Shown here: piece by piece, positions 1-64,000 of the stretch
Layout: each line of letters starts with the position of its first letter
Numbering within the stretch: the first letter of the stretch is position 1
Source of the DNA: a candidate division WOR-3 bacterium
GTDB lineage: Bacteria; Hydrothermota; Hydrothermia; UBA1063
DNA length: 64,000 nt
Direction: 5' to 3'
Assembly: GCA_039803545.1 (NCBI GenBank)
Contig: JBDRYS010000001.1
Span: 189,866 to 253,865, forward strand
The notes under the pieces: model-generated
What the model saw: only the letters and a program-made list of their open reading frames with translations
Told to the model about the DNA's origin: nothing
Database searches by the model: none
Program-made: the position numbers and the translations under genes

Positions 1-219
1 CTTATGGGTTCCAGCGATGTAATTATCGAGCTTGCCAAAACCCTCGGTGTGGGTATCGGCGAGACTACTAAGGATGGACTCTTTACCTTAGAGTTGACTT
101 CTTGCATTGGAGTTTGCGGTGTTGCGCCTGCTATGATGATTAACGAAGAGGTTTTTGGGAATCTAACACCAGAAAGGGTGCGGCAGATAATTGAGGAGAA
201 AAGGAGGGAGTCGAAATGA
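1..219 (+). CDS. hydC: [FeFe] hydrogenase subunit HydC / NuoE-like (3' part)
   Basis: This is the C-terminal part of a NuoE-like, thioredoxin-fold [2Fe-2S] protein. The frame is open from the first base, so the start and the first cysteine pair lie upstream of the window. The second ligand pair is visible as CIGVCGVAP, followed by the usual helical end. In NAD-linked hydrogenases this small subunit passes electrons between the flavin subunit and the Fe-S chain. Its stop overlaps the hydB start by 4 nt (ATGA), so the two are probably translationally coupled. The family call is firm; naming it HydC rather than NuoE rests on the hydB and hydA genes that follow. Confidence 0.9.
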   Translation, partial: LMGSSDVIIELAKTLGVGIGETTKDGLFTLELTSCIGVCGVAPAMMINEEVFGNLTPERVRQIIEEKRRESK

Positions 220-1823
220 AGATAGCGAGAATGCATGTCCTTTTACCCGTAGATCCAGATACGGTTCTTGCGGGTGTTATGGAGTTTCAGAAGACCCTCC
301 TGGATGAGCTTAAGAAGAGGAATCTGGAAGATGAAATTAAGGTTTTGGAGACGGGGTCCATTGGGGTTACCGGCAAAGGCATTCTAATGGTGGTTTACCC
401 TGAGGGTGTCTATTATGCCAACTTGAAAATCAGTGATATTCCTAAGATTGTGGAAGAGCACTTTTTAAAGGGAAGGCCAGTTAAGGAGTTATTACTGGGC
501 GAAGTTCCCGCAAGGTTTGTTAAAAAGGAAAAGGTTGGACTCACAAGGGAACAGAAAAGGGTTGTTCTTGAGAATGTAGGAGTTATAGACCCTGAGAATA
601 TTGATGACTACATCGCGGCAGGTGGCTATGAGGCACTGGAGAAGGTTCTTACCTCAATGAAGCCTGAGGATGTGATCGAGGAGATTAAGAAGTCGGGTTT
701 GAGGGGAAGAGGAGGCGCGGGTTTCCCAACGGGAATTAAGTGGGAGTCAGCCAGAAAGGCCCCTGGAGATGAAAAATTTGTAATTTGTAACGCCGATGAA
801 GGCGAACCTGGGACCTTTAAGGATAGATTGATCCTTGAGGGTGACCCTCACAAATTGATAGAGGGAATGATCATTGCAGGTTATGCCATTGGAGCCGAGA
901 AAGGTTACATATATGTTAGAGGTGAATACGAACTCTCCATTAGAAGACTGCAAAAGGCTATTCAGGATGCTTACAATTACAACATCCTTGGTAAAAACAT
1001 CCTGGGAACCAATGTAAATTTTGATTTGGAGATCAAAAAAGGTGCAGGTGCTTACGTGTGTGGTGAAGAAACTGCTCTTATTGAATCTCTCGAGGGGAAG
1101 AGAGGCCAACCTCGCAATAAACCGCCTTATCCAGTAACTCACGGTTTATGGATGAAACCAACAGTCGTAAACAATGTTGAGACCCTTGCCAATGTACCTC
1201 CCATAATTAAAAACGGTGCAGATTGGTACAGAACTATGGGTACAGAAAAATGCCCTGGCACGAAGGTCTTTACCATCCTTGGACATGTAGTATATCCTGG
1301 TCTTGTGGAAGTAGAAATGGGTACTCCTCTAAGGGATATAATCTTCAATTACGGTGGCGGAATAAAAGACGGGAAGAAGTTTAAGGCAGCCCTTGTGGGT
1401 GGTGCGGCTGGAGTTTTCTTGCCCGAAAGTCTCCTTTCGGTGAAGATGGATTTTGATAATCTCAGAGAATATAAAGCAGTCCTTGGATCTGGTGCCATTC
1501 TTGTTATGAACGAAGACACCTGTATGGTTGATATGCTCTTCTCTATTATAAGATTCTTCAAGCATGAATCTTGTGGGCAATGTTCTCCTTGCAGAATCGG
1601 TACTTATGAACTTTATGCTTTAATTAACAAAGTTAGGACAGGGGAGGCAGAAGTAGGCGACCTTGATAAAATGGTTAGCCTCTCAGAAGCTATGTATAAA
1701 TCTTCTTTCTGCCCCCTTGGGCAGTCTTTAATCATGCCTGTAAAAAGTGCAATTGAGAACTTCAGGGAAGAATTTGTTGCCCATCTTGATAAAAACTATA
1801 AGTGTGAAAAATGCAGGAGGTAA
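216..1823 (+). CDS. hydB: [FeFe] hydrogenase NADH-binding flavoprotein HydB / NuoF-like
   Basis: A NuoF-family diaphorase subunit that exchanges electrons with NAD(H) through FMN. The FMN/NADH motif GRGGAGFPTG is at about residues 164-173, followed by CNADEGEPGTF. The [4Fe-4S] ligands are CGQCSPC (453-459) and Cys499. Two features are odd. The N-terminal thioredoxin-like domain has lost its [2Fe-2S] cysteines: where a GCxGxC-type motif is expected it reads GSIGVTGKG at about 47-55. The protein also ends at KCEKCRR, so the C-terminal 2x[4Fe-4S] ferredoxin domain of electron-bifurcating HydB is absent. This leaves one flavin and one Fe-S cluster. The stop sits inside the AGGAGG ribosome site of hydA. 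Confidence 0.95.
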   Translation: MKIARMHVLLPVDPDTVLAGVMEFQKTLLDELKKRNLEDEIKVLETGSIGVTGKGILMVVYPEGVYYANLKISDIPKIVEEHFLKGRPVKELLLGEVPARFVKKEKVGLTREQKRVVLENVGVIDPENIDDYIAAGGYEALEKVLTSMKPEDVIEEIKKSGLRGRGGAGFPTGIKWESARKAPGDEKFVICNADEGEPGTFKDRLILEGDPHKLIEGMIIAGYAIGAEKGYIYVRGEYELSIRRLQKAIQDAYNYNILGKNILGTNVNFDLEIKKGAGAYVCGEETALIESLEGKRGQPRNKPPYPVTHGLWMKPTVVNNVETLANVPPIIKNGADWYRTMGTEKCPGTKVFTILGHVVYPGLVEVEMGTPLRDIIFNYGGGIKDGKKFKAALVGGAAGVFLPESLLSVKMDFDNLREYKAVLGSGAILVMNEDTCMVDMLFSIIRFFKHESCGQCSPCRIGTYELYALINKVRTGEAEVGDLDKMVSLSEAMYKSSFCPLGQSLIMPVKSAIENFREEFVAHLDKNYKCEKCRR

Positions 1824-1829
1824 CCTTTT

Positions 1830-3620
1830 ATGGCTGAAATGATTAAATTGTATATAGACGGTAAAGAAGTAGAGATTGAACAAGGTAAAACCATTTTGGA
1901 TGCTGCAAAAAAGGCTGGAATTCATATTCCTACATTGTGTTATCATCCTGATCTACCTCCCACAGGGGCTTGTGGAGTGTGTGTTGTGGAAGTGGAGGGC
2001 TCTCCAACCCCCAAGAGGGCCTGTTGTACCCCTGTTTCACCCAATATGAAAGTTACGACAAATACGAAGGCTCTCAGGGAAGTTAGGAAAACTATTCTTC
2101 AGCTTTTACTCTCTGATCACGATGTAACATGCCCCACTTGTCCTGCCAATGAAAAATGTGAACTTCAGTCTTTAGCAAACTACCTCGGGGTGGACATGAA
2201 TGGGCTTCCCAAAATTCTTGAGAGAAAACCCGTTGATGATACGAGTATAGCAATTATTAAGGATCCCAATAAGTGCATTTTATGTGGAAGGTGTGTAATT
2301 GTATGTAACGAATTACAAACTGTGTCGGCGATAACTATTGCAAATAGGGGATTTGAAGCAGAAGTGGATACTTTCTTTTCTCAGGGACTCGGGAATAGCC
2401 CGTGTGTAAACTGCGGACAGTGCACAGTTTTCTGCCCGACTGGAGCTCTTAGTGAGAGGAGCGAAATTGACCTTGTATGGGATGCACTCACGGATCCCAA
2501 CAAAGTGGTAGTGGTGCAGGAAGCACCTTCTATCAGGGTTACCCTTGGAGAGGAATTTGGAATGGAAGTTGGAACCGTCACCGTTGGAAAGATGTATGCT
2601 GCTCTTAGAAAACTCGGTTTTGATGTGATTTTCGATACCAACTTTGCGGCAGATTTGACAATTATGGAAGAGGCAAATGAGCTTGTGGATAGGATTAAGA
2701 ATGGGAAACCATTGCCTCTTATCACCTCTTGTTCTCCAGGATGGATTAAATTTATGGAGACCTTCTTCCCCGATCTTGCTGAGCATGTTTCCACTTGTAA
2801 ATCACCTCAACAAATGTTTGGACCCCTCGCGAAAACGTATTTTGCTAAGGAATCGGGAATTGACCCCTCAAAGATTGTCAGCGTTTCAATAATGCCTTGC
2901 ACTGCTAAAAAGTTTGAGGCAAGAAGACCCGAGATGAGGGATTCGGGCTATCAGGATGTGGATTATGTTCTGACGACAAGGGAGTTTGTGAGGATGTTGA
3001 AATCGGCTGGTATTGATCTTAAGGAACTACCTGAGGAAAAACCTGATGAGCTAATGGGAATGTATTCCGGTGCTGGAACTATCTTTGGGGTCACTGGCGG
3101 AGTTATGGAGGCAGCAGTTAGAACTGCCTACTGGATGTTAACGGGCAAAGAGCTGGAAAACCTTGACATTACCGCTGTAAGAGGGATGGCAGGAATTAAA
3201 GAGGCTGAACTTGAGATTAACGGGCTTAAGGTGAAGGTAGCGGTAGCTCACGGGCTTGGTAATGCAAGGGAACTCCTGACGAAGGTTAGAAAGCAGATAG
3301 AAGAAACAGGAAAGAGCGAATATGCTTTTATAGAAATTATGGCCTGCCCTGGTGGATGTGTAGGTGGCGGTGGACAGCCTAAGGGTAGCACCTTTGCAAT
3401 GAGAGCCAGAAGGGGTGAAGGATTGTATAAAGAGGATAAGTCTTTACCTATTCGTAGGTCTCATGAAAACCCTGCAATCAAGAGAGTCTATGAGAGGTTC
3501 CTTGGAAAACCAGGTTCTGAGATTGCACACAAATTATTACATACCTATTATTATAAGCGCTGCGATTACACAGGTTGCACCATTGAGGCCGTTACGCATA
3601 AACATGTTGAACATCACTGA
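1830..3620 (+). CDS. hydA: [FeFe] hydrogenase catalytic subunit HydA
   Basis: The H2-forming or H2-oxidising subunit. In order it has a plant-type [2Fe-2S] domain (Cys37, 48, 51, about 65), a His-ligated cluster (His97, Cys101, 104, 110), two [4Fe-4S] sites (CILCGRC from 149 and CVNCGQC from 192), then the H-cluster domain. H-cluster motifs are L1 TSCSPGW (299-305), L2 MPCTAKKFE (355-363) and L3 MACPGGCVGGGGQP (504-517). L1 normally reads TSCCPGW; the second cysteine, a [4Fe-4S]H ligand in well-studied enzymes, is serine here (codon TCT). There is no room for the extra C-terminal [2Fe-2S] domain seen in some trimeric enzymes. A strong SD precedes the ATG. The family is certain; the effect of the Ser is not. 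Confidence 0.96.
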   Translation: MAEMIKLYIDGKEVEIEQGKTILDAAKKAGIHIPTLCYHPDLPPTGACGVCVVEVEGSPTPKRACCTPVSPNMKVTTNTKALREVRKTILQLLLSDHDVTCPTCPANEKCELQSLANYLGVDMNGLPKILERKPVDDTSIAIIKDPNKCILCGRCVIVCNELQTVSAITIANRGFEAEVDTFFSQGLGNSPCVNCGQCTVFCPTGALSERSEIDLVWDALTDPNKVVVVQEAPSIRVTLGEEFGMEVGTVTVGKMYAALRKLGFDVIFDTNFAADLTIMEEANELVDRIKNGKPLPLITSCSPGWIKFMETFFPDLAEHVSTCKSPQQMFGPLAKTYFAKESGIDPSKIVSVSIMPCTAKKFEARRPEMRDSGYQDVDYVLTTREFVRMLKSAGIDLKELPEEKPDELMGMYSGAGTIFGVTGGVMEAAVRTAYWMLTGKELENLDITAVRGMAGIKEAELEINGLKVKVAVAHGLGNARELLTKVRKQIEETGKSEYAFIEIMACPGGCVGGGGQPKGSTFAMRARRGEGLYKEDKSLPIRRSHENPAIKRVYERFLGKPGSEIAHKLLHTYYYKRCDYTGCTIEAVTHKHVEHH

Positions 3621-3631
3621 GGAGGTAGATT

Positions 3632-3880
3632 ATGAATGAAAAGTGGGGAATACATACAATAACGATAGCAATGACTGACAATTCCTATGCTATGAAGGTT
3701 CAGGATATCCTTCACCGATATGCCAATTTCATTTATGGACGGCTTGGATTGCCATCGAAATGTGCGAGATTTTTCATTATAACGGTGGTTTTCCTTGGAG
3801 AAGAAGAAAAGGCATTAGAACTTGCTGAAGCTTTAAGAAAGGAAGTCCCGGAAGTCAGAGTGGGAATTAGCAGTCTGTAA
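3632..3880 (+). CDS. TM1266-like hydrogenase-system regulator, copy 1
   Basis: A small protein of 82 residues resembling the TM1266 family ('iron-only hydrogenase system regulator', ACT/NikR-C-like fold). The pattern is a beta strand (HTITIAM), a helix ending in YANFIYGRLGLP, a strand (FFIITVVFLG), a helix and a final strand. TM1266-like genes are commonly found beside [FeFe] hydrogenase maturation genes, but their exact role is not established to my knowledge. It starts 12 nt after hydA with the SD GAGGAGG and is followed by a second, more canonical family member. It lacks any DNA-binding helix-turn-helix, so a sensory or protein-binding role is inferred. Confidence 0.7.
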   Translation: MNEKWGIHTITIAMTDNSYAMKVQDILHRYANFIYGRLGLPSKCARFFIITVVFLGEEEKALELAEALRKEVPEVRVGISSL

Positions 3881-3889
3881 AAGGCCGCT

Positions 3890-3913
3890 TTCCCCGCTCT
3901 GAGGGGAGGGGAA
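3890..3913 (+). other. GC-rich hairpin between the two regulator genes
   Basis: TTCCCC (3890-3895) and GGGGAA (3908-3913) form a 6-bp stem with a 12-nt loop in the only sizeable gap inside the hydrogenase operon. No T tract follows, so it does not look like an intrinsic terminator. It could protect an mRNA end or tune downstream expression. Function unknown. Confidence 0.35.
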
Positions 3914-3934
3914 CACCTGAACCAAGGAGGGGAA

Positions 3935-4201
3935 ATGAAAAACTTAAGTAGCGATTCCGATAGATTAGGTTTAATAGGAATTTTTGTAAATGATAAAGAG
4001 GCTGTAAAGCCTCTTCAGGAAATTATATCCGCTTATTCGTCGAAAATCCTCGGGAGGGCTGGCTTTAACGTTCCCGAGTCCACTGTCATTGTTCTTCTCT
4101 TCAAAGGGAGTACCGATGATCTTGGCGCTTTTACAGGAAAAATTGGCAAAATAAAGGGGATTCAGGTAAAAACCCTTTTAAAGAAGGAACTTAGGGGGTG
4201 A
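3935..4201 (+). CDS. TM1266-like hydrogenase-system regulator, copy 2
   Basis: An 88-residue protein with the typical TM1266-family layout: a strand (LGLIGIFVND), a helix, YSSKILGRAGFNVPES, a strand (VIVLLFKGSTDDLGAF) and the family-like ending TGKIGKIKGIQVKTLL. A GGAGGGG SD lies before the ATG. It is paralogous to the gene just upstream, matching at the GR-G--P turn and in length, but the two are clearly diverged. It stops 4 nt before hydG, so co-expression with the maturase is likely. No catalytic motif is visible; a small-molecule-sensing or scaffolding role in hydrogenase expression is inferred. Confidence 0.75.
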   Translation: MKNLSSDSDRLGLIGIFVNDKEAVKPLQEIISAYSSKILGRAGFNVPESTVIVLLFKGSTDDLGAFTGKIGKIKGIQVKTLLKKELRG

Positions 4202-4205
4202 TATA

Positions 4206-5690
4206 ATGGTGCAAATTGAAAGCTGGATCAAGGGTAGAATAAAAGAGGATGAAATTGACAAGTATCTTGAAGATGGACGCGATTTCATCAACGATGAAGA
4301 GATCTGGGAAAAAATAAATCGTTACAAAAATCCTGACAAAAACTGGGTCAGGGAAATTTTTGATAAGGCTCTCCGCATCGAGACATTGACGCCCGATGAA
4401 ACCGCCGCTCTCATTAATATAGAAGATGAAGATCTTATCGAAGAGATGAAGCAAGTTGCCAATAAAATAAAGAAAAAGGTGTATGACAACAGGATAGTTA
4501 CCTTTGCACCGCTTTACCTCGGCAACTATTGTGTTAACAACTGCCTTTATTGTGGTTTTAGAAGAGACAATAGAGTCATAAAAAGAAAAGTCCTCACCGA
4601 AGAGGAGATTGTTAAGGAGGTCGAGGTCCTTGCCGGTGAAATTGGGCACAAACGACTGATTACTGTTTACGGTGAACATCCTACCATGGGCGTTGACTAT
4701 ATCGAAAGGAGCCTTAGGCTTATATACGATGTGAAGGTAAAAGTCCGAAACGGGTATGGTCAAATTAGAAGGTGTAATGTGAATGCTCCACCTCTTCAAA
4801 TAGAAGAATTGAAGCGATTGGTAGAGGTAGGTATAGGAACTTATCAGGTCTTCCAGGAGACTTACCATCACGAGACCTATGAGATGTTGCACCCTAAGGA
4901 TACGATTAAGGGAAATTACCGCTGGAGGCTTTACTCAATGCACAGGGCTTTAGAGGCTGGAGTGGATGACGTTGGTATCGGTGCCCTTTTTGGACTTTAT
5001 GATTGGAGATTTGAGGTTATGGGGCTTCTCTATCATGCTCGAGAATTGGAGAAGAGGTTTGGAATTGGACCCCATACCGTTTCTTTCCCACGCCTTGAGC
5101 CTGCTGCAAATACGCCTTTTGTCCAAGAGACTAAATACAAGGTGAGAGACAAAGATTTTGAAAGAGTGGTTCTGATTTTAAGACTCTCAATACCCTACGC
5201 TGGGATGATTTTAACAGCGAGGGAACCGAAGGAGATAAGGGATAGGCTCGTACACTACGGAATTACGCAGATGGATGCTTCCACGAAAATTGGCATAGGT
5301 GCTTATAGTGATCGTTACAGTGAGCAAGAGCTGGAAAGACAGCAATTCTTAATAGGGGACACAAGAAGCCTTGACGAGCTCATAAGAGACCTTGCTAAAT
5401 TTGGGTATATTACCTCTTTCTGTACGGCAGGCTACAGGTGCGGAAGGACTGGTGATCTGATTATGAAACTTTTAAAAACAGGAAAGGAAGGTCAGTTCTG
5501 CAAGTTAAATGCAGTACTCACCTTTAAAGAGTGGCTGCTTGACTTTGCCAGTGATGAAACCCGTGCAATTGGCGAGAAGTTGATCGAAAAGGAACTTTTG
5601 GAAATAAAAGAGAAATTACCGAGGACTTACGATAAGGTCCTTGAATATTTGAAGAGATTGGAAAATGGAGAGAGGGACCTTTTCTTCTGA
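4206..5690 (+). CDS. hydG: [FeFe] hydrogenase maturase HydG (radical SAM tyrosine lyase)
   Basis: HydG splits tyrosine to supply CO and cyanide for the H-cluster. The radical-SAM motif CVNNCLYC (Cys109, 113, 116) is intact. HydG normally carries a second Fe-S site with a C-x2-C-x22-C pattern near its C-terminus, within CTACYRxGRTG. Here the sequence is CTAGYRCGRTG (406-416) with the last Cys at 432: the second cysteine position is Gly409, and a Cys appears three residues later at 412. The 22-residue spacing from 409 to 432 is preserved, so the alignment is secure. The surrounding gene order supports HydG over its relative ThiH. The start follows a GGGGG-rich SD. Confidence 0.93.
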   Translation: MVQIESWIKGRIKEDEIDKYLEDGRDFINDEEIWEKINRYKNPDKNWVREIFDKALRIETLTPDETAALINIEDEDLIEEMKQVANKIKKKVYDNRIVTFAPLYLGNYCVNNCLYCGFRRDNRVIKRKVLTEEEIVKEVEVLAGEIGHKRLITVYGEHPTMGVDYIERSLRLIYDVKVKVRNGYGQIRRCNVNAPPLQIEELKRLVEVGIGTYQVFQETYHHETYEMLHPKDTIKGNYRWRLYSMHRALEAGVDDVGIGALFGLYDWRFEVMGLLYHARELEKRFGIGPHTVSFPRLEPAANTPFVQETKYKVRDKDFERVVLILRLSIPYAGMILTAREPKEIRDRLVHYGITQMDASTKIGIGAYSDRYSEQELERQQFLIGDTRSLDELIRDLAKFGYITSFCTAGYRCGRTGDLIMKLLKTGKEGQFCKLNAVLTFKEWLLDFASDETRAIGEKLIEKELLEIKEKLPRTYDKVLEYLKRLENGERDLFF

Positions 5691-5697
5691 GAAGATA

Positions 5698-5937
5698 ATG
5701 GACTTTTTAAGGGAGATTAAGTCGAAATACGAGACTGGGGGTGTCTGGATTTCGAGGAAATTGGGGAAACGCTGGTCTTTCCTTGTGGGGATTGAACCTG
5801 AGGGGACTTCTCCACCCTGTTTTCTTGAGATAAACGATGATTTTGCCCTTTTTTGTGAAGATGGAGAATTGTTAAAGAGGGATTGGGATACCGTAAAAGC
5901 AAAACTGCAGGAGATACTTTATGCGGATAGAACGTGA
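5698..5937 (+). CDS. Small protein of unknown function between hydG and aspA
   Basis: I do not recognise this protein. It has 79 residues if it starts at the ATG just after the hydG stop. An alternative ATG at 5665, inside the hydG 3' end, would give 90 residues; neither has a strong SD. It shows no signal peptide, membrane segment or cysteine motif, only single cysteines in PPCFLEI and FCEDGE. The pattern RKLGKRWSFLVGIEP then FLEINDDFALFCEDGELL suggests a small alpha/beta fold. Its 3' end overlaps the ammonia-lyase start by 17 nt, and its position among H-cluster maturation genes makes an accessory role plausible. Confidence 0.6.
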   Translation: MDFLREIKSKYETGGVWISRKLGKRWSFLVGIEPEGTSPPCFLEINDDFALFCEDGELLKRDWDTVKAKLQEILYADRT

Positions 5938-7342
5938 CCTTCTTGGTGAGAGGTTTTTGCCCGATGATGTCTATTATGGTATTCAGACTTTAAGGGCGCT
6001 GGAGAATTTTCCTCTTTCTGGATTGCGATGGCCTCCCGTTTTCATTAAAAGTTTTGCCCTTGTTAAGAAGGCTTGTGCCCTTGTTAATATGGAACTTGGT
6101 TATTTAGAAAAGGTTAAAGGGGATGCGATTGTTAAAGCCTGTGATGAGTTGATTGAGGGCAAATTACACGACCAGATATTGGTAGATCCCTTTCAAGGTG
6201 GTGCTGGGACCTCCACAAATATGAATTTTAATGAGGTGATTGCTAATAGAGCCCTTGAGCTTCTTGGAAAGAAGAAGGGAGAATATGACTATATCCACCC
6301 CCTTGAACATGTAAATATGCACCAGTCTACTAATGATGTCTTCCCCACTGCTTCCAAAGTTGCAATTCTTTTCGAACTAAGGGAGCTGGAAACAGAGATA
6401 GCACGTTTGCAGGAAGCCTTTCAGGAAAAGGAAAGGGAGTTCAGATCGGTGGTGAAGCTGGGGAGGACTGAACTGCAGGATGCAGTTCCCATAACCTTGG
6501 GAATGGAGTTTAGTGCCTATGCTGAAGCTGTTGCCAGAGACAGGTGGAGGATTTTTAAGGCAAGGGAGCGCATAAAGGTTGTTAATCTGGGAGGAACGGC
6601 TGTAGGAACGGGACTTGGGGCACCGAGGGAGTATATCTTCAGGGTTACAGACGTTTTAAGGGACCTTACGGGACTTAATATTGCACGTTCTGAAAACTTA
6701 GTCGATGCTACTCAGAACCTTGATTCCATTGTGGAGGTTTCTGGACTTTTAAAGACCTACGCAGTGAATCTATTAAAAATATCCAATGATTTAAGGCTTT
6801 TAAGCAGTGGACCTGATGGCGGCATTGCAGAGATAAAACTTCCTGCGGTTCAACCTGGCTCTACAATTATGCCAGGTAAGGTAAACCCTGTAATTGCAGA
6901 AGCTGTTGGGCAGGTTTCTCTAAGGGTGATGGCCAATGACGAGATTGTGAGTTATGCAGCGGGACTTGGACAGCTGGAACTAAATCAGTTCCACCCCCTT
7001 TTAACCTATGCCCTCCTTGAGAGTTTGCAACTCCTTAAAAGTGTTACAAGGGTTTTTGCTGAGAAATGTGTGAAAGGTATTACTTCAAATGAAACGAGAT
7101 GTAAAGAGTTGGTAGAAAAAAGTAAGACTATTGCAACCGTTCTTGTTCCCATTCTCGGTTATGAAAAGGTAAAGGAAATTGTGGAGGAGGCAAAAAGGAG
7201 GGGATGTACAGTAATCGACCTTTTGATCCACGACAAAATTATGGAGGAAGAGAAGGTCAAGGAGCTTTTGAGTCCTAAAAGAATGTACAAACTGGGCTTC
7301 ACAGAGGAGGATCTGAATGAATTTAAGCCTCAAGGAGATTGA
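5921..7342 (+). CDS. aspA: Aspartate ammonia-lyase (fumarase/aspartase family)
   Basis: A class II fumarase/aspartase superfamily enzyme of 473 residues. It has the superfamily loop GSTIMPGKVNPV, an HQSTNDVFPTA motif and the GGAGTSTNMN active-site segment. Aspartase converts aspartate to fumarate and ammonia in the cytoplasm. Fumarase is the main alternative, but GTSTNMNFNEVIANRA, PLEHVNMHQSTND and the overall length favour aspartase. It starts with SD AGGAGA inside the preceding small gene and overlaps hydE by 26 nt, so it is embedded in the H-cluster maturation genes. Its place there suggests a supply of ammonium for the azadithiolate bridge of the H-cluster (inference). Confidence 0.85.
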   Translation: MRIERDLLGERFLPDDVYYGIQTLRALENFPLSGLRWPPVFIKSFALVKKACALVNMELGYLEKVKGDAIVKACDELIEGKLHDQILVDPFQGGAGTSTNMNFNEVIANRALELLGKKKGEYDYIHPLEHVNMHQSTNDVFPTASKVAILFELRELETEIARLQEAFQEKEREFRSVVKLGRTELQDAVPITLGMEFSAYAEAVARDRWRIFKARERIKVVNLGGTAVGTGLGAPREYIFRVTDVLRDLTGLNIARSENLVDATQNLDSIVEVSGLLKTYAVNLLKISNDLRLLSSGPDGGIAEIKLPAVQPGSTIMPGKVNPVIAEAVGQVSLRVMANDEIVSYAAGLGQLELNQFHPLLTYALLESLQLLKSVTRVFAEKCVKGITSNETRCKELVEKSKTIATVLVPILGYEKVKEIVEEAKRRGCTVIDLLIHDKIMEEEKVKELLSPKRMYKLGFTEEDLNEFKPQGD

Positions 7343-8378
7343 AGAACTCCTTCTGGGGAAAGACGACCAATGGCTCTTCTCAGAAGCAGGGCGTATCAGG
7401 GATGAAGTTTTTGGCAAGTCCGTTTTCTTAAGGGGGGTTATCGAATTTTCAAATTACTGTCACGACAATTGCCTCTACTGTGGATTGAGATGGGAAAACA
7501 GGAAGTTAAGAAGATACAGGGTTCCCTTTGATCAAATTATAGAAACGGCTGAGGTTGGGTACTTAGAGGGACTTAGGACCATAGTATTGCAATCGGGAAA
7601 TGATTATTTTTATAAAAGCCACGAGGTCTCAAAATTGATAAGGGAAATTCTAAGTCGCATTGATGTGGTAATTACTCTCTCTCTCGGCGAACGCAGATTT
7701 GAGGAGCTGGCGGAGTGGCGAGAAGCGGGGGCAGAGAGATATCTTATTAAGGTGGAGACCTTTGACTCTGAGATTTATGAAAAGTACCGTCCGGGACGAA
7801 GTTTAGATGAAAGGCTAACTATGATAAAATGGTTGAAGGAACTGGGTTACGAGGCTGGGTCCGGTATAATTGTAGGATTACCAGGTTATACTATTGAAAA
7901 ATTGGCTAAAGATTTGGTTAAATTAACGGAACTGGAGTTGGAGATGATTGCTGTAGGTCCCTTTATCCCACACCCGGACACCCCTTTAGGGTCACATCCT
8001 CATGGTAGCGCCCTTCTCACAGTAAGGTGTATAGCTATTCTTAGAATTTTAAATCCATATGCCAACATACCCTCTACCAGTGCCCTTGCTTCGATTACTG
8101 ATTACAGTGATTTTCCCGAGTTTTTAAAGGAACAAATGGACTTGAAATTTTTAGATTGGAGGGCTGCGGGTCTTATCGCAGGTGCTAACGTTTTGATGCC
8201 ATCAATAACCCCTTCCGATGTGAGGGTGCTGTACAATATATATCCGGGCAAAAATGTGAAGTGCCATTGTTCCATTGAGGAAGTTAACTATTTACGTAAT
8301 CTTGTGGAAGGTGTTAGACTTAAAGTAGAAATTTCTAAAGGTTACTCGCCCAGGAGGTTTTATGCAAAAGGCTCCTAA
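7317..8378 (+). CDS. hydE: [FeFe] hydrogenase maturase HydE (radical SAM)
   Basis: A radical-SAM protein of 353 residues with CHDNCLYCGLR (Cys48, 52, 55). It belongs to the BioB-like group that includes HydE and PylB. HydE acts on the HydG-made iron-cysteine-CO-CN synthon while the H-cluster is built. Other family features are a long barrel with IIVGLPGYT, GPFIPHPDTPL and a C-terminal ITPSDVRVLYNIYPGK. No second Fe-S motif is evident, as in many functional HydE proteins. It overlaps aspA by 26 nt and hydF by 17 nt. The flanking hydG and hydF exclude PylB or biotin synthase. Confidence 0.95.
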   Translation: MNLSLKEIEELLLGKDDQWLFSEAGRIRDEVFGKSVFLRGVIEFSNYCHDNCLYCGLRWENRKLRRYRVPFDQIIETAEVGYLEGLRTIVLQSGNDYFYKSHEVSKLIREILSRIDVVITLSLGERRFEELAEWREAGAERYLIKVETFDSEIYEKYRPGRSLDERLTMIKWLKELGYEAGSGIIVGLPGYTIEKLAKDLVKLTELELEMIAVGPFIPHPDTPLGSHPHGSALLTVRCIAILRILNPYANIPSTSALASITDYSDFPEFLKEQMDLKFLDWRAAGLIAGANVLMPSITPSDVRVLYNIYPGKNVKCHCSIEEVNYLRNLVEGVRLKVEISKGYSPRRFYAKGS

Positions 8379-9573
8379 GGGAGAGAGGATTATCATTGTC
8401 TTGTTGGGCAGGAGGAATGTGGGTAAATCGAGTTTGATCAATGCCCTTGTAGGTCAAGAAATTGCCTTAGTATCTGATATCCCGGGTACTACCACTGACC
8501 CTGTTGATAAACATTATGAACTCCTGCCCCTTGGCCCCGTTACTTTTTATGATACCGCGGGGCTTGATGACGTCGGCGAATTGGGGGAAATGAGGATTAA
8601 AGCAACAAAGAGAGTTTTAATGAAGGCGGATCTGGCTCTTCTTGTCACAGACGAAAAAGGGCTTGGCGAAGAAGAATTTAAAATCATTGGTGAGCTTGAG
8701 GAAAAGAAGATACCCTTTATTGTGGTCTTCAACAAAATTGATTTGGGTGCTCCACGGGAGGAAGATATTAACTTTTGCACTTCAAAAGGCATTCCCTTTG
8801 CATTAGTTTCAGCAAATAGGGGAGATGGTATTGATAGACTCAAGGATTTGATAATTAAAGTGGCCCCTGATTATTTAAAAAGGGAACAGGTGCTGGTTGG
8901 AGATCTAATTAAAGGCGGAGATATTGTCCTCTTAGTGGTTCCCATTGACCTTGCAGCTCCAAAGGGGAGGCTCATCCTCCCACAGGTCCAGGTTTTGAGA
9001 GACATTCTTGATAACGACGCAATTGGCATTATCGTAAAGGAAAGGGAACTGGAAGAAGCCTTACAATCACTTAACAAAAAGCCGGCCCTTGTTATTACGG
9101 ATTCTCAGGTGATTTTAAAAGTAGCGGGAGATGTCCCTAAGGATATTCCTCTAACTACTTTTTCTATCCTCTTTGCGAGGTATAAGAGTGGAGCTCTTAG
9201 AACCTTAGTGGAAGGGCTTAAGCAAATAGATAAATTGAAGGACGGCGATAAGGTTTTGATTTCTGAGGCATGCTCTCACCATGTTCAGGCTGATGACATT
9301 GGCCGGGTTAAGATACCGAGGTGGATCTCTCAATACACGGGCAAAGACATCAAATTTGACGTGATATCGGGGGGCGATTTTCCTGAGAATCTCGAAGACT
9401 ATAAGCTGGTTATCCATTGCGGTGCCTGCATGTTGACTCCAACGGAGATGAGACGTAGAATGATAGAAAGCTTGAGGAGGGGCGTTCCTATAACAAACTA
9501 TGGGGTAACCATTTGTAAGGTGCAGGGTGTATTGGAGAGAGTTTTGGAACCTTTTGAAAAAGGAGGTCTTTGA
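8362..9573 (+). CDS. hydF: [FeFe] hydrogenase maturation GTPase/scaffold HydF
   Basis: HydF is the scaffold that assembles the [2Fe] subcluster and delivers it to HydA. The N-terminal GTPase domain shows the P-loop GRRNVGKSS (16-24), DIPGTTTDP, DTAGLDD and NKID (124-127). The C-terminal cluster domain has CSH at 304-306 and HCGAC at 352-356, giving the family pattern CxH...HCxxC. Its length of 403 residues is typical. A strong AGGAGG SD lies in the hydE 3' end. Unlike HydG and HydA, all the expected key residues are present. Confidence 0.96.
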   Translation: MQKAPKGERIIIVLLGRRNVGKSSLINALVGQEIALVSDIPGTTTDPVDKHYELLPLGPVTFYDTAGLDDVGELGEMRIKATKRVLMKADLALLVTDEKGLGEEEFKIIGELEEKKIPFIVVFNKIDLGAPREEDINFCTSKGIPFALVSANRGDGIDRLKDLIIKVAPDYLKREQVLVGDLIKGGDIVLLVVPIDLAAPKGRLILPQVQVLRDILDNDAIGIIVKERELEEALQSLNKKPALVITDSQVILKVAGDVPKDIPLTTFSILFARYKSGALRTLVEGLKQIDKLKDGDKVLISEACSHHVQADDIGRVKIPRWISQYTGKDIKFDVISGGDFPENLEDYKLVIHCGACMLTPTEMRRRMIESLRRGVPITNYGVTICKVQGVLERVLEPFEKGGL

Positions 9574-12284
9574 TGAGTAGGTTGGTTAAAATAACCATTG
9601 ATGGTAGAGAGATAATGGCGCCCGAAGGGGAGCCCGTTCTTAAGGTTGCTAAAGAAAATGGAATCCCAATCCCATCGTTATGCTTTTTAGAAGGTCTTAC
9701 ACCCAGTGGATTGTGCAGACTCTGTATAGTGAAGGTTGAGGGAAGACCTGGTATGGTGCCATCCTGCCTTTTGACTGTCCAGGAAGGGATGAAAATTACC
9801 GCCTTTGATGAAGAACTCGAAAATACACGGAAAATTTTACTAGATAACATTCTTTCAGAGCATAATGATGACTGTATAAATTGTGATAAGGACGGCAACT
9901 GTGAATTGCAGGATTTAGCCTACAGGTATGGACTCGGAAGGGATAAAAGGATGTTTGCTCCTTTGTGGCAGCAAATTGAGAGAAAGATCGACGACTCGTC
10001 ACCAGTTTTGATGTATGACTCTTCGAAATGTATAAAGTGTATGCGCTGCATCAAGGCATGTGCCGAGCTTCAGGTGAAGAATGTGTTAAGCTTTGCCGAG
10101 AGGGGTATTGATACCTATGTTGTTGCAGGACTTGGAAAGTGGTCCGAATCCGAGTGTGATGGTTGTGGTCAGTGTGTGCAAGCCTGTCCAACGGGAGCGT
10201 TAGTGGAAAAATGGGAAAATTACGGTGTAAAGGTCAGGGCAAAGGATGTAGATAAAAAGGTTGTTACTACCTGTCCTTACTGCGGAGTGGGATGCCAGTT
10301 AGAATTGTGGATAAAGGATAACAGGATTGTAAAGGTTTTAGGAGCTAATGAAATCCCCAACGAAGGGAAGACCTGCGTGAAAGGGCGTTTCGGACTCGAC
10401 TTTGTTCACAAACCCGATAGGTTGACGAAGCCATTAATTAAGAAAAATGGCAAATTTGAAGAGGTTGAGTGGGATGAAGCCCTTGATTACGTTGCAAAGA
10501 AACTAACTGAGATTAAGGAAAAGTATGGGCCCGACGCTATTGCTGGACTGGCCTCTGCTAAATGCACCAATGAGGAGAATTATGTCTTTCAGAAATTCAT
10601 GAGGGCTGTAATCGGAACCAACAATGTTGACCACTGTGCAAGACTTTGCCACGCTTCTACTGTGGCTGGCCTTGCCAGAGCCTTCGGATCGGGGGCAATG
10701 ACTAATACTATTAAAGAACTGGAATTTGCAGATGTGATTCTCGTGACTGGATCCAATACTACCGAAACACATCCTGTTATAGCCACTTATATAAAGAGGG
10801 CCGTTGTTTTCCATGGTGCAAAATTGATCGTTGTAGACCCGAGGAGAATCGACCTTGTAAAGTATGCAACCCTCCATCTCCAGCAGAGAAACGGTACCGA
10901 TGTGGCATGGATAAATGGAATGCTCCATGTGATATGGAAAGAAAAACTTTACAATGAAGAATTTATCAAAAATAGGACCGAAGACTTCGAATCGATTATT
11001 CCGATAATTGAAAAGTACACACCGGAAAAAGTAGAAGAAATAACCGGCATTCCAAAGGAAAAACTTATTGAAGCGGCAAGGTTATATGCTACTGCAAAGA
11101 AGGCATCGATCGTTTACTCCATGGGAATTACCCAGCATACTACCGGTGTTGATAATGTTCTCTCTCTGGCAAATCTGGCGATGATGACCGGTCAAATTGG
11201 TAGGGAATCTACCGGTGTGAATCCATTGAGGGGCCAAAATAATGTTCAAGGTGCTTGCGATATGGGTGCTCTCCCTGATGTCTATTCTGGATATCAAAAG
11301 GTTGTAGACGAACAGGCAAGAAAGAAATTTGAGGAGGCATGGGGAGTGAAATTGCCCGATAAACCCGGTCTTACCGTTGTGGAGATGATGAATGCGGCTG
11401 TGGAAGGGAAAATTAAGGCCTTCTATATGATGGGTGAGAACCCCATGATGTCTGATCCCAACATTCCCCATGTAAAAGAGGCACTGGAAAAGGCTGAATT
11501 CATTGTATGCCAGGACATCTTCATGACAGAAACAACCCAGTACGCTGATGTTGTCCTCCCTGTTGCCTCTTTTGCCGAAAAAGAAGGGACCTTTACCAAT
11601 ACTGAAAGGCGAGTTTTGAAAGTTAACAAAGCGATTGAACCGCTTCCAGGGATCAGAGCAGACTGGGAAATAGTTCAGGAGGTAGCGAGGAGAATGGGAT
11701 ATGAAATGAATTACAACTCCTGGGAAGATATTTTAAGAGAAATCAACAGACTTACCCCAATTTACGGTGGAATAACACCGGAGAGAGTAAATAAGGGTGA
11801 AAAATTACAGTGGCCTTGTCCAACGCCTGAACATCCTGGAACACCATATCTTCACAAAGAGAAATTCTCTCGTGGTCTTGGTAAATTCCACCCTGTAGAC
11901 TTTATTCCTCCAGCAGAACTCCCCGATGAAAATTACCCATTCATTCTATCTACTGGCAGAATGCTTTACCACTATCACACTGCCACAATGACAAGAAGAA
12001 GTAACTCGCTGGTTAAATATATCAATGAACCCTATATGGAAATGAATCCTGATGACATGGAAAGACTCGGCATAAAGGATGGAGAAAAGGTTAAGGTCTC
12101 TTCTCGCCGTGGTTCTATAGAGATTAAAGCCATAGCCAGCGAAAGGGTATTCCCAGGCCTTGTTTTCATACCATTCCACTTTAGGGAGGCTGCAGCTAAC
12201 ATTTTAACAAATGATGCTTTAGACCCAATTGCAAAAATTCCAGAATATAAAGTTTGTGCATGTAAGATTGAAAAGTTAAATTAA
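9573..12284 (+). CDS. fdhA: Formate dehydrogenase catalytic subunit, Cys type, NuoG-like N-terminus
   Basis: A molybdopterin oxidoreductase of 903 residues. The N-terminus copies the HydA layout: a [2Fe-2S] domain (Cys near 37, 48, 51, 65), a His-Cys3 cluster (HNDDCINC, then CELQ) and two [4Fe-4S] sites (CIKCMRC, CDGCGQC). The catalytic part has CPYCGVGC and then NVDHCARLCHAS, whose Cys at about 359 followed by His is the Mo/W ligand site; it is Cys, not selenocysteine. These motifs mark formate dehydrogenase rather than nitrate reductase or NuoG. ATG at 9573 is chosen because AAGGAGG lies upstream; the A overlaps the hydF stop. There is no separate NAD-binding subunit nearby except HydB/HydC. 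Confidence 0.93.
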   Translation: MSRLVKITIDGREIMAPEGEPVLKVAKENGIPIPSLCFLEGLTPSGLCRLCIVKVEGRPGMVPSCLLTVQEGMKITAFDEELENTRKILLDNILSEHNDDCINCDKDGNCELQDLAYRYGLGRDKRMFAPLWQQIERKIDDSSPVLMYDSSKCIKCMRCIKACAELQVKNVLSFAERGIDTYVVAGLGKWSESECDGCGQCVQACPTGALVEKWENYGVKVRAKDVDKKVVTTCPYCGVGCQLELWIKDNRIVKVLGANEIPNEGKTCVKGRFGLDFVHKPDRLTKPLIKKNGKFEEVEWDEALDYVAKKLTEIKEKYGPDAIAGLASAKCTNEENYVFQKFMRAVIGTNNVDHCARLCHASTVAGLARAFGSGAMTNTIKELEFADVILVTGSNTTETHPVIATYIKRAVVFHGAKLIVVDPRRIDLVKYATLHLQQRNGTDVAWINGMLHVIWKEKLYNEEFIKNRTEDFESIIPIIEKYTPEKVEEITGIPKEKLIEAARLYATAKKASIVYSMGITQHTTGVDNVLSLANLAMMTGQIGRESTGVNPLRGQNNVQGACDMGALPDVYSGYQKVVDEQARKKFEEAWGVKLPDKPGLTVVEMMNAAVEGKIKAFYMMGENPMMSDPNIPHVKEALEKAEFIVCQDIFMTETTQYADVVLPVASFAEKEGTFTNTERRVLKVNKAIEPLPGIRADWEIVQEVARRMGYEMNYNSWEDILREINRLTPIYGGITPERVNKGEKLQWPCPTPEHPGTPYLHKEKFSRGLGKFHPVDFIPPAELPDENYPFILSTGRMLYHYHTATMTRRSNSLVKYINEPYMEMNPDDMERLGIKDGEKVKVSSRRGSIEIKAIASERVFPGLVFIPFHFREAAANILTNDALDPIAKIPEYKVCACKIEKLN

Positions 12285-12299
12285 ACAGGAGGTGTACGT

Positions 12300-13178
12300 A
12301 TGGAGTTTGAATGCAGAGCCCCAGCCAATGTGGCAGATCAACTTACCAATGATGTGTGTATTAAAAAGGTGACTGCAAGCTTTACCAAGCTCTTGGTGCT
12401 TGGTATTCTTGCAGGTGTCTATATCGGCTTTGGAGCCGAGCTTTCTACCATGGTCGGTCACGACCTGGCTAAATATCTGGGCGTCGGATTTGCAAGATTT
12501 CTCCAGGGAGCGGTATTCTCCGTAGGACTAATGCTGGTGGTTATTGCAGGTGCTGAACTCTTCACAGGAAATAATCTCATCATGCTCTCCGTCCTTGACG
12601 GCAAAACCTCCGTTGGTAGACTGCTTTACAACTGGGTAGTTGTCTATATCGCGAACTTTATAGGTTCTCTTCTCCTTGTAGTTCTTATGTACTGGACAGA
12701 ATTGTGGAAGATGAATGGAAATCTGGTTGGTGCTTATGCTCTTTCCATAGCGAATTCAAAGGTCAGTCTTGGATTCCTTCCCGCCTTTGCTCGTGGTATT
12801 TTGTGTAACTGGCTTGTGTGTCTTGCAGTTTGGATGGCCCTCGCATCCCGGGATGTGATCGGTAAAATCTTTGCCATATTCTTCCCCATCATGGCCTTCG
12901 TCGCTTCAGGCTTTGAACACTCCATAGCCAATATGTACTTCATCCCTATGGGTATTTTCTTAAAGAATGTTCCCGATGTGGTGAATGCTGCTGTTAATGC
13001 TGGCCTCGTTAAGGTTGTTGAAGAGACGGGGATGCCGAACCTCACCAATCTTACCTGGTACGGCTTCTTCGTGAAGAACCTTATTCCTGTTACCCTTGGG
13101 AACATTATCGGTGGTGCCGGCTTTGTTGCTACTCTCTACTGGCTTGTTTATGTCAGAAAACCAAAGGAACAAAAGTAA
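12300..13178 (+). CDS. focA: Formate/nitrite transporter family channel (FocA-like)
   Basis: A pentameric channel-family protein of 292 residues with about six hydrophobic helices. Family signatures include GAELFTGNNLIM (entry loop of helix 3), GILCNWLVCLAVWMA and SGFEHSIANMYFIP. It would move formate across the inner membrane. Nitrite or hydrosulfide channels of the same family are alternatives, but the position directly after formate dehydrogenase argues for formate. A clear SD (CAGGAGG) precedes the ATG. Its 3' end overlaps the likely mobA start by 29 nt. Confidence 0.93.
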   Translation: MEFECRAPANVADQLTNDVCIKKVTASFTKLLVLGILAGVYIGFGAELSTMVGHDLAKYLGVGFARFLQGAVFSVGLMLVVIAGAELFTGNNLIMLSVLDGKTSVGRLLYNWVVVYIANFIGSLLLVVLMYWTELWKMNGNLVGAYALSIANSKVSLGFLPAFARGILCNWLVCLAVWMALASRDVIGKIFAIFFPIMAFVASGFEHSIANMYFIPMGIFLKNVPDVVNAAVNAGLVKVVEETGMPNLTNLTWYGFFVKNLIPVTLGNIIGGAGFVATLYWLVYVRKPKEQK

Positions 13179-13752
13179 GAGCCTTATAATTCTGGCTGGT
13201 GGTAAGTCCAGGAGGATGGGTGTTCCAAAGCCCATCCTCCTGGTAAACCATAAGAGGTTGATTGATTATTCAATTGAGAGGATTAAGGACCTCTTCGACG
13301 ATGTCCTTGTGGTTGTAAAAGAAAATAGTCAATGTATCGAGCCGTATATCTGTGTTTATGATAATTTTTCTGAGTATGCTCCCATTTTTGGCCTTTATTC
13401 TGGTTTAAAGGCCTCAAAGAGTTTTATTAATCTTTTCCTGGCGTGTGATATGCCCTTTGTGAAAAGGGAACTGGTGCATTTTTTATTAGAAAAGGCTGAA
13501 AAGAGTGATGCAGATGCACTGGTCCCTGTAGTCAATGGGTATTATGAACCTCTTTTGGCAATTTACAAGAAATCCTGTATCGAGGCGATAGAGGAGCAAA
13601 TAAAGGTTGGAAACTTAAAAACTACAGGGTTTTACCCATATATTAAATTAGAAGCTGTTCCCGAAGAAGAGATAAAAACCTTTGACCCTGAGTTACAGAG
13701 TTTTGTCAATATAAATACAAAGGAAGATTTGAGAGCCTATTTCCGTGATTGA
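13150..13752 (+). CDS. mobA: Molybdenum cofactor guanylyltransferase MobA
   Basis: A nucleotidyltransferase of 200 residues with the N-terminal signature LAGGKSRRMG...KP, a FLACDMPFV metal-binding segment and VNGYYEPLLAIY, all typical of MobA. It joins GMP to molybdopterin, giving the bis-MGD cofactor that formate dehydrogenase needs. The chosen start is the ATG inside the focA 3' end; no good SD is visible, so coupling to focA translation is likely. It overlaps fdhD by 8 nt. Its location supports dedicated cofactor supply for the upstream enzyme. Confidence 0.88.
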   Translation: MSENQRNKSKSLIILAGGKSRRMGVPKPILLVNHKRLIDYSIERIKDLFDDVLVVVKENSQCIEPYICVYDNFSEYAPIFGLYSGLKASKSFINLFLACDMPFVKRELVHFLLEKAEKSDADALVPVVNGYYEPLLAIYKKSCIEAIEEQIKVGNLKTTGFYPYIKLEAVPEEEIKTFDPELQSFVNINTKEDLRAYFRD

Positions 13753-14497
13753 GATAAGAAAAATCCTTCGCATTTCCGGTGATAGGGTAGAATCCTTAGA
13801 AGATTACATTGCACAGGAAGAGTTTGTAGAAGTTGTTCACGAGGGTAAAGTCCTTACAAGGCATGCCCTTTCTCCTTCCGAACTTGTCGAGTGGGCGGTG
13901 GGTTATTTATATACCAACCTAATGATAAAGGACCTTGCAAAGGTAAAAATCCGAGAAGAGAACGGAAAAGTTTTGGTTGACGGGGAAATCTATTTTGATA
14001 TTGGAACTTTCTGGACTGGCACTTCAGGGTGTGGATCTTCCGTTCAAAACCTTTGCATGGCTGACTTGCCAAATCTTAAAGATGTGCAGGTCCATTTTCC
14101 AATTTCCAGAATCTTTGAAATTTTTGAAGAGTTTAATCAGAAGTCAATCAACTTTAAATTAGCAGGTTCTTTGCATTCATCGGCGGTCTGTGATGAGTCC
14201 GGGATTCTCTATTTTTCAGAGGATATTGCACGTCACAACTCGGTAGATAAGGTCATAGGGAAGGCATTAATTGAGGGCAGAGAGCTTTCAAAAACCTTTC
14301 TCTTGACCAGTGGAAGAATATCAAGTGAGATCGTAAGAAAGTCATTAGTGGCCAAAATTCCAATCATTGTTTCTCACTCTGCTCCGACTACTTTTGCAAT
14401 AGATTTAGCCCAGGCAGCGGGTATTACCCTCGTTGGATTCCTTAGAGGGAAAAAATGCAATATTTATACAGAATCCGGCCGAATTTTAGTCCCCTAA
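13745..14497 (+). CDS. fdhD: Formate dehydrogenase sulfurtransferase FdhD
   Basis: FdhD transfers sulfur to the molybdenum cofactor before insertion into formate dehydrogenase. Seen here are LHSSAVCDESG, EDIARHNSVDKVIG, LTSGRISSEIV and a C-terminal GITLVGFLRG, which together identify the family. The start is GTG, overlapping the mobA stop. The mobile-loop region reads TSGCGSSVQNLC, with a single Cys at the usual CxxC site and another Cys further on, so the classic cysteine pair is not conserved. It is the last gene of the hydrogen/formate block. Confidence 0.9.
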   Translation: MIEIRKILRISGDRVESLEDYIAQEEFVEVVHEGKVLTRHALSPSELVEWAVGYLYTNLMIKDLAKVKIREENGKVLVDGEIYFDIGTFWTGTSGCGSSVQNLCMADLPNLKDVQVHFPISRIFEIFEEFNQKSINFKLAGSLHSSAVCDESGILYFSEDIARHNSVDKVIGKALIEGRELSKTFLLTSGRISSEIVRKSLVAKIPIIVSHSAPTTFAIDLAQAAGITLVGFLRGKKCNIYTESGRILVP

Positions 14498-14585
14498 AAT
14501 AGCTCGGTTAGCGAGTCTAACAATCTTAAATCCCTTAATACAGATTGCTGAAACAAAACTGTTAAGAAATTTGACACCCTAATAC

Positions 14586-14614
14586 TTGACATTCTTAATC
14601 ACACTTTATATAAT
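14586..14614 (+). promoter_or_regulatory. Near-consensus sigma70-type promoter, leaderless start
   Basis: TTGACA (14586-14591), a 17-nt spacer and TATAAT (14609-14614) match the consensus exactly. The ATG of the next gene is 9 nt downstream with no Shine-Dalgarno, so the transcript would begin within a few bases of the start codon. The rest of the gap after fdhD (14498-14585) shows only a weak CTCG/CGAG hairpin near 14502-14515. Confidence 0.8.
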
Positions 14615-14623
14615 ATTTAAACT

Positions 14624-16120
14624 ATGCGTAGCTTGTTAGTATTTCTAAGTTTGATAGGTCAGATAAGGGACTCTACAGTCCAGGTTCAGTATTATGGCTA
14701 CTCCTACAGGACCAACAACTGGTACGGTGGCAGCACGACTAATTTTTACGTATACATAAGAGATGATGACCCATTAAGCTATCCCATAATGGTCGGATAC
14801 GATGAAGACTGGCTTGACGAGTGGGCGAGAGGTTATGTTCAATTTGACCTTTCTTTCATCCCCGATGGCGCAACTATCCAGAGTGCTGGATTAAGACTTT
14901 ATGTGGCATATGACGGTCAGTGGTCTGACGAGTGGAATGGTAGCTGGAGTTACCTATGGCTACTTAGTATGGAAAACAACCTCGCTGATTGGTATCCATA
15001 CAGCGGCGGCGAAAGCTCAACCCTCTTCAATGATGCTTATGACGGCTATTTGTTCGTTGATAACCCATTTTATGTGCAGATGGATCCCCAATATAACCTC
15101 TATTATCCCTCCGATAGCACCTTTTTGCCCCTCAATCAAACCTTCGTTGATTATCTGAACAGTCGCTTAAGTCAAGGGATTAAATGGGTTGGTCTCGGCA
15201 TTGTAAAGTATGACGAAGAGGGCTCTGATGCAGGTGTGAACTTTTTTGGTGAAAAGACCTATCTCTATGTATCCTATAGAATGCCTAATCAACCTGTTCT
15301 ATACGATCCTCAGATATACCCAGATACGGGTGAGTTTGGTTCCCAATTTACCTTTTTAATTCGTTACTACGATAATTACAGTTATCCGCCTTATGAAGCC
15401 AATTTGGTTTTATTGAGACCCGATGGTATTGAAGATACCCTCGGTCTTTCCCTTCTCCAGGGACAGGCATACGATGGAATCTACGGTCTCAGGTATCCGC
15501 TTTATATTGAAGGGCAGTATAATGTTTACTTCTACTTCGTTAATTCCCAAGGAGTTTATTGTAGATACCCTTCCAGTGGCTATACCTCTGGTCCTTATGT
15601 AATGAGAGATACAATTTATTTATATAACCCCACAATTAGTGCAGACACGGGAACAACCTCTGTACCCTTCACTTTCCATGTAGATTATTACTCTCGCTTT
15701 ACCCATTGTGATAGCGTAAAACTGTTTTATTTCCTCTACGAGCCTTTCGATACGGTAAAGCAGGATACTGTGGGTGTTCTAATGGACCTTGTTACTGGAA
15801 ATACTTTACAGGGTTCCTATGAGAAGGTCCTTCCCTTAGGTGTGGGACATTACAAACATTATTACGTAGCTTACACCTACAAAGGAGAATTTAGGTATCC
15901 TGATGTTGATGCATTAGATGGGCCAATAGTCCTTCAAAGCGGAGTTGGGGAAAGTATTGCCCAACTTGGTAATTATGAAGTTTTTGATGTAACTGGTAGG
16001 TTTGTGGGGAGGATCAACTCCCCGTCAGAGCTTAAGGGTTTGAGGCTCCCTTCAGGGATTTACTTCTTGAGGCAAAAGGGTGCTAATAGTAAAGTCAAGA
16101 AAGTAATTTACTGGAGGTAA
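14624..16120 (+). CDS. Secreted protein with DNRLRE-like domain and C-terminal sorting domain
   Basis: A 498-residue exported protein. A short hydrophobic N-terminus (MRSLLVFLSLIGQI) acts as signal peptide. Residues about 60-190 resemble DNRLRE-type carbohydrate/peptidoglycan-associated beta domains (ARGYVQFDLSFIPDGATIQ, SAGLRLYV). Two Ig-like beta segments follow, each opening with a P.I..DTG(E/T) pattern. The last ~65 residues (YEVFDVTGRFVG ... LPSGIYFLRQ ... KVKKVIYWR) look like a T9SS-type sorting tail. It is first in a three-gene operon and has no SD. Function unknown beyond likely surface location. Confidence 0.75.
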   Translation: MRSLLVFLSLIGQIRDSTVQVQYYGYSYRTNNWYGGSTTNFYVYIRDDDPLSYPIMVGYDEDWLDEWARGYVQFDLSFIPDGATIQSAGLRLYVAYDGQWSDEWNGSWSYLWLLSMENNLADWYPYSGGESSTLFNDAYDGYLFVDNPFYVQMDPQYNLYYPSDSTFLPLNQTFVDYLNSRLSQGIKWVGLGIVKYDEEGSDAGVNFFGEKTYLYVSYRMPNQPVLYDPQIYPDTGEFGSQFTFLIRYYDNYSYPPYEANLVLLRPDGIEDTLGLSLLQGQAYDGIYGLRYPLYIEGQYNVYFYFVNSQGVYCRYPSSGYTSGPYVMRDTIYLYNPTISADTGTTSVPFTFHVDYYSRFTHCDSVKLFYFLYEPFDTVKQDTVGVLMDLVTGNTLQGSYEKVLPLGVGHYKHYYVAYTYKGEFRYPDVDALDGPIVLQSGVGESIAQLGNYEVFDVTGRFVGRINSPSELKGLRLPSGIYFLRQKGANSKVKKVIYWR

Positions 16121-16124
16121 TCTT

Positions 16125-19100
16125 ATGCAGTGGTTGTTGGTGTTAACACTGCTGGGTGCAGTGCAAAATGTCTCCTATAAGGGCGATAAAGCCCACCTCT
16201 CTGGCGGTGTAAAAAGTTCGTCACCGGAAACCGCCATTGAGGTGACTACAAAAGCCTTTATAGGAGACACTATCCGGTTTAGTATCGGCGATGTCCAGAT
16301 ATCTGCAGTAATTCAATCAATCGTCGGGGATACCATCACCGTTGACGGAATCATAGTCACGAATAATGTCCTCAACATCCGCATCGACGACATGAAGATA
16401 AGCCTTTCTGCTTTCACCCAGGGCAGAATCACTGTTTACAGTTTCGGTAATGTATATGCCGATGGCGGTAATATTAATCTCAACGGTGTTATCATAAGAA
16501 ACGTTCGCATTACCTTTAATCAGAGCGGCTTCTACGGATACGGAGATGTAGCCTTTGGTGATAGGACCTTAACCCTGTTGTTGCAGATCGATTCCCTAAA
16601 TAATCTCGTCGCTCATGCTACCTATTCCCAGATTACCGTTTATAACGTAACATTGACCAATTTGTTCCTCCACATCGAGAACGGGATGATCACAGGCGGT
16701 GCCGATGTAAATCTTTTGGGGAATACCTTCCATCTCAATATTGGATTTGACGGCAATGAGCTCTATGCAGAAAGTTATGGAAATACCTTTATCTATAGGG
16801 AACTCACCATCTCCGATTTCTATCTGTTAGTCTCTTCCTCTTCTGGTTTCTACGGAAAGGGTAAAATTGCTTTATACGACTCCTATGCAGATGTTGAACT
16901 CAACATATCCTCAAATTCTTACATCCAGGTTAGTGATGGTCATTTTGTAATCCGTGGGATCGAGATTAATGACTTTTATGGTTACATCGGTAACGGCACT
17001 TACCAAATCAGGGGAAGGATAAATCTCTACGGTTCTGAGCTTAATGTTGCTGTTTACTACGACACAAACCTTCCTGAGCCTGAATTAAGACTATCGGTTG
17101 TATCTTCAGAGGTTGTGGTCGGATCCGTTAGAATTTATGACCTCACCTTATTTATTTCCAAGACTGCCGGTCTTTATGGATCTGGTTACGTTTACTTCAA
17201 TAACATAAGTTATCCTGCCAATGGTAAGGTTAAAGTTACCTTCTCCACCGATTGGAGTGGTAACATCTTTGTAGGAATTGAGAATGGTTACGTAGTGTTG
17301 AATAACGGAGCCACCATTAGCAATCTCACTGCCTATATTTCTAATAGTGGATTTTTGGGCTACGGAACCTATAGACAGGGTAATAGTGATGTTACCGTCG
17401 TCTTCAAGTCATCTAATGGCACTGTAAGCTGGCAGATCTACGGAGATGCCATCGTGTTTGGTAACATACTCCTCAGACACTACTATGTGGGTTCTGATGG
17501 AAGGGCCTATGCCTGGTGGATTATTTCACCGGATGACTCCCTCTACTTTGAGATCAACTGGGCTCAGAGGTTCGCCCGTGTGGTCTATCCTGGTACCTTT
17601 ATGTACGGTAATGTAATGGTCTATAACTTGACAGGTACCATCTATGCTGATTCCGGCTTCATTGGCCAGGGTTATGTGAGGATCGGTGACCAGAACAATT
17701 ATGTGGAGATCCCCATTCAGTTTAGATCTAATCCTAATGGAAAGCTTTATGGAGTGCTTCCAAATTATCTTTCCCTGCCCGATGGTCAAGGTATAACGGT
17801 GAATATCTACGGTATCAATGTTACGATAACAGAAGATGGAATTACAGGTTATGGCCAGGTAAATCTTGAGAATATAAGTTTCTACGTTGAATTTACTGCT
17901 CTCTACAACGGTTATATCGATGCCACCGTAAGGGATGGCTACATTAATCTCGGAAACATTGTAATCAAAGAGATCAACATCCACCTTTATCCCTTCACCG
18001 CCTCTGGTTTTGTTTACATTCCAGAATTCCAGGGCGGCATCTACGTGGTTCTAAAGGCCAATGGCAATGGTGGACTGAGCCTTTACGTTCCCGGATTTGA
18101 CTTTTATGTAAATGGTTTCCACATTTACGGTAACTTCCAGTATGTATCTGGTTCCCTATTCTTCCAGGGTGGTGTTGAGATACCGGGTGGTGGTGCAGGC
18201 AGTGTTGATTATCTCTACGCTACTTCCCATGGTATAGACAGTTGTTCAATCACTCTAAGGAATATATACATCAACGGTTTCCACATCGTTTATGCCAATG
18301 GACGGTTTGCTTCTAATCCAGGAAGGATTATTCTCAGCGGAAACTTCGATTTGTCGAACCTGTCTGGATATATAGGGGTTAATAATATCTACTTTAACAA
18401 TCTTATGATTTCCTCCGATGGTAGATTCCTTGGTTGTGAATTGGTAGGGGTCCAGAATTTCCACATTGGCGACTTCTTTGCCTTCTCAGGCGAGTTTGGC
18501 TTCTTTGAGAACTACATGGTAATATACTATGCCCAGATAGATTTCTCTAATCTTTCTAATGTAAATGGTAGGGTAAGGTTTGAGAACATTGCGATTTCTT
18601 ACGATGGTCACATAGTATATGCCTCAGCTATAGGTCTTGAATACCTGAATGTGGGTGCATTCCACGCTTCGGGTTGGCTTTACTTTGTGAACAGTGGTGT
18701 TAGCCTAACGGGTAGAGTAGAACTGGATAACATTGGTTATGCTTATGTGAAAGAGTTACTGCTCGATAGCCATGGAAACATTCTCGGTCTGACTGAGGCA
18801 GGTTGTAGTTTCACCCTCGGTGGGTATGGCTTTACCGGAATTTTAACCTTCCCTGCTAATAACAGAATCTACTTTGAAGGTAGTGTACATCTTCCAGTCT
18901 TTATAAGCGGTGATGCGACGGGCTCTATACTTCTTGAGAGGACACCCGATGGTCAGGGAGGTGTCCTTGGAACAGGTTATAATGTTCTTGCGGGTTCTCT
19001 CTCAATTCCTGATTTCATGATGGGCGGTTACCACTTCCTCGGTGGTTCCTTTGCCTTTGACTCTGTGGGTGTTGCGGGTAGGGCAAGGATTAGTGTTCCT

Positions 19101-21755
19101 GAGGTATGCGAAGTTGAATTAAGACTGTCCTTTAACTGGGACGGTACCTTCAATTATGCTTATCTTGCTGCTACAGGGATGAACATCCCCATTGGCTCCA
19201 CAGGTCTCTTTATAAACGGGATGGGTGGTGGAGTTTACCATTTCACTACCCCTTATGAATACTGGATGTTTACTTTGTGGGGACTTGTATCTGATCCTGT
19301 AAGGGTCCTTGCCCTTGATGCTACGATTGAGATTACTACCGATGGTCGAGTGTCTGGATTGGGCCATCTAATGGTTGCTCAGTATACATGGGCTTCAGCA
19401 GGGTTTGATGTCTATACGAGACTTGGATACTTAGATGCCTATGGATGGTTGGGTGAGGATCCAACGGAAGGTATCTCCTTCTGGGGTTGCTATATCCGTG
19501 GTCAAGATTCGGTTTATTACAACTGGATTAATGTGGATGCCTGGGGCAAAGGCAATTTGAGTATAAGTGTTTGGTTTGTAAGTCTCGATGCCTGGTTTGG
19601 TTTTGCTTATGATCTCTCCACATGGCCCTTTGTTTACGGTCCTTACTGGAGACAGAGACTTTACAACAGCGGTATCGGTGCTTCGGGGCTTGCCTTTGAT
19701 TATCTTGCTGGTATAAATGTGACTTGGAATCCAGCAAGGCATCGTTTCGATTATGATGTATGGTGGGGCCCTGTGGACCAGCAGAACCCTGGTAATGCAC
19801 CCTTTGTCAGTGATATGGTCTTCGTTGGCCCGTACCCTGATATGGGGCTGGATTATGATTACATAGGTGGCGAACCGTACATCAGACCTTATGATACCTA
19901 CGAGGTACCTGGTGGATACACCTGGGTTAACCTCGGCGCCGATAACAGTGGTTACTTTGACTTCAACTACTTTGGTAATTCCGGCATAGTTTACCTTGGC
20001 CTCTACATAAATTCTACCGCCGCCCAGACTGTCTATCTCAGGTATGGAATTGCTGGCGAATTCAAGTTATTTGAGGATGGAAATGTTGCGGTATATGGAA
20101 ACAATGGCTATGCACAACCTGATCAATATAGTTACGCTTTGAACTTTAGCCAGCCTGGTTGGAAATATGTAATGTTCAAGATCAGGAAGTTGTACGACCA
20201 GTGGGGTCTATATCTCCGGGTCACGGATTCCAATGGTAATATCATTGATGGAGTCTCTTATCAGCCCAACAGACCCGAACAGGTTGTAGTTTATCATGAC
20301 AGGGGCCTTTCCTGGGACTTCTACAGATTTGATAGGCAGAATAATGTAAGTGTAGAGGGCGGAAAGTTCGTACTCAGGGCAGAAGGTAGGCCACTTAGAC
20401 AAACCTACATGAAGGATAAGACCCATTATCCAAGGATTGACTTCCCGTCTTTCAAGGTCAATTTCATGCTAAACGGAGTAGCCAGAAACGATTCTACTTT
20501 AATCCTTATGAGTGATTCTACTTTACAGAGATATTACGGTGTCCTCTTCTACTATCCTTCCAAGGGTGATGAAGTGGTAGGTGAGATTTTGGGCGCCGGT
20601 GAAAAGACTGGTGTTAAGACAAGCTTCTATGTGGGTAGATGGTACACTCTTGAGTTTGTCTTTGAGCCCGAATCACTCTACCTCTATACCTATGAATTTA
20701 GCAGGTCGAGACCTATAAGACCGTTGTTCTCCTTCAAACTTGATGGTGACTGGAATCCCGCCTTTTACGCCAGTGTTGGAGGTAATGACAATGTACTCTA
20801 TCTTGACAATTACGTGGTCAGACATGATTGGCAAACTACGATGTTGAATATTGAGACACCCCATCCATATCCCAACAATGCGAGATTAACATGGACTATT
20901 GAAGACACTTCGGCTTCCTTTATCAGGCTCCACTTCGAGAACTTTAGCACCGACTACTGGGATAGCCTCTACGTAAAAGATCAGTATGGCAGAGTCTGGT
21001 ATACTTATAATGGTCCTAACTTAGGTAGCTTCTCCACACCTCCAATTCCTTCTAAGAAGGTAATTATTGAATTCCATTCCGATGCTTCCGTTAGAGACTA
21101 TGGCTTTAAGGTTGATTATGTAAGGTCCAGAAAGGATGTACCTTACTTCTATAGCACACCCTGGTACATTGCGACGCCTTCTCCCATTCCAAATAACTGG
21201 GAACAAACTTACATGATAAACATTCCTGATGCTAAAGCAATCAAAATCTGCTTCAGCAACTTCAATATGAGTATAACGGATTCTATAAGTGCCGATTCAG
21301 TCATCCTTTTTGATGGAAACGGAAATAGGTATGGTGCATATACTGGTAACCTTGGTACATTCTTCGCAATTGCTATTCCTGGCAACACAGTCAATATAAG
21401 GGTGAAAACCGATAATGTTGTGCAGTCTCAAGGATTCAGAGTGCCATATGTTTCCTACATTACCAATGACTATACTGGTGTAAATGATAGGACTGTCACC
21501 TTCAAACCAGCAGAGGGTGAGATTGTAAAAGGAGATATCCTAAAACTTTCCATTTCCTCAGTAGGTGGCAATGTAAAGGCGGTAATCTATGATGTTCTTG
21601 GCCGTTCTGTGACCTCCAGTTCTTACTATGTAAGTAGAGAGACCAGTTCGCTCGACGTGAACATTTCCGATTTGCCTGCTGGAGTCTTCTTTGTCAGGGT
21701 GTACGATGAAAACGGCAATGAGATTGTAGCTAAGAAGTTTTTAAAGGTAAGATAA
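16125..21755 (+). CDS. Giant repeat-rich secreted surface protein with CUB-like modules and sorting tail
   Basis: A 1876-residue exported protein. It has a short signal sequence (MQWLLVLTLLGAVQ), then about 1000 residues of beta-rich repeats of roughly 60-70 residues built on a 'SGFxGxGxV ... GxVxxxNxxIxNLxxxI' theme (for example SGFYGYGDV, SGFYGKGKI, AGLYGSGYV, SGFLGYGTY). Next are a Trp/Tyr-rich beta region, a probable lectin-like segment (about 1390-1570) and two CUB-like modules (from HPYPNNARLTWTI and SPIPNNWEQTYMI). The final ~75 residues (VIYDVLGRSV ... DLPAGVFFVRVYDENG) resemble a T9SS-type sorting domain. SD GGAGG, 4 nt after its neighbour. Possibly an adhesin or surface-layer structure (inference). 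Confidence 0.75.
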   Translation: MQWLLVLTLLGAVQNVSYKGDKAHLSGGVKSSSPETAIEVTTKAFIGDTIRFSIGDVQISAVIQSIVGDTITVDGIIVTNNVLNIRIDDMKISLSAFTQGRITVYSFGNVYADGGNINLNGVIIRNVRITFNQSGFYGYGDVAFGDRTLTLLLQIDSLNNLVAHATYSQITVYNVTLTNLFLHIENGMITGGADVNLLGNTFHLNIGFDGNELYAESYGNTFIYRELTISDFYLLVSSSSGFYGKGKIALYDSYADVELNISSNSYIQVSDGHFVIRGIEINDFYGYIGNGTYQIRGRINLYGSELNVAVYYDTNLPEPELRLSVVSSEVVVGSVRIYDLTLFISKTAGLYGSGYVYFNNISYPANGKVKVTFSTDWSGNIFVGIENGYVVLNNGATISNLTAYISNSGFLGYGTYRQGNSDVTVVFKSSNGTVSWQIYGDAIVFGNILLRHYYVGSDGRAYAWWIISPDDSLYFEINWAQRFARVVYPGTFMYGNVMVYNLTGTIYADSGFIGQGYVRIGDQNNYVEIPIQFRSNPNGKLYGVLPNYLSLPDGQGITVNIYGINVTITEDGITGYGQVNLENISFYVEFTALYNGYIDATVRDGYINLGNIVIKEINIHLYPFTASGFVYIPEFQGGIYVVLKANGNGGLSLYVPGFDFYVNGFHIYGNFQYVSGSLFFQGGVEIPGGGAGSVDYLYATSHGIDSCSITLRNIYINGFHIVYANGRFASNPGRIILSGNFDLSNLSGYIGVNNIYFNNLMISSDGRFLGCELVGVQNFHIGDFFAFSGEFGFFENYMVIYYAQIDFSNLSNVNGRVRFENIAISYDGHIVYASAIGLEYLNVGAFHASGWLYFVNSGVSLTGRVELDNIGYAYVKELLLDSHGNILGLTEAGCSFTLGGYGFTGILTFPANNRIYFEGSVHLPVFISGDATGSILLERTPDGQGGVLGTGYNVLAGSLSIPDFMMGGYHFLGGSFAFDSVGVAGRARISVPEVCEVELRLSFNWDGTFNYAYLAATGMNIPIGSTGLFINGMGGGVYHFTTPYEYWMFTLWGLVSDPVRVLALDATIEITTDGRVSGLGHLMVAQYTWASAGFDVYTRLGYLDAYGWLGEDPTEGISFWGCYIRGQDSVYYNWINVDAWGKGNLSISVWFVSLDAWFGFAYDLSTWPFVYGPYWRQRLYNSGIGASGLAFDYLAGINVTWNPARHRFDYDVWWGPVDQQNPGNAPFVSDMVFVGPYPDMGLDYDYIGGEPYIRPYDTYEVPGGYTWVNLGADNSGYFDFNYFGNSGIVYLGLYINSTAAQTVYLRYGIAGEFKLFEDGNVAVYGNNGYAQPDQYSYALNFSQPGWKYVMFKIRKLYDQWGLYLRVTDSNGNIIDGVSYQPNRPEQVVVYHDRGLSWDFYRFDRQNNVSVEGGKFVLRAEGRPLRQTYMKDKTHYPRIDFPSFKVNFMLNGVARNDSTLILMSDSTLQRYYGVLFYYPSKGDEVVGEILGAGEKTGVKTSFYVGRWYTLEFVFEPESLYLYTYEFSRSRPIRPLFSFKLDGDWNPAFYASVGGNDNVLYLDNYVVRHDWQTTMLNIETPHPYPNNARLTWTIEDTSASFIRLHFENFSTDYWDSLYVKDQYGRVWYTYNGPNLGSFSTPPIPSKKVIIEFHSDASVRDYGFKVDYVRSRKDVPYFYSTPWYIATPSPIPNNWEQTYMINIPDAKAIKICFSNFNMSITDSISADSVILFDGNGNRYGAYTGNLGTFFAIAIPGNTVNIRVKTDNVVQSQGFRVPYVSYITNDYTGVNDRTVTFKPAEGEIVKGDILKLSISSVGGNVKAVIYDVLGRSVTSSSYYVSRETSSLDVNISDLPAGVFFVRVYDENGNEIVAKKFLKVR

Positions 21756-21766
21756 GGAGGTAAGCC

Positions 21767-22372
21767 ATGAAAAGGTTTGCTTTAATATCAATTTTCCTTC
21801 TCCTGGGTATAGCGTACGGATTTGATCTCCAGTCGCTGTTAGTTGTGCCGAAGACGAAGAATGCTACCATCGAGGTTAATTACCACTATAGCAGAAGCTC
21901 TAAATACGGTTCTGAGGAAAGGGACTTGAAAGCTGTCTATACTATGGGTAATCCCGTGTCTCTGACGATCTCTGAAGGAGATAAACCGCTTGGTACTATC
22001 TACTATGATAATCAGGGGAAGGTCGTGAAGCAGGAATTCCAGGGCAAGGTTTTTGAAGGTGTCAATCTCGAAGTTAAAGGCACGATGCCGGAATACAAGG
22101 TGGTTGAGAAGAAACCTGTAAGCTATAAGGGTAAAGGCGCATTGGTGGTTACTTCTGTTAGAGAACATTCCCAAGAGGATACCAAGGGCCATCTGGTCAT
22201 GAGAACCGTTGTTAACTCTACCAAGAAGGATTACTACGATGAAGAAACGGGGCTTCTTCTGAGGCAAGAGATTACCACCGATGTTGTCCAGAAAACTTTC
22301 ACGGTCTTTGATAAAGAAAGGCCGCTTAATGAGAGAGTAAACCGGATAAGCGAGGTACTGGAAGCAAAGTGA
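21767..22372 (+). CDS. Secreted protein of unknown function
   Basis: A 201-residue exported protein with a clear signal peptide (MKRFALISIFLLLGIAYG). The remainder is predicted to be mostly beta strands with alternating charged and hydrophobic residues, recalling outer-membrane lipoprotein-sorting or DUF4292-like half-barrels (YYDEETGLLLRQEITT). There is no lipobox cysteine. A GGAGG SD follows the giant surface protein by 11 nt, and a strong hairpin closes the operon after it. A periplasmic partner or chaperone for the surface proteins is conceivable but unproven. Confidence 0.65.
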   Translation: MKRFALISIFLLLGIAYGFDLQSLLVVPKTKNATIEVNYHYSRSSKYGSEERDLKAVYTMGNPVSLTISEGDKPLGTIYYDNQGKVVKQEFQGKVFEGVNLEVKGTMPEYKVVEKKPVSYKGKGALVVTSVREHSQEDTKGHLVMRTVVNSTKKDYYDEETGLLLRQEITTDVVQKTFTVFDKERPLNERVNRISEVLEAK

Positions 22373-22380
22373 GCAAGGTA

Positions 22381-22407
22381 GGCGGGTCCCCCTTCGGGGG
22401 ACCCGCC
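22381..22407 (+). terminator. 12-bp GC-rich hairpin after secreted-protein operon
   Basis: GGCGGGTCCCCC (22381-22392) pairs perfectly with GGGGGACCCGCC (22396-22407) around a 3-nt TTC loop (a C-UUCG-G-like tip). It lies 8 nt after the stop. No T run follows, so it may act as an mRNA 3' stabiliser or a Rho-independent terminator of the U-poor kind. Confidence 0.65.
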
Positions 22408-22488
22408 CAAAACATGAAACACAAATCTAAAATTTTAAAAATTGGCAGCGCAAATGAAAAATCATATTGATCACAATTTGGTTCTATT

Positions 22489-22871
22489 TGACCTATTTTC
22501 TGCTGTAATTCTGATGCCTATTCGAGCCTCCTTTTCTTGTTGTAAGCCCTGTTAAGCTCCATTTGTAATTTGATTATCGTTTGTGTTGATTTTACTATCT
22601 TTATGTTATCCTTCAAGCTCATTAACTTCCTTTTTACTTCTTCACTTACCCCTTCTGCTCTTATCTTAAAACCCTGTTTAGAGGCGTGTCTTTCTAATAT
22701 CTCTTTGCTCTTCTACCTTTTTCTGTTTTCCACAACCATTTTCCTTTGCTAAGACCACACTGTATTGCTTCTCGCTTACAGAATAGAAAATGCAGTATGA
22801 TCGCCGTTTTATTGTTTTGATATTTTTGATGAAACAGCCCTATTTTGAGCCGATTAATTTGAGAAACGCCG
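22489..22871. repeat. Direct repeat copy A flanking the restriction island (left)
   Basis: A 383-bp segment that recurs in the same orientation at 32181-32558. By eye about nine of ten aligned bases agree, with long identical runs (for example around 22551-22582 and 22813-22850). Copy A has 5 extra bases near 22666. On the minus strand it carries a decayed reading frame (22518-22712). It lies directly left of hsdM. It could be an old mobile-element remnant or a recombination site bounding the island. Confidence 0.85.
22518..22712 (-). pseudogene. Decayed reading frame inside repeat copy A
   Basis: An open frame of 64 codons without an ATG near its start. It reads for example SKQGFKIRAEGVSEEVKRK, then IKIVKSTQTIIKLQMELNR, and ends in RRLE-stop. 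Repeat copy B encodes AEGLSEEVKRR and IKIVKLAQTIIKLQMELDR in the corresponding frame, so most differences are conservative. Copy B, however, lacks 5 bp upstream, and copy A has TAG where copy B has a Trp codon. Both look like broken tails of one ancestral gene that I cannot name. Confidence 0.5.
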
Positions 22872-22932
22872 CGAAATTGCAAAAAATTAACTTTATAATA
22901 TAAAGGTTTATAACTAAGGGGAGGCGGTATTT

Positions 22933-24459
22933 ATGAAAGAAAAGGATTTAAATTTTGAAGACAAACTTTGGAAAGCAGCGGATAAATTAAGAAAAAAAAT
23001 AGAAGTTCATGAGTATAAATATGTTGTTTTAGGGCTTATATTTTTGAGGTATATTTCATTTGCATTTGAGGAAAAAAAGAAGGAAATTCAAAGAGAAATA
23101 AAAAAATTTCCACAGAAAATAAGAGCTAAAGTTTCTGAAGATAGAGATATTTATCAATCTAATGGAATACTTTATATCCCAGAAAACGCAGGATGGGATT
23201 ATATAAAGAAAAACGCTAACCAACCTAATATCGGGGAAATAATTGATAAAGCAATTGAAACATTGGAAAATGAATACCCAAAACAATTGAAAGATGTTAT
23301 CCCAAGAATTTATTCAAAGGTAAACCTTGACCAGTTTGACCTTGCTTATCTTATAAACCTCTTCTCTGAAATTGAATTTGACGAAGAACATTTAGGAAAA
23401 GATATTTTCGGAAGAATTTATGAGTATTTCCTCGGTAAATTTACCGAAGCGGAAGGTAAAAAGGGAGGTGAGTTCTATACCCCACGCTCATTGACAAAAC
23501 TTATCGTTGAAATTTTAGATGTCAAAGAAGGGAAAATATTTGACCCTGCCTGTGGCTCCGGAGGTTTTTTCGTTTCAGCACTTGAAAAATTACAAAAAGA
23601 AAACATTGAAAAAGAAAGGTTATCTATCTACGGCCAAGAATCTAAAGAGTTCGTGTGGAAGGTCTGCAAAATGAACCTCGCAATCAGAAATACCGAAGGA
23701 GATATAAGATGGGGCGACTCCTACCACGATGATAAATTCTTTGACTTAAGAGCTGACTATGTGGTCTCTAACCCACCATTTAACGATAGCGAATGGGGAA
23801 GAGATAGAGTGAAACCAAACGACCCGAGGTTTAAATACGGTCTCCCTCCCGAAAACAACGCAAATTATGTTTGGATCCAGCATTATATCTATCATCTTGC
23901 CCCAAACGGCAAGGCTGGCTTTGTTATGGGAAATGGAGCCTTGTCCGTAGGAGGAGTAGAAGGTGAAATCAGAAGAAAGATCATTCAGGATGATTTAATA
24001 TACGGAATAATAGCTATACCACCCAAGATGTTTTATACCGTTCCTTTACCTGCTTCTTTATGGTTTATTAGAAAAACAAAGCCTGAACATATGAAGGGTA
24101 AAATCTTGTTTATTTATGCTAAAAAGATGTATAAGCCTATTTCAAGAAAGCAAAACATCTTTACCGAAGAGCACATAGCTAAAATTGTAGAAAAGTTTAG
24201 GATGTTTGAACGGAGCGAGCCAGAGGAAAAGATAAATGAAATAGGCTTTGCAAAGGTTGCCTCGATTGAAGAGGTTGCTAAAAATGGTTATGTTTTAACT
24301 CCGGGAAGGTATGTAGGAATAAAGCTTGATGAAGAGGATATATCTTTTGAAGAGAAAATGAGCCAATATTCAAAAGAGCTTTCAGAATTGCTAAGAAAAG
24401 AGGCAGAACTAACTGAAAAAATAAGAGAGGTGTTTAAAAACTTAGGATGGGAGGTATAG
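22933..24459 (+). CDS. hsdM: Type I restriction-modification DNA methyltransferase HsdM
   Basis: An N6-adenine methyltransferase of 508 residues. It has the HsdM N-terminal helical domain (1-165), the SAM-binding motif DPACGSGGF (204-212) and the catalytic NPPF (280-283). With HsdS it methylates the recognition site; with HsdR it forms the restriction complex. The SD GGGGAGGCGG precedes the ATG. In a typical locus hsdS would follow directly, but three cargo genes come first. No frameshift or missing motif is seen. Confidence 0.97.
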   Translation: MKEKDLNFEDKLWKAADKLRKKIEVHEYKYVVLGLIFLRYISFAFEEKKKEIQREIKKFPQKIRAKVSEDRDIYQSNGILYIPENAGWDYIKKNANQPNIGEIIDKAIETLENEYPKQLKDVIPRIYSKVNLDQFDLAYLINLFSEIEFDEEHLGKDIFGRIYEYFLGKFTEAEGKKGGEFYTPRSLTKLIVEILDVKEGKIFDPACGSGGFFVSALEKLQKENIEKERLSIYGQESKEFVWKVCKMNLAIRNTEGDIRWGDSYHDDKFFDLRADYVVSNPPFNDSEWGRDRVKPNDPRFKYGLPPENNANYVWIQHYIYHLAPNGKAGFVMGNGALSVGGVEGEIRRKIIQDDLIYGIIAIPPKMFYTVPLPASLWFIRKTKPEHMKGKILFIYAKKMYKPISRKQNIFTEEHIAKIVEKFRMFERSEPEEKINEIGFAKVASIEEVAKNGYVLTPGRYVGIKLDEEDISFEEKMSQYSKELSELLRKEAELTEKIREVFKNLGWEV

Positions 24460-24468
24460 GGGGAATTT

Positions 24469-25560
24469 ATGGTTAAAGAAATAAATTTAAAACCAGAAAT
24501 TATAAAGGGATTAATAGATAATTCAGGATTTAATGAAGAAGAAGTTGCGAAAAAATCAAAAATTTCTTTAAAATCCTTAAAAGAAGGTAAACTTACTATC
24601 CCTCAATTAAAAAAACTTGCTAATGTTTTAAAAAGACCAATTGCCGCCTTTTTTTCAGATGAGATTCCATCCTTGCCAAAAACTCCAGATTATAGATTAA
24701 ACAGAAATAAAAGAATTAATCCGGAGGTCTTTTTGGCTCAAAGAAAATTAACTTATTTATTAAAAAAATTGAAAGATTTAGGAATTGAAAAATCGATTAT
24801 ACCAACCTTTAAATCAAATATATCCCCTTTTCAGTTAGCTAAGGAATTTAGAAAATATTTAGGAATTGAACTGATAAAAAATCAAAAACCAAACATTATA
24901 TTGAACAAATATAAAGAAATTATTGAGGATAAGATGAAATTTTTAATTATAGAATATCCATTAAAACCTGTAAGATCAGAAGTATCAGATGATGTTCGTG
25001 CTTTTAGTATTTATTATTCTGATTTAGGTGGTATAGTTTTAAATGAAACAGATCATCCATCTGTTAAGTTATTTTCTCTTTTTCATGAAGTATGTCATCT
25101 TTTAAAAAGAAATTCAGGAATATGCTCGTTAGAATATGAGGTAGAAAATGAGTATGAAGAAGAAAGTTTCTGTAATAAATTTTCTGCTGAATTTCTCGTT
25201 CCCTCAGATGATATAAAAAAAGAAATACAAAATTATACATTATGTGAAGAAACTACTTTAGAAAGTATTGGTGCTTTATCTAAAATTTATGGTGTAAGCA
25301 AACAAGTAGTCCTTCTTCGCCTTTTATATCTTGGTTTTTTAACAAGTGAACAATATTTTTTATTAAGGATGCAATTGGAAGAAAAAGAAAAAAAGCAATT
25401 TGGTCGTAGAAACTGGGAAGAGGTGTTTAAAAACCGCACAGGTAATTTGACAATAAGAGAAGTTAAAAAAGCTCTTCAACAAAATAAGATATCCTTTTAT
25501 GAAGCACTCAATATCCTTGATGTAAAAACTAAATACGCAGAAAGGTTTTTATATGAGTAA
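24469..25560 (+). CDS. Xre-type HTH + ImmA/IrrE-family metallopeptidase (COG2856)
   Basis: A 363-residue two-domain regulator. Residues about 5-60 form a helix-turn-helix (NEEEVAKKSKISLKSLKEG, LTIPQLKKLANVLKRPI). The middle carries an ImmA/IrrE-type zinc peptidase motif, LFHEVCHLLKR (HExxH), with a distal SAEFLVP helix. Proteins of this kind act as antitoxins or protease-controlled repressors in toxin-antitoxin and mobile-element loci. It starts 9 nt after hsdM and overlaps the PIN-like gene by 8 nt, so the two probably form a module. Its AT-rich, A-rich codon use is stronger than in hsdM. Confidence 0.88.
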   Translation: MVKEINLKPEIIKGLIDNSGFNEEEVAKKSKISLKSLKEGKLTIPQLKKLANVLKRPIAAFFSDEIPSLPKTPDYRLNRNKRINPEVFLAQRKLTYLLKKLKDLGIEKSIIPTFKSNISPFQLAKEFRKYLGIELIKNQKPNIILNKYKEIIEDKMKFLIIEYPLKPVRSEVSDDVRAFSIYYSDLGGIVLNETDHPSVKLFSLFHEVCHLLKRNSGICSLEYEVENEYEEESFCNKFSAEFLVPSDDIKKEIQNYTLCEETTLESIGALSKIYGVSKQVVLLRLLYLGFLTSEQYFLLRMQLEEKEKKQFGRRNWEEVFKNRTGNLTIREVKKALQQNKISFYEALNILDVKTKYAERFLYE

Positions 25561-26074
25561 AACAAAACAGCCAAGTTTATTTAATTTTAAAATTTATTGT
25601 ATTGATACAAGTTCTATTATCAACCTTTTTCGTCATTCTGGATTACCTTATCCTCCTTATCATGCCGATATTTTTGAGGGATTATGGACAAAACTTGACC
25701 AAATTATCAAAAATGGAAATCTTATATCCCATATCACGGTCTTGAAAGAAATTTCTGAAAGAGATGATGACGCTAAAAGATGGTGTGAAAAATATAAGAG
25801 GATTTTTAGAGATATAGATTATTGTCAAATAAAAATGATAAATGAGATTCAAAAAAAGTATACAAAAGATGGCTGGGAAAGAGAGATAAGTAGAAAAGGA
25901 CAAGAATGGGCTGACCCTTGGATTATTGCTTTAGCCATTTGTGAAGGCGCAATAATAGTTTCAGATGAAAAGAATTCTCCAGATAGAATACCTTATATTG
26001 CAAATCATATTGGAATTAACACTTTAAATCTAATGGATTTTTTTAAAGACATAGGTTTAAAATTAAAAATTTAG
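25553..26074 (+). CDS. DUF4411 PIN-like protein (predicted RNase toxin)
   Basis: A 173-residue protein of the DUF4411 (PIN-like) family. It has acidic residues in the expected places: IYCIDTSSIINLF near the N-terminus, VLKEISERDDD in the middle, and EWADPWIIALAI with IIVSDEKN near the end. PIN-like folds cut RNA with two Mg ions. The pairing of an Xre-ImmA/IrrE gene with a DUF4411 gene recurs as a predicted toxin-antitoxin unit, and here the genes overlap. It might protect the host against loss of the restriction locus or act in abortive infection (inference). Confidence 0.85.
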   Translation: MSKTKQPSLFNFKIYCIDTSSIINLFRHSGLPYPPYHADIFEGLWTKLDQIIKNGNLISHITVLKEISERDDDAKRWCEKYKRIFRDIDYCQIKMINEIQKKYTKDGWEREISRKGQEWADPWIIALAICEGAIIVSDEKNSPDRIPYIANHIGINTLNLMDFFKDIGLKLKI

Positions 26075-26085
26075 AGGTTTAAATT

Positions 26086-26145
26086 ATGCTAAAGTTTCGC
26101 TGGGAGACGGCGTTTAAGGAAACGGAGATTGGGGGGATGTTATGA
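26086..26145 (+). pseudogene. Truncated duplicate of the hsdS 5' end
   Basis: A 19-codon frame, MLKFRWETAFKETEIGGML-stop, preceded by a weak SD. It matches the first 16 codons of hsdS at 27617 (MKFRWETEFKETEIGE) nearly residue for residue; 26089-26135 aligns with 27620-27666 with only a few mismatches. It then runs into the OLD-family gene, whose ATG lies inside its last codons. It is read as the stub left when the OLD gene was inserted at the hsdS start. Confidence 0.8.
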
Positions 26146-27620
26146 TTAAGAAAATAAAGATACAAAACTTTCGTTCAATTAAAAATTTAGAAATACAACT
26201 TGGCAAAATTAATGCTTTTATAGGTCCAAACAATGCTGGAAAATCAAATATTATGAAGGCATTAGATTTAATTCTTGGTGAAACATATCCAACCATAAAA
26301 TCATTTGATGATAAGGATTTTTATAAATATAACAAAAAGAATCCTATTCTAATTCAAGTATCTTTTGACCCGCCATTAAATCGCGATAGCAGAATTCATG
26401 GATTTAAATTAACTTATGATGGTAATAATTGTGAATATGTAGCTATTGATCAGAATTCTGAAAAGGTAATGAGGGTTTCAAATCAAATGAAGGAAGAAGT
26501 TGCTTTAATGTATTTATCCCTCGATCGGCAAGCTTCTCAACAGGTTAGGCCCTCACAATGGACACTATATGGAAAAGTGTTAAAATATTTAAATGCCCAA
26601 ATTGAGCACCCAAAAAAAGAGGAATTCAAGAAATTGCTTGAAAATAGCTATAGAGATAATCTTTATTCATCAGTTGTTGAAGATTTTGAAAAAATTCTAA
26701 GGTCTCATGTTCAAAATCAAACTGGGTTAGATATTTTTCTTAAACTCTCTCTTATGGATCCCATGGAGGTTTTTAAAAATCTGCGTCCATATTTCAAAGA
26801 GGGGGACATAGAATATGACGCAGAAGATATGGGAGCAGGCACCCAAAGCGCCTTAGCTATTGCAATTGCACGGGTTTATGCAGACATAGTCCGGAAGCCT
26901 GTAATTATTGCTATTGAAGAACCAGAGCTTTACCTTCATCCTCATGGTTGCCGTCATTTTTATAAATTATTAAAGAACTTAGCAAATGATGGCTTACAAG
27001 TTATATATACAACCCATGAAAGGTCTTTTATAGATATTAGCAATTTTGAAAGCATTCATATTGTTAAAAAAGAAGGAGACGAAACTAAAGTATATTCTGG
27101 TATATCTTTTTCTATATCTTTTTCAGTGCCCTCTCAACTTGAACAAGTTAAGCTTGCTTCAAAATTTAATGAATATATCAATGAAGTATTTTTCGCTGAC
27201 AAAGTCATTTTAGTAGAAGGATTTTCTGATAAAATAGCTTGCCAATTAGCATTAGAAAAATTAGGAATAGATATAGATTTAAAAAATATTTCAATTATTG
27301 AATGCGGAAGCAAAACTGCAATAGAACCCATTGCTCAGATTCTAAAGCATTTTAATATTAAAACTTATGCTTTATTAGATGCTGACGCAGAAACCGAAAT
27401 TTTAAAATTGCAAGAGTTATTAGGAGAAGATAATGTTTTTGTTCAAAAGCCAGATTTAGAAGGAATGTTAGGTCGAGATAAGATAGGGTTAAACGCTAAT
27501 GAGAAGCTTAATAAAGAAAAATCTTTAAGACTTTTACCTTTTTATTTCCAGAATATTCAGGAAAATGAACTCCCTCAAATTTATTTAGATCTTAAAAACA
27601 AGATAATAGGTAATATATGA
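26142..27620 (+). CDS. OLD-family ATP-dependent nuclease (AAA + TOPRIM)
   Basis: A 492-residue ABC/SMC-type ATPase fused to a TOPRIM nuclease. Seen: Walker A GPNNAGKSN (28-36), a signature-like DMGAGTQSALAIA (about 229-241), Walker B VIIAIEEPELYLHP (about 254-267) and the switch TTHERSF. The TOPRIM motifs are VILVEGFSDK (about 355) and LLDADAE (about 415). OLD proteins are phage-defence or DNA-damage nucleases. No UvrD-like helicase partner is present, so this is not a Gabija pair. The gene overlaps hsdS by 4 nt (ATGA) and begins inside the hsdS stub, so it rides in the restriction operon. Confidence 0.92.
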   Translation: MIKKIKIQNFRSIKNLEIQLGKINAFIGPNNAGKSNIMKALDLILGETYPTIKSFDDKDFYKYNKKNPILIQVSFDPPLNRDSRIHGFKLTYDGNNCEYVAIDQNSEKVMRVSNQMKEEVALMYLSLDRQASQQVRPSQWTLYGKVLKYLNAQIEHPKKEEFKKLLENSYRDNLYSSVVEDFEKILRSHVQNQTGLDIFLKLSLMDPMEVFKNLRPYFKEGDIEYDAEDMGAGTQSALAIAIARVYADIVRKPVIIAIEEPELYLHPHGCRHFYKLLKNLANDGLQVIYTTHERSFIDISNFESIHIVKKEGDETKVYSGISFSISFSVPSQLEQVKLASKFNEYINEVFFADKVILVEGFSDKIACQLALEKLGIDIDLKNISIIECGSKTAIEPIAQILKHFNIKTYALLDADAETEILKLQELLGEDNVFVQKPDLEGMLGRDKIGLNANEKLNKEKSLRLLPFYFQNIQENELPQIYLDLKNKIIGNI

Positions 27621-28942
27621 AATTCCGCTGGGAGACTGAGTTTAAAGAAACGGAGATTGGGGAGATACCGAGGGATTGGGAAATTAAAAAAGCAACTGAA
27701 TATGTTTATTTTATCAGAGGTATAGAACCAGGAAGCAAATCATACAAAAATTTTGGGAAGTATAGGTTTATAAGAGTAGGTAATTTGAGCGGGGAAAGAG
27801 AAGACGAAGTCTTTATAGATATTGAAGTCAATAATGAAAAAATTGCGAACAAAAACGATATTTTAATTTCATTTGATGGAACAGTTGGAATTGTAAGAAA
27901 AGGGCTAGAAGGCATTTTTTCTTCAGGAATAAGAAAAATTAAAATAAAACAAGAAAAAATGCAAGAATTGAATTATGAATTTTTGTACTGGTTCTTTAAA
28001 TCAACTTTAAAGTATCAAATTTTTGGGTTTTCTGACGAAAAGACAACACTGGCACATGCAAGTGATAGTATTCCGTATTTAAAGATATTTCTTCCTCCTT
28101 TATCCGAACAATCACGCATTGCTACTGTCCTATCTTATTTTGATGATTTAATAGAAGTTAAGAAAAGGCAGAATGAGATTTTGGAAAAGACGGCGATAGC
28201 AATTTTCAAAAGCTGGTTTATTGATTTTGAGCCGTTTAGGGCTTGTCCCGAGCAAGAGCGAGGGAACTACGAGTTTGTGTATAATGAAGAATTGGGAAAA
28301 GAAATACCGAAGGGGTGGGAGGTTAAGAAAATAGGAGAAGTAGCTGATTTAAAAAATGGGCTATCATATAAAGGTAGCGAAAAGTTTAACGAACAAACAC
28401 ATAGAAGTTATATTTTTATAACTTTGAACAATATAATTGAAGGCGGTGGGTTTAAAACTGAATATACTTGGATCAAAAGCGAAAGAATAAAGAACCAGCA
28501 CCTATTAAAAGAAGGCGATATAATATTTGCAAATACTGAGCAGACAAAAACGGGGAGACTTTTAGGATCACCGGCTTTTGTTATTTTCCCAACACAATAT
28601 TCAAAATCAGTAGGGGTGTTTTCACATCATTTAACTAAAATTAACCCAAAAGACTTTAGAATGAAATACTTTTTTTATTTACTTTTTAGATTGTATCAGC
28701 AAGAATTTGCTCAATCATTTCACACCGGAACAGGCGTATGGGGGTTCGACCTTCAAAACTTTAAAACAAATTACTATATCCTTCTCCCCCCTCCCCACAT
28801 CCTCCAATCCTTCCACTCACTCGTTGAGCCCCTATTTCAAAAAATCATCCTCAACCAAAAGCAAATAATGACCATAAGGAGAATTAGAGATACACTTCTT
28901 CCTTTGCTCGTTTTTGGTAAATTAAGGGTGGAGGAGTTGTAA
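27617..28942 (+). CDS. hsdS: Type I restriction specificity subunit HsdS
   Basis: The 441-residue DNA-recognition subunit with two target-recognition domains (about 15-170 and 225-400). The central conserved helix is LPPLSEQSRIATVLSYFDDLIEVKKR..., and a second conserved region ends the protein (LLPPPHILQSFHSLVEPLFQ). Each target domain starts with the typical 'G(E/K)EIP(R/K)(D/G)WEIKK' motif (GEIPRDWEIKK; GKEIPKGWEVKK). It determines the bipartite target of HsdM and HsdR. The start is fixed by the OLD overlap. Full-length and apparently intact. Confidence 0.95.
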   Translation: MKFRWETEFKETEIGEIPRDWEIKKATEYVYFIRGIEPGSKSYKNFGKYRFIRVGNLSGEREDEVFIDIEVNNEKIANKNDILISFDGTVGIVRKGLEGIFSSGIRKIKIKQEKMQELNYEFLYWFFKSTLKYQIFGFSDEKTTLAHASDSIPYLKIFLPPLSEQSRIATVLSYFDDLIEVKKRQNEILEKTAIAIFKSWFIDFEPFRACPEQERGNYEFVYNEELGKEIPKGWEVKKIGEVADLKNGLSYKGSEKFNEQTHRSYIFITLNNIIEGGGFKTEYTWIKSERIKNQHLLKEGDIIFANTEQTKTGRLLGSPAFVIFPTQYSKSVGVFSHHLTKINPKDFRMKYFFYLLFRLYQQEFAQSFHTGTGVWGFDLQNFKTNYYILLPPPHILQSFHSLVEPLFQKIILNQKQIMTIRRIRDTLLPLLVFGKLRVEEL

Positions 28943-28943
28943 A

Positions 28944-31900
28944 ATGGCATACTTGACCGAAAATGAACTCGTAGAACAACCTGCAATAAATTGGTTTAAA
29001 GAAATTGGCTATTCATACATCCACGGCTCGGAACTTATACCCGATAACAAAGAAAGAGAATCCTATAGACATTGCGTCCTGAAAAGAAGATTTATTAGAG
29101 CGATCAAAAGGATAAACCCCCACCTTACCGATGAACTGACCGAACAGGTCTATAAAAAAGTTATTGAATTTGACCACCCCGACTTCATCATGAAAAGCAA
29201 AATTTTTTATGATCTTCTGACCAATGGGGTAAAACTTACCTTTAAAGAGGGAAGGGAAGAAAAGACGAAAATCATAAAATTATTGGACTTTGAAAATTTA
29301 GAAAACAACGAATTCCTCATAGCAAATCAGTTTAAAGTTGAGTATCAATTTGAAAAAGACATGTACAGAAAACCCGACCTCGTCGTGTTTATAAATGGCA
29401 TCCCAATAGCTGTCTTTGAACTCAAAAGCTTTAACGCTAACGAAACCGCAAGAGATGCCTTTTTAGACCATAAAACGAAAATGAAAGATATACCCCAACT
29501 CTATGTTTATTCTCAAATCATCGTCGCCTCAGATGGCTACGAGACAAAATATGGCTCACCAACAAGTGACTGGGAGAGATTTTTTGTATGGGAGGGAATT
29601 TCAACCGATGACGACCTTGAAGTTAAAGAAATCACAAGCGGTTATTATAGATATCTTCACAACGGAAAAGAATTAACTTCACTTGAGGTCTTAATTAAAG
29701 GACTTTTTGATAAAAAACGCCTCCTGGAATTTATAAACGACTTCGTCTTTTATGAGAAAACAGGCGAAAGTTACGAGAAGAAAATATCCGCATATCACCA
29801 ATTTTATACCGTTAAAAAAGCAGTTGAAAGAACTATCAAATGCGTTTTAGAAGGTAAAACACCAGAAAATAGAAGGATAGGCGTTGTATGGCACACACAG
29901 GGCGCAGGAAAATCTTTGACGATGCTGTTCTACGCAAAAAAGATATTAAAAATAAAAGAACTTGAAAATCCCCTCTTGATCTTTGTAACCGATAGAAATA
30001 ATCTTGATGAACAACTTTACAAGCTGTTCTCCCAATTTCCTATAGCAAAGCAAGCGGAAGATATAGAAGATTTACAAGAGACGATAAAAAAGACAACGGG
30101 AGGAATTATATTTACAACTATTCAAAAATTTGGAAAGGTAAAATCAGAAGAATACCCACTTCTCACCGAGAGAAAAAATGTAATTGTGATCGCCGACGAA
30201 GCCCATAGAAGCCAGTATAGAGAACTCGCAAGGAATTTGAGAAAAGCGATCCCAAACGCCTCATTTATGGGCTTTACCGCAACACCAATTGAACTTCAAG
30301 ATAGAGATACATACCTTGTCTTCGGCGAACCGATAAGCGTCTACTCAATGGATAAGGCACTCCGTCATAAAATAATAGTCCCAATATACTACGAAGCACG
30401 ACTCGTTGAACTACATCTGACAAATGAATTCATAGACGATGAATTTGAGGAAATTTCGGAATCACTTGAACCCGATTTGAAAGAGGAATTGAAAAGAAAA
30501 TACGCAAAACTTGAGAGATTAATCCTTAACCCCGAAAGAATTCAGAAAATAGCAAATGATATCGTTGAACACTTCAATAAAAGAACCCAAGAACTTGAAG
30601 GTAAAGGGATGATTGTCGTCCTGTCAAGAAAGGTTGCTGTTGAACTATATAATGCCATCAAAAAAATCCCAAACGCCCCATCAATTGAAGTGATTATATC
30701 AGGAAATAAACAAAGAGACCCGGTGGAGTTCCATCCACACATAAGAAATAAAACAGAAATGGAAGAAGTCCTCAACAATTTCAAAAACCCGGAAAAAGAC
30801 CCCAAAATGGTCATAGTTGTTGATATGCTCCTGACCGGCTTTGATGTCCCATGCCTCCATACGATGTATTTTGATAAACCGATGAAAAACCATAACCTCA
30901 TCCAAGCAATAGCAAGAGTAAATAGGGTATTTAAAGATAAACCCTCCGGACTTATCGTTGATTATATAGGAATTGCCGACGATTTGAGAAAATCACTAAG
31001 CCAATATACTATTGAAAGTATAAAAAGCGTCCTCACTGATATAAACGAAGTTATAAATATCTTGAGGGAAAAATACGATATCGTCTCTTCTATGTTTTAT
31101 GGACTGGATTATAAAAAATGGGTTTCCCTAAAACCAGAGGAACTCGTCCAACTTACTGTTTCTGCATACAATCATATGATTCAAGAGGGATTAGAGGAAA
31201 AGTTTATTAAAAATTACCTCCTCCTGAAGAAAATTTATGCCCTCGCAAGCCCACACCCCGAAACCATAAAGATTAAAGATGACATAAAATTTTTTGAGAT
31301 GATTAAAAAAATGATAATCAGATACACTACAACTAAAAAGGTGGAAATATCAAGGGAACTTGAATATGAAATAAACCAACTGATTTCAAAAAGTATTTCA
31401 GCCGAAGAACCGGTTGATGTTTTCTCCTTAATTCAAAAGGAAAAACCAGATTTATCTGTCCTTGACGAAAATTTCCTCGCACAGTTCAAAGAAATGCGTC
31501 AAAAAAATTACGCAGTTGACCTCCTCATTAAATTGTTAAATGATGAAATTAAAATTAAAATGAGAAAAAATCCCTTCAGATATAAATCCCTCTACGAGAT
31601 GCTGAAAAATTTAATTGAAAGGTATAATGTAAAATTGATCAATACCGTGGATGTGATAGATGAATTGATTGAAATCGCCAAAGAAGTGAAGGAAAAAATG
31701 GATGAGGGTAAGAAATTGAATTTAACCGAGGAAGAACTCGCTTTTTATGATATGCTGTTGGGAAAGGATATTTTTGAAAATGAGGATGAAATCAAATTTA
31801 TTGCTAAAGAGGTAATAAAGAAGTTGGGCAATTTTATTAAAGTTGTTGATTGGAACAAAAAAGAAAGTTTGCGTGCAAAAATTCGATGGGCTATAAAGGA

Positions 31901-32000
31901 GATATTGATAAATGTTGTTGATGAAAGGGTAGAATATGAAAAGATTGAAAGTGTTGCAAAAGAGATTTATGAGCATGTAGAGGCATTATATGCTACCTAA
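28944..32000 (+). CDS. hsdR: Type I restriction endonuclease/translocase HsdR
   Basis: The 1018-residue motor-nuclease subunit. The nuclease motif KPDLVVF...FELKS (about 143-162) is of the PD-(D/E)xK type. The SF2 translocase has Walker A TQGAGKS (about 318-324), the DEAH box (ADEAH, about 415), GFTATP, and motif VI with QAIARVNRV. The C-terminal ~350 residues are helical and bind HsdM/HsdS. It begins 1 nt after hsdS. All catalytic motifs are intact, so the system looks functional. Repeat copy B follows 180 nt after the stop. Confidence 0.96.
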   Translation: MAYLTENELVEQPAINWFKEIGYSYIHGSELIPDNKERESYRHCVLKRRFIRAIKRINPHLTDELTEQVYKKVIEFDHPDFIMKSKIFYDLLTNGVKLTFKEGREEKTKIIKLLDFENLENNEFLIANQFKVEYQFEKDMYRKPDLVVFINGIPIAVFELKSFNANETARDAFLDHKTKMKDIPQLYVYSQIIVASDGYETKYGSPTSDWERFFVWEGISTDDDLEVKEITSGYYRYLHNGKELTSLEVLIKGLFDKKRLLEFINDFVFYEKTGESYEKKISAYHQFYTVKKAVERTIKCVLEGKTPENRRIGVVWHTQGAGKSLTMLFYAKKILKIKELENPLLIFVTDRNNLDEQLYKLFSQFPIAKQAEDIEDLQETIKKTTGGIIFTTIQKFGKVKSEEYPLLTERKNVIVIADEAHRSQYRELARNLRKAIPNASFMGFTATPIELQDRDTYLVFGEPISVYSMDKALRHKIIVPIYYEARLVELHLTNEFIDDEFEEISESLEPDLKEELKRKYAKLERLILNPERIQKIANDIVEHFNKRTQELEGKGMIVVLSRKVAVELYNAIKKIPNAPSIEVIISGNKQRDPVEFHPHIRNKTEMEEVLNNFKNPEKDPKMVIVVDMLLTGFDVPCLHTMYFDKPMKNHNLIQAIARVNRVFKDKPSGLIVDYIGIADDLRKSLSQYTIESIKSVLTDINEVINILREKYDIVSSMFYGLDYKKWVSLKPEELVQLTVSAYNHMIQEGLEEKFIKNYLLLKKIYALASPHPETIKIKDDIKFFEMIKKMIIRYTTTKKVEISRELEYEINQLISKSISAEEPVDVFSLIQKEKPDLSVLDENFLAQFKEMRQKNYAVDLLIKLLNDEIKIKMRKNPFRYKSLYEMLKNLIERYNVKLINTVDVIDELIEIAKEVKEKMDEGKKLNLTEEELAFYDMLLGKDIFENEDEIKFIAKEVIKKLGNFIKVVDWNKKESLRAKIRWAIKEILINVVDERVEYEKIESVAKEIYEHVEALYAT

Positions 32001-32180
32001 AATTAAATGGAAAATATTATAGGAATGAGAAATAAATTAGTCTCCGATATTTTGGAATTGATTGTTTAGTTTTGTGGAAAACAATAAAAGAAAAATTCAG
32101 GAACTTTAATTGTATAATTTAAAAATGAGTGGATGAAAGAGAAAAATTAAGGGACGTACTTCCTCAAAATTAGACCTACT

Positions 32181-32558
32181 TGACCTATTTTCTATTGTAG
32201 TTCTGATGCCCATTCGGGCCCACTTTTTTTGTTGTAAGCTCTGTCAAGCTCCATTTGTAATTTGATTATCGTTTGTGCTAATTTCACTATCTTTATGTTA
32301 TTCCTCAAACTCACAAACCTCCTTTTTACTTCTTCACTTAAACCTTCTGCTCTTAAAACCCTGTTTAGAGGCGCGTTTATCTAACATCTCTTTGCTCTTT
32401 TACCTTTTTCTGTTTTCCACAACCACTTTCATTTGCTGAGACCACACTGTATTGCTCCTCGCTTACAGAATAGAAAATGCAGCATGGTCGCCTTTTATTG
32501 TTTTGATATTTTTGATGAAACAGCCCTATTTTGAGCAGATTAATTTTGAGGAACGCCG
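32181..32558. repeat. Direct repeat copy B flanking the restriction island (right)
   Basis: A 378-bp segment in the same orientation as copy A at 22489-22871. It is 5 bp shorter near the centre and carries scattered substitutions. The minus strand retains a frame ending at 32192 (AEGLSEEVKRR ... LQMELDRAYNKK ... EWASELQ-stop) that matches copy A and extends past copy A's early stop. The repeat ends 5 bp before the -35 box of the next gene, so the right boundary of the island coincides with a resident promoter. Confidence 0.85.
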
Positions 32559-32563
32559 AGGAC

Positions 32564-32592
32564 TTGACATTCCAAAAGGGTTATTTTATATT
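32564..32592 (+). promoter_or_regulatory. Promoter with ATG 6 nt downstream (LytM gene)
   Basis: TTGACA (32564-32569), a 17-nt spacer and TATATT (32587-32592). The start codon begins 6 nt later and no Shine-Dalgarno is present, so transcription would begin at or next to the ATG, giving a leaderless mRNA. Confidence 0.75.
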
Positions 32593-32598
32593 TAAAAA

Positions 32599-33507
32599 AT
32601 GCAGAGGTGGTCCTTTAAATTAAAAGTTCTTTTCCCAACGACTAAGCGTAAAGAACTGGAAATTACAATTCGTCCATGGGTGCTTAAATTGTTTTTAGCC
32701 TTTTTAATCTCGTTATTTAGTGTTTTTGGCTTTGCTCTTTACCGATATTTAAGCTTTGAAATAGATTACCAAAGGGTTTCGTCCCTGGAAAAAGAAAATA
32801 CAACGCTAAAGAGAGAGCTTAAGGCATTGAAAAGCAAGGCAGAAAAGCTCAACGAATTAATAACTGGACTTTTCCAGGAAAATAACAGACTTAGAACTGC
32901 CGTGGGGCTTGATCCTGTTCCCAAGGAGATTGCCCTTATGGGTATGGGTGGAAATCTTGAAGAGTTGCCGAATCCAGAAAAGGATGAGAAGGAATATGTT
33001 AAGCAGGAAATTGAAAGGCTGCTAAATTTGGCGAACTTTCAGCTCCAAAGCTATTCTGAGATCGCTAAGAAGTTTGAGGAAGATCAGAAAATAAGGGATC
33101 ATACCCCTTCAATAGTTCCGGCGGCTGGGTATTTCACTTCCGGATTTGGTATGAGAAGGGATCCTTTTACCGGCCTTCCTGCTTTTCATGAAGGTATAGA
33201 TATTTCAGCCCCACCGGGGACCCCAGTTATTGCACCCGCCTCAGGGGTAGTTACCTCTGTGAAGTGGGAGCAGGGTTATGGCCTTATGGTAGAGATCGAT
33301 CACGGACTCGGGATAAAAACGCGGTATGCACACCTGCTCCGTGCAAGGGTTTCGCCGGGCCAATATGTTAAGAGGGGCGATATCATTGCTTACATAGGCA
33401 ATAGCGGAAGATCCACTGCCCCTCACCTGCACTACGAAGTTAGAATTAACGATAAGCCTGTAAATCCCGTAAACTACATCATACCTGCAGGTACTTATTA
33501 CGACTAA
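32599..33507 (+). CDS. Membrane-anchored LytM/M23 endopeptidase
   Basis: A 302-residue cell-wall enzyme. It has an N-terminal cytoplasmic segment, one membrane helix (about 33-53), a coiled coil (about 58-100) and a C-terminal M23 domain (about 175-295). Catalytic and zinc residues are intact: FHEGIDISAP (HxxxD), RYAHLL and APHLHYEVR (HxH). It would cut peptide cross-links of peptidoglycan from the periplasmic side. It lies just outside the right repeat of the restriction island and belongs to the resident chromosome. Unlike the LytM-like gene after ftsX, this one should be active. Confidence 0.9.
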   Translation: MQRWSFKLKVLFPTTKRKELEITIRPWVLKLFLAFLISLFSVFGFALYRYLSFEIDYQRVSSLEKENTTLKRELKALKSKAEKLNELITGLFQENNRLRTAVGLDPVPKEIALMGMGGNLEELPNPEKDEKEYVKQEIERLLNLANFQLQSYSEIAKKFEEDQKIRDHTPSIVPAAGYFTSGFGMRRDPFTGLPAFHEGIDISAPPGTPVIAPASGVVTSVKWEQGYGLMVEIDHGLGIKTRYAHLLRARVSPGQYVKRGDIIAYIGNSGRSTAPHLHYEVRINDKPVNPVNYIIPAGTYYD

Positions 33508-33526
33508 AATTTTTTGAAAGTCCATT

Positions 33527-33555
33527 TTTACAATCCCATGGGGTTGGTTTAGAAT
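33527..33555 (+). promoter_or_regulatory. Promoter with ATG 6 nt downstream
   Basis: TTTACA (33527-33532), a 17-nt spacer and TAGAAT (33550-33555), with the ATG at 33562 and no SD. The geometry is the same as at 32564-32599. Confidence 0.6.
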
Positions 33556-33561
33556 TATCAT

Positions 33562-36342
33562 ATGAGAAATATTTTTATTTGTTTATCTTTATTGTGGGGT
33601 AATTTATTTGCCTATTCCTTTGGCAAGAACAAGTTTCAGACGAGGGCTTACGATTTCCGAATTTATGAGACTCAAAACTTCAGGATCTTTTCTTATTCGA
33701 AGGACGATTTTATGGTTAAATTTGCTGGGACAGTGCTGGAAAAGGCTTATAATGAATATGTATCCACCCTCGGGATTTCCATTGAATCAAAGATTCCTGT
33801 GATTATTTATAACTCACCAAAGCATTTTTCGGAAACCAATGTTATTCCAGATGTCATTGAAGAGGGAATCGGTGGATTCACCGAGATATTCAAAACCCGT
33901 GTTGTCGTTCCCTTTAATGGCTCTTACGCTGATTTCAAGCATGTTTTGAGACATGAATTAGTGCATGTTTTTCAATACGCTATGATGAGAAAAGGAAAGC
34001 GTTCTACCTTAGAGGGAGTTCTAACTTCTCAAGTCCCCCTCTGGGCTACCGAAGGAATGGCTGAGTTCCTTTCCATAGGATGGTCTCCCGATGCCGAGAG
34101 ATACGTGAGGGATCTGATTCTCTCCGATAAATTGCCAACCCTCGTTGAACTTAACTACTATGGAGGATACATCGTTTACAAGCTGGGCCAGCTCTTCTAT
34201 AAGTATTTGCAGGATACTTATGGAAAGGAAAAGATCGCCGAATTCTATTCCCTCCTTGTTTATACAAATTCCGTAGATCGGGCCTTTAAGAAGTCCTTTG
34301 GCATATCCCAGAAAGAGTTTGATCTCCGATTTAAGGATTATATCCGCAGGAATTTTTATCCCATATTTGGAGTCACTACCACACCTATTAATTTAAAGAG
34401 GTACTCTGACCATGAGAAAATGGGAAATTTTTATAACGTTGCACCTCTCTTAAGCCCTGACGGGGGAGCCCTCTATTTCATTCAGGAAAGGATGGGTGAT
34501 TTTTACATCGTAAAGTATTCCGTTGCAACTGCAGAGAGATTGGGCGTTGTGTTTAAGAGTTCGAAAATACCCGATTTTGAGAACATACATATTTTAAGGC
34601 CTTCTCTTTCCATAAGTGGGGACGGCAGATACATCGTTTTCTCAGCCCAATCGGGTGAGGGTGATCAGATCTACCTTTTTGACACCCGTAGGAACAGAGT
34701 AATTAAAAGGATTGGCTTTGATGTAGATGCTATTTATACCCCTGCCATATCATCCGATGGGCGAAGAATTGTTTTTGTAGGGCTCAAAGAAGGTCATTCA
34801 GATATCTATTTATATGAATGGCGGAATAATGAGATGTTTAAGCTCACTGATGACCCGTGGGATGATAGAGACCCCGTTTTTGATGATAAGGGGAATATTG
34901 TCTTCGTTTCTGACAGGGTGCCTGATGACACAACCGATGCTATTAAGTACGGCGCTTATGCGGTATTTAAGCTTAACTTAGATTCAAAAGAAATTGTAAG
35001 GGTTACCGATTACTATAGCGAACTTTCTCAACCACAACCTCAGGGGGATACCTTGCTTTACTTCATAGCCCGCGACCGTTATTCTGCCTTAAATTTGTTT
35101 GTAGAGGATTTAAAAAACGGTAGTGTCTACAGGATTACGGATTTTCCGACCGAATTAAAATGGTACACTGTTTCAAAAACTGGTAAGGTAATTGCTTCAA
35201 TTCTTTTTGGAAATGGTTACGATATTTATGAAGTCAGGAACCTGTTGAAAATTGAAGATTCCACTTCCTATGCCTTTGAGAGTTTTGAAGATACTCTGAA
35301 AGTTGCATTGAAGAAATACGCGCCAAAGTTTTCCCTCGACTGGATTTATGGAAGCGCGTCCTATGCGACGATTTCGGGATTTGAAGGAACTGTTGCCTTC
35401 GGTATATCCGACGAGCTGGGCGACCATCAGATTCAATTCACGACGGATCTTTCTGGAGACATTCTCAACTCTAATTTTGAACTGGATTATTTCAACCTCA
35501 AAGGCAGGACTGACAGGGGATTCTCCTTCTATCAGTTGTGGGATGCCGGTTATATTTCTTACGATACTGTTTTGGTTTCCAGAACCCTTGGGCTCATGTT
35601 AATGCAAATCCATCCCCTATCAAGGAATCGCCGCTTTGAGCTGGGTTTGAGTATTGAAAATGAGACCAATTATTATTTCTGGGAGACCCCTCTTGGTAAT
35701 TTTATTGAATTAACCAATTTGCAGAAAAATAGATTACTTACTGGTCTTTATGGCGCCCATGTCTTTGACAATGTTTATTATAATTACATTCAAGACCCAA
35801 TAAAGGGTGTGCGTTATTACGTTGGATTGTTTAGAACAATACCTTTCGATGTGGACCTCGGGATTTTTGTTGCTGATTTCAGGCACTATTTGGCCTTTTC
35901 AGAAGATTATTTGATCGCCAGCAGGCTCAAGTTTATGAATTCTTTCGGAAGGGACAGATACTATTTTACCTTTGATGGAATAACGGACTTGAGGGGGGTT
36001 GAATTCGCAGACTACATAGGTGACAAATATTTAGTGTTTAACACAGAGTTTCGTTTTCCCTTTGTCAAAAGGCTTAGTCTTGGATTCCCCTTACCCATTG
36101 ATATTTCAGGAATTGGTGGGGTTCTGTTTTTTGATGCAGGTTTGTGCACCTACAAAGATTACAGTGAAATTCAGCCTTTTGATCATTTCCCTAAATTAAA
36201 GGATTTAAAGGCGGACTTTGGTTATGGTTTGAGGATGTGGCTTGGTTTCGCAAAATTGAAAGTTGATTTTGCCTATAACACAGATTTTGAAAGACTCTAC
36301 AAACCCGTCAAGATAAACATTTCCCTTGGGTTTGATTATTAA
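33562..36342 (+). CDS. Secreted metallopeptidase / TolB-like propeller / outer-membrane barrel fusion
   Basis: A 926-residue envelope protein with a signal peptide (MRNIFICLSLLWGNLFAYS). Residues about 30-270 are peptidase-MA-like, with HELVH at 131-135 and the downstream acidic residue in WATEGMAEFL. Residues about 285-560 form a TolB/PD40-type beta propeller (SPDGGALYF, SISGDGRYIVFSAQS, SSDGRRIVFVG, DDKGNIVFVSDR). The last ~300 residues alternate aromatic and polar residues and end in an aromatic strand (VKINISLGFDY), as in BamA/surface-antigen barrels. It probably sits in the outer membrane with the peptidase and propeller in the periplasm. The substrate is unknown. Confidence 0.8.
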   Translation: MRNIFICLSLLWGNLFAYSFGKNKFQTRAYDFRIYETQNFRIFSYSKDDFMVKFAGTVLEKAYNEYVSTLGISIESKIPVIIYNSPKHFSETNVIPDVIEEGIGGFTEIFKTRVVVPFNGSYADFKHVLRHELVHVFQYAMMRKGKRSTLEGVLTSQVPLWATEGMAEFLSIGWSPDAERYVRDLILSDKLPTLVELNYYGGYIVYKLGQLFYKYLQDTYGKEKIAEFYSLLVYTNSVDRAFKKSFGISQKEFDLRFKDYIRRNFYPIFGVTTTPINLKRYSDHEKMGNFYNVAPLLSPDGGALYFIQERMGDFYIVKYSVATAERLGVVFKSSKIPDFENIHILRPSLSISGDGRYIVFSAQSGEGDQIYLFDTRRNRVIKRIGFDVDAIYTPAISSDGRRIVFVGLKEGHSDIYLYEWRNNEMFKLTDDPWDDRDPVFDDKGNIVFVSDRVPDDTTDAIKYGAYAVFKLNLDSKEIVRVTDYYSELSQPQPQGDTLLYFIARDRYSALNLFVEDLKNGSVYRITDFPTELKWYTVSKTGKVIASILFGNGYDIYEVRNLLKIEDSTSYAFESFEDTLKVALKKYAPKFSLDWIYGSASYATISGFEGTVAFGISDELGDHQIQFTTDLSGDILNSNFELDYFNLKGRTDRGFSFYQLWDAGYISYDTVLVSRTLGLMLMQIHPLSRNRRFELGLSIENETNYYFWETPLGNFIELTNLQKNRLLTGLYGAHVFDNVYYNYIQDPIKGVRYYVGLFRTIPFDVDLGIFVADFRHYLAFSEDYLIASRLKFMNSFGRDRYYFTFDGITDLRGVEFADYIGDKYLVFNTEFRFPFVKRLSLGFPLPIDISGIGGVLFFDAGLCTYKDYSEIQPFDHFPKLKDLKADFGYGLRMWLGFAKLKVDFAYNTDFERLYKPVKINISLGFDY

Positions 36343-36399
36343 AAAATTTAATTGATTGAACAGGGCTTAAAGTTTAGGATCACAAAAAGGAGGAGTAGC

Positions 36400-36824
36400 A
36401 TTGGATATATTGAGCAAAATCTAATTGAAGGAGAGGTTGTAATCTATAAAACAAAACTCCATTGGTTTCCAGTTTTTTTCTGGCCAGCGTTCTTTTTGTT
36501 TTTGGGCTCATAAGCGATAATGGAGAGGCAGGGGCGTTTTTTCTTTTGATCGCCTTAATATTGGGTCTTGGCTCATTAGTAAATTATTCCGCGTCAGAGT
36601 TTGGGGTTACAAACAAGCGGATTCTTGCTAAAGTTGGGTGTGTCAGCAGGCGTTCCCTTGATATATTATTGACAAAAGTTGAAGGGATCCATGCTGAACA
36701 GGGAATTTTAGGGAAGATTCTGGGTTACAGAACCGTTGTGGTTACTGGATCTGGGGGTACCAAGAGTGTACTCAAAAATATTGCATACCCTTTAGAGTTT
36801 CGGAAAATAGTGCAGGAACCCTAA
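36400..36824 (+). pseudogene. bPH2-domain membrane protein, frameshifted, apparent ATT start
   Basis: The first part, IGYIEQNLIEGEVVIYKTK then LHWFPVFF, is the typical opening of bacterial PH-domain membrane proteins. It runs to a stop at about 36507. The rest (LASVLFVFGLISDN ... YSASEFGVTNKRILAKVG ... KILGYRTVVVTGSGG) continues in the -1 frame. A 7-T run (36473-36479) lies where the frames must join and contains a U-UUU-UUC heptamer in the right register. The SD AAGGAGG stands 6 nt before an ATT codon; no ATG fits. It could be a pseudogene, a sequence error in the T run, or programmed -1 frameshifting. Confidence 0.65.
36474..36480 (+). other. Candidate -1 frameshift site TTTTTTC
   Basis: The heptamer T-TTT-TTC is in the register needed for -1 slippage from the N-terminal frame (GTT TTT TTC) to the C-terminal frame of the PH-domain gene. 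It is also a homopolymer where a one-base error would give the same picture. Confidence 0.35.
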
Positions 36825-36942
36825 AAAATATACGAAGTTCTTCGCAGGCTTGATATTGGGAGCACATTGTTGTGTTCTTAAGCCCCATTTTGGTTTAAAA
36901 GTATATGACTTTATAATTTTAGCAGTTTTAAAGGAGGATTTT

Positions 36943-37287
36943 ATGAAGGGAATTTTTTCAATAGCAGCGATTTTGGTCCCTGGGCTTTTGTTTGCTCAGC
37001 AGGCTACGAGTGGAGGAAGTTTTCTTGTTTCGCTCCTTCCACTGATTTTAATTTTTGTCATTTTCTACCTTCTTTTAATTTTACCGCAGTCAAAATACGA
37101 GAAAAAGCGGAAGGAGATGCTGGCATCTTTGAGAAAGGGCGATAGAATTGTTACTACAGGTGGAATTATAGGCGTAATTCAGAAAATAGAAGATGAAATT
37201 GTTACTTTGAAAGTTGCAGAAAATGTCAATATAAAGATTGAAAAGCAGGCCGTGCGAGCAATCCTTGAAAAGGGTGGGGAGGAATAA
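36943..37287 (+). CDS. yajC: Preprotein translocase accessory protein YajC
   Basis: A 114-residue protein with a cleavable-looking N-terminus (MKGIFSIAAILVPGLLFAQQ), one strong membrane helix (about 25-50, ending in LLILPQSKYEKKRKEML) and the small YajC domain (LRKGDRIVTTGGIIGVIQKI). It associates with SecDF in the inner membrane; secDF are not in view. ATG 36943 is chosen over upstream codons because AAGGAGG precedes it by 8 nt. A TATAAT box at 36912-36917 may drive the operon that continues through def and fmt, though the -35 is poor. Confidence 0.92.
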   Translation: MKGIFSIAAILVPGLLFAQQATSGGSFLVSLLPLILIFVIFYLLLILPQSKYEKKRKEMLASLRKGDRIVTTGGIIGVIQKIEDEIVTLKVAENVNIKIEKQAVRAILEKGGEE

Positions 37288-37288
37288 T

Positions 37289-37813
37289 TTGGTAAAGCCC
37301 ATTAAGATCTTAGATGACCCTGTACTGAGGCTAAGGGCCGAAGAGATAAAGGATATTAATAGTGGAGAAGCCCTTGAAATTGCTGGCGATTTGATTGAAA
37401 CCCTTAAAAACCAGGGTGGACTTGGGCTTGCGGCCAACCAGATTGGAATAACGAAGCGAATATTCGTTGTAAACTCTAAGGAACTGGATTTTGGCTCTGA
37501 TTATAGAATATTTTTGAATCCTAAGATCATTTATCTCGAAGGGCTTGTGGTAGATGAGGAGGGTTGCCTGTCTATCCCTGGCTTATATGCAGAAATTGGC
37601 CGGCCAGCATATGCAGAGATTGAGGCAGTGGAATTGAAATTGAATGGCAAGTTAAAAGATGTAAAATTGAAAGTTGAAGGCTTCTTAGCCAGGGTATTTC
37701 TGCATGAAATAGACCATCTGGACGGTGTGCTTTTCATCGATTATCTCGATGAAGAGACGCGAAGGATTTTACTGGCAAAGTGGAGGAATGAATACAATCG
37801 ATTCTCCTTATAG
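37289..37813 (+). CDS. def: Peptide deformylase
   Basis: A 174-residue metalloenzyme that removes formyl groups from new proteins. All three motifs are present: GLGLAANQIG, EEGCLSIPG and HEIDHLDG. A TTG start is chosen because GGGGAGG lies just upstream and the product then begins LVKPIKILDDPVLR, as usual for the family; longer versions would extend into yajC. It overlaps fmt by 26 nt. Def and Fmt act on the same formyl-methionine cycle. Confidence 0.95.
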   Translation: MVKPIKILDDPVLRLRAEEIKDINSGEALEIAGDLIETLKNQGGLGLAANQIGITKRIFVVNSKELDFGSDYRIFLNPKIIYLEGLVVDEEGCLSIPGLYAEIGRPAYAEIEAVELKLNGKLKDVKLKVEGFLARVFLHEIDHLDGVLFIDYLDEETRRILLAKWRNEYNRFSL

Positions 37814-38747
37814 ATGGTGCTTTCTCGGCAGTGGTTATTTTGCTCGTGAAGTTTTAGAAGAGTTGTATTATGCTGATTTTGTGCCGGATTTGGTAGTTAC
37901 AACCCCTGACAAACCCGCGGGGAGAGGAAGGAAGGCCACCCCCAACCCGGTGAAGGATTTCATACTTAGTACCGGAATTGACCTACTGGAAGTCGAAAAG
38001 ATAAATGATGCTGAGACATATAATACTCTGAAGGGGAAAAGATTTGACTTTTTTGTGGTATGTGATTTTGGGAAGATTTTGAAAGAACCCTTTTTGACTG
38101 TTGCCAGATTTCCCACTTTAAACATCCATCCTTCCCTTTTGCCTCTTTATAGAGGCCCTGCACCTATCGAAAGGGCTTTAATGGATGGTGTAGAGGTTAC
38201 AGGGGTAACGATCATTGAGATGACAATGGAGGTTGATGCAGGGCCAGTTGTGTGGGCTAAGGAGGTTCCAGTTTCTAAGGACGACACAAAGGGAACGTTA
38301 CTCGAGAAACTCGCAAGGGTTGTGCCCGAGATGCTAAAAAAAGTTTTTGAAGGCTACTTGATGAACACTATTTCCAGGAGATCGCAAAGCGGTATCCCCA
38401 CCTATGCACCCAAGATCTCAAAGGATGAACTTTTCATCGTATGGAATCAATCAGCGGTCAAAATTTTTAATCATGTTAGAGCGCTATCTCCCATTCCGGG
38501 GGCGAGGAGCTTTTTGGAGGGGGAATTGGTTAAGATTTTCAAAGTAGAAGTTGCAGAACCTCTTTTCTCTCTGGCACCAGGTGAGATAAGAATTTTGTCT
38601 AATAGGCTTTTTGTAGGCACAGGTGATGGTATTTTGGAAATCGTCGAATTACAGCCAGCAGGTAGGAGAATCATGCTGGCCAAAGATTTTGTTGCAGGTA
38701 GGAAGATAAATGGTAAGTTTTTCGGTTCAAAGGAGGTTTTAAAATGA
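37788..38747 (+). CDS. fmt: Methionyl-tRNA formyltransferase
   Basis: A 319-residue enzyme that formylates initiator Met-tRNA with 10-formyl-THF. The formyltransferase motif NIHPSLLPLYRGPAPIERAL and the catalytic Asp in MEVDAGPV are present. The C-terminal OB-like domain spans about 205-315. The start ATG lies in the def 3' end behind SD GGAGGA, and the stop overlaps sucC by 4 nt. Confidence 0.95.
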   Translation: MNTIDSPYRWCFLGSGYFAREVLEELYYADFVPDLVVTTPDKPAGRGRKATPNPVKDFILSTGIDLLEVEKINDAETYNTLKGKRFDFFVVCDFGKILKEPFLTVARFPTLNIHPSLLPLYRGPAPIERALMDGVEVTGVTIIEMTMEVDAGPVVWAKEVPVSKDDTKGTLLEKLARVVPEMLKKVFEGYLMNTISRRSQSGIPTYAPKISKDELFIVWNQSAVKIFNHVRALSPIPGARSFLEGELVKIFKVEVAEPLFSLAPGEIRILSNRLFVGTGDGILEIVELQPAGRRIMLAKDFVAGRKINGKFFGSKEVLK

Positions 38748-39883
38748 AGCTATTAGAGTACGCCTCTAAGGAAGTGCTTTCTAAATATGGGGTCCCCGTT
38801 AAAAAGAATAAGTTGTGTAAAAGCGTGGATGAAGTTAAGGCTGCTTTAGATGAATTTCAATTTCCTGTGGTAATTAAAGCTCAAGTTCCCGTTGGCGGTA
38901 GGGGGAAAGCAGGTGGAATCAAAGTAGCAAAGGACAAAGAAGAGGCTATTAGAATTGCGTCACAAATTCTAAGTATGGAAATTAAAGGATTGCCTGTTAA
39001 GAAAGTTCTTGTTGAAGAAGCGGCAAAAATAAAGACAGAGCTTTACCTTGGAATAGTCCTCGATAGAGGGAGCAAAAGAAACGTAGTCATGGTATCAAAG
39101 GAGGGTGGAGTAGAAATTGAAGAGGTTGCAAAGACAAACCCCGAGGCAATCGTTAAACTGCCTGTTCATCCATATTTAGGTCTTCGGGATTACGAAGCAA
39201 GGTATTTGGCCTATAGGCTCTCCGATGATCCAGAAATTGTAAAAAGAATTCAATCCTTTATCAAAGCCCTATACAAACTTTATGTGGAGACCGATGCACA
39301 GCTGGCAGAGATCAATCCACTGGTAGTGGAGGAGGACGGAAATGTCATTGCTCTTGATGCAAAGATAATTATCGATGATAACGCTTTATACAGGCATCCA
39401 GACCTTGAGGCACTAAGGGATATGGATTATGAAAATCCTGAAGAGTTAGAAGCAAAGGCAAAGGGGCTTTCCTTTGTAAAACTTGATGGTAACATTGGTT
39501 GCTGCGTTAATGGGGCAGGTCTTGCAATGGCTACGATGGATGTAATTAAACTCTACGGTGGTGAACCTGCTAATTTCCTTGACGTTGGCGGAAGTTCAAG
39601 CCCTGAAAAGATTAAAAATGCAATGGAGCTTATACTTAGAGATAAAAGGGTAAAGGCTATTTTCATTAACATTTTTGGTGGCATCACAAGGTGTGACGAT
39701 GTTGCGACAGGTCTTGTACAGGCTTATAAGGAACTAAATATAACTTTACCCATAGTGATAAGGCTTACGGGAACGAATGAGGATAAGGCAAGGGAGATTC
39801 TTAACAAATCTGGACTTCCATTGTACGGTGTTTCAAGCATGGCAGAGGGGGCTAAGCTCGTAAGTGAACTGGCTGCCAAATGA
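38744..39883 (+). CDS. sucC: Succinyl-CoA ligase beta subunit
   Basis: A 379-residue ATP-grasp subunit. It has [18 protein letters not shown] in the nucleotide-binding domain, LAEINPLVV metal ligands and the C-terminal CoA-ligase half with [13 protein letters not shown] and [14 protein letters not shown]. It converts succinyl-CoA and NDP to succinate and NTP together with the alpha subunit. No sucD follows; the next gene encodes a TPR protein, so the partner must lie elsewhere. Overlaps of 4 nt on both sides place it in the yajC-to-envC operon. Confidence 0.93.
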
Positions 39884-40944
39884 AATTTTTACTATTATTC
39901 TCTCTTCTTGGGGAGGTGGATTCCCTTTTCTGGGAGCCACTGGATTCATTAATATCCAAAGGGCTTGAATATACTTATTCTGAAAAGTATCAAGAAGCTA
40001 CCTTTTATTTTGACCTTGCCATTAAAAATTACCCTTCAAGTCCTATAGGGTACCTTTACAAGGCGGGGCTTCTTGACCTTTATATGATTGATTTTGAGAC
40101 CGATATTTATGAGAAAACCTTTTATGAGCTTCTTGATAAAGCCGTTGAGTTGTCAAGGAAGATAAGGGACCGTGCCAATTCAGACTCTGAACTGGTCGCC
40201 TGGAGCTATTTCGCTGAGGGTTCAGCCTTTGCCTACAGGGCAATTAGAAAAGGCAGAAACAAAGAATATATACCCGCTATTCAATACGGGCTTGAGAGCA
40301 TAGACCTTTTGCGTAAGTGTATTGAGATCGACTCGACTATTTACGATGCCTATTTACCTCTTGGAGTCTTTGAATTTGCAATGACAAAGGTTCCCTCTGC
40401 ATTAAGATGGCTTTTGCCGGGAGATTACTCTAAGGAAGAGGCTCTCAAAAAGATCGAGCTTTCGGCAACAAAGTCAAAGTATATACAAGTTGTTGCTATG
40501 AATGCCTATGTGTGGGTTCTCGCTTATGACAATCAGAATGATTCGGCTTTGAAAGTTGCAGAAAGGCTTGTAGAGATGTACCCAACCTCTCGTACTTTTA
40601 GGTGGACCCTTTCTTATGTACAAAGACGTATGGGACTCTGGAAAGAAGCGCTAAAGAATCACGAGGTCATACTTTATTTAACTTTGAGGGATCAACCCTG
40701 GAACAGCTACAATGTGGCTATCTCTCTCTATTACCTTGCAATTTGCAGTTATATTGTGGGAGAAAAAAGAAGGGCACTATTTTATGCAGAGGCGTGTAAA
40801 AACGAGCTTTTAAAAGTAACGGAGGATAGGCCTTTAAAAGGCAGAATTCTAAGAGTGGTAAGTAATCTATCAGAGAGGCTTGAGAGGTATAGAGGAACAA
40901 ATCTTTATGTGGATCCAGCGGGGGTAGAGAAATATGTCCCGTAA
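39880..40944 (+). CDS. Secreted TPR-like protein of unknown function
   Basis: A 354-residue protein with a short signal sequence ([15 protein letters not shown]). Most of the rest is helical and spaced like tetratricopeptide repeats (EATFYFDLAIKNYPSSPIGYLYKAG; VAISLYYLAICSYIVGEKRRALFYAE). It is probably a periplasmic scaffold or binding protein. It sits in an operon of housekeeping and division genes, overlapping both neighbours. I do not recognise a specific family. Confidence 0.7.
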   Translation: MKFLLLFSLLGEVDSLFWEPLDSLISKGLEYTYSEKYQEATFYFDLAIKNYPSSPIGYLYKAGLLDLYMIDFETDIYEKTFYELLDKAVELSRKIRDRANSDSELVAWSYFAEGSAFAYRAIRKGRNKEYIPAIQYGLESIDLLRKCIEIDSTIYDAYLPLGVFEFAMTKVPSALRWLLPGDYSKEEALKKIELSATKSKYIQVVAMNAYVWVLAYDNQNDSALKVAERLVEMYPTSRTFRWTLSYVQRRMGLWKEALKNHEVILYLTLRDQPWNSYNVAISLYYLAICSYIVGEKRRALFYAEACKNELLKVTEDRPLKGRILRVVSNLSERLERYRGTNLYVDPAGVEKYVP

Positions 40945-41914
40945 GAAAATATTTTTTACCTCCAAACTGGTTATAAATGTGGAAAAGTACCTTAAAGATT
41001 TTGATGTGCAAATATATGAGGGTGAACCGCCGATTCCGAGAGAAGTGTTAAAGGAAAAGATTAAAGATGTGGATGGCTTGGTAGTGCTTCTTACTGATAG
41101 GATTGATGCTGAGATTCTTGATAATGCTCCAAGATTGAAGATCGTAGCAAACTATGCTGTTGGGTATGACAATATAGATGTGGATGAATGTACAAGGCGG
41201 GGAATTGTTGTAACAAATACCCCTGATGTTCTTACAGATGCAACTGCTGAGCTTGCCTGGGCCCTTGTATTTGCTGTGGCGAGAAGGATAGTAGAAGCCC
41301 ACAAATATGTGGAAAAAAGGCTATGGAGAGGATGGTCTCCCACTTTGTTTTTGGGAATTGAACTCAAGGGTAAAACTCTTGGAGTTTTAGGTGCGGGTCG
41401 TATAGGACAGGCTTTTGCTCTCAAGTCTACAGGTTTTGGGATGAAGGTTGTTTATTACAATAGAAGGCCTAATGAGGTACTCGAAAAGCAGCTTGGTGCC
41501 AGAAAGGTTGATCTCGATGAATTGTTACAAGTTTCTGATATTATTTCCCTTCACCTTCCACTTACTCCCGAAACTTACAACCTAATTGGGGAGAGGGAGT
41601 TTAATCTGATGAAGCCCAATGCAATTTTTATTAATACGGCAAGGGGTAAAATTGTGGACGAAAAGGCTTTGGTAAAGGTCCTTAAAGAAAGGAGAATTTA
41701 TGGTGCGGGGCTTGATGTCTTTGAGTTTGAACCACAAATTTCTGAGGAACTTTATGAACTGGATAATGTGGTAATGCTTCCCCACATAGGGAGTGCAACG
41801 GTTGAGGCAAGGACCAAAATGGCGGAACTCGTTGTTGAAAATTTAAGGGCATTTTTTAATGGAGAAATTCCACCCACTGCAGTAAATAAGGAGCTCTATG
41901 GCCGACAAGGTTGA
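40934..41914 (+). CDS. D-2-hydroxyacid dehydrogenase (glyoxylate/hydroxypyruvate reductase-like)
   Basis: A 326-residue NAD(P)-dependent enzyme. The Rossmann motif is LGAGRIGQAFA, and the catalytic triad lies in NTARGKIVDE (Arg), LDVFEFEP (Glu) and LPHIGSAT (His). The layout and length fit glyoxylate reductase/D-glycerate dehydrogenase (GyaR-like) more than phosphoglycerate dehydrogenase, which is usually longer. The substrate cannot be fixed from sequence alone. It overlaps the TPR gene by 11 nt and ftsE by 17 nt. Confidence 0.88.
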   Translation: MSRKKIFFTSKLVINVEKYLKDFDVQIYEGEPPIPREVLKEKIKDVDGLVVLLTDRIDAEILDNAPRLKIVANYAVGYDNIDVDECTRRGIVVTNTPDVLTDATAELAWALVFAVARRIVEAHKYVEKRLWRGWSPTLFLGIELKGKTLGVLGAGRIGQAFALKSTGFGMKVVYYNRRPNEVLEKQLGARKVDLDELLQVSDIISLHLPLTPETYNLIGEREFNLMKPNAIFINTARGKIVDEKALVKVLKERRIYGAGLDVFEFEPQISEELYELDNVVMLPHIGSATVEARTKMAELVVENLRAFFNGEIPPTAVNKELYGRQG

Positions 41915-42563
41915 ATTTGAATATGTCTCAGTGAAATTTAACGAAAGATGGTATGCATTAAATAATGTTTCTTTTTCTGTGAAAAAGGGTGATTTTGTCT
42001 TTTTTGTAGGTCCTACAGGTGCGGGAAAAACTACGATATTGAGATTAATTTACGGTGATATATTCCCTTCTGAAGGAGAAGTGAGGGTCGACGGGTTTCC
42101 CCTTAAAAAGATAAGTAAGAGCAAGCTTCTCGAGCTCAGAAGGGGCATGGGCATTGTGTTCCAGGACCTCATGCTTCTTGACGACCGAACGGTCTTTGAG
42201 AATCTTGCATTACCTGTTAGACTGAAGGGTGATGATGATTTAATGAGAAAAGTCGTCTTAGCACTTAAGGATGTTGGGCTTACTCATAAATCGAATGATT
42301 TAGCCTCTTCACTTTCCCGTGGTGAACAGCAGAGGCTTGCTTTAGCCAGAGCGATGATTAATGAACCCGATCTTTTACTTGCTGATGAGCCTTTCAGTAA
42401 TCTTCATATGAATGATATTGACTGGCTGATAGAGAAGATGAAGGCTTATAACGAGCTTGGAGTTACGATATTGCTTTCAACCCATAATATGGAGGTGTTA
42501 GCAAAGGTACCAAAGGCCAGGATTTTCAGAATTGAGGAGGGGAGGATAAAAATTGAAAGTTAA
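41898..42563 (+). CDS. ftsE: Cell-division ABC ATPase FtsE
   Basis: A 221-residue ABC ATPase with Walker A GPTGAGKTT, signature LSRGEQQRLALARA and Walker B LLLADEP. The FtsE class (not LolD or MacB) is supported by its size and by the FtsX and EnvC-like genes next to it. FtsEX controls peptidoglycan cleavage at the division site. It ends inside ftsX by 11 nt. Confidence 0.93.
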   Translation: MADKVEFEYVSVKFNERWYALNNVSFSVKKGDFVFFVGPTGAGKTTILRLIYGDIFPSEGEVRVDGFPLKKISKSKLLELRRGMGIVFQDLMLLDDRTVFENLALPVRLKGDDDLMRKVVLALKDVGLTHKSNDLASSLSRGEQQRLALARAMINEPDLLLADEPFSNLHMNDIDWLIEKMKAYNELGVTILLSTHNMEVLAKVPKARIFRIEEGRIKIES

Positions 42564-43377
42564 ATTCTACTTTGAAGAACTGGCTTACATATTTAAAAAG
42601 TCGATTAGCGATTTTGTTTTTCTTGCAGTAGTCTATTTTTTAACACTTTTAATCTTTTCAAGTCTCATTCAGTTTTACGCGTATCTCTCAAGGCTTCAGG
42701 GTGAATCCTTCAAAGTGAGCTTTATGAAGGTATTTTTTGAAGATGATGTAGACCCAAAGGTCATTGAGGCAATTAGGGCTTACACAGAGCCACTTCCTGC
42801 CGTTGATAAGGTAGTCTATGTCAGTAAGGAGATGGCTAAGGTAGAGTTTGCGGAGCGTTTTCCAAAATACTCTGGGCTTTTGTCAATTTTCCAGGAGAGC
42901 CCATTTCCACAAAATATAGAGATAAGATTTAACAGAAAGGCCCTTGGAAACGATTTGATCGAGGAACTCACGGAGTTCTACTCCCGATTTCCTGCTGTTT
43001 CAAATGTACAGCATAACTACTCTTCGGCTCTAAAAATTTACAAGCTAAGGAAGTCCCTATTTTTGATAGGGTTGTGGCTCTTTGTGACCTTTCTTATCTT
43101 TTACATCCCGCTAAATCTTTCCTTTATGAGGAGTATTTTTAACAGGGAAAGAAAGCTTTTCGACCTCGTGGAATATTTAGGTTACGAAAAGAAGGGACTC
43201 GAGATTACTTTCGTATTAGCATCCTCAATGCCTCTTGTTATAGTTTCACTATTTATCTTGGTGGTTTTTAATTTGGTTTCGGGGGTGCTTCATATTCCTT
43301 TGTTTCCCATTTACCTTATTCTTTTGTTCTTCCTTTTATTGCAAGTAATTTTTAGTATTGATGTGCTTGAGAAATGA
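42553..43377 (+). CDS. ftsX: Cell-division permease FtsX
   Basis: A 274-residue membrane protein. One helix lies near the N-terminus (about 17-40), a periplasmic domain follows (about 45-165), then three helices (about 170-190, 215-238, 248-268). The TTG start follows GGGAGGAT. This is the FtsX layout, and the ATPase partner is directly upstream. A 4-nt overlap couples it to the coiled-coil LytM-like gene. Confidence 0.92.
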   Translation: MKVKFYFEELAYIFKKSISDFVFLAVVYFLTLLIFSSLIQFYAYLSRLQGESFKVSFMKVFFEDDVDPKVIEAIRAYTEPLPAVDKVVYVSKEMAKVEFAERFPKYSGLLSIFQESPFPQNIEIRFNRKALGNDLIEELTEFYSRFPAVSNVQHNYSSALKIYKLRKSLFLIGLWLFVTFLIFYIPLNLSFMRSIFNRERKLFDLVEYLGYEKKGLEITFVLASSMPLVIVSLFILVVFNLVSGVLHIPLFPIYLILLFFLLLQVIFSIDVLEK

Positions 43378-44483
43378 GAGCCCTTTTAATTTTTATTCTA
43401 CTGGCACAAACAGCTGATATAGAGTCTTCAAGACAGCAACTGGAAAGACTTAAAAAGGAATTTGAAGAGACGAGAAGAAGGATTTCCCAAATGGAAACAA
43501 GGATGAAGACTACAGAGGAAGAGATTGCAAAAATTGAAAGCAAGGAAAAGGAAATTCTCAGGTTCATTGATAAACTTAACAGAGATATAGCGTCTATTCA
43601 AAATGAGATTGCAAAATTGGAGATACAAATAAACCAAAAAGAAGAAGAACTTTTAAAACGCGCCGACAGAATAAAGTTAAGCCTCAATTTGCTTTATCAG
43701 ACCCCTCAGGAAAATCAAATCTTGAAATTTTTACCTTCTAAGGAAGAAGAAAAGGAGGCCCTTTATCTTGTGGATTATGCGATACAAAGTGAGAAAAGGG
43801 AGAGGGACAGGGCGCTGCAAATTTATAATGAACTTAAAGCGTACAAGGATTTGAGAAATGAAAACTTAGAATTTGTAATGGCGATGAAGAGTGAAGTTGT
43901 TGAGCAACAGAAGGAACTTGAAGCATTAAAGCGCAAGAAAGAACAATTGTTAGCGTCCTTAAAGACCAAGAAAACAACGGAAGAGCAAAGGTTGGCTGAG
44001 CTTGAGAAAGCTATAAAGGAGATGCAGGCTTTGATAACGAGGCTCGAGAAGGAACAGGAAAAGAAGAGGATGGAAGAACATATAGTTGCGAAAAGTCCAA
44101 CGGGAAAATATCCTTGGCCCGTTAAAGGAAGGGTAGTAATGGATTATGGTACCATTGTGAATCCTAAGTACGGGACTAAGATATTTAATCCTGGCATTGA
44201 CATCGAAGCAGCGCCGGGGAGTTCAGTACTGGCCATTGATGATGGGGTTGTGATTTTTGTAGGAACTGTGACAGGTTATGGAAATACCGTTATCATTGAT
44301 CATAGAGGATTCTTTTCCGTATATTCCTATTTGCATAAGGTTAATGTAACAAGCGGTGCTAAAGTTAAAAGGGGTCAGATCATTGGAACGGTCGGAACCT
44401 CTGACCACTATTTCGGTTCACGACTGCACTTTGAGATTCGCGATCACGGAAAGGCGGTTAATCCGCTTCTTTATTTAGATTAG
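43374..44483 (+). CDS. envC: EnvC-like coiled-coil protein with degenerate LytM domain
   Basis: A 369-residue exported protein: a signal peptide (MRALLIFILLAQTAD), a long coiled coil (about 15-110 and 150-240) and a C-terminal M23/LytM domain (about 250-369). The zinc site is broken: the usual HxGID is NPGID, and the HLHFE motif reads RLHFE, although SYLHKV keeps its His. That matches EnvC, which activates amidases rather than cutting peptidoglycan itself. Gene order ftsE-ftsX-envC supports the assignment. Its 3' end overlaps the opposite-strand carboxypeptidase by 4 nt. Confidence 0.85.
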   Translation: MRALLIFILLAQTADIESSRQQLERLKKEFEETRRRISQMETRMKTTEEEIAKIESKEKEILRFIDKLNRDIASIQNEIAKLEIQINQKEEELLKRADRIKLSLNLLYQTPQENQILKFLPSKEEEKEALYLVDYAIQSEKRERDRALQIYNELKAYKDLRNENLEFVMAMKSEVVEQQKELEALKRKKEQLLASLKTKKTTEEQRLAELEKAIKEMQALITRLEKEQEKKRMEEHIVAKSPTGKYPWPVKGRVVMDYGTIVNPKYGTKIFNPGIDIEAAPGSSVLAIDDGVVIFVGTVTGYGNTVIIDHRGFFSVYSYLHKVNVTSGAKVKRGQIIGTVGTSDHYFGSRLHFEIRDHGKAVNPLLYLD

Positions 44484-46693
44484 TCTACGTACAAAATCTT
44501 CCCTCTTTGCTGATGATTTCCGCTCTTAAAGAGGTAAAAGTACACGCCTTCCTTCCGAAGTTTTAATTGATAAGAGGTCTTGACATCCCCCTTTTGTCTT
44601 ATCTGCCAGACCTTGCGTCCTTGTGCATCAAAAATTATCAGTTCCGGATCTTTTGCCGAAACAAAGATATTGATCGTCGCCTTTGCGAGACTGGGTACTG
44701 ATATTTCTGCTCTATTTTGCGCTTCGCTGATTAAAGTATGAGATCGTGTAAGATAGAGCTTTTTTAGCGTGCTGTAGTTACCGTTACCGAATTGGTTTGA
44801 GTGGGCCCTCACCCTAATGTAGTAGAGTCCTGTGTCAATGTCTCTCAAAACGTAGGTGGTGTCTGTAATGTTTGAAAGGGTCACGAAGGAGTCCCAACTT
44901 GCCACGGGATACACATCATCGATATAGATTCCTTCGTAAAGCGTATATTCGTCTGTCATGTATCGTACTCTAAAGTAAACACTCTTCCCTGCGTAATTTG
45001 AAATATCGTATTTTTTGTAAATCCAGTTTGAACTTTGCCCCGTTATCCTCTCGTTTTCCAGTGGTAACCACTCCCTTAGGTTCTCTGAGATCTCAACAAT
45101 TGCGGCGTCATAATCGGTCTCGATGTTATAGTAAGTCCAAAGGCAAAAGCTGTCTCCTGGTTCAACATAGTAAGGGAATTTTGTCCTTGCCTGGGAAATA
45201 GCGTAATTAACTGGGTCAGACCTCAGCGATTTTGAGCTTGAGTGGGCCCTCTGGGTTGACAGGGAAAAACTTTCAATGTCCCAGAGGCTTGTATTCCCTT
45301 CAAAAGTTTCCTTTACTTTGTTTAGTCCTTTCAATATCTGAATTTCGTAGGAAGTTGGCTGGTTGAATTCTTTGTTTGGAGCGGTCCATATGAGCTGGAT
45401 AGAATCCGAAACGGTATCGTTTGCAGGGGAAATGATAATGGGTGCAGGTGGTATTGTTTTCATAAAGTGATAGATTGAATCACCTTTCTGCAAAAGAAAG
45501 AGCACGCCATTAAAGTTTTGTCTTTTAATGTAAGGTAAGTCTGAAGTATTTTGATAAAAAGCGGTTCCAATTTCCACGGTAAATGCCAGGCATGGAGTAC
45601 CATTTACATTGGTATACCAACCATACTCCCAATCTGTAGAGCTACCCGAAGTAGGGTATAGACTCACCGATTTTTCATAGGTATAAGTTCCACCATTCAG
45701 GGTTCCTATGAGGTTTGCCATTGTACTACCGATGGAATTGTACCAGTTATCGTGCGGTGTAGCGTCCTGTTTATGCCCCCAGGGTGCAAGGACAAGTTCA
45801 GAATAGGAATGGTAGTCTACAATAGTTACGAATTTGTGGGATTTTATAAATTCTGAATAGGCAAAAATTTCCTTGGCGGAGTGTTGACGCTTTCCACAGA
45901 AGATCTCTTGACTCGGGTTGTGACTTACCGAAGAGGAGTTGATTACCCCCCATCCATCTATAGCGTTGCTGTCACAAATTCCATTGTAGTTTCTGTTGGG
46001 ATCGGTTCCAATGGCGTTTCTGTATGGTTCCCTATCTTTCCGCCAGTTGCGACGTCCTCCTGAATAATCATATACGTATCCATCTACATTAATAACAGGG
46101 AAGATCCATATTTCGCGATTGTTCACAATATTAGCGATAGTTTGGTCAAATCCATAGCCACGAAGGAGTGTGTCAATTATAAAAAGGGGGACTTCCACAC
46201 TTGCCCATTCCCTTGCATGGTGGCAACCGGAAAAGAGTTGCTCCGGTTCCTCTTCATCTTCTGCCACATTGTCTGAAATTTTAACGCCGTAAATCCACCG
46301 ACCTTCGTAGGTCGGCCCTATGCTCTCTATTTTACATATGGTAGGATAACTTAAGGCATAATTTCTAAGGAGACTCACAATCTGATCGTAGGAGTGGTAA
46401 CTGTCTTTGACCTTAGATTTCTCCTTTTCGAGGTCAGGGACTGTTATTTCGTACTTTATGTTCAAAGCCTTGATTTTTTGTAGCCCTTTTTCGTCAACCA
46501 ATAGATCATACCACTTTTTCGGGCTAACTCCCGTTATCTCAGGAAATTCCTCCTTTGGAAAGTGTCTCAGTACCTTTTGTTCAAGTTCTGAGTAGTTATC
46601 GATATAAATTCTTACTATGGAGAGAGTTTTTGCATGTAAACTTGAATTAACTATGAAGCCTATGACTAAGGCAAGCTTAACCAAATTCTTCAT
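44480..46693 (-). CDS. Secreted M14 zinc carboxypeptidase with C-terminal sorting domain
   Basis: A 737-residue exported peptidase. After the signal peptide (MKNLVKLALVIGFIVNSSLHA) and a propeptide comes the M14 domain with GCHHAREWASVE (HxxE), DYHSYSELVLAPWG (third zinc His) and the catalytic Glu in FTVEIGT. Fibronectin/MAM-like beta domains follow (about 400-640). The tail (IFDAQGRKVWQIRQ ... LRKEGVYFYLFKSG ... RGKILYVD) is T9SS-like. ATG 46693 is chosen because the SD GGAGGG lies 4 nt upstream; the longer frame would start on TTG inside that SD. Confidence 0.9.
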   Translation of the reverse strand: MKNLVKLALVIGFIVNSSLHAKTLSIVRIYIDNYSELEQKVLRHFPKEEFPEITGVSPKKWYDLLVDEKGLQKIKALNIKYEITVPDLEKEKSKVKDSYHSYDQIVSLLRNYALSYPTICKIESIGPTYEGRWIYGVKISDNVAEDEEEPEQLFSGCHHAREWASVEVPLFIIDTLLRGYGFDQTIANIVNNREIWIFPVINVDGYVYDYSGGRRNWRKDREPYRNAIGTDPNRNYNGICDSNAIDGWGVINSSSVSHNPSQEIFCGKRQHSAKEIFAYSEFIKSHKFVTIVDYHSYSELVLAPWGHKQDATPHDNWYNSIGSTMANLIGTLNGGTYTYEKSVSLYPTSGSSTDWEYGWYTNVNGTPCLAFTVEIGTAFYQNTSDLPYIKRQNFNGVLFLLQKGDSIYHFMKTIPPAPIIISPANDTVSDSIQLIWTAPNKEFNQPTSYEIQILKGLNKVKETFEGNTSLWDIESFSLSTQRAHSSSKSLRSDPVNYAISQARTKFPYYVEPGDSFCLWTYYNIETDYDAAIVEISENLREWLPLENERITGQSSNWIYKKYDISNYAGKSVYFRVRYMTDEYTLYEGIYIDDVYPVASWDSFVTLSNITDTTYVLRDIDTGLYYIRVRAHSNQFGNGNYSTLKKLYLTRSHTLISEAQNRAEISVPSLAKATINIFVSAKDPELIIFDAQGRKVWQIRQKGDVKTSYQLKLRKEGVYFYLFKSGNHQQRGKILYVD

Positions 46694-47288
46694 AGTTCCC
46701 TCCTTCAAAGTAAATTGTAAAGCTGGCTCGAGAAAAAGAGAAACTAAAAGGCATTCAGGAGTGATCTACTCAACGGTAATTTCACAGAACAAAAGGTGGT
46801 AAAGGATAGGCACATTAATTTTACGAGGGAAAAGTAGCTTTATTTTGATTATTTTGTTTCCTTGCCAAGCATCTTCTTTTATTTCTGAGTTAAAAAGCTA
46901 CCCTGTAGCTATGTGTTAGAAAGGCCAATCAAGTTAAGATTCGATTGTTAGAAGAATCAGGGTAATTGAGATGAAAGTGGTGGGAAAAAGAGTAAATGTT
47001 AAAGTTATAAAGAAGAATGGGACGGATGGGCTTTTCTACATGTATTAAGGCCTGAGGTTGCAAGTTGTCAGTGAAAAGCAGGATCAATGGATAATCAAGG
47101 TGTAAAGATAGGCTTACCAAGGCTAATAGCGGGAAAAGAAGTTTACAATAGAAATCAGAACTTCAAAAAATCGTTTAATGGCTTTAGTTTTCAAGTTTTG
47201 TGCTTGAAAGATTTTAGAAGCTTTGCCAAAGGATCGCTTTTGTTTTCACGCCGTCATTTTTATAATCTAACTAAGCGGAGGTGTTGTA
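46694..47288. other. Divergent intergenic region without a recognisable gene
   Basis: About 600 bp between divergent peptidase genes. Short frames here have no SD, family motif or codon character of their own. On the right, TATAAT (47261-47266) and SD GCGGAGG lead into the M20 gene, but the -35 is weak. On the left, a TACAAT-like box may serve the M14 gene. No tRNA, clear hairpin or repeat was seen. Confidence 0.5.
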
Positions 47289-48386
47289 ATGAAAGAAAAT
47301 ATAGCTATGCTCCTTGAAAAGTTGATCAGGGTGAAAAGTGTGAGTGATAACCTTCCTGAGCTTTCCAGGATCATTGACCTTGTTGAAGAGGAGTTAAAAG
47401 AAACTCAGGGTCTATTTTCGAGAAGATATCTTGTTAACAATAAACCTTCTATTTTCTACACTTTTTACAATACTTATCATCCGGAGATCCTTTTTGTTGG
47501 GCACCTTGATGTGGTAAGTGGAAGGGATGAGGACTTTGTACCCCGCCGCGAAGGTGACCTGCTCTACGGGAGAGGCTCCATAGATATGAAGGGTTCTTGT
47601 GCTGTTATGATAGAACTTATTAAGGCTTTGTCTAAGGAAAAGGATAGCCCCAACGTAGGATTTCTATTTACGACGGATGAGGAAGTGGGCAGCGAAAATG
47701 GGGTTAAATATCTTGTCGAAAAAGAAGGGATTGGCGGAGAGTTTGTTATAATACCTGATGGTGGGGAGGACTTTCAGCTTGTTATAGAGGGGAAGGGGGT
47801 TTTTCATGTAAAAATTGTAGCCCACGGCGTTGCTACCCATGGCTCAAGGATTTTCGCAGGCGAAAATGCCCTTGATAAACTTGTCCAGATTTACAATGAA
47901 TTAAAATCGCACTTTCATCCTGAACCCTGCGGTGATCCCGACCATTGGCATAATACGATAAACCTAGGTAAAATGGTGGGAGGTGATTCCGTTAATAGGG
48001 TTCCAGATTACGGTGAGATGTATCTTGACATTCGCTTTGTGCATCCTTTTACTGTAAAAAAGATGGAAGAACTATTAAAGGGCATCCTTTCAAAGTACAA
48101 AGGGGTTGAATATGAACTTATTTCAACAGGTGAAACAGTTTTTACGCCAAAGGATAACCCTTATCTTTTGAGGTACAAGAGAATCGCTGAGGAAGTGTTA
48201 AATAGAAAGCTATCCTTCTCAAAAGAGCATGGTGCTACGGACGGACGGTTCTTCTCCGAGAGAGGGATGCCAGTTTTAATTACCGCACCAAAAGGCGGTA
48301 ACATTCATGGCAATGACGAATGGGTGGATTTAAATTCCTTAGAGGCTCTGTTTAAAATCTTTTTCAGGTTTGTCAAAGAGAAATAG
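47289..48386 (+). CDS. M20-family metallopeptidase/deacylase (DapE/ArgE-like)
   Basis: A 365-residue di-zinc hydrolase. Visible motifs are VGHLDVV (first metal His, Asp), YGRGSIDMKGS, TTDEEVGSENG (catalytic Glu pair), IPDGGE and, near the end, EHGATDGRFF. This fits succinyl-diaminopimelate desuccinylase, acetylornithine deacetylase or LysK; the neighbours do not decide. SD GGAGGTG precedes the ATG. Its last 48 nt overlap the convergent gene on the other strand. Confidence 0.87.
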   Translation: MKENIAMLLEKLIRVKSVSDNLPELSRIIDLVEEELKETQGLFSRRYLVNNKPSIFYTFYNTYHPEILFVGHLDVVSGRDEDFVPRREGDLLYGRGSIDMKGSCAVMIELIKALSKEKDSPNVGFLFTTDEEVGSENGVKYLVEKEGIGGEFVIIPDGGEDFQLVIEGKGVFHVKIVAHGVATHGSRIFAGENALDKLVQIYNELKSHFHPEPCGDPDHWHNTINLGKMVGGDSVNRVPDYGEMYLDIRFVHPFTVKKMEELLKGILSKYKGVEYELISTGETVFTPKDNPYLLRYKRIAEEVLNRKLSFSKEHGATDGRFFSERGMPVLITAPKGGNIHGNDEWVDLNSLEALFKIFFRFVKEK

Positions 48387-49268
48387 AACCCATCCGATTA
48401 GACTTATTATTACAGAGGTAAGGTAATAGAGGAGGGAAAGGAGCAAGGCCTTTTCCCTTCCTATTAGGTCTCCATAAAGAATTATAAATGCACCTTCTCT
48501 CAGTCCGAGCCCCGAGATAGTAACAGGGATCATCATTACAAAATTGATAATGGGCAAAAGAAGAATGCTTTCCCATATCGGTATTTTTACCTTTAATCCA
48601 AAACTGATAACTATTGGAACAAGAGAGAATAGGAGCTGGATGAGTATGGAAATGGGGAGTGTCTTCAGTATCAAAGGCCATTCATCGCGGTATTCATAGA
48701 TTGAATTCAAAAATTTTAAAATGGGTGTTGTGATTTTATTTCGCTTAACTTTGTTTACCGTCTCGTAAAATTGTTTTGTAAAGAGCAAAAGGTTTATGGC
48801 TAAAAGGAGTAAAATCCCAATAATAGTGATATTTAGCAGCGCTTTTGTTTTCATAGTTAGTGTGATAGCGGCGATAATGAGATAGAAAAGTATCGCATAA
48901 AAGCCCGAGAGCCTGTCAATGAAGGTTGCGGCAAGTGCTATAGAAACTTTCCCACCTTTTCCTGCATAGATTGCTCTTACAACGTCGAGCCCTCCGGAGG
49001 GCAGGAAATTTCCGGCAAATATTGAAATAAGATAATACTTCAAGGCCTGTGATAAGGTGAGTACAATACTCCTCAATTTAAGGAAGATTACCCAACGATA
49101 GGCGGAAAGGAGTATTGCAATAAAATAAATAAGGGTAGCGGGTATCAGAAAGATATAATTGGCTGCCTTTATCTCGTGAATTATTGTACTCCACTTTAAA
49201 CGGGTTAGGATCAAAATAAGAAGCCCCAGTGAAACAGCAATTTTTATCACATTTGATAATTTCTTCAT
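48339..49268 (-). CDS. Flippase-like membrane protein (LPG synthase TM / UPF0104 family)
   Basis: A 309-residue integral membrane protein with about eight helices. Motifs typical of the lysylphosphatidylglycerol-synthase TM family are AYRWVIFLKLRSI, GNFLPSGGLDVVRAIY, TFIDRLSGFYAIL and GLREGAFIILYG. The soluble synthetase domain is absent, so aminoacyl-lipid synthesis is unlikely; polyprenyl-lipid or glycolipid handling is more plausible. It is the last gene of an eight-gene operon and overlaps recO by 4 nt. Confidence 0.85.
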   Translation of the reverse strand: MKKLSNVIKIAVSLGLLILILTRLKWSTIIHEIKAANYIFLIPATLIYFIAILLSAYRWVIFLKLRSIVLTLSQALKYYLISIFAGNFLPSGGLDVVRAIYAGKGGKVSIALAATFIDRLSGFYAILFYLIIAAITLTMKTKALLNITIIGILLLLAINLLLFTKQFYETVNKVKRNKITTPILKFLNSIYEYRDEWPLILKTLPISILIQLLFSLVPIVISFGLKVKIPIWESILLLPIINFVMMIPVTISGLGLREGAFIILYGDLIGREKALLLSLLYYLTSVIISLIGWVLFLFDKPEKDFKQSL

Positions 49269-49945
49269 AGCCCTTCCCCAATTAACAAAAGAAGTTTTTT
49301 CGTTTGTTCTCGAAGTTCGAGGTTGTTCAATTCTTTCCAGTCCTTAGATAGAATAAAATTAATTTCTGCTCGGGTCCCATCATTAATGGGAACGCCTATC
49401 TCACCGTTTTCCAGACAAGACCTGCAAACTGAAATTTTTAGTTCTTCCAGGAAATAGTCAGCCTTTCTTTGCTTGCATCTTTGACAGGATTCAAATTGAG
49501 GAAGTAACCCTTCTTTCTGTAAATACCTAACTATGAAGAAGCCATAAAGGAGCGAGTTTATTCTCTCCGCTTTGTCAAGGAATCTCAAAAAGTCGAGGAG
49601 TTCATCGTAACTCTCTTGACCACTGCCCTGAGGGATGGTTTTAATTAAGAATTGAGAGACTTTTGATGCAAGCTCATATTTGCTATAATTCTCGTATATC
49701 CCCGGGAAGCGCTTGAGAATCTTGCCCTCTTTTACAATGTTAAATTCCCTTTCGGGTTTGTAGTAAAAAATGAGTTCGCTTTCCGAAAAAAGTTCGAAGG
49801 ACATCCTCAAAGGAGATTTTAATCTTTTTGCACCCTTAGCAAGAAATTTCATCATACCATCTTCCTTTGTTATTGCAGAAAGAATTAGAGAGGTTTCCAT
49901 GAAATCATCGGTTCTCAAAATTATCGCCCTGTCCTTTTTCAGCAT
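49265..49945 (-). CDS. recO: DNA repair protein RecO
   Basis: A 226-residue protein. The N-terminal OB fold opens KKDRAIILRTDDFMETSLIL, then a helical domain, with the zinc motif CQRCKQRK ... CRSCLENG at about 160-185. RecO loads RecA at single-strand gaps with RecR. The start overlaps the HhH gene by 41 nt. Length and motifs are normal. Confidence 0.92.
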   Translation of the reverse strand: MLKKDRAIILRTDDFMETSLILSAITKEDGMMKFLAKGAKRLKSPLRMSFELFSESELIFYYKPEREFNIVKEGKILKRFPGIYENYSKYELASKVSQFLIKTIPQGSGQESYDELLDFLRFLDKAERINSLLYGFFIVRYLQKEGLLPQFESCQRCKQRKADYFLEELKISVCRSCLENGEIGVPINDGTRAEINFILSKDWKELNNLELREQTKKLLLLIGEGL

Positions 49946-51098
49946 TTATCTTTAATTCTAATGACACATTCCAGGATTTTTTGTCCTTCCAGCCGATAGC
50001 TATTTTAAAAGGCATAGAATGAATAGCAAAATTTCCTGCAACCCTATATTCGAAGGCACTGATTGTTGGATAGTAAAACACTTTGAGGTTTATTGCCTCA
50101 TAAAAGGTGCTAAGCGTGATTCTTTCAGTCTGCCCTTTTAGATACTGGATGAATAAATTTCTCGAGTAAATTTTCACTGAGTATATTTCTGGATATTTTT
50201 CTGTGAGGGTTGCGCGAACGTCAAAGGCACAACCGGATGGTAAAGTTTGTGAGTACTGCAAATAAGAGGCATTATCAAATTCCTTGTTGCTTAATTTCAG
50301 GTAAAAACTATTTCCTGTTTGAAAAGCTCTTGAAATTCCAAAGTCCACAAAGAACTTTTTATCTACTAATTTTGCCTGGGCGGAAAGGTTTAAATTTTTC
50401 TCTTTAAAATGCAACCGTAAGACCGCTGTTTTGTTTAGCGAAGATAAAAAAGTATAGAAAGTGATGGGTTCTATCTTACTTCTGGCAAAGATCTGAAAAT
50501 CGGCTCTTTCTTTATGAACAAAAACAGGGGAGATAAGAATATGAGTAACATTAAAATGCAGTGGAACTCCAATTTTTAATCTATGCAGCCCTATGGCGAC
50601 CGTTAAGGGCCGGTTTAAGCAAAGGTTGAAATTTCCTTTATTTGGATAAAATACCGGATTCAGGGTGTAAGGTGAGATTTGAAGGTCAAATTTTCCTATG
50701 GTGATCCAATTATTGCCCAAATAAGCACCCAAAAACTTACTATCCATGTAAAAAGAGCCAAAATACTTTGATGATGTGAATTTGGAGTAAAAACCTTGGG
50801 CATTGTGCTCTCGCCAGAATTTGATTTGAATATTGTATTTTTCAGGGCTTTTAAAAATAAAGACTTCTTGAAGGGCCTCCACTTTTGCGGTATCTAATCC
50901 CGTTCTTTCGATTAGGTCCGTTATTGATTTGAATTCTTTTACCGTTCTCGCTGTCATAATTGCCAGGGCTTCTTCCTCTGTAATGATTGGAATGGAAAGG
51001 AGTTCTTCAAAGGTAGCGACGTTGGGGTTTAATTTTCTCGGTTCACTTTTTCCAATAAAAATAGAAATAGTAAAGAAGGGCAAGAAGAGTTTTAGCAT
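49905..51098 (-). CDS. Exported HhH (ComEA-like) protein with beta-rich C-terminal region
   Basis: A 397-residue protein. A signal sequence (MLKLFLPFFTISIFIGKSE) is followed by a ComEA-type helix-hairpin-helix region (about 20-85): LNPNVATFEELLSIP, then ARTVKEFKSITDLIER, TGLDTAKVEALQE. The remaining ~300 residues are strand-rich with aromatic alternation, suggesting an outer-membrane barrel or large beta domain. DNA uptake or DNA binding at the cell surface is a reasonable guess, not shown. It overlaps NUDIX by 56 nt and recO by 41 nt. Confidence 0.65.
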   Translation of the reverse strand: MLKLFLPFFTISIFIGKSEPRKLNPNVATFEELLSIPIITEEEALAIMTARTVKEFKSITDLIERTGLDTAKVEALQEVFIFKSPEKYNIQIKFWREHNAQGFYSKFTSSKYFGSFYMDSKFLGAYLGNNWITIGKFDLQISPYTLNPVFYPNKGNFNLCLNRPLTVAIGLHRLKIGVPLHFNVTHILISPVFVHKERADFQIFARSKIEPITFYTFLSSLNKTAVLRLHFKEKNLNLSAQAKLVDKKFFVDFGISRAFQTGNSFYLKLSNKEFDNASYLQYSQTLPSGCAFDVRATLTEKYPEIYSVKIYSRNLFIQYLKGQTERITLSTFYEAINLKVFYYPTISAFEYRVAGNFAIHSMPFKIAIGWKDKKSWNVSLELKINAEKGQGDNFENR

Positions 51099-51573
51099 CT
51101 TCGATTTCGCCTTTATTCATTAAATCCATAAGTTTTGTAAGAGGCATTCTCTGTATCTTAATGTTTTCGCCAAGATCTTCTGGCAGGGATGCATCTTTGA
51201 GGTTTTCCCCTATATAAATGTGTATCCTTTCGGTAGAGTATCCGGGAGTAAGGTAAAAAGCACCGATCTTTATCAGCTTTTCGGGTTTCATTTTAATCTC
51301 TTCCATCAATTCCCTCTTTGCCGCTTCTTCTGGTGTTTCACCGGGATCGATCTTACCTGCTGGAATCTCCAGGATTTCTTTCTTTAGTGGATATCTAAAT
51401 TGGGTAATCAGTATAGCATCCTCTTCAATTATTGGCAGAACAGCACAGGTCTCTGGAAACTCGACGATATCTCGCTTTAAGGTATGGGACTCAATTTCGT
51501 ATTCTTCTTGCCATACCTTAAAGATTAGCCCCTCATAAACCAGTTTCCTTTTTAAGTTCTTCATAGTGTTCAT
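51043..51573 (-). CDS. NUDIX hydrolase, ADP-ribose pyrophosphatase-like
   Basis: A 176-residue enzyme with the NUDIX box GETPEEAAKRELMEEIKMKP preceded by EIPAGKIDPGETP, the usual ADP-ribose pyrophosphatase arrangement. It would hydrolyse ADP-ribose or similar nucleoside diphosphates. The start may be the ATG at 51573 or the one three codons later. It is nested between overlapping hemW-like and HhH genes. Confidence 0.92.
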   Translation of the reverse strand: MNTMKNLKRKLVYEGLIFKVWQEEYEIESHTLKRDIVEFPETCAVLPIIEEDAILITQFRYPLKKEILEIPAGKIDPGETPEEAAKRELMEEIKMKPEKLIKIGAFYLTPGYSTERIHIYIGENLKDASLPEDLGENIKIQRMPLTKLMDLMNKGEIEDAKTLLALLYYFYFYWKK

Positions 51574-52651
51574 ATATTTTAAGGGCTATGGAATCTGCAA
51601 CCAACATTCCTTTTTCCGTAAGGAATAGCGAATTATTTTTCACCTTTATGTAAGGTTTTAATTCTTCTGGAATGGTTTTCAAAAGCTCGCTCTTTACCTT
51701 TAAGCCCCACTTTGTTCGCAAAGATAGGAAAATTTCTTCAATAAGTTTCTGATTTTCGTTTAAAATTTCGATTTTTTTGATCCCCTTGGAATATTGCAGG
51801 AAGGAGGAAGGATTTGTGTATCTAATCTCTTTGCCATCTTTGAGGTAGAATCCAGATGCCGAAGGTCCAAGACCTATATAATAGTGCCGGAGCCAATATT
51901 TTAAATTATGAAGGCATTCAAATCCCTTTTTTGAATAGTTTGAGATCTCGTACATTTTGAATCCATGTGCTTTCAGAATTTTATTTCTTAAGCGAAACAT
52001 TTTGACTGCCGTTTCTTCATCCTTTAGTTCAAGGTCTTTTCTTGCGGGTTTCTCATGGGTCATGGTATAGGTTGAAATGTGCTCGGGGGCAAGGTCGCAG
52101 GCTTGCTCAAGAGAATATTGGAAACTTGGCAATGTTTGCCCTTTGAAGGCAAAGATCAGGTCGACGTTAATGTTGTTAAATCCTGCCTCTCTGAACATAT
52201 GGAAAGTTCTAATATTGTCCTTGACGGTGTGTTGCCTCCCAAGTAGTTTTAATTCTTCGTCAATGAAACTTTGTACGCCGATGCTAACTCTGTTAAAGCC
52301 GAATTCCTTTATTACTTTGATAAAATCTTTTTTTACATTTTCTGGATTGACTTCAATAGATTTTTCTTTTACTTCCCCTAAATCAAAGCTCTTGTGCACG
52401 AGCTCAAGCAGTGTAGCCAGCTCCTTTGGGGATAAAACGTTCGGTGTCCCCCCACCGACATAAAGGGTTTCGTATTTAAAATCTAAGGATTTGTATCTTG
52501 CAACTTCTTCTTGCAGTGCTCTGAGGTAAATGTCGAAAAACTCGTCCTTTTTGTCTATGGATACAGAGTAAAAATGGCAATATGGACATTTTGATAAGCA
52601 AAAAGGCACATGGATGTAAAGGCCGTATTTATTTTTAGAACATTTCACCAA
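51533..52651 (-). CDS. hemW: HemW-like radical SAM protein
   Basis: A 372-residue radical-SAM protein with YIHVPFCLSKCPYCHFYSV (CxxxCxxC), GGGTPNVL and SIGVQSF, as in HemW/HemN. HemW proteins are heme chaperones and usually lack coproporphyrinogen oxidase activity; the short N-terminus before the motif fits HemW rather than HemN. No other heme gene is nearby. It overlaps both neighbours. Confidence 0.9.
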   Translation of the reverse strand: MVKCSKNKYGLYIHVPFCLSKCPYCHFYSVSIDKKDEFFDIYLRALQEEVARYKSLDFKYETLYVGGGTPNVLSPKELATLLELVHKSFDLGEVKEKSIEVNPENVKKDFIKVIKEFGFNRVSIGVQSFIDEELKLLGRQHTVKDNIRTFHMFREAGFNNINVDLIFAFKGQTLPSFQYSLEQACDLAPEHISTYTMTHEKPARKDLELKDEETAVKMFRLRNKILKAHGFKMYEISNYSKKGFECLHNLKYWLRHYYIGLGPSASGFYLKDGKEIRYTNPSSFLQYSKGIKKIEILNENQKLIEEIFLSLRTKWGLKVKSELLKTIPEELKPYIKVKNNSLFLTEKGMLVADSIALKIYEHYEELKKETGL

Positions 52652-54296
52652 GGTTTATATAAAGGTTACCGAAATATCCCCTATCTCCAAAGCGGTTGGG
52701 ATTAAAGGCCCAATCAACTCTCAAGTTGCCTACAGGCAAAAAATATCTGAAGCCTAAACCGGCACTAAAGTAAATTTTGCCTCCGATCTGGGGATAGATG
52801 TCAGTCAAAAGGCAGAGGCCATATTTGGAATTTATTGTAGAGCGTAGCTCAAGGTTAACAAGATAGAAGGAGGTGCTGTAAAACTGGGAATATTTATACC
52901 CTCTTAGGGTTCCGTCTCCGCCAATTTTAAACTCTTCTATTAGTGGTATAGTTGAGGAGTAAAGAGGAAAAATGTTTCCATTAGATAACCGTAAGGCAAT
53001 AACCCCCTTGGGTTTCCATATCTTAATATATGATGAGAATCCTACATCGTATTTATAAAAATGGTAATTGCCCCCCAGTATTCCGCCCGCTCTGGAGAAA
53101 TTTATTTGCATCACATACCCTTTTGTTGGATATAACTGATCATCTCTTTTATCAAATATGGTAGAAAATAGGGCTTTATTTGTCACCCCCTCGGAATATT
53201 TGCCCTCTAAGAATTTTCTCCATTGCAACCCCAAGATGCTTCTACTCTTCCGTGTCCAATAATAAGATATATAAGTTTCTACGCCTACATAAGAGGTACT
53301 GTCAATTTTTGATGTTCCACCGAAGAATTTAAGATTGTATTTTAAAGGCGTGCTTAAAAAATAAGGCTCAGAATAAAGAAGTTCAGTATAAAAGTTCTCG
53401 AATCTTGTGAATGGCTCAAATCCATTTTCTAATCTTAAACTTAGATTTTGGTTGTTGTTAAAGAGATTCCTGTGCCCTAATTCAAGGTTTAGGTTAACAA
53501 GCTCGAAGGGATAAACTCCACACTGAATCCTTATGTAACGATTTTTCCTTTCTTCTACGTTGAATATAATTTTAACTGCGGAATCTCCCTGGTACTCGTA
53601 AGTGTGATAAATCGTCTTAAAAAGGCCGGTAGAATATATTCTTTGTATGCTTTCCATGACATCTGCTGGGGAAACAAATTGACCTGTTTTAACCTTAATT
53701 TCTCTTTCAATTATTGCCCTCCTTACCGTTCTATTTCCTGTGATTTGAATATCGTCAACTCTGTAACGAGGCCCCTTGTCAATTTTCCATATTACAGTGC
53801 AGGTTTTCCTAATGCTATCGCGGATGACTGCCCTTTCGATTGAGGCCTTTAGGTATCCCTGATTTCTCAGGAAATCGAGAGCTTCGGTTTCTTTCTTTGC
53901 TAAAAGGTCTGAGGAATAAGGGATTGGTATTCTGAAGTATAAAATATTCATCGTTTTTCGAAAAAACAATGTATCACTGCTCTCCCAGGAAGTCTGAATG
54001 CCACTTAGGATATACCTCGTGCCCTCTTTGATTTTTAAGTAGATGTAAACTTTTTCATTTTCTTCTGTAACCTTTTCATCAATAATTTTGGCATCGAAAT
54101 AGCCTCGATCCTTTATCTCGTCCAGCAATCTTTGCTTGTAAGAGTTAAACAAGGGGGGATAATATTTATCCCCCCTTGACATTCTGAGGATACTTTTGAT
54201 CTCTGACTGTGAGAGGGCTTTTACCCCCTCTATCTTTACTTTTCCAACTATTAATGTTTTTCCAAAGAGAAGCGCTATGAGTATATGCTTTAGCAT
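52635..54296 (-). CDS. BamA/TamA-family outer-membrane protein with POTRA domains
   Basis: A 553-residue outer-membrane protein. A short signal sequence precedes three POTRA-like domains (about 17-85, 90-165, 168-250; VGKVKIEGVKALSQSEI, VDDIQITGNRTVRRAII). The barrel covers about 260-553, with DKRDDQLYPTKGY, FKIGGDGTLRGYK (the conserved RGY-type loop) and an aromatic end (LYINLGEMF). Three POTRAs suggest a TamA-like rather than a five-POTRA BamA protein. It would insert or export proteins at the outer membrane. It overlaps the FBP gene by 1 nt (TAATG). Confidence 0.88.
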   Translation of the reverse strand: MLKHILIALLFGKTLIVGKVKIEGVKALSQSEIKSILRMSRGDKYYPPLFNSYKQRLLDEIKDRGYFDAKIIDEKVTEENEKVYIYLKIKEGTRYILSGIQTSWESSDTLFFRKTMNILYFRIPIPYSSDLLAKKETEALDFLRNQGYLKASIERAVIRDSIRKTCTVIWKIDKGPRYRVDDIQITGNRTVRRAIIEREIKVKTGQFVSPADVMESIQRIYSTGLFKTIYHTYEYQGDSAVKIIFNVEERKNRYIRIQCGVYPFELVNLNLELGHRNLFNNNQNLSLRLENGFEPFTRFENFYTELLYSEPYFLSTPLKYNLKFFGGTSKIDSTSYVGVETYISYYWTRKSRSILGLQWRKFLEGKYSEGVTNKALFSTIFDKRDDQLYPTKGYVMQINFSRAGGILGGNYHFYKYDVGFSSYIKIWKPKGVIALRLSNGNIFPLYSSTIPLIEEFKIGGDGTLRGYKYSQFYSTSFYLVNLELRSTINSKYGLCLLTDIYPQIGGKIYFSAGLGFRYFLPVGNLRVDWAFNPNRFGDRGYFGNLYINLGEMF

Positions 54297-55393
54297 TACT
54301 CAAGGTCGATGAATCTGTTCTTAACCTTTTTCAGTACATCGGGGAGTGTTGTGTATTCCATTTCTTTGAGGCCGAGTCTGTGAGGCTCAAAGGGGCCGTG
54401 TGCTCTTAGGTAATTTGCTATCTTGTTGGCGGTTGCTCTGGCTTCGTCAAAGGCTGGATCATCAAAAAGGTCTCGGGGGCCTATTAGTTTACCTTCAGCC
54501 AATTGAAAGCCAAGAGCACAAACTCTGGGAGGTCCATCAAAACGGGATGGGTTTGCTTGATGTAGTGCTACCGGCATCAGCGGACCATAGTGGGAGCCTC
54601 TCATCCATCCTGCCACAAGGTGTGGGAAGGCAAAGGGTTCAAGGATTTCACCCACTGCGGGGAAGCCACTCTGGGCTCTTACTATCATAACTGGGTCATC
54701 TTTTCCAACGTATCTCCCCGCCATCATAGAAAGTCTTTGAGTGGAGGAAACTGCTGCAATTTCTTTATCTTCCTTTCTGTAGACCGCTTTTATTATATAG
54801 TGCTCAGCGGCCCCAATGAGAATCAATAGGTCGTAAAGCTCTTCTGGAGTACTCATTAAAATCTTTTTGTGTTCATAAACATCAAGTACCTCAAAGATAA
54901 ATCCGTTATGAAGTTTTGGGTCGATAACTAATCCGGGGGTATTGAAAGGATCTGCAAAAATTCTAAAGAGGGGAATGTTCCATGCACCTGGTGAAGTTTT
55001 GTCAGCCATGAAGATTATTATGGGCTCACTTGGCCTTTCTTCAAACTCCATTTCCGCAAGTCCTGGCCCAAGCCCCTTTATGTTCCCGCTGAAAGCATCG
55101 CTCAGAAGGTCTTGCCCAGCACCATATTGTTTCAGAGATTTTGCTATCTCTGTGCCCTCCACAAAAGTATCCCAGGCCAACTTGTGAATTTCGCCACAGT
55201 TTGTGCCTTTTTTGTGGGTCATGATAAGTTGCAAGTCGTCCCCGACCCTTGTGACGAAATAGTCAATCAAGATTCCCTGTTCCTTGGCTTTTTGGAGGTG
55301 ATCCTCTGCTACTTCCATTATTCTTGGATGAACAGAAGTGTGTCCGACATATCCACCTATATCGGCTTTAATTACCGATATGGTAATTTTCAT
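54296..55393 (-). CDS. fbp: Fructose-1,6-bisphosphate aldolase/phosphatase (archaeal type)
   Basis: A 365-residue bifunctional gluconeogenic enzyme (FBPA/P). The N-terminus ITISVIKADIGGYVGHTSVHP carries metal ligands; also seen are VGDDLQLIMTHK, FMADKTSPGAWN and GSHYGPLMPV. The enzyme makes fructose-6-phosphate directly from triose phosphates and is typical of archaea and deep-branching, often thermophilic bacteria. Its start overlaps the upstream unknown gene by 26 nt, with SD AGGAGG. Confidence 0.95.
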   Translation of the reverse strand: MKITISVIKADIGGYVGHTSVHPRIMEVAEDHLQKAKEQGILIDYFVTRVGDDLQLIMTHKKGTNCGEIHKLAWDTFVEGTEIAKSLKQYGAGQDLLSDAFSGNIKGLGPGLAEMEFEERPSEPIIIFMADKTSPGAWNIPLFRIFADPFNTPGLVIDPKLHNGFIFEVLDVYEHKKILMSTPEELYDLLILIGAAEHYIIKAVYRKEDKEIAAVSSTQRLSMMAGRYVGKDDPVMIVRAQSGFPAVGEILEPFAFPHLVAGWMRGSHYGPLMPVALHQANPSRFDGPPRVCALGFQLAEGKLIGPRDLFDDPAFDEARATANKIANYLRAHGPFEPHRLGLKEMEYTTLPDVLKKVKNRFIDLE

Positions 55394-57086
55394 TGTATAC
55401 CTCCTTTTTTATGTTTTCAATGATTTCTGCTTCATTTTCCTCTTTAAAGTTTCTTATGTCAAGTTCCATAAAGGTAACATTAAGGCCGTAAATTTCGAAC
55501 CTGACTAAAATAGGCTCATATTTCTCAACAATGGGGAAAATTTTGTCAAAAATTCGCTCCTCTGGTTGGTAGACTATAACAATTGTCAATGAGTTTTTCT
55601 CGTATCTTACAAAGAGCTTTTTGTTTTCATTCTCAAGGTGTTCTTGAATGCATTTAGAGACAAAATTGATATCTTCCGCTATTTTTTCAGGACTCAGTGT
55701 GGTTCTTATGAAATCGTCTATTGAAAAATAAAAAGTCCTTACCAGCTCTTCGGGTATGTTGGCTCGTGAGATAAGGTAGTAAATTTTTTCAAGTTTTTTC
55801 CTATCAATTGTTCTTAAGCCTTCGTCAAAATCTCTAAATGGCCCTATACTTTCTCTAATTAAATCCTTTAATTTTTCAAAGAGTTCAACATCTGAATTAA
55901 AAAAGGAAACAAGGCCTCTTACTGTTAAGAATAAAACATACTCTTCTCGCACTTTAGAAGGGGGCCTAAAGGATATTAAGACAAAACCGTCCGATTTTGC
56001 AATGTTTTTTATAAGGGTATCAAACTTTTCAGGGTTGTTATCGACGATTGCTATTCTAAAGGTTACCGTCGTTTTACTCTGCTCAATAGGTATTATCGCA
56101 ACTTGGGGTATATGTGAGGTTAGCGCTTCGTCCACCATTTTAGGCACAAGGGCTCTGCCAAAAATTTCACCGCCGAATTTAATGTTGAGAGGTACTCTGA
56201 TTTTCCCTTGTTTTAGGTTTGTCTTAAGATGTTGTTCAAGTTTTTTCTGTTCTTCTGGAGTTAAGGGCCTATTATTAACGGTGAACTCTACTCTAATTAT
56301 GCAAATACCATCATCGGTTATAAACTCTTTATCGAATTTCCTCTGGAAATTGGGGAAAACCTCTTTAATGAGGTCAAAAACCTCATCCATGCTAATGTCT
56401 TTTTGAAACCCGCCTACTGTTAGCCCAGTAAGCTGTTCCCTTTCGGTTTGGATATTCTTTATTTGAATTTCTACGCCCATTCCAACTTGTCGTAGTTTCT
56501 TAATGAATCGATGTCCCCCAAGTATTATTTCTGCGAGGGTTTTGGGATCCCGCTCTTTGAGATAAGCCAGGGATCTTGAAAAAACAAATTTTTCAAGCTC
56601 ACCGCCCGTTTTTGAAATCTCTTCGTATTCCTCAGGGAAAGCAATATCTCTTAGTGCGGATTTTATTTTTTCCAGTATTTCGAGCTTTTCAATGCCAGTG
56701 GTTACTAAGCGGGCTTTAATTTGATCCCCTTCCCGAGCAAGTCCCTTAAGTTCTTCCGTTATTTCCTCAAGATGGAATCGAACATCATTTAATTTTTCGG
56801 GCGGGAAGGGAATTTTGATGGCAATAAAGGCATATTTTCCATCGGTAGATACAACTCCATAAACAAAGGCAATGTTGTACCCCTTTTCATGCACTATACC
56901 TATAACTGTCTCACCGAGGCCAGGCCAATCAGAAGCCCCAAGATAAATTCTTGCAATATAAACACCTTCCTGGTATATAATGTCAAAGTTTGCTATAACT
57001 TTTTCTTCTATCTTGCTTAGTTTTTCAAGGAATTCTTCCTGGAATTTTATGTCGTCTTCTTCGAGTTTACATAAAACATCAACCAT
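55368..57086 (-). CDS. Uncharacterised 572-residue protein with ACT-like N-terminus
   Basis: I do not recognise this protein as a whole. Residues about 40-90 look ACT-like: YIARIYLGASDWPGLGETV, then IGIVHEKGYNIAFVYG and a strand pair. A second region (about 225-300) and the end (about 505-560) also show alternating strands and helices. There is no signal peptide, membrane helix or cysteine motif, so it is likely cytoplasmic. ACT domains usually bind amino acids and regulate enzymes. It is the first gene of the eight-gene operon and overlaps the FBP aldolase/phosphatase start, so control of carbon flow is conceivable. No SD; the promoter is 6 nt upstream. Confidence 0.65.
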   Translation of the reverse strand: MVDVLCKLEEDDIKFQEEFLEKLSKIEEKVIANFDIIYQEGVYIARIYLGASDWPGLGETVIGIVHEKGYNIAFVYGVVSTDGKYAFIAIKIPFPPEKLNDVRFHLEEITEELKGLAREGDQIKARLVTTGIEKLEILEKIKSALRDIAFPEEYEEISKTGGELEKFVFSRSLAYLKERDPKTLAEIILGGHRFIKKLRQVGMGVEIQIKNIQTEREQLTGLTVGGFQKDISMDEVFDLIKEVFPNFQRKFDKEFITDDGICIIRVEFTVNNRPLTPEEQKKLEQHLKTNLKQGKIRVPLNIKFGGEIFGRALVPKMVDEALTSHIPQVAIIPIEQSKTTVTFRIAIVDNNPEKFDTLIKNIAKSDGFVLISFRPPSKVREEYVLFLTVRGLVSFFNSDVELFEKLKDLIRESIGPFRDFDEGLRTIDRKKLEKIYYLISRANIPEELVRTFYFSIDDFIRTTLSPEKIAEDINFVSKCIQEHLENENKKLFVRYEKNSLTIVIVYQPEERIFDKIFPIVEKYEPILVRFEIYGLNVTFMELDIRNFKEENEAEIIENIKKEVYNENYHIGN

Positions 57087-57092
57087 AAGATT

Positions 57093-57121
57093 ATGTTAAA
57101 GCAAACCCCGTTAAAAATCAA
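57093..57121 (-). promoter_or_regulatory. Promoter with ATG 6 nt downstream (minus-strand operon)
   Basis: On the minus strand TTGATT (57116-57121), a 17-nt spacer and TAACAT (57093-57098) precede the ATG at 57086 by 6 nt, with no Shine-Dalgarno. The -10 matches only moderately. The spacing copies the leaderless pattern at 32599 and 33562. Confidence 0.5.
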
Positions 57122-57172
57122 TTGCTTTTCTTTATTCCTGTTTTTTCTATTATAATTTTTCAGGAGGTAGAG

Positions 57173-58240
57173 ATGGGGTTAAAGATTTTTGTAATTAATC
57201 CTGGCGGCGGTTCAACGAAAGTTGCTCTTTTTGAAGATGAAAAACTGTTAAAATCTAAAGAGATCAGGCATCCTGTAGAGGAGTTGAAAAAATTTCCTGA
57301 TACTATATCCCAGAGGGAATTCAGGTACCAGGAGATTTTAAAATTCCTTGATGAAGAGGGTATTTCTTTAAAAGAAATTGATGCTATTGCCTCGAGAGGC
57401 GGTCCTTTCAAAAGCCTCGAGTCTGGAGTATATTACGTGGATGAAAATGTAGTGAATGATGTCTTAAACGGTAGAGTACAGGCGGACCATCCCTCTAACC
57501 TTGGAGTGCTAATTGCTTATGAATTGGCAAAGGTTTCTGGGTGTCCAGCTTATTTTGTAGACCCTGTTTCCGTTGACGAATTCGATGATGTGGCGAGGTT
57601 GTCTGGTCTTAAAGAACTGCCTCGCAAAAGTTTGTTTCATGCTTTAAATACTAAATATGTTTCGAGAAAGCTTGCGGAAGAAATAGGAAGACCTTACGAA
57701 TCTTTGAATTTGATTGTTGCCCACCTTGGTACCGGAATATCAATTTCTGCTACAAGACAGGGCAGAGTAATAGATGTTAATAATGCAAACGATGGTGGCC
57801 CCTTTAGCCCTCAGAGAACGGGAACGTTGCCAACTACCGGCCTCATTGAACTTTGCTATTCGGGAAAATATAGCAAAAGGGAAATGCTGAACAAAGCAGT
57901 AAGGTTTGGTGGACTTGTAGATTATCTTGGGACCGATAATCTTGAAGAGGTGATTTCTCGTATTGAAAAGGGTGATAGCTACGCAGACCTTGTTTACCGA
58001 GCAATGGTTTATCAGATCGCCAAGGAAATAGGTTCAATGGCCTGTGCCCTTAAGGGAAAGGTCGATTACATAATCTTAACTGGTGGAATGTCCAAATCTT
58101 GTAAGTTACAGAGAGACCTTCTCGAATATATCTCCTGGATTGCACCTGTAAAGGTTTATCCGGGTGAGAACGAAATGGAGGCATTGGCTTATGGGGTCAT
58201 GAAAGTGCTTAAAGGTGAGATAATCCCTAAAAGGTATTAA
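57173..58240 (+). CDS. buk: Butyrate kinase (acetate/butyrate kinase family)
   Basis: A 355-residue ASKHA-fold kinase. It begins LKIFVINPGGGSTKVALFED and has IASRGGPFKSLESGVY, VAHLGTGISISA and VDYIILTGGMSKS, which match butyrate kinase more closely than acetate kinase. It interconverts butyryl (or branched-chain acyl) phosphate and ADP with the acid and ATP. ATG 57173 is chosen for the CAGGAGG SD; the open frame extends further upstream without support. No phosphotransbutyrylase is adjacent in the window. Confidence 0.93.
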   Translation: MGLKIFVINPGGGSTKVALFEDEKLLKSKEIRHPVEELKKFPDTISQREFRYQEILKFLDEEGISLKEIDAIASRGGPFKSLESGVYYVDENVVNDVLNGRVQADHPSNLGVLIAYELAKVSGCPAYFVDPVSVDEFDDVARLSGLKELPRKSLFHALNTKYVSRKLAEEIGRPYESLNLIVAHLGTGISISATRQGRVIDVNNANDGGPFSPQRTGTLPTTGLIELCYSGKYSKREMLNKAVRFGGLVDYLGTDNLEEVISRIEKGDSYADLVYRAMVYQIAKEIGSMACALKGKVDYIILTGGMSKSCKLQRDLLEYISWIAPVKVYPGENEMEALAYGVMKVLKGEIIPKRY

Positions 58241-58249
58241 GGAGGTGCT

Positions 58250-59359
58250 ATGAACAGCCGTTACGTTGAAAAAATGGCAAAAGTTCTACTCGATTACTCT
58301 TTAGAAGTTAAAAAGGATGAAATTCTCATCATTAATTCATCTTACCTTTCCGAACCCCTCCTTTTGGAGCTTTACAAAGAGGCGCTTCTCAGGGGCGCTC
58401 ATCCCGTATTAAAGGTTAGTTTGCCCGATTCATCTTACTACTTTTACAGGTATGCTCAGGAACATCAGTTGCGTTTCATACCACCCTGGTCAAAAGTGGA
58501 AATGGAAACGGCCAATTGTATTTTGAATATCATAGCTACCAAAAATTCGAAAGCCTTGGCGAATATTGATCCCGAAAAGATGCGTATTTCAAACCTCGCG
58601 AGCAAAGAATTGGTTGAGATCTTTGAAGAGCGTTATAATAGAGGTGAGCTCCGCTGGAGTGTTACCCTTTATCCAACAGCAGCGCAGGCCCAAGATGCAG
58701 AGATGTCTCTTCAGGAATTTGAAGATTTTGTGGTTAAGGCATGCCACTTAGATGAAGAGGATCCTGTTGAATACTGGAAAGGGGTTGATGAGAGGCAAAA
58801 GAAAATTGTGAATTTTCTCGAGAACAAGAGGGAATTTAGAATTATTGGCGAGGATACTGATATTGTGATTAGAACTGATGGAAGAAATTGGATTAATGCG
58901 TCCGGAAAAGAGAATTTCCCCGATGGAGAGGTTTTTACCTCCCCTGTGGAGAATGGGGTTAATGGAAAGATCAGGTTCAATTTACCCCAATATTATATGG
59001 GTAAAGAGGTAGAAGGAGTTTACTTAGAATTTAGGGACGGAGTCGTAATTGTGGCCAATGCGGAGAAGGGCGATTCCTTTTTGAAGAAAGTCCTGGAGAC
59101 CGACGAGGGGGCCAAGAGGTTGGGAGAGTTTGCCTTTGGATTAAATTATGGAATACAAAGTATTTCCAAGAATGTGCTCTTCGACGAGAAGATCGGTGGT
59201 ACTGTTCATCTTGCACTTGGGAGGGCCTTCCCCCAGGCTGGTGGAATAAATAAGTCAGTAGTACACTGGGATATGATTTACGACCTCAGAAAAAAGGGTG
59301 AGATTTATGCAGATGGTGAGTTGATTTATAAAAACGGTGAATTTGTGGTTGAGTTATGA
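58250..59359 (+). CDS. M29-family aminopeptidase
   Basis: A 369-residue metalloaminopeptidase of the AmpS/PepS (M29) type. The catalytic C-terminal half has TDIVIRTDGRNWI, FPDGEVFTSPVE, VYLEFRDG, GEFAFGLNYGI, GTVHLALGRAFP and HWDMIYDL, which include the Glu, His and Asp metal ligands. It removes N-terminal residues from peptides in the cytoplasm. SD AAGGAGG precedes the ATG; its stop overlaps the lipoprotein gene by 4 nt. Confidence 0.93.
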   Translation: MNSRYVEKMAKVLLDYSLEVKKDEILIINSSYLSEPLLLELYKEALLRGAHPVLKVSLPDSSYYFYRYAQEHQLRFIPPWSKVEMETANCILNIIATKNSKALANIDPEKMRISNLASKELVEIFEERYNRGELRWSVTLYPTAAQAQDAEMSLQEFEDFVVKACHLDEEDPVEYWKGVDERQKKIVNFLENKREFRIIGEDTDIVIRTDGRNWINASGKENFPDGEVFTSPVENGVNGKIRFNLPQYYMGKEVEGVYLEFRDGVVIVANAEKGDSFLKKVLETDEGAKRLGEFAFGLNYGIQSISKNVLFDEKIGGTVHLALGRAFPQAGGINKSVVHWDMIYDLRKKGEIYADGELIYKNGEFVVEL

Positions 59360-59859
59360 GAAGATTTTTAGTCTTTTTTGTGATCTTTCTGTTTGCATGT
59401 GCGCCTAAGCAGGCTAAGATTGAAATCCTTTCCTTTAGTATAAGCGATTCTATTAGAGTTCACGATCCTGACGGAAATCCTGCCAATAGCTGGCTTGGGG
59501 TTTCAGACACTGTAATAACCTGGGATTCCACTCTTCTAAATGTTAAAGTTAGATATGAGGGAGCCACTGTTGGGTACCTCGATGAAATCGTATGGGTATT
59601 AAAGTCTCCTACCGGTGAAACGATTAACACCTTTGAGGCGCTCGTTTATCCACCTATACCCTTCGAAGATGGAGAGATTAAAAATCTTAAGTTTTACTTG
59701 TCCTTTGATAACAAGAGTGCCTTCAAAGTAGATTCCCTTTATGATGGCTCTCTCAATTATTTTGGGATTGGGAAAGTGACCGTTTATTTAACGGGAACCA
59801 CTTACGAGCAATTTTTAAAAAGCGATAATATAAGCTTCGATTTGAAATTTGTACCTTGA
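59356..59859 (+). CDS. Lipoprotein of unknown function
   Basis: A 167-residue protein with a classic lipoprotein signal (MRRFLVFFVIFLFAC); the lipobox Cys is at 15. The mature part is beta-rich and Ig-like (VKVRYEGATVGYLDEIVWVL; KVTVYLTGTTYEQF). No family is recognised. Its stop codon overlaps the -35 element of the tRNA promoter. Confidence 0.75.
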   Translation: MRRFLVFFVIFLFACAPKQAKIEILSFSISDSIRVHDPDGNPANSWLGVSDTVITWDSTLLNVKVRYEGATVGYLDEIVWVLKSPTGETINTFEALVYPPIPFEDGEIKNLKFYLSFDNKSAFKVDSLYDGSLNYFGIGKVTVYLTGTTYEQFLKSDNISFDLKFVP

Positions 59860-59884
59860 TTGAACAATGGTTGAGGGCTATAAT
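59856..59884 (+). promoter_or_regulatory. Promoter of tRNA-Pro
   Basis: TTGATT (59856-59861), a 17-nt spacer and TATAAT (59879-59884). The expected start is near 59891, about 4 nt before the tRNA, so the 5' leader would be only GCAT. Confidence 0.7.
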
Positions 59885-59894
59885 TTTTATGCAT

Positions 59895-59969
59895 CGGGGC
59901 GTGGCGCAGGTTGGTTAGCGCACCAGCATGGGGGGCTGGGGGTCGGTGGTTCGAGTCCACTCGCCCCGA
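59895..59969 (+). tRNA. tRNA-Pro (anticodon GGG)
   Basis: A complete 75-nt cloverleaf. The acceptor stem is CGGGGCG/CGCCCCG with discriminator A, the D stem GCGC/GCGC, the anticodon stem CCAGC/GCTGG with loop ATGGGGG (anticodon GGG), and the T arm GGTGG-TTCGAGT-CCACT. C1-G72 and A73 fit bacterial tRNA-Pro. CCA is not encoded. Flanking GCAT (59891-59894) and ATGC (59969-59972) extend the acceptor helix, and the discriminator A is also the first base of the next gene's ATG. Confidence 0.95.
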
Positions 59970-60646
59970 TGCTTAATTTTTTGATAATTATTCCCGTTTT
60001 CAACGAGGAAATCGTAATTAGGGATTTGATCAATACGTTGAAAGATTATGGACTTTTACAATTTTCTCTCTTTGTAGATGACGGTTCAACGGATAAAACC
60101 AAGGAAATTCTTGAATCCGAAGGCGCGCGATATATAAGCATCGGAAAGAATATGGGTAAGGGTTTCGCACAGAGAATAGGGTTCTTGGAAGCTTTAAAGA
60201 GTGGGGCAGATGTGATAATTACGATGGACGGCGATTTGCAACATCCACCGTCTTTAGTTTTTGAGTTTTTGAGAAAGTTAGAGCAAGGCTTTGACATTGT
60301 TATTGGAACAAGGTGGAGAGAGCTTAAAGAAATGCCAAGAGATCGCTATCTTTCCAACAGGCTTACTACCCTGGCTATTTCCTTGCTTTGTAAAAGGAGA
60401 ATTGAAGATTCACAAAGTGGCTATAGAGCCTATAAAAGGGGAGTTATTGAGGAGATAGATTTCAAGTCTAATAAATTTGAGGCGGAATCAGAAATTCTTA
60501 TTAAAGCCCTTTTGAAGGGCAAGAAAGTTGGTTATGTAAGTATACCTGCAAGGTACCACGACAAGCTGAGAAGCAAGATCAATAGGTTTGTGGATACTTT
60601 GAGATTTTTAAAAATGTATTTTGGACTCGTATGGAAAAAAAGCTAA
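59969..60646 (+). CDS. Family 2 glycosyltransferase (DPM1/DesVII-like)
   Basis: A 225-residue GT-A glycosyltransferase: FLIIIPVFNEEIVIRDLI, VDDGSTDKT and the metal-binding TMDGDLQHPP. It resembles polyprenyl-phosphate sugar transferases (dolichyl-phosphate-mannose-synthase-like) without the C-terminal membrane helices. The ATG starts on the last base of tRNA-Pro, and there is no SD. A TTG four codons later (59981) could be the start if tRNA processing removes the A. The gene overlaps surE by 16 nt. Confidence 0.88.
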   Translation: MLNFLIIIPVFNEEIVIRDLINTLKDYGLLQFSLFVDDGSTDKTKEILESEGARYISIGKNMGKGFAQRIGFLEALKSGADVIITMDGDLQHPPSLVFEFLRKLEQGFDIVIGTRWRELKEMPRDRYLSNRLTTLAISLLCKRRIEDSQSGYRAYKRGVIEEIDFKSNKFEAESEILIKALLKGKKVGYVSIPARYHDKLRSKINRFVDTLRFLKMYFGLVWKKS

Positions 60647-61398
60647 TTTTGCTTTCCAATGACGATGGTTTCGATAGTGAGGGCATAAAGGTCCTCCGAG
60701 AATATTTGCTTGAATTGGGAAAGGTTGTTGTATTTGCTCCTTCCTGTGAAAAAAGTGCATCCAGTCATTCTATTACCTTGAGGAGGGAAATTTCCGTTAA
60801 AGAAGTTGAAAAGGATATCTACGCAGTGGAAGGGACTCCTGTGGATTCGATTCTTATCGGGATATATGGTGTTTTACAGAAGAAACCGGATCTGGTTGTA
60901 TCTGGGATTAATCTGGGTCAAAATCTTGGTGAGGACGTTTTTTATTCTGGGACAGTCGCTGCTGCTCGGGAAGGTGCAATGTATGGCGTTCCGGCATTGG
61001 CTGTGTCTCTCTACCTTCAGCGTGAGGATAAAGTTAAACACTACGAAACTGCCGCTCACTTTGCACAGAAGATTGCCAGATTCTTGCTTACTCACCGTCT
61101 AAATGGAGAGCTTCTTAATGTAAACGTCCCAAATTTACCACTAAGTGAGATAAGAGGAGTGAAGTTTACGAGGCTCTCCACAAGAATTTACAAAGATCCT
61201 GTGATGAAACTAAGGGAAAATATTTACATTATAGGAGGCGAACCCCTTTGGCAGCTCTCTAAGGGTACGGATTTAGAGGCGGTAATAAATGGGTACGTTT
61301 CTATCTCTCCCCTTTTAATTGACATTACGGACTATGAAAGGCTCGGAATATTACGAAAATTTGAGAAAGAAATTGGTGGAGGAACACCTGAAAGGTAG
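60631..61398 (+). CDS. surE: 5'/3'-nucleotidase SurE
   Basis: A 255-residue metal-dependent phosphatase. The N-terminal LLSNDDGFDSEGI (metal Asp pair), SASSHSITL, GTPVDSILIG and SGINLGQNLGED motifs are canonical. It removes phosphate from nucleoside monophosphates. The next gene, pcm, starts within its last 65 nt; surE-pcm is a common pairing linked to stress survival. Confidence 0.96.
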   Translation: MEKKLILLSNDDGFDSEGIKVLREYLLELGKVVVFAPSCEKSASSHSITLRREISVKEVEKDIYAVEGTPVDSILIGIYGVLQKKPDLVVSGINLGQNLGEDVFYSGTVAAAREGAMYGVPALAVSLYLQREDKVKHYETAAHFAQKIARFLLTHRLNGELLNVNVPNLPLSEIRGVKFTRLSTRIYKDPVMKLRENIYIIGGEPLWQLSKGTDLEAVINGYVSISPLLIDITDYERLGILRKFEKEIGGGTPER

Positions 61399-61996
61399 GG
61401 ATATCTGGCATCCAGATGTCCTCAACGCCTTTCTTAAAGTTCCTCGGCATCTTTTTGTACCTGAAAACCTGCTGAGTGAAGCTTACGAAGACTATCCTTT
61501 ACCTATAGGTTTTGGTCAAACTATTTCTCAGCCTTATATGATTGCTTATATGGTTCAGGCTCTTGAGCCATCGAAGGATTTAAAAGTTCTTGAAATAGGC
61601 ACCGGTTCAGGATATACAACAGCCATCTTAGCCGAGCTTTTTAAAGAGGTTTACACCGTTGAAATCATTCCGGAGCTTTCGGAAAGGGCCCAGAGAATTT
61701 TAAAGGATTTATCTTATGACAATATTTTCTTTAAAATTGGCGATGGTACTGAGGGATGGGAAGAAATGGCTCCTTTTGATCGGATTTTGGTGACTGCTGC
61801 TGCTCCGGATGTGCCAGAACCCTTAAAAGAACAGCTTAAGGAAGAAGGCATTTTGGTAATACCCATCAGTAAAGGGTTTTCGGATGTATTGTATAAATTT
61901 GTTAAAAAAGATGGAAAGCTAAAAGGGGAGGAGCTTACTTACTGTAGTTTCGTTCCCCTGAGAGGTAAATACGGTTTTGGGGGAAGTAAATGGTGA
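61334..61996 (+). CDS. pcm: Protein-L-isoaspartate O-methyltransferase
   Basis: A 220-residue SAM-dependent repair enzyme. It has PIGFGQTISQPYMIAYM, VLEIGTGSGYTTAIL (SAM binding), VYTVEIIPEL and the final PLRGKYGF. It methylates damaged isoaspartyl residues. ATG 61334 is preferred to a TTG at 61319; either start is inside surE. The gap to the next gene is only 29 nt. Confidence 0.95.
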   Translation: MKGSEYYENLRKKLVEEHLKGRDIWHPDVLNAFLKVPRHLFVPENLLSEAYEDYPLPIGFGQTISQPYMIAYMVQALEPSKDLKVLEIGTGSGYTTAILAELFKEVYTVEIIPELSERAQRILKDLSYDNIFFKIGDGTEGWEEMAPFDRILVTAAAPDVPEPLKEQLKEEGILVIPISKGFSDVLYKFVKKDGKLKGEELTYCSFVPLRGKYGFGGSKW

Positions 61997-62025
61997 ATTG
62001 TAAAAGTTTAAGAAAGGGGGTATAA

Positions 62026-64000
62026 ATGAGCGCTCTATTAGTCGCATTAATGCTGTCTATTCCCCGGTATCTGGTTGTTGATGCTAAGAGAATAGGTCTT
62101 GAATATCTGGAAAAACAGGGGGCAAAGGTAATCCAGCAGGTAGACAGTATAACTTACCTTGTGGAAGGCGAATTGGAAAAAATGGACTACTCTCCTTATG
62201 AAATTATCCTCTATAGGCCTATTGAAAAGGAAGTGAAGGGGCACTATAAAAGTGGAAAGTACTACATACCAGATTTGCCAGAGGTGTGGAATTATTTTAG
62301 CCTAATCAATGCAGACTCAATCTTTGGACTCCTAAATAGACTCGAAGCCTTCAAAACCCGTTATGCCTACACTGATTCCTGTAGAAGGGCAGAAGAGTAT
62401 CTGGCTGGCAAGATACAAAATTATGTGAATCTTGGCTATATGTGGCCCTTTAACTATAATGGCACATGGATGAACAATGTTGTTGGTTTGAGAAATGGAG
62501 CGGTAAGTGATTTTATATTGATAACTTCTCATCTTGATTCTTATTCCAACGATCCGTGGAATAACGCACCAGGCGCCGATGACAATGGTTCAGGCACCGC
62601 TGTAGTTTTAGAATGTGCAAGAGTTTTAAGCAATGTTTCCTCCCCCTTTTTAACCCTTCAGTTTGTTCCTTTCTCTGCTGAAGAATTGGGACTTATTGGA
62701 AGCTATTATTATGCGGGGTATGTATCAAGTAATAATTTGCCTTTGCATGGTATTTTAAATTTTGATATGGTCGGTTTTAACCCTCAGGATGGTTATGATT
62801 TTGATGTAAATCTTGACACACTTAGTTTGTTTGGTCAGGTTGTTAGGTATGTGATTGACCATTATGTTCAGGGAAATAACCGTTATTCCTATTCCCCTTT
62901 TAGTGGGTCTGATCACTATCCCTTCGCAGTAAGAGGATATCCATGGGTTTTCTTGATTGAAGCAAATTATCAGTTGAATCCTAATTACCATCGAACAACG
63001 GATCTGGTTTCTACCCTTGACACCTTGCAAATGATAAACGCCACAAAGGTAGCGGTTGCCACCGCTCTATATTATTCCCTTCTGCCACTACCACCTGAGA
63101 GCCTCTTCGTGGGAAATTATGGTGACGGACATAGCGTTGTTCTAAAGTGGCCTCGTGTAAACGCTGAGGGTGTGAGTTATACCGTATACAGAGGAACTTC
63201 ACCTACAGATCTTTCTTTTGTGACTGAGACCTCTGATACCTTCATTGTCCTTGAAGGGCATCAGGTAGGTGTTACTTATTACTATACTGTTCGATCTAAA
63301 TACAACGGCAGAGAAGGGTTTGGTACCCCCATCAATGGGATCACCGTTGATTCAATACCACAAGCTCCTGTCTTAGTAAAGGCTCAGCCAGAAAGGGGCG
63401 CAATTACTTTGTTCTGGAAGGGGAACACAGAAGGGGACCTTTCCGGTTATAATGTTTACAGAAGTTCAGGTGGTAACTTTTTAAAACTTAATGAAAATCC
63501 CGTCGTTGATACTTTTTTCCAGGATAATTCTGCTACCTCTCCCCTTTGGTATAGTTATTACATTACTGCTGTTGATATAGATGGAAATGAAAGTGATTCG
63601 AGCAACATTTTGTCTGCCCGTCCTGTGACACTCAGTGAAGGGATTCTTGTTATTGATGATTTTCGTGATGGTAGCGGTAGCCCTATAGCCCCAAATGGCC
63701 AAATGCAGAGAAGTTTTGTGGACTCGATATTGGATTATGTGGGAGTTGATACTTTTGATATAATAGATGCAGCACAGGTAAGTGCAATTTCTTTATCAGA
63801 CTTGGGGATTTATTCCTTAGTGTGGGTTATGAGTGATGATGCAAGCGAATACTTAGGAAGTAAGTATAGGAGCGCATTGGCTGAGTATATCTCTTTTGGT
63901 GGAAAAGTCTTGGTAGAGGGCTATAAAAATTCTCAGAATCTCGGAATTGTTTCCTCTTATCCTCAGGCTGTGAAACCCTCTAATTTATTCGGGTTACCAT
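62026..64000 (+). CDS. Secreted M28-family aminopeptidase with FnIII domains (3' end outside window)
   Basis: An open frame of at least 658 codons that runs off the window. It starts at the ATG after SD AAGGGGG. The N-terminus is a short signal-like segment (MSALLVALMLSIP). The peptidase domain (about 120-345) has TSHLDSYSND (zinc His/Asp), PGADDNGSGTA, SAEELGLIGS (Glu pair), NFDMVGF and SGSDHYPF, all di-zinc M28 ligands. Two fibronectin-III-like domains follow (about 365-535), then an unclassified alpha/beta region (EGILVIDDFRDG). A sorting tail may lie beyond the window, as in the M14 peptidase. Confidence 0.9.
   Translation, partial: MSALLVALMLSIPRYLVVDAKRIGLEYLEKQGAKVIQQVDSITYLVEGELEKMDYSPYEIILYRPIEKEVKGHYKSGKYYIPDLPEVWNYFSLINADSIFGLLNRLEAFKTRYAYTDSCRRAEEYLAGKIQNYVNLGYMWPFNYNGTWMNNVVGLRNGAVSDFILITSHLDSYSNDPWNNAPGADDNGSGTAVVLECARVLSNVSSPFLTLQFVPFSAEELGLIGSYYYAGYVSSNNLPLHGILNFDMVGFNPQDGYDFDVNLDTLSLFGQVVRYVIDHYVQGNNRYSYSPFSGSDHYPFAVRGYPWVFLIEANYQLNPNYHRTTDLVSTLDTLQMINATKVAVATALYYSLLPLPPESLFVGNYGDGHSVVLKWPRVNAEGVSYTVYRGTSPTDLSFVTETSDTFIVLEGHQVGVTYYYTVRSKYNGREGFGTPINGITVDSIPQAPVLVKAQPERGAITLFWKGNTEGDLSGYNVYRSSGGNFLKLNENPVVDTFFQDNSATSPLWYSYYITAVDIDGNESDSSNILSARPVTLSEGILVIDDFRDGSGSPIAPNGQMQRSFVDSILDYVGVDTFDIIDAAQVSAISLSDLGIYSLVWVMSDDASEYLGSKYRSALAEYISFGGKVLVEGYKNSQNLGIVSSYPQAVKPSNLFGLP

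Follow-up and report, generated by a model that had tools for sequence, protein, structure and literature searches.

Truncated hsd gene ends between stacked cargo modules in type I restriction-modification operons

The 64,000-nucleotide stretch of DNA analysed here (the window) contains a type I restriction-modification operon in which the start of hsdS is present twice, once in the intact gene and once as a 19-codon stub that separates two unrelated cargo modules stacked between hsdM and hsdS. The evidence supports the stub as a genuine hsdS 5′ end that is tied to the loading of cargo. It is probably the truncated start of a former hsdS, a scar of the event that joined, out of register, two type I operons with cargo. 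This reading draws on the anatomy of the operon, on the stub being nearer to a different hsdS allele than to that of its own operon, a weak result that depends on few sites, and on the recurrence of such pieces at facing hsd ends in other loci; the window stub alone is too short to prove operon joining. Extra defence genes in type I operons are already known, and the question addressed here is how these genes enter without destroying a multi-subunit enzyme. Truncated hsd ends, present in roughly an eighth of the cargo gaps of two surveys, form a readable record of stacking events and make the loading route testable with respect to the junctions used, its frequency and the removal of modules.

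The operon and its second hsdS start

The operon and its flanking repeats comprise the following features.

22475–22860, plus strand: left copy of a ~390-bp interspersed repeat that flanks the whole type I island
22933–24459, plus strand: hsdM, N6 adenine methyltransferase subunit, 508 amino acids (Pfam N6_Mtase, 5.8e-107, and HsdM_N)
24469–25560, plus strand: cargo module A, gene 1, ImmA/IrrE (M78) protease domain (Pfam Peptidase_M78, 1.5e-11; PADLOC RmrA, 3e-14)
25553–26074, plus strand: cargo module A, gene 2, DUF4411 protein (Pfam DUF4411, 7.4e-28)
26086–26145, plus strand: hsdS 5′ stub, 19 codons, with its own ribosome-binding site (GAGG) and a TGA end that overlaps the OLD start
26092–26138, plus strand: left copy of the 47-nt repeat, 87% identical to the right copy
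26142–27620, plus strand: cargo module B, OLD-family protein, AAA ATPase and TOPRIM, 492 amino acids (Pfam AAA_15, 4.7e-37, and OLD-like_TOPRIM, 4.9e-19; PADLOC Old, 5.9e-59)
27617–28942, plus strand: intact hsdS, 441 amino acids (Pfam Methylase_S, 7.5e-26, two stretches)
27620–27666, plus strand: right copy of the 47-nt repeat, the start of the intact hsdS
28944–32000, plus strand: hsdR, 1018 amino acids (Pfam HSDR_N, SWI2_SNF2 and T1RH-like_C)
32167–32546, plus strand: right copy of the ~390-bp repeat, in direct orientation

Open frames and Pfam domains place hsdM, hsdS and hsdR intact in one operon, which identifies it as a type I restriction-modification system. Since each hsd gene is kept as one complete copy, the enzyme should still work, and both the cargo modules and the restriction enzyme are presumably active. 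The first gene of module A resembles RosmerTA antitoxins, and a homologue of its product (46%) is found at the same hsdM-hsdS junction in locus L101, beside a homologue of the DUF4411 protein (41%). We take this DUF4411 protein to be PIN-like and presumably a toxin. The product of module B belongs to the OLD family, as both its AAA ATPase and its OLD-type TOPRIM domain (AAA_15, OLD-like_TOPRIM) score above the cut-off; homologues at about 52–56% lie between hsdS and hsdM in L004/L093. An Rfam search of the island returned no match.

The stub frame reads MLKFRWETAFKETEIGGML followed by a stop, and the hsdS start at 27617 reads MKFRWETEFKETEIGEIPRDW. An earlier note on this DNA had pointed out that the hsdS 5′ end occurs twice, and the comparison bears this out: 26092–26138 and 27620–27666 agree at 41 of 47 positions (87.2%), with a Smith-Waterman score of 64 compared to a maximum of 26 in 100 shuffles. 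The core of the repeat, GAAACGGAGATTGGGG, occurs in the window only at these two sites, with 0.03 occurrences expected. Homology begins at stub codon 3, which corresponds to hsdS codon 2, the stub having one additional Leu codon. Because the HsdS start is conserved across the HsdM family the stub is easily recognised, and two of its changes replace glutamates (E to A, E to G) that are kept in nearly all HsdS starts of relatives.

The OLD start codon (26142) sits within the ATGA that closes the stub, and at the other end 4 nt (27617–27620) are common to the OLD stop and the hsdS ATG, both as previously described. Such 4-nt overlaps are usual for OLD cargo, as in L091 and L093, and are therefore no sign of a special insertion. 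The two repeat copies do flank the OLD gene; what had been overlooked in presenting OLD as the framed cargo is the ImmA-DUF4411 module (24469–26074), which lies upstream of the stub, so that the stub separates one module from the other. With a ribosome-binding site still in place and its stop overlapping the OLD start, the stub may couple translation of OLD to the upstream genes.

The ~390-bp repeat that flanks the island has 11-bp inverted ends (CCTCAAAATTA / TAATTTTGAGG), is MITE-like and is matched at 23 places in the genome. In the sister species (G002) the two genes that flank the island are adjacent, with neither repeat nor operon. The gain of the island and the origin of the hsdS stub are separate questions. 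A fragment of this interspersed repeat is also seen ~150 nt upstream of L091, a second type I operon in the same genome.

Relatives of the HsdM protein at 67–89% identity come from thermophiles of several phyla and from one archaeon; the one in L099 is 88% identical. The junction of hsdM and hsdS is a hotspot for cargo in this family. As read by eye, the junction holds nucleotidyltransferase-HEPN pairs in L059, L060, L062, L063, L068 and L071, a Schlafen-like gene in L061, and a membrane protein with a TIR-like gene in L099. L101 has the same ImmA-DUF4411 pair plus others. The earlier note had proposed a comparison with relatives lacking the OLD gene; L065, L066 and L069 have neither cargo nor stub at this junction. 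A Methanocaldococcus jannaschii plasmid (L287, NC_001732) encodes an HsdM 64% identical to that of the window, and its type I operon has a 112-aa gene between hsdM and hsdS.

The hsdS gene nearest to the stub is that of L099, which matches it at 44/47 positions (93.6%), compared to 41/47 (87.2%) for its own hsdS. At the informative sites, those that distinguish the two intact genes and at which the stub agrees with either, the count is 3:0 for L099; at a fourth site all three differ. The preference for L099 is thus a weak one, resting on three sites in 47 nt that are too short for phylogeny. The first 12 nt of the stub, ATGCTAAAGTTT, are identical to the hsdS start of the cargo-free L065, whereas the window’s own hsdS has an ATGA start that overlaps the cargo. 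Being nearer to the L099 gene than to its own, the stub has the look of a remnant: the start, now decaying, of another hsdS allele that was broken. The proposal that it is a copy of the present hsdS, made on insertion of OLD, is therefore not supported by the comparison, and the accompanying statement that hsdS was not broken is probably wrong: most likely the resident hsdS was broken and replaced, not copied.

Truncated hsd ends in the cargo gaps of other loci

The search for hsd fragments covered all gaps of 150 nt or more that separate neighbouring hsd genes, each gap being compared with the hsd genes of its own locus. The first survey covered 211 loci, mostly IMG/VR contigs, which gave 97 gaps once near-identical ones had been merged. 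Truncated hsd ends were present in 12 of the 97: in the window, L063, L068, L078 (twice), L079, L080 (twice), L127, L134 and, less certainly, L188 and L203. L078–L080 appear to be one lineage; L188 and L203 appear to be another, and as their hsdR starts are decayed they are counted as probable only. In the second survey, of 60 loci from a different genome set, relics were found in 7 of 57 gaps (L303, L307, L310, L311, L312 twice, L325). The earlier note had suggested a search for hsdS-start duplications around cargo in other type I loci; similar duplications of hsd ends do occur there.

In both, each relic is either a 5′ part of the gene that follows the gap or a 3′ part of the one that precedes it. 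At the protein level, with the surveys pooled, facing ends matched in 21/293 cases, compared to 4/592 for control segments (middle pieces and opposite ends; p = 1.5e-7), and reversed gaps gave 0 matches in either survey. Relics also go together with stacked cargo. In the first survey all 12 relic gaps held at least two cargo ORFs, as did 39/79 of the others (p = 0.0009; p = 0.015 after related loci were collapsed and doubtful ones dropped), and in the second the association is only a trend (p = 0.10). The relics are facing ends of hsd genes and lie between two cargo modules, as expected for scars of operon joining, with the exception of L068, which has cargo upstream only.

Mismatches between relic and intact gene fall at third codon positions in 67/125 cases (p = 2e-6), as would follow if the copies were both still genes during much of their divergence; part of this bias could stem from purifying selection on the intact copy alone. 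Among 13 relic stretches tested, about eight are closer to another locus than to their own intact gene. No relic was found in 16 gaps on finished plasmids. The L307 relic lies within a 4.24-Mb single contig, which makes assembly error unlikely there.

Several apparent relics were dismissed, namely internal or opposite-strand repeats (L079, L315, L357), a frameshifted hsdM (L068, L100), a frameshifted hsdS (L300), an inverted hsdS (L136) and N-terminal extensions of hsdR (L133, L164, L325). In the hsdS-hsdR gap of L136, hsdS is followed by parts of hsdS in inverted orientation, an arrangement that is probably phase-variable. In the hsdM-hsdS gaps of L310, L312 and L325, hsdM tails (ending in NLKELGYG and the stop) stand at the borders of successive cargo modules, and the DNA of the recurring tail provides the following gene with its ATG and contains a sequence of Shine-Dalgarno type.

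Three loci (L063, L079, L312) contain composite relics, in the order hsdS, cargo, hsdR 5′ piece, hsdS 3′ piece, cargo, hsdR. The pieces of L312 make up a single frame, in which MKTLFTESDVESAALAWLQ, continuing to VVLAQRLRDAL, is joined to LPKLISGKLRVKDAERFLKERGL and a stop, and in L079 they are likewise fused in frame, at the same R(D/N)AL point. Such a composite is the expected product if one operon, broken shortly after its hsdR start, contributed the left side and a second, broken shortly ahead of its hsdS end, contributed the right. From the gene order, local target duplication would not simply give hsdR-hsdS composites, whereas the joining of two operons could. The hsdS piece of L063 is 81.6% identical to the hsdS of L071 over 141 nt, compared to 72% over 98 nt for its own hsdS. 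There is no general excess of common short words between hsdS 3′ and hsdR 5′ ends. In the hsdS-hsdR gaps of L079 and L078 the hsdR 5′ stub bears a short inserted repeat (DTLTRPSASLSQWERERGRGGKAWE in translation), which is also present, inverted, in the hsdM of L079.

Joining of operons and its alternatives

We propose that the locus arose by out-of-register fusion of two operons, each with its own, different cargo between hsdM and hsdS. The left partner, an operon or an allele, would have given hsdM, the ImmA-DUF4411 pair and the first ~16 codons of its hsdS, and the right partner, another such operon or allele, would have given OLD, the complete present hsdS and whatever followed. The expected left parent would thus be hsdM-ImmA-DUF4411-hsdS, with an hsdS beginning ATGCTAAAG, and the right parent hsdM-OLD-hsdS. 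We infer that the joining occurred by illegitimate or short-homology recombination between the two operons, and the order of events likewise. Survival would be limited to products in which hsdM, hsdS and hsdR each remain complete in one copy, with both cargo modules retained and truncated hsd ends between them, and the stub would now serve only as a translated spacer that couples the upstream module to OLD. A variant within the same idea would be the collapse of the first hsdS in an hsdS-OLD-hsdS operon.

Each half of the window arrangement is known elsewhere without a stub, with ImmA-DUF4411 at the junction in L101 and OLD in L091. The latter operon (G000:C1:946000-965000; hsdM at 957687-959210, minus strand) belongs to another subfamily, and its OLD-family gene, placed between hsdM and hsdS, overlaps each neighbour through an ATGA. 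A direct parent of the same subfamily, either hsdM-ImmA-DUF4411-hsdS or hsdM-OLD-hsdS, was not found, the halves occurring only in these more distant loci. Nothing recognisable of the donor’s upstream gene is left between stub and OLD in the window. A search for the HsdS-start pattern in 147 genomes of the phylum returned no second close pair between genes; tandem matches in G143 were set aside as both lie within one hsdS. Close OLD homologues were absent from viral_contigs, none was found in the phylum of L058 at 1e-50, and all those on plasmids were below 60% identity.

One could instead suppose a former hsdS1-OLD-hsdS2 operon in which an internal deletion cut hsdS1 down to its first ~16 codons and its stop. 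The closest OLD homologue indeed follows hsdS with an ATGA overlap in L093, where OLD lies between hsdS and hsdM, and the sequences upstream of OLD are similar (GGGGGGAATTATGAT in L093, GGGGGGATGTTATGAT in the window), although this likeness may be a mere Shine-Dalgarno match. The 3′ ends of hsdS in the family read GAGGAGATR, near to the stub end. However, no family locus among the relatives examined has two complete hsdS genes around cargo, and the hsdM 3′ relics elsewhere would remain unexplained, which makes such a collapse unlikely.

Quite unlikely, too, is an insertion of OLD at the present hsdS start that duplicated a ~47-bp target, the stub being the local copy. The two copies frame OLD exactly, no hsdS start apart from that of L099 comes closer to the stub than the window’s own, and single 5′ or 3′ relics elsewhere (L127, L134) are compatible with such an event. 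A local target duplication should, however, leave the stub nearest to the intact copy of its own locus, and the L099 gene is nearer, a weak test with so short a sequence. About eight of the 13 relic stretches are likewise closer to another locus, the composite hsdR-hsdS relics need two operons, and in L091 OLD entered the same junction without any duplication.

A functional leader peptide or translational-coupling frame under selection appears very unlikely. The ribosome-binding site, the stop that overlaps the OLD start and the presence of a similar short frame before hsdS in L068 would be in keeping with it. This second hsdS 5′ stub (L068:12200-12272; MNFRRGREIKKTEIGEIIIITKEK followed by a stop) lies directly before hsdS and is of almost the same length; its homology stops at the same hsdS position as that of the window stub. 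However, such a frame is absent from the cargo-free L065, L066 and L069 and, L068 excepted, from the other cargo-bearing HsdM-family relatives examined. The peptides of the two stubs differ strongly, and that of the window has lost near-universal HsdS residues. The case that the earlier note had named as refuting, a short frame without cargo behind it, therefore occurs once, in L068, but with cargo upstream there, and no cargo-free relative has the frame. L068 counts against joining as well, as its stub has cargo on the upstream side only. Chance similarity or an assembly artefact is next to negligible: most loci are metagenomic and the window genome is in 4 contigs, but the repeat score is far above shuffles, most relic copies have diverged by 5–28%, unlike misassembly, one relic lies within a single 4.24-Mb contig, and reversed gaps are without matches.

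The joining of operons bears on the general loading route that had been suggested for defence genes. The link between hsd-end duplications and cargo holds in two surveys, but the resident hsdS was likely replaced rather than copied. More tentatively, the hsd-end repeats between modules might serve as reusable recombination handles and ready-made translation starts. Type I operons would then possibly behave as arrays of cassettes in which defence genes can be piled up, swapped or dropped, a complete copy each of hsdM, hsdS and hsdR always staying in place. The recurrence of hsdM tails after successive modules in L325 and L310 bears on this idea. If it were true, the OLD gene of the window would be a removable cassette between 47-bp repeats.

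Comparison with known systems

Embedded defence genes have been described in type I operons, as with PrrC in a type IC operon (EcoprrI with prrC; passages in PMC3874165, PMC12707154) and RloB (rlo genes, Campylobacter type I loci; a passage in PMC10440598 citing Miller 2005), and HEPN genes have been linked to restriction systems (PMC3710099). As far as these passages go, the EcoprrI and rlo loci resemble the window in that further defence genes are housed within an intact hsdM-hsdS-hsdR operon. The passages found treat the embedded genes and their function and do not mention truncated hsd ends, and the cargo of the window differs (ImmA-DUF4411, OLD). In the open-access literature, we found no earlier description of truncated hsd ends between stacked cargo.

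The OLD protein resembles class 1 OLD and GajA in being a single protein with an AAA ATPase and an OLD-like TOPRIM domain, and its best PADLOC model is Old. It differs in being shorter (492 aa), in having no adjoining helicase partner and in being embedded between hsd genes. It does not fit a Gabija (GajA-GajB) system, as its neighbours are the stub and hsdS, with no UvrD-like helicase GajB adjoining. Module A recalls RosmerTA (RmrA/RmrT), in that an ImmA-domain protein matched by PADLOC RmrA models is paired with a small variable partner, and differs in that this partner is a DUF4411 protein, a presumed toxin; RosmerTA is described in a passage of PMC10440598.

Recombination of hsdS inside type I loci is also found in phase-variable systems such as the pneumococcal cod/tvr loci (PMC6265443, PMC4190663). 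In the passages on these loci, the recombining units are hsdS target-recognition pieces that undergo inversion or excision. Compared to what is described there, scars of the kind seen in the window consist of gene ends only, lie in direct orientation beside unrelated cargo, and involve the ends of hsdM and hsdR as well.
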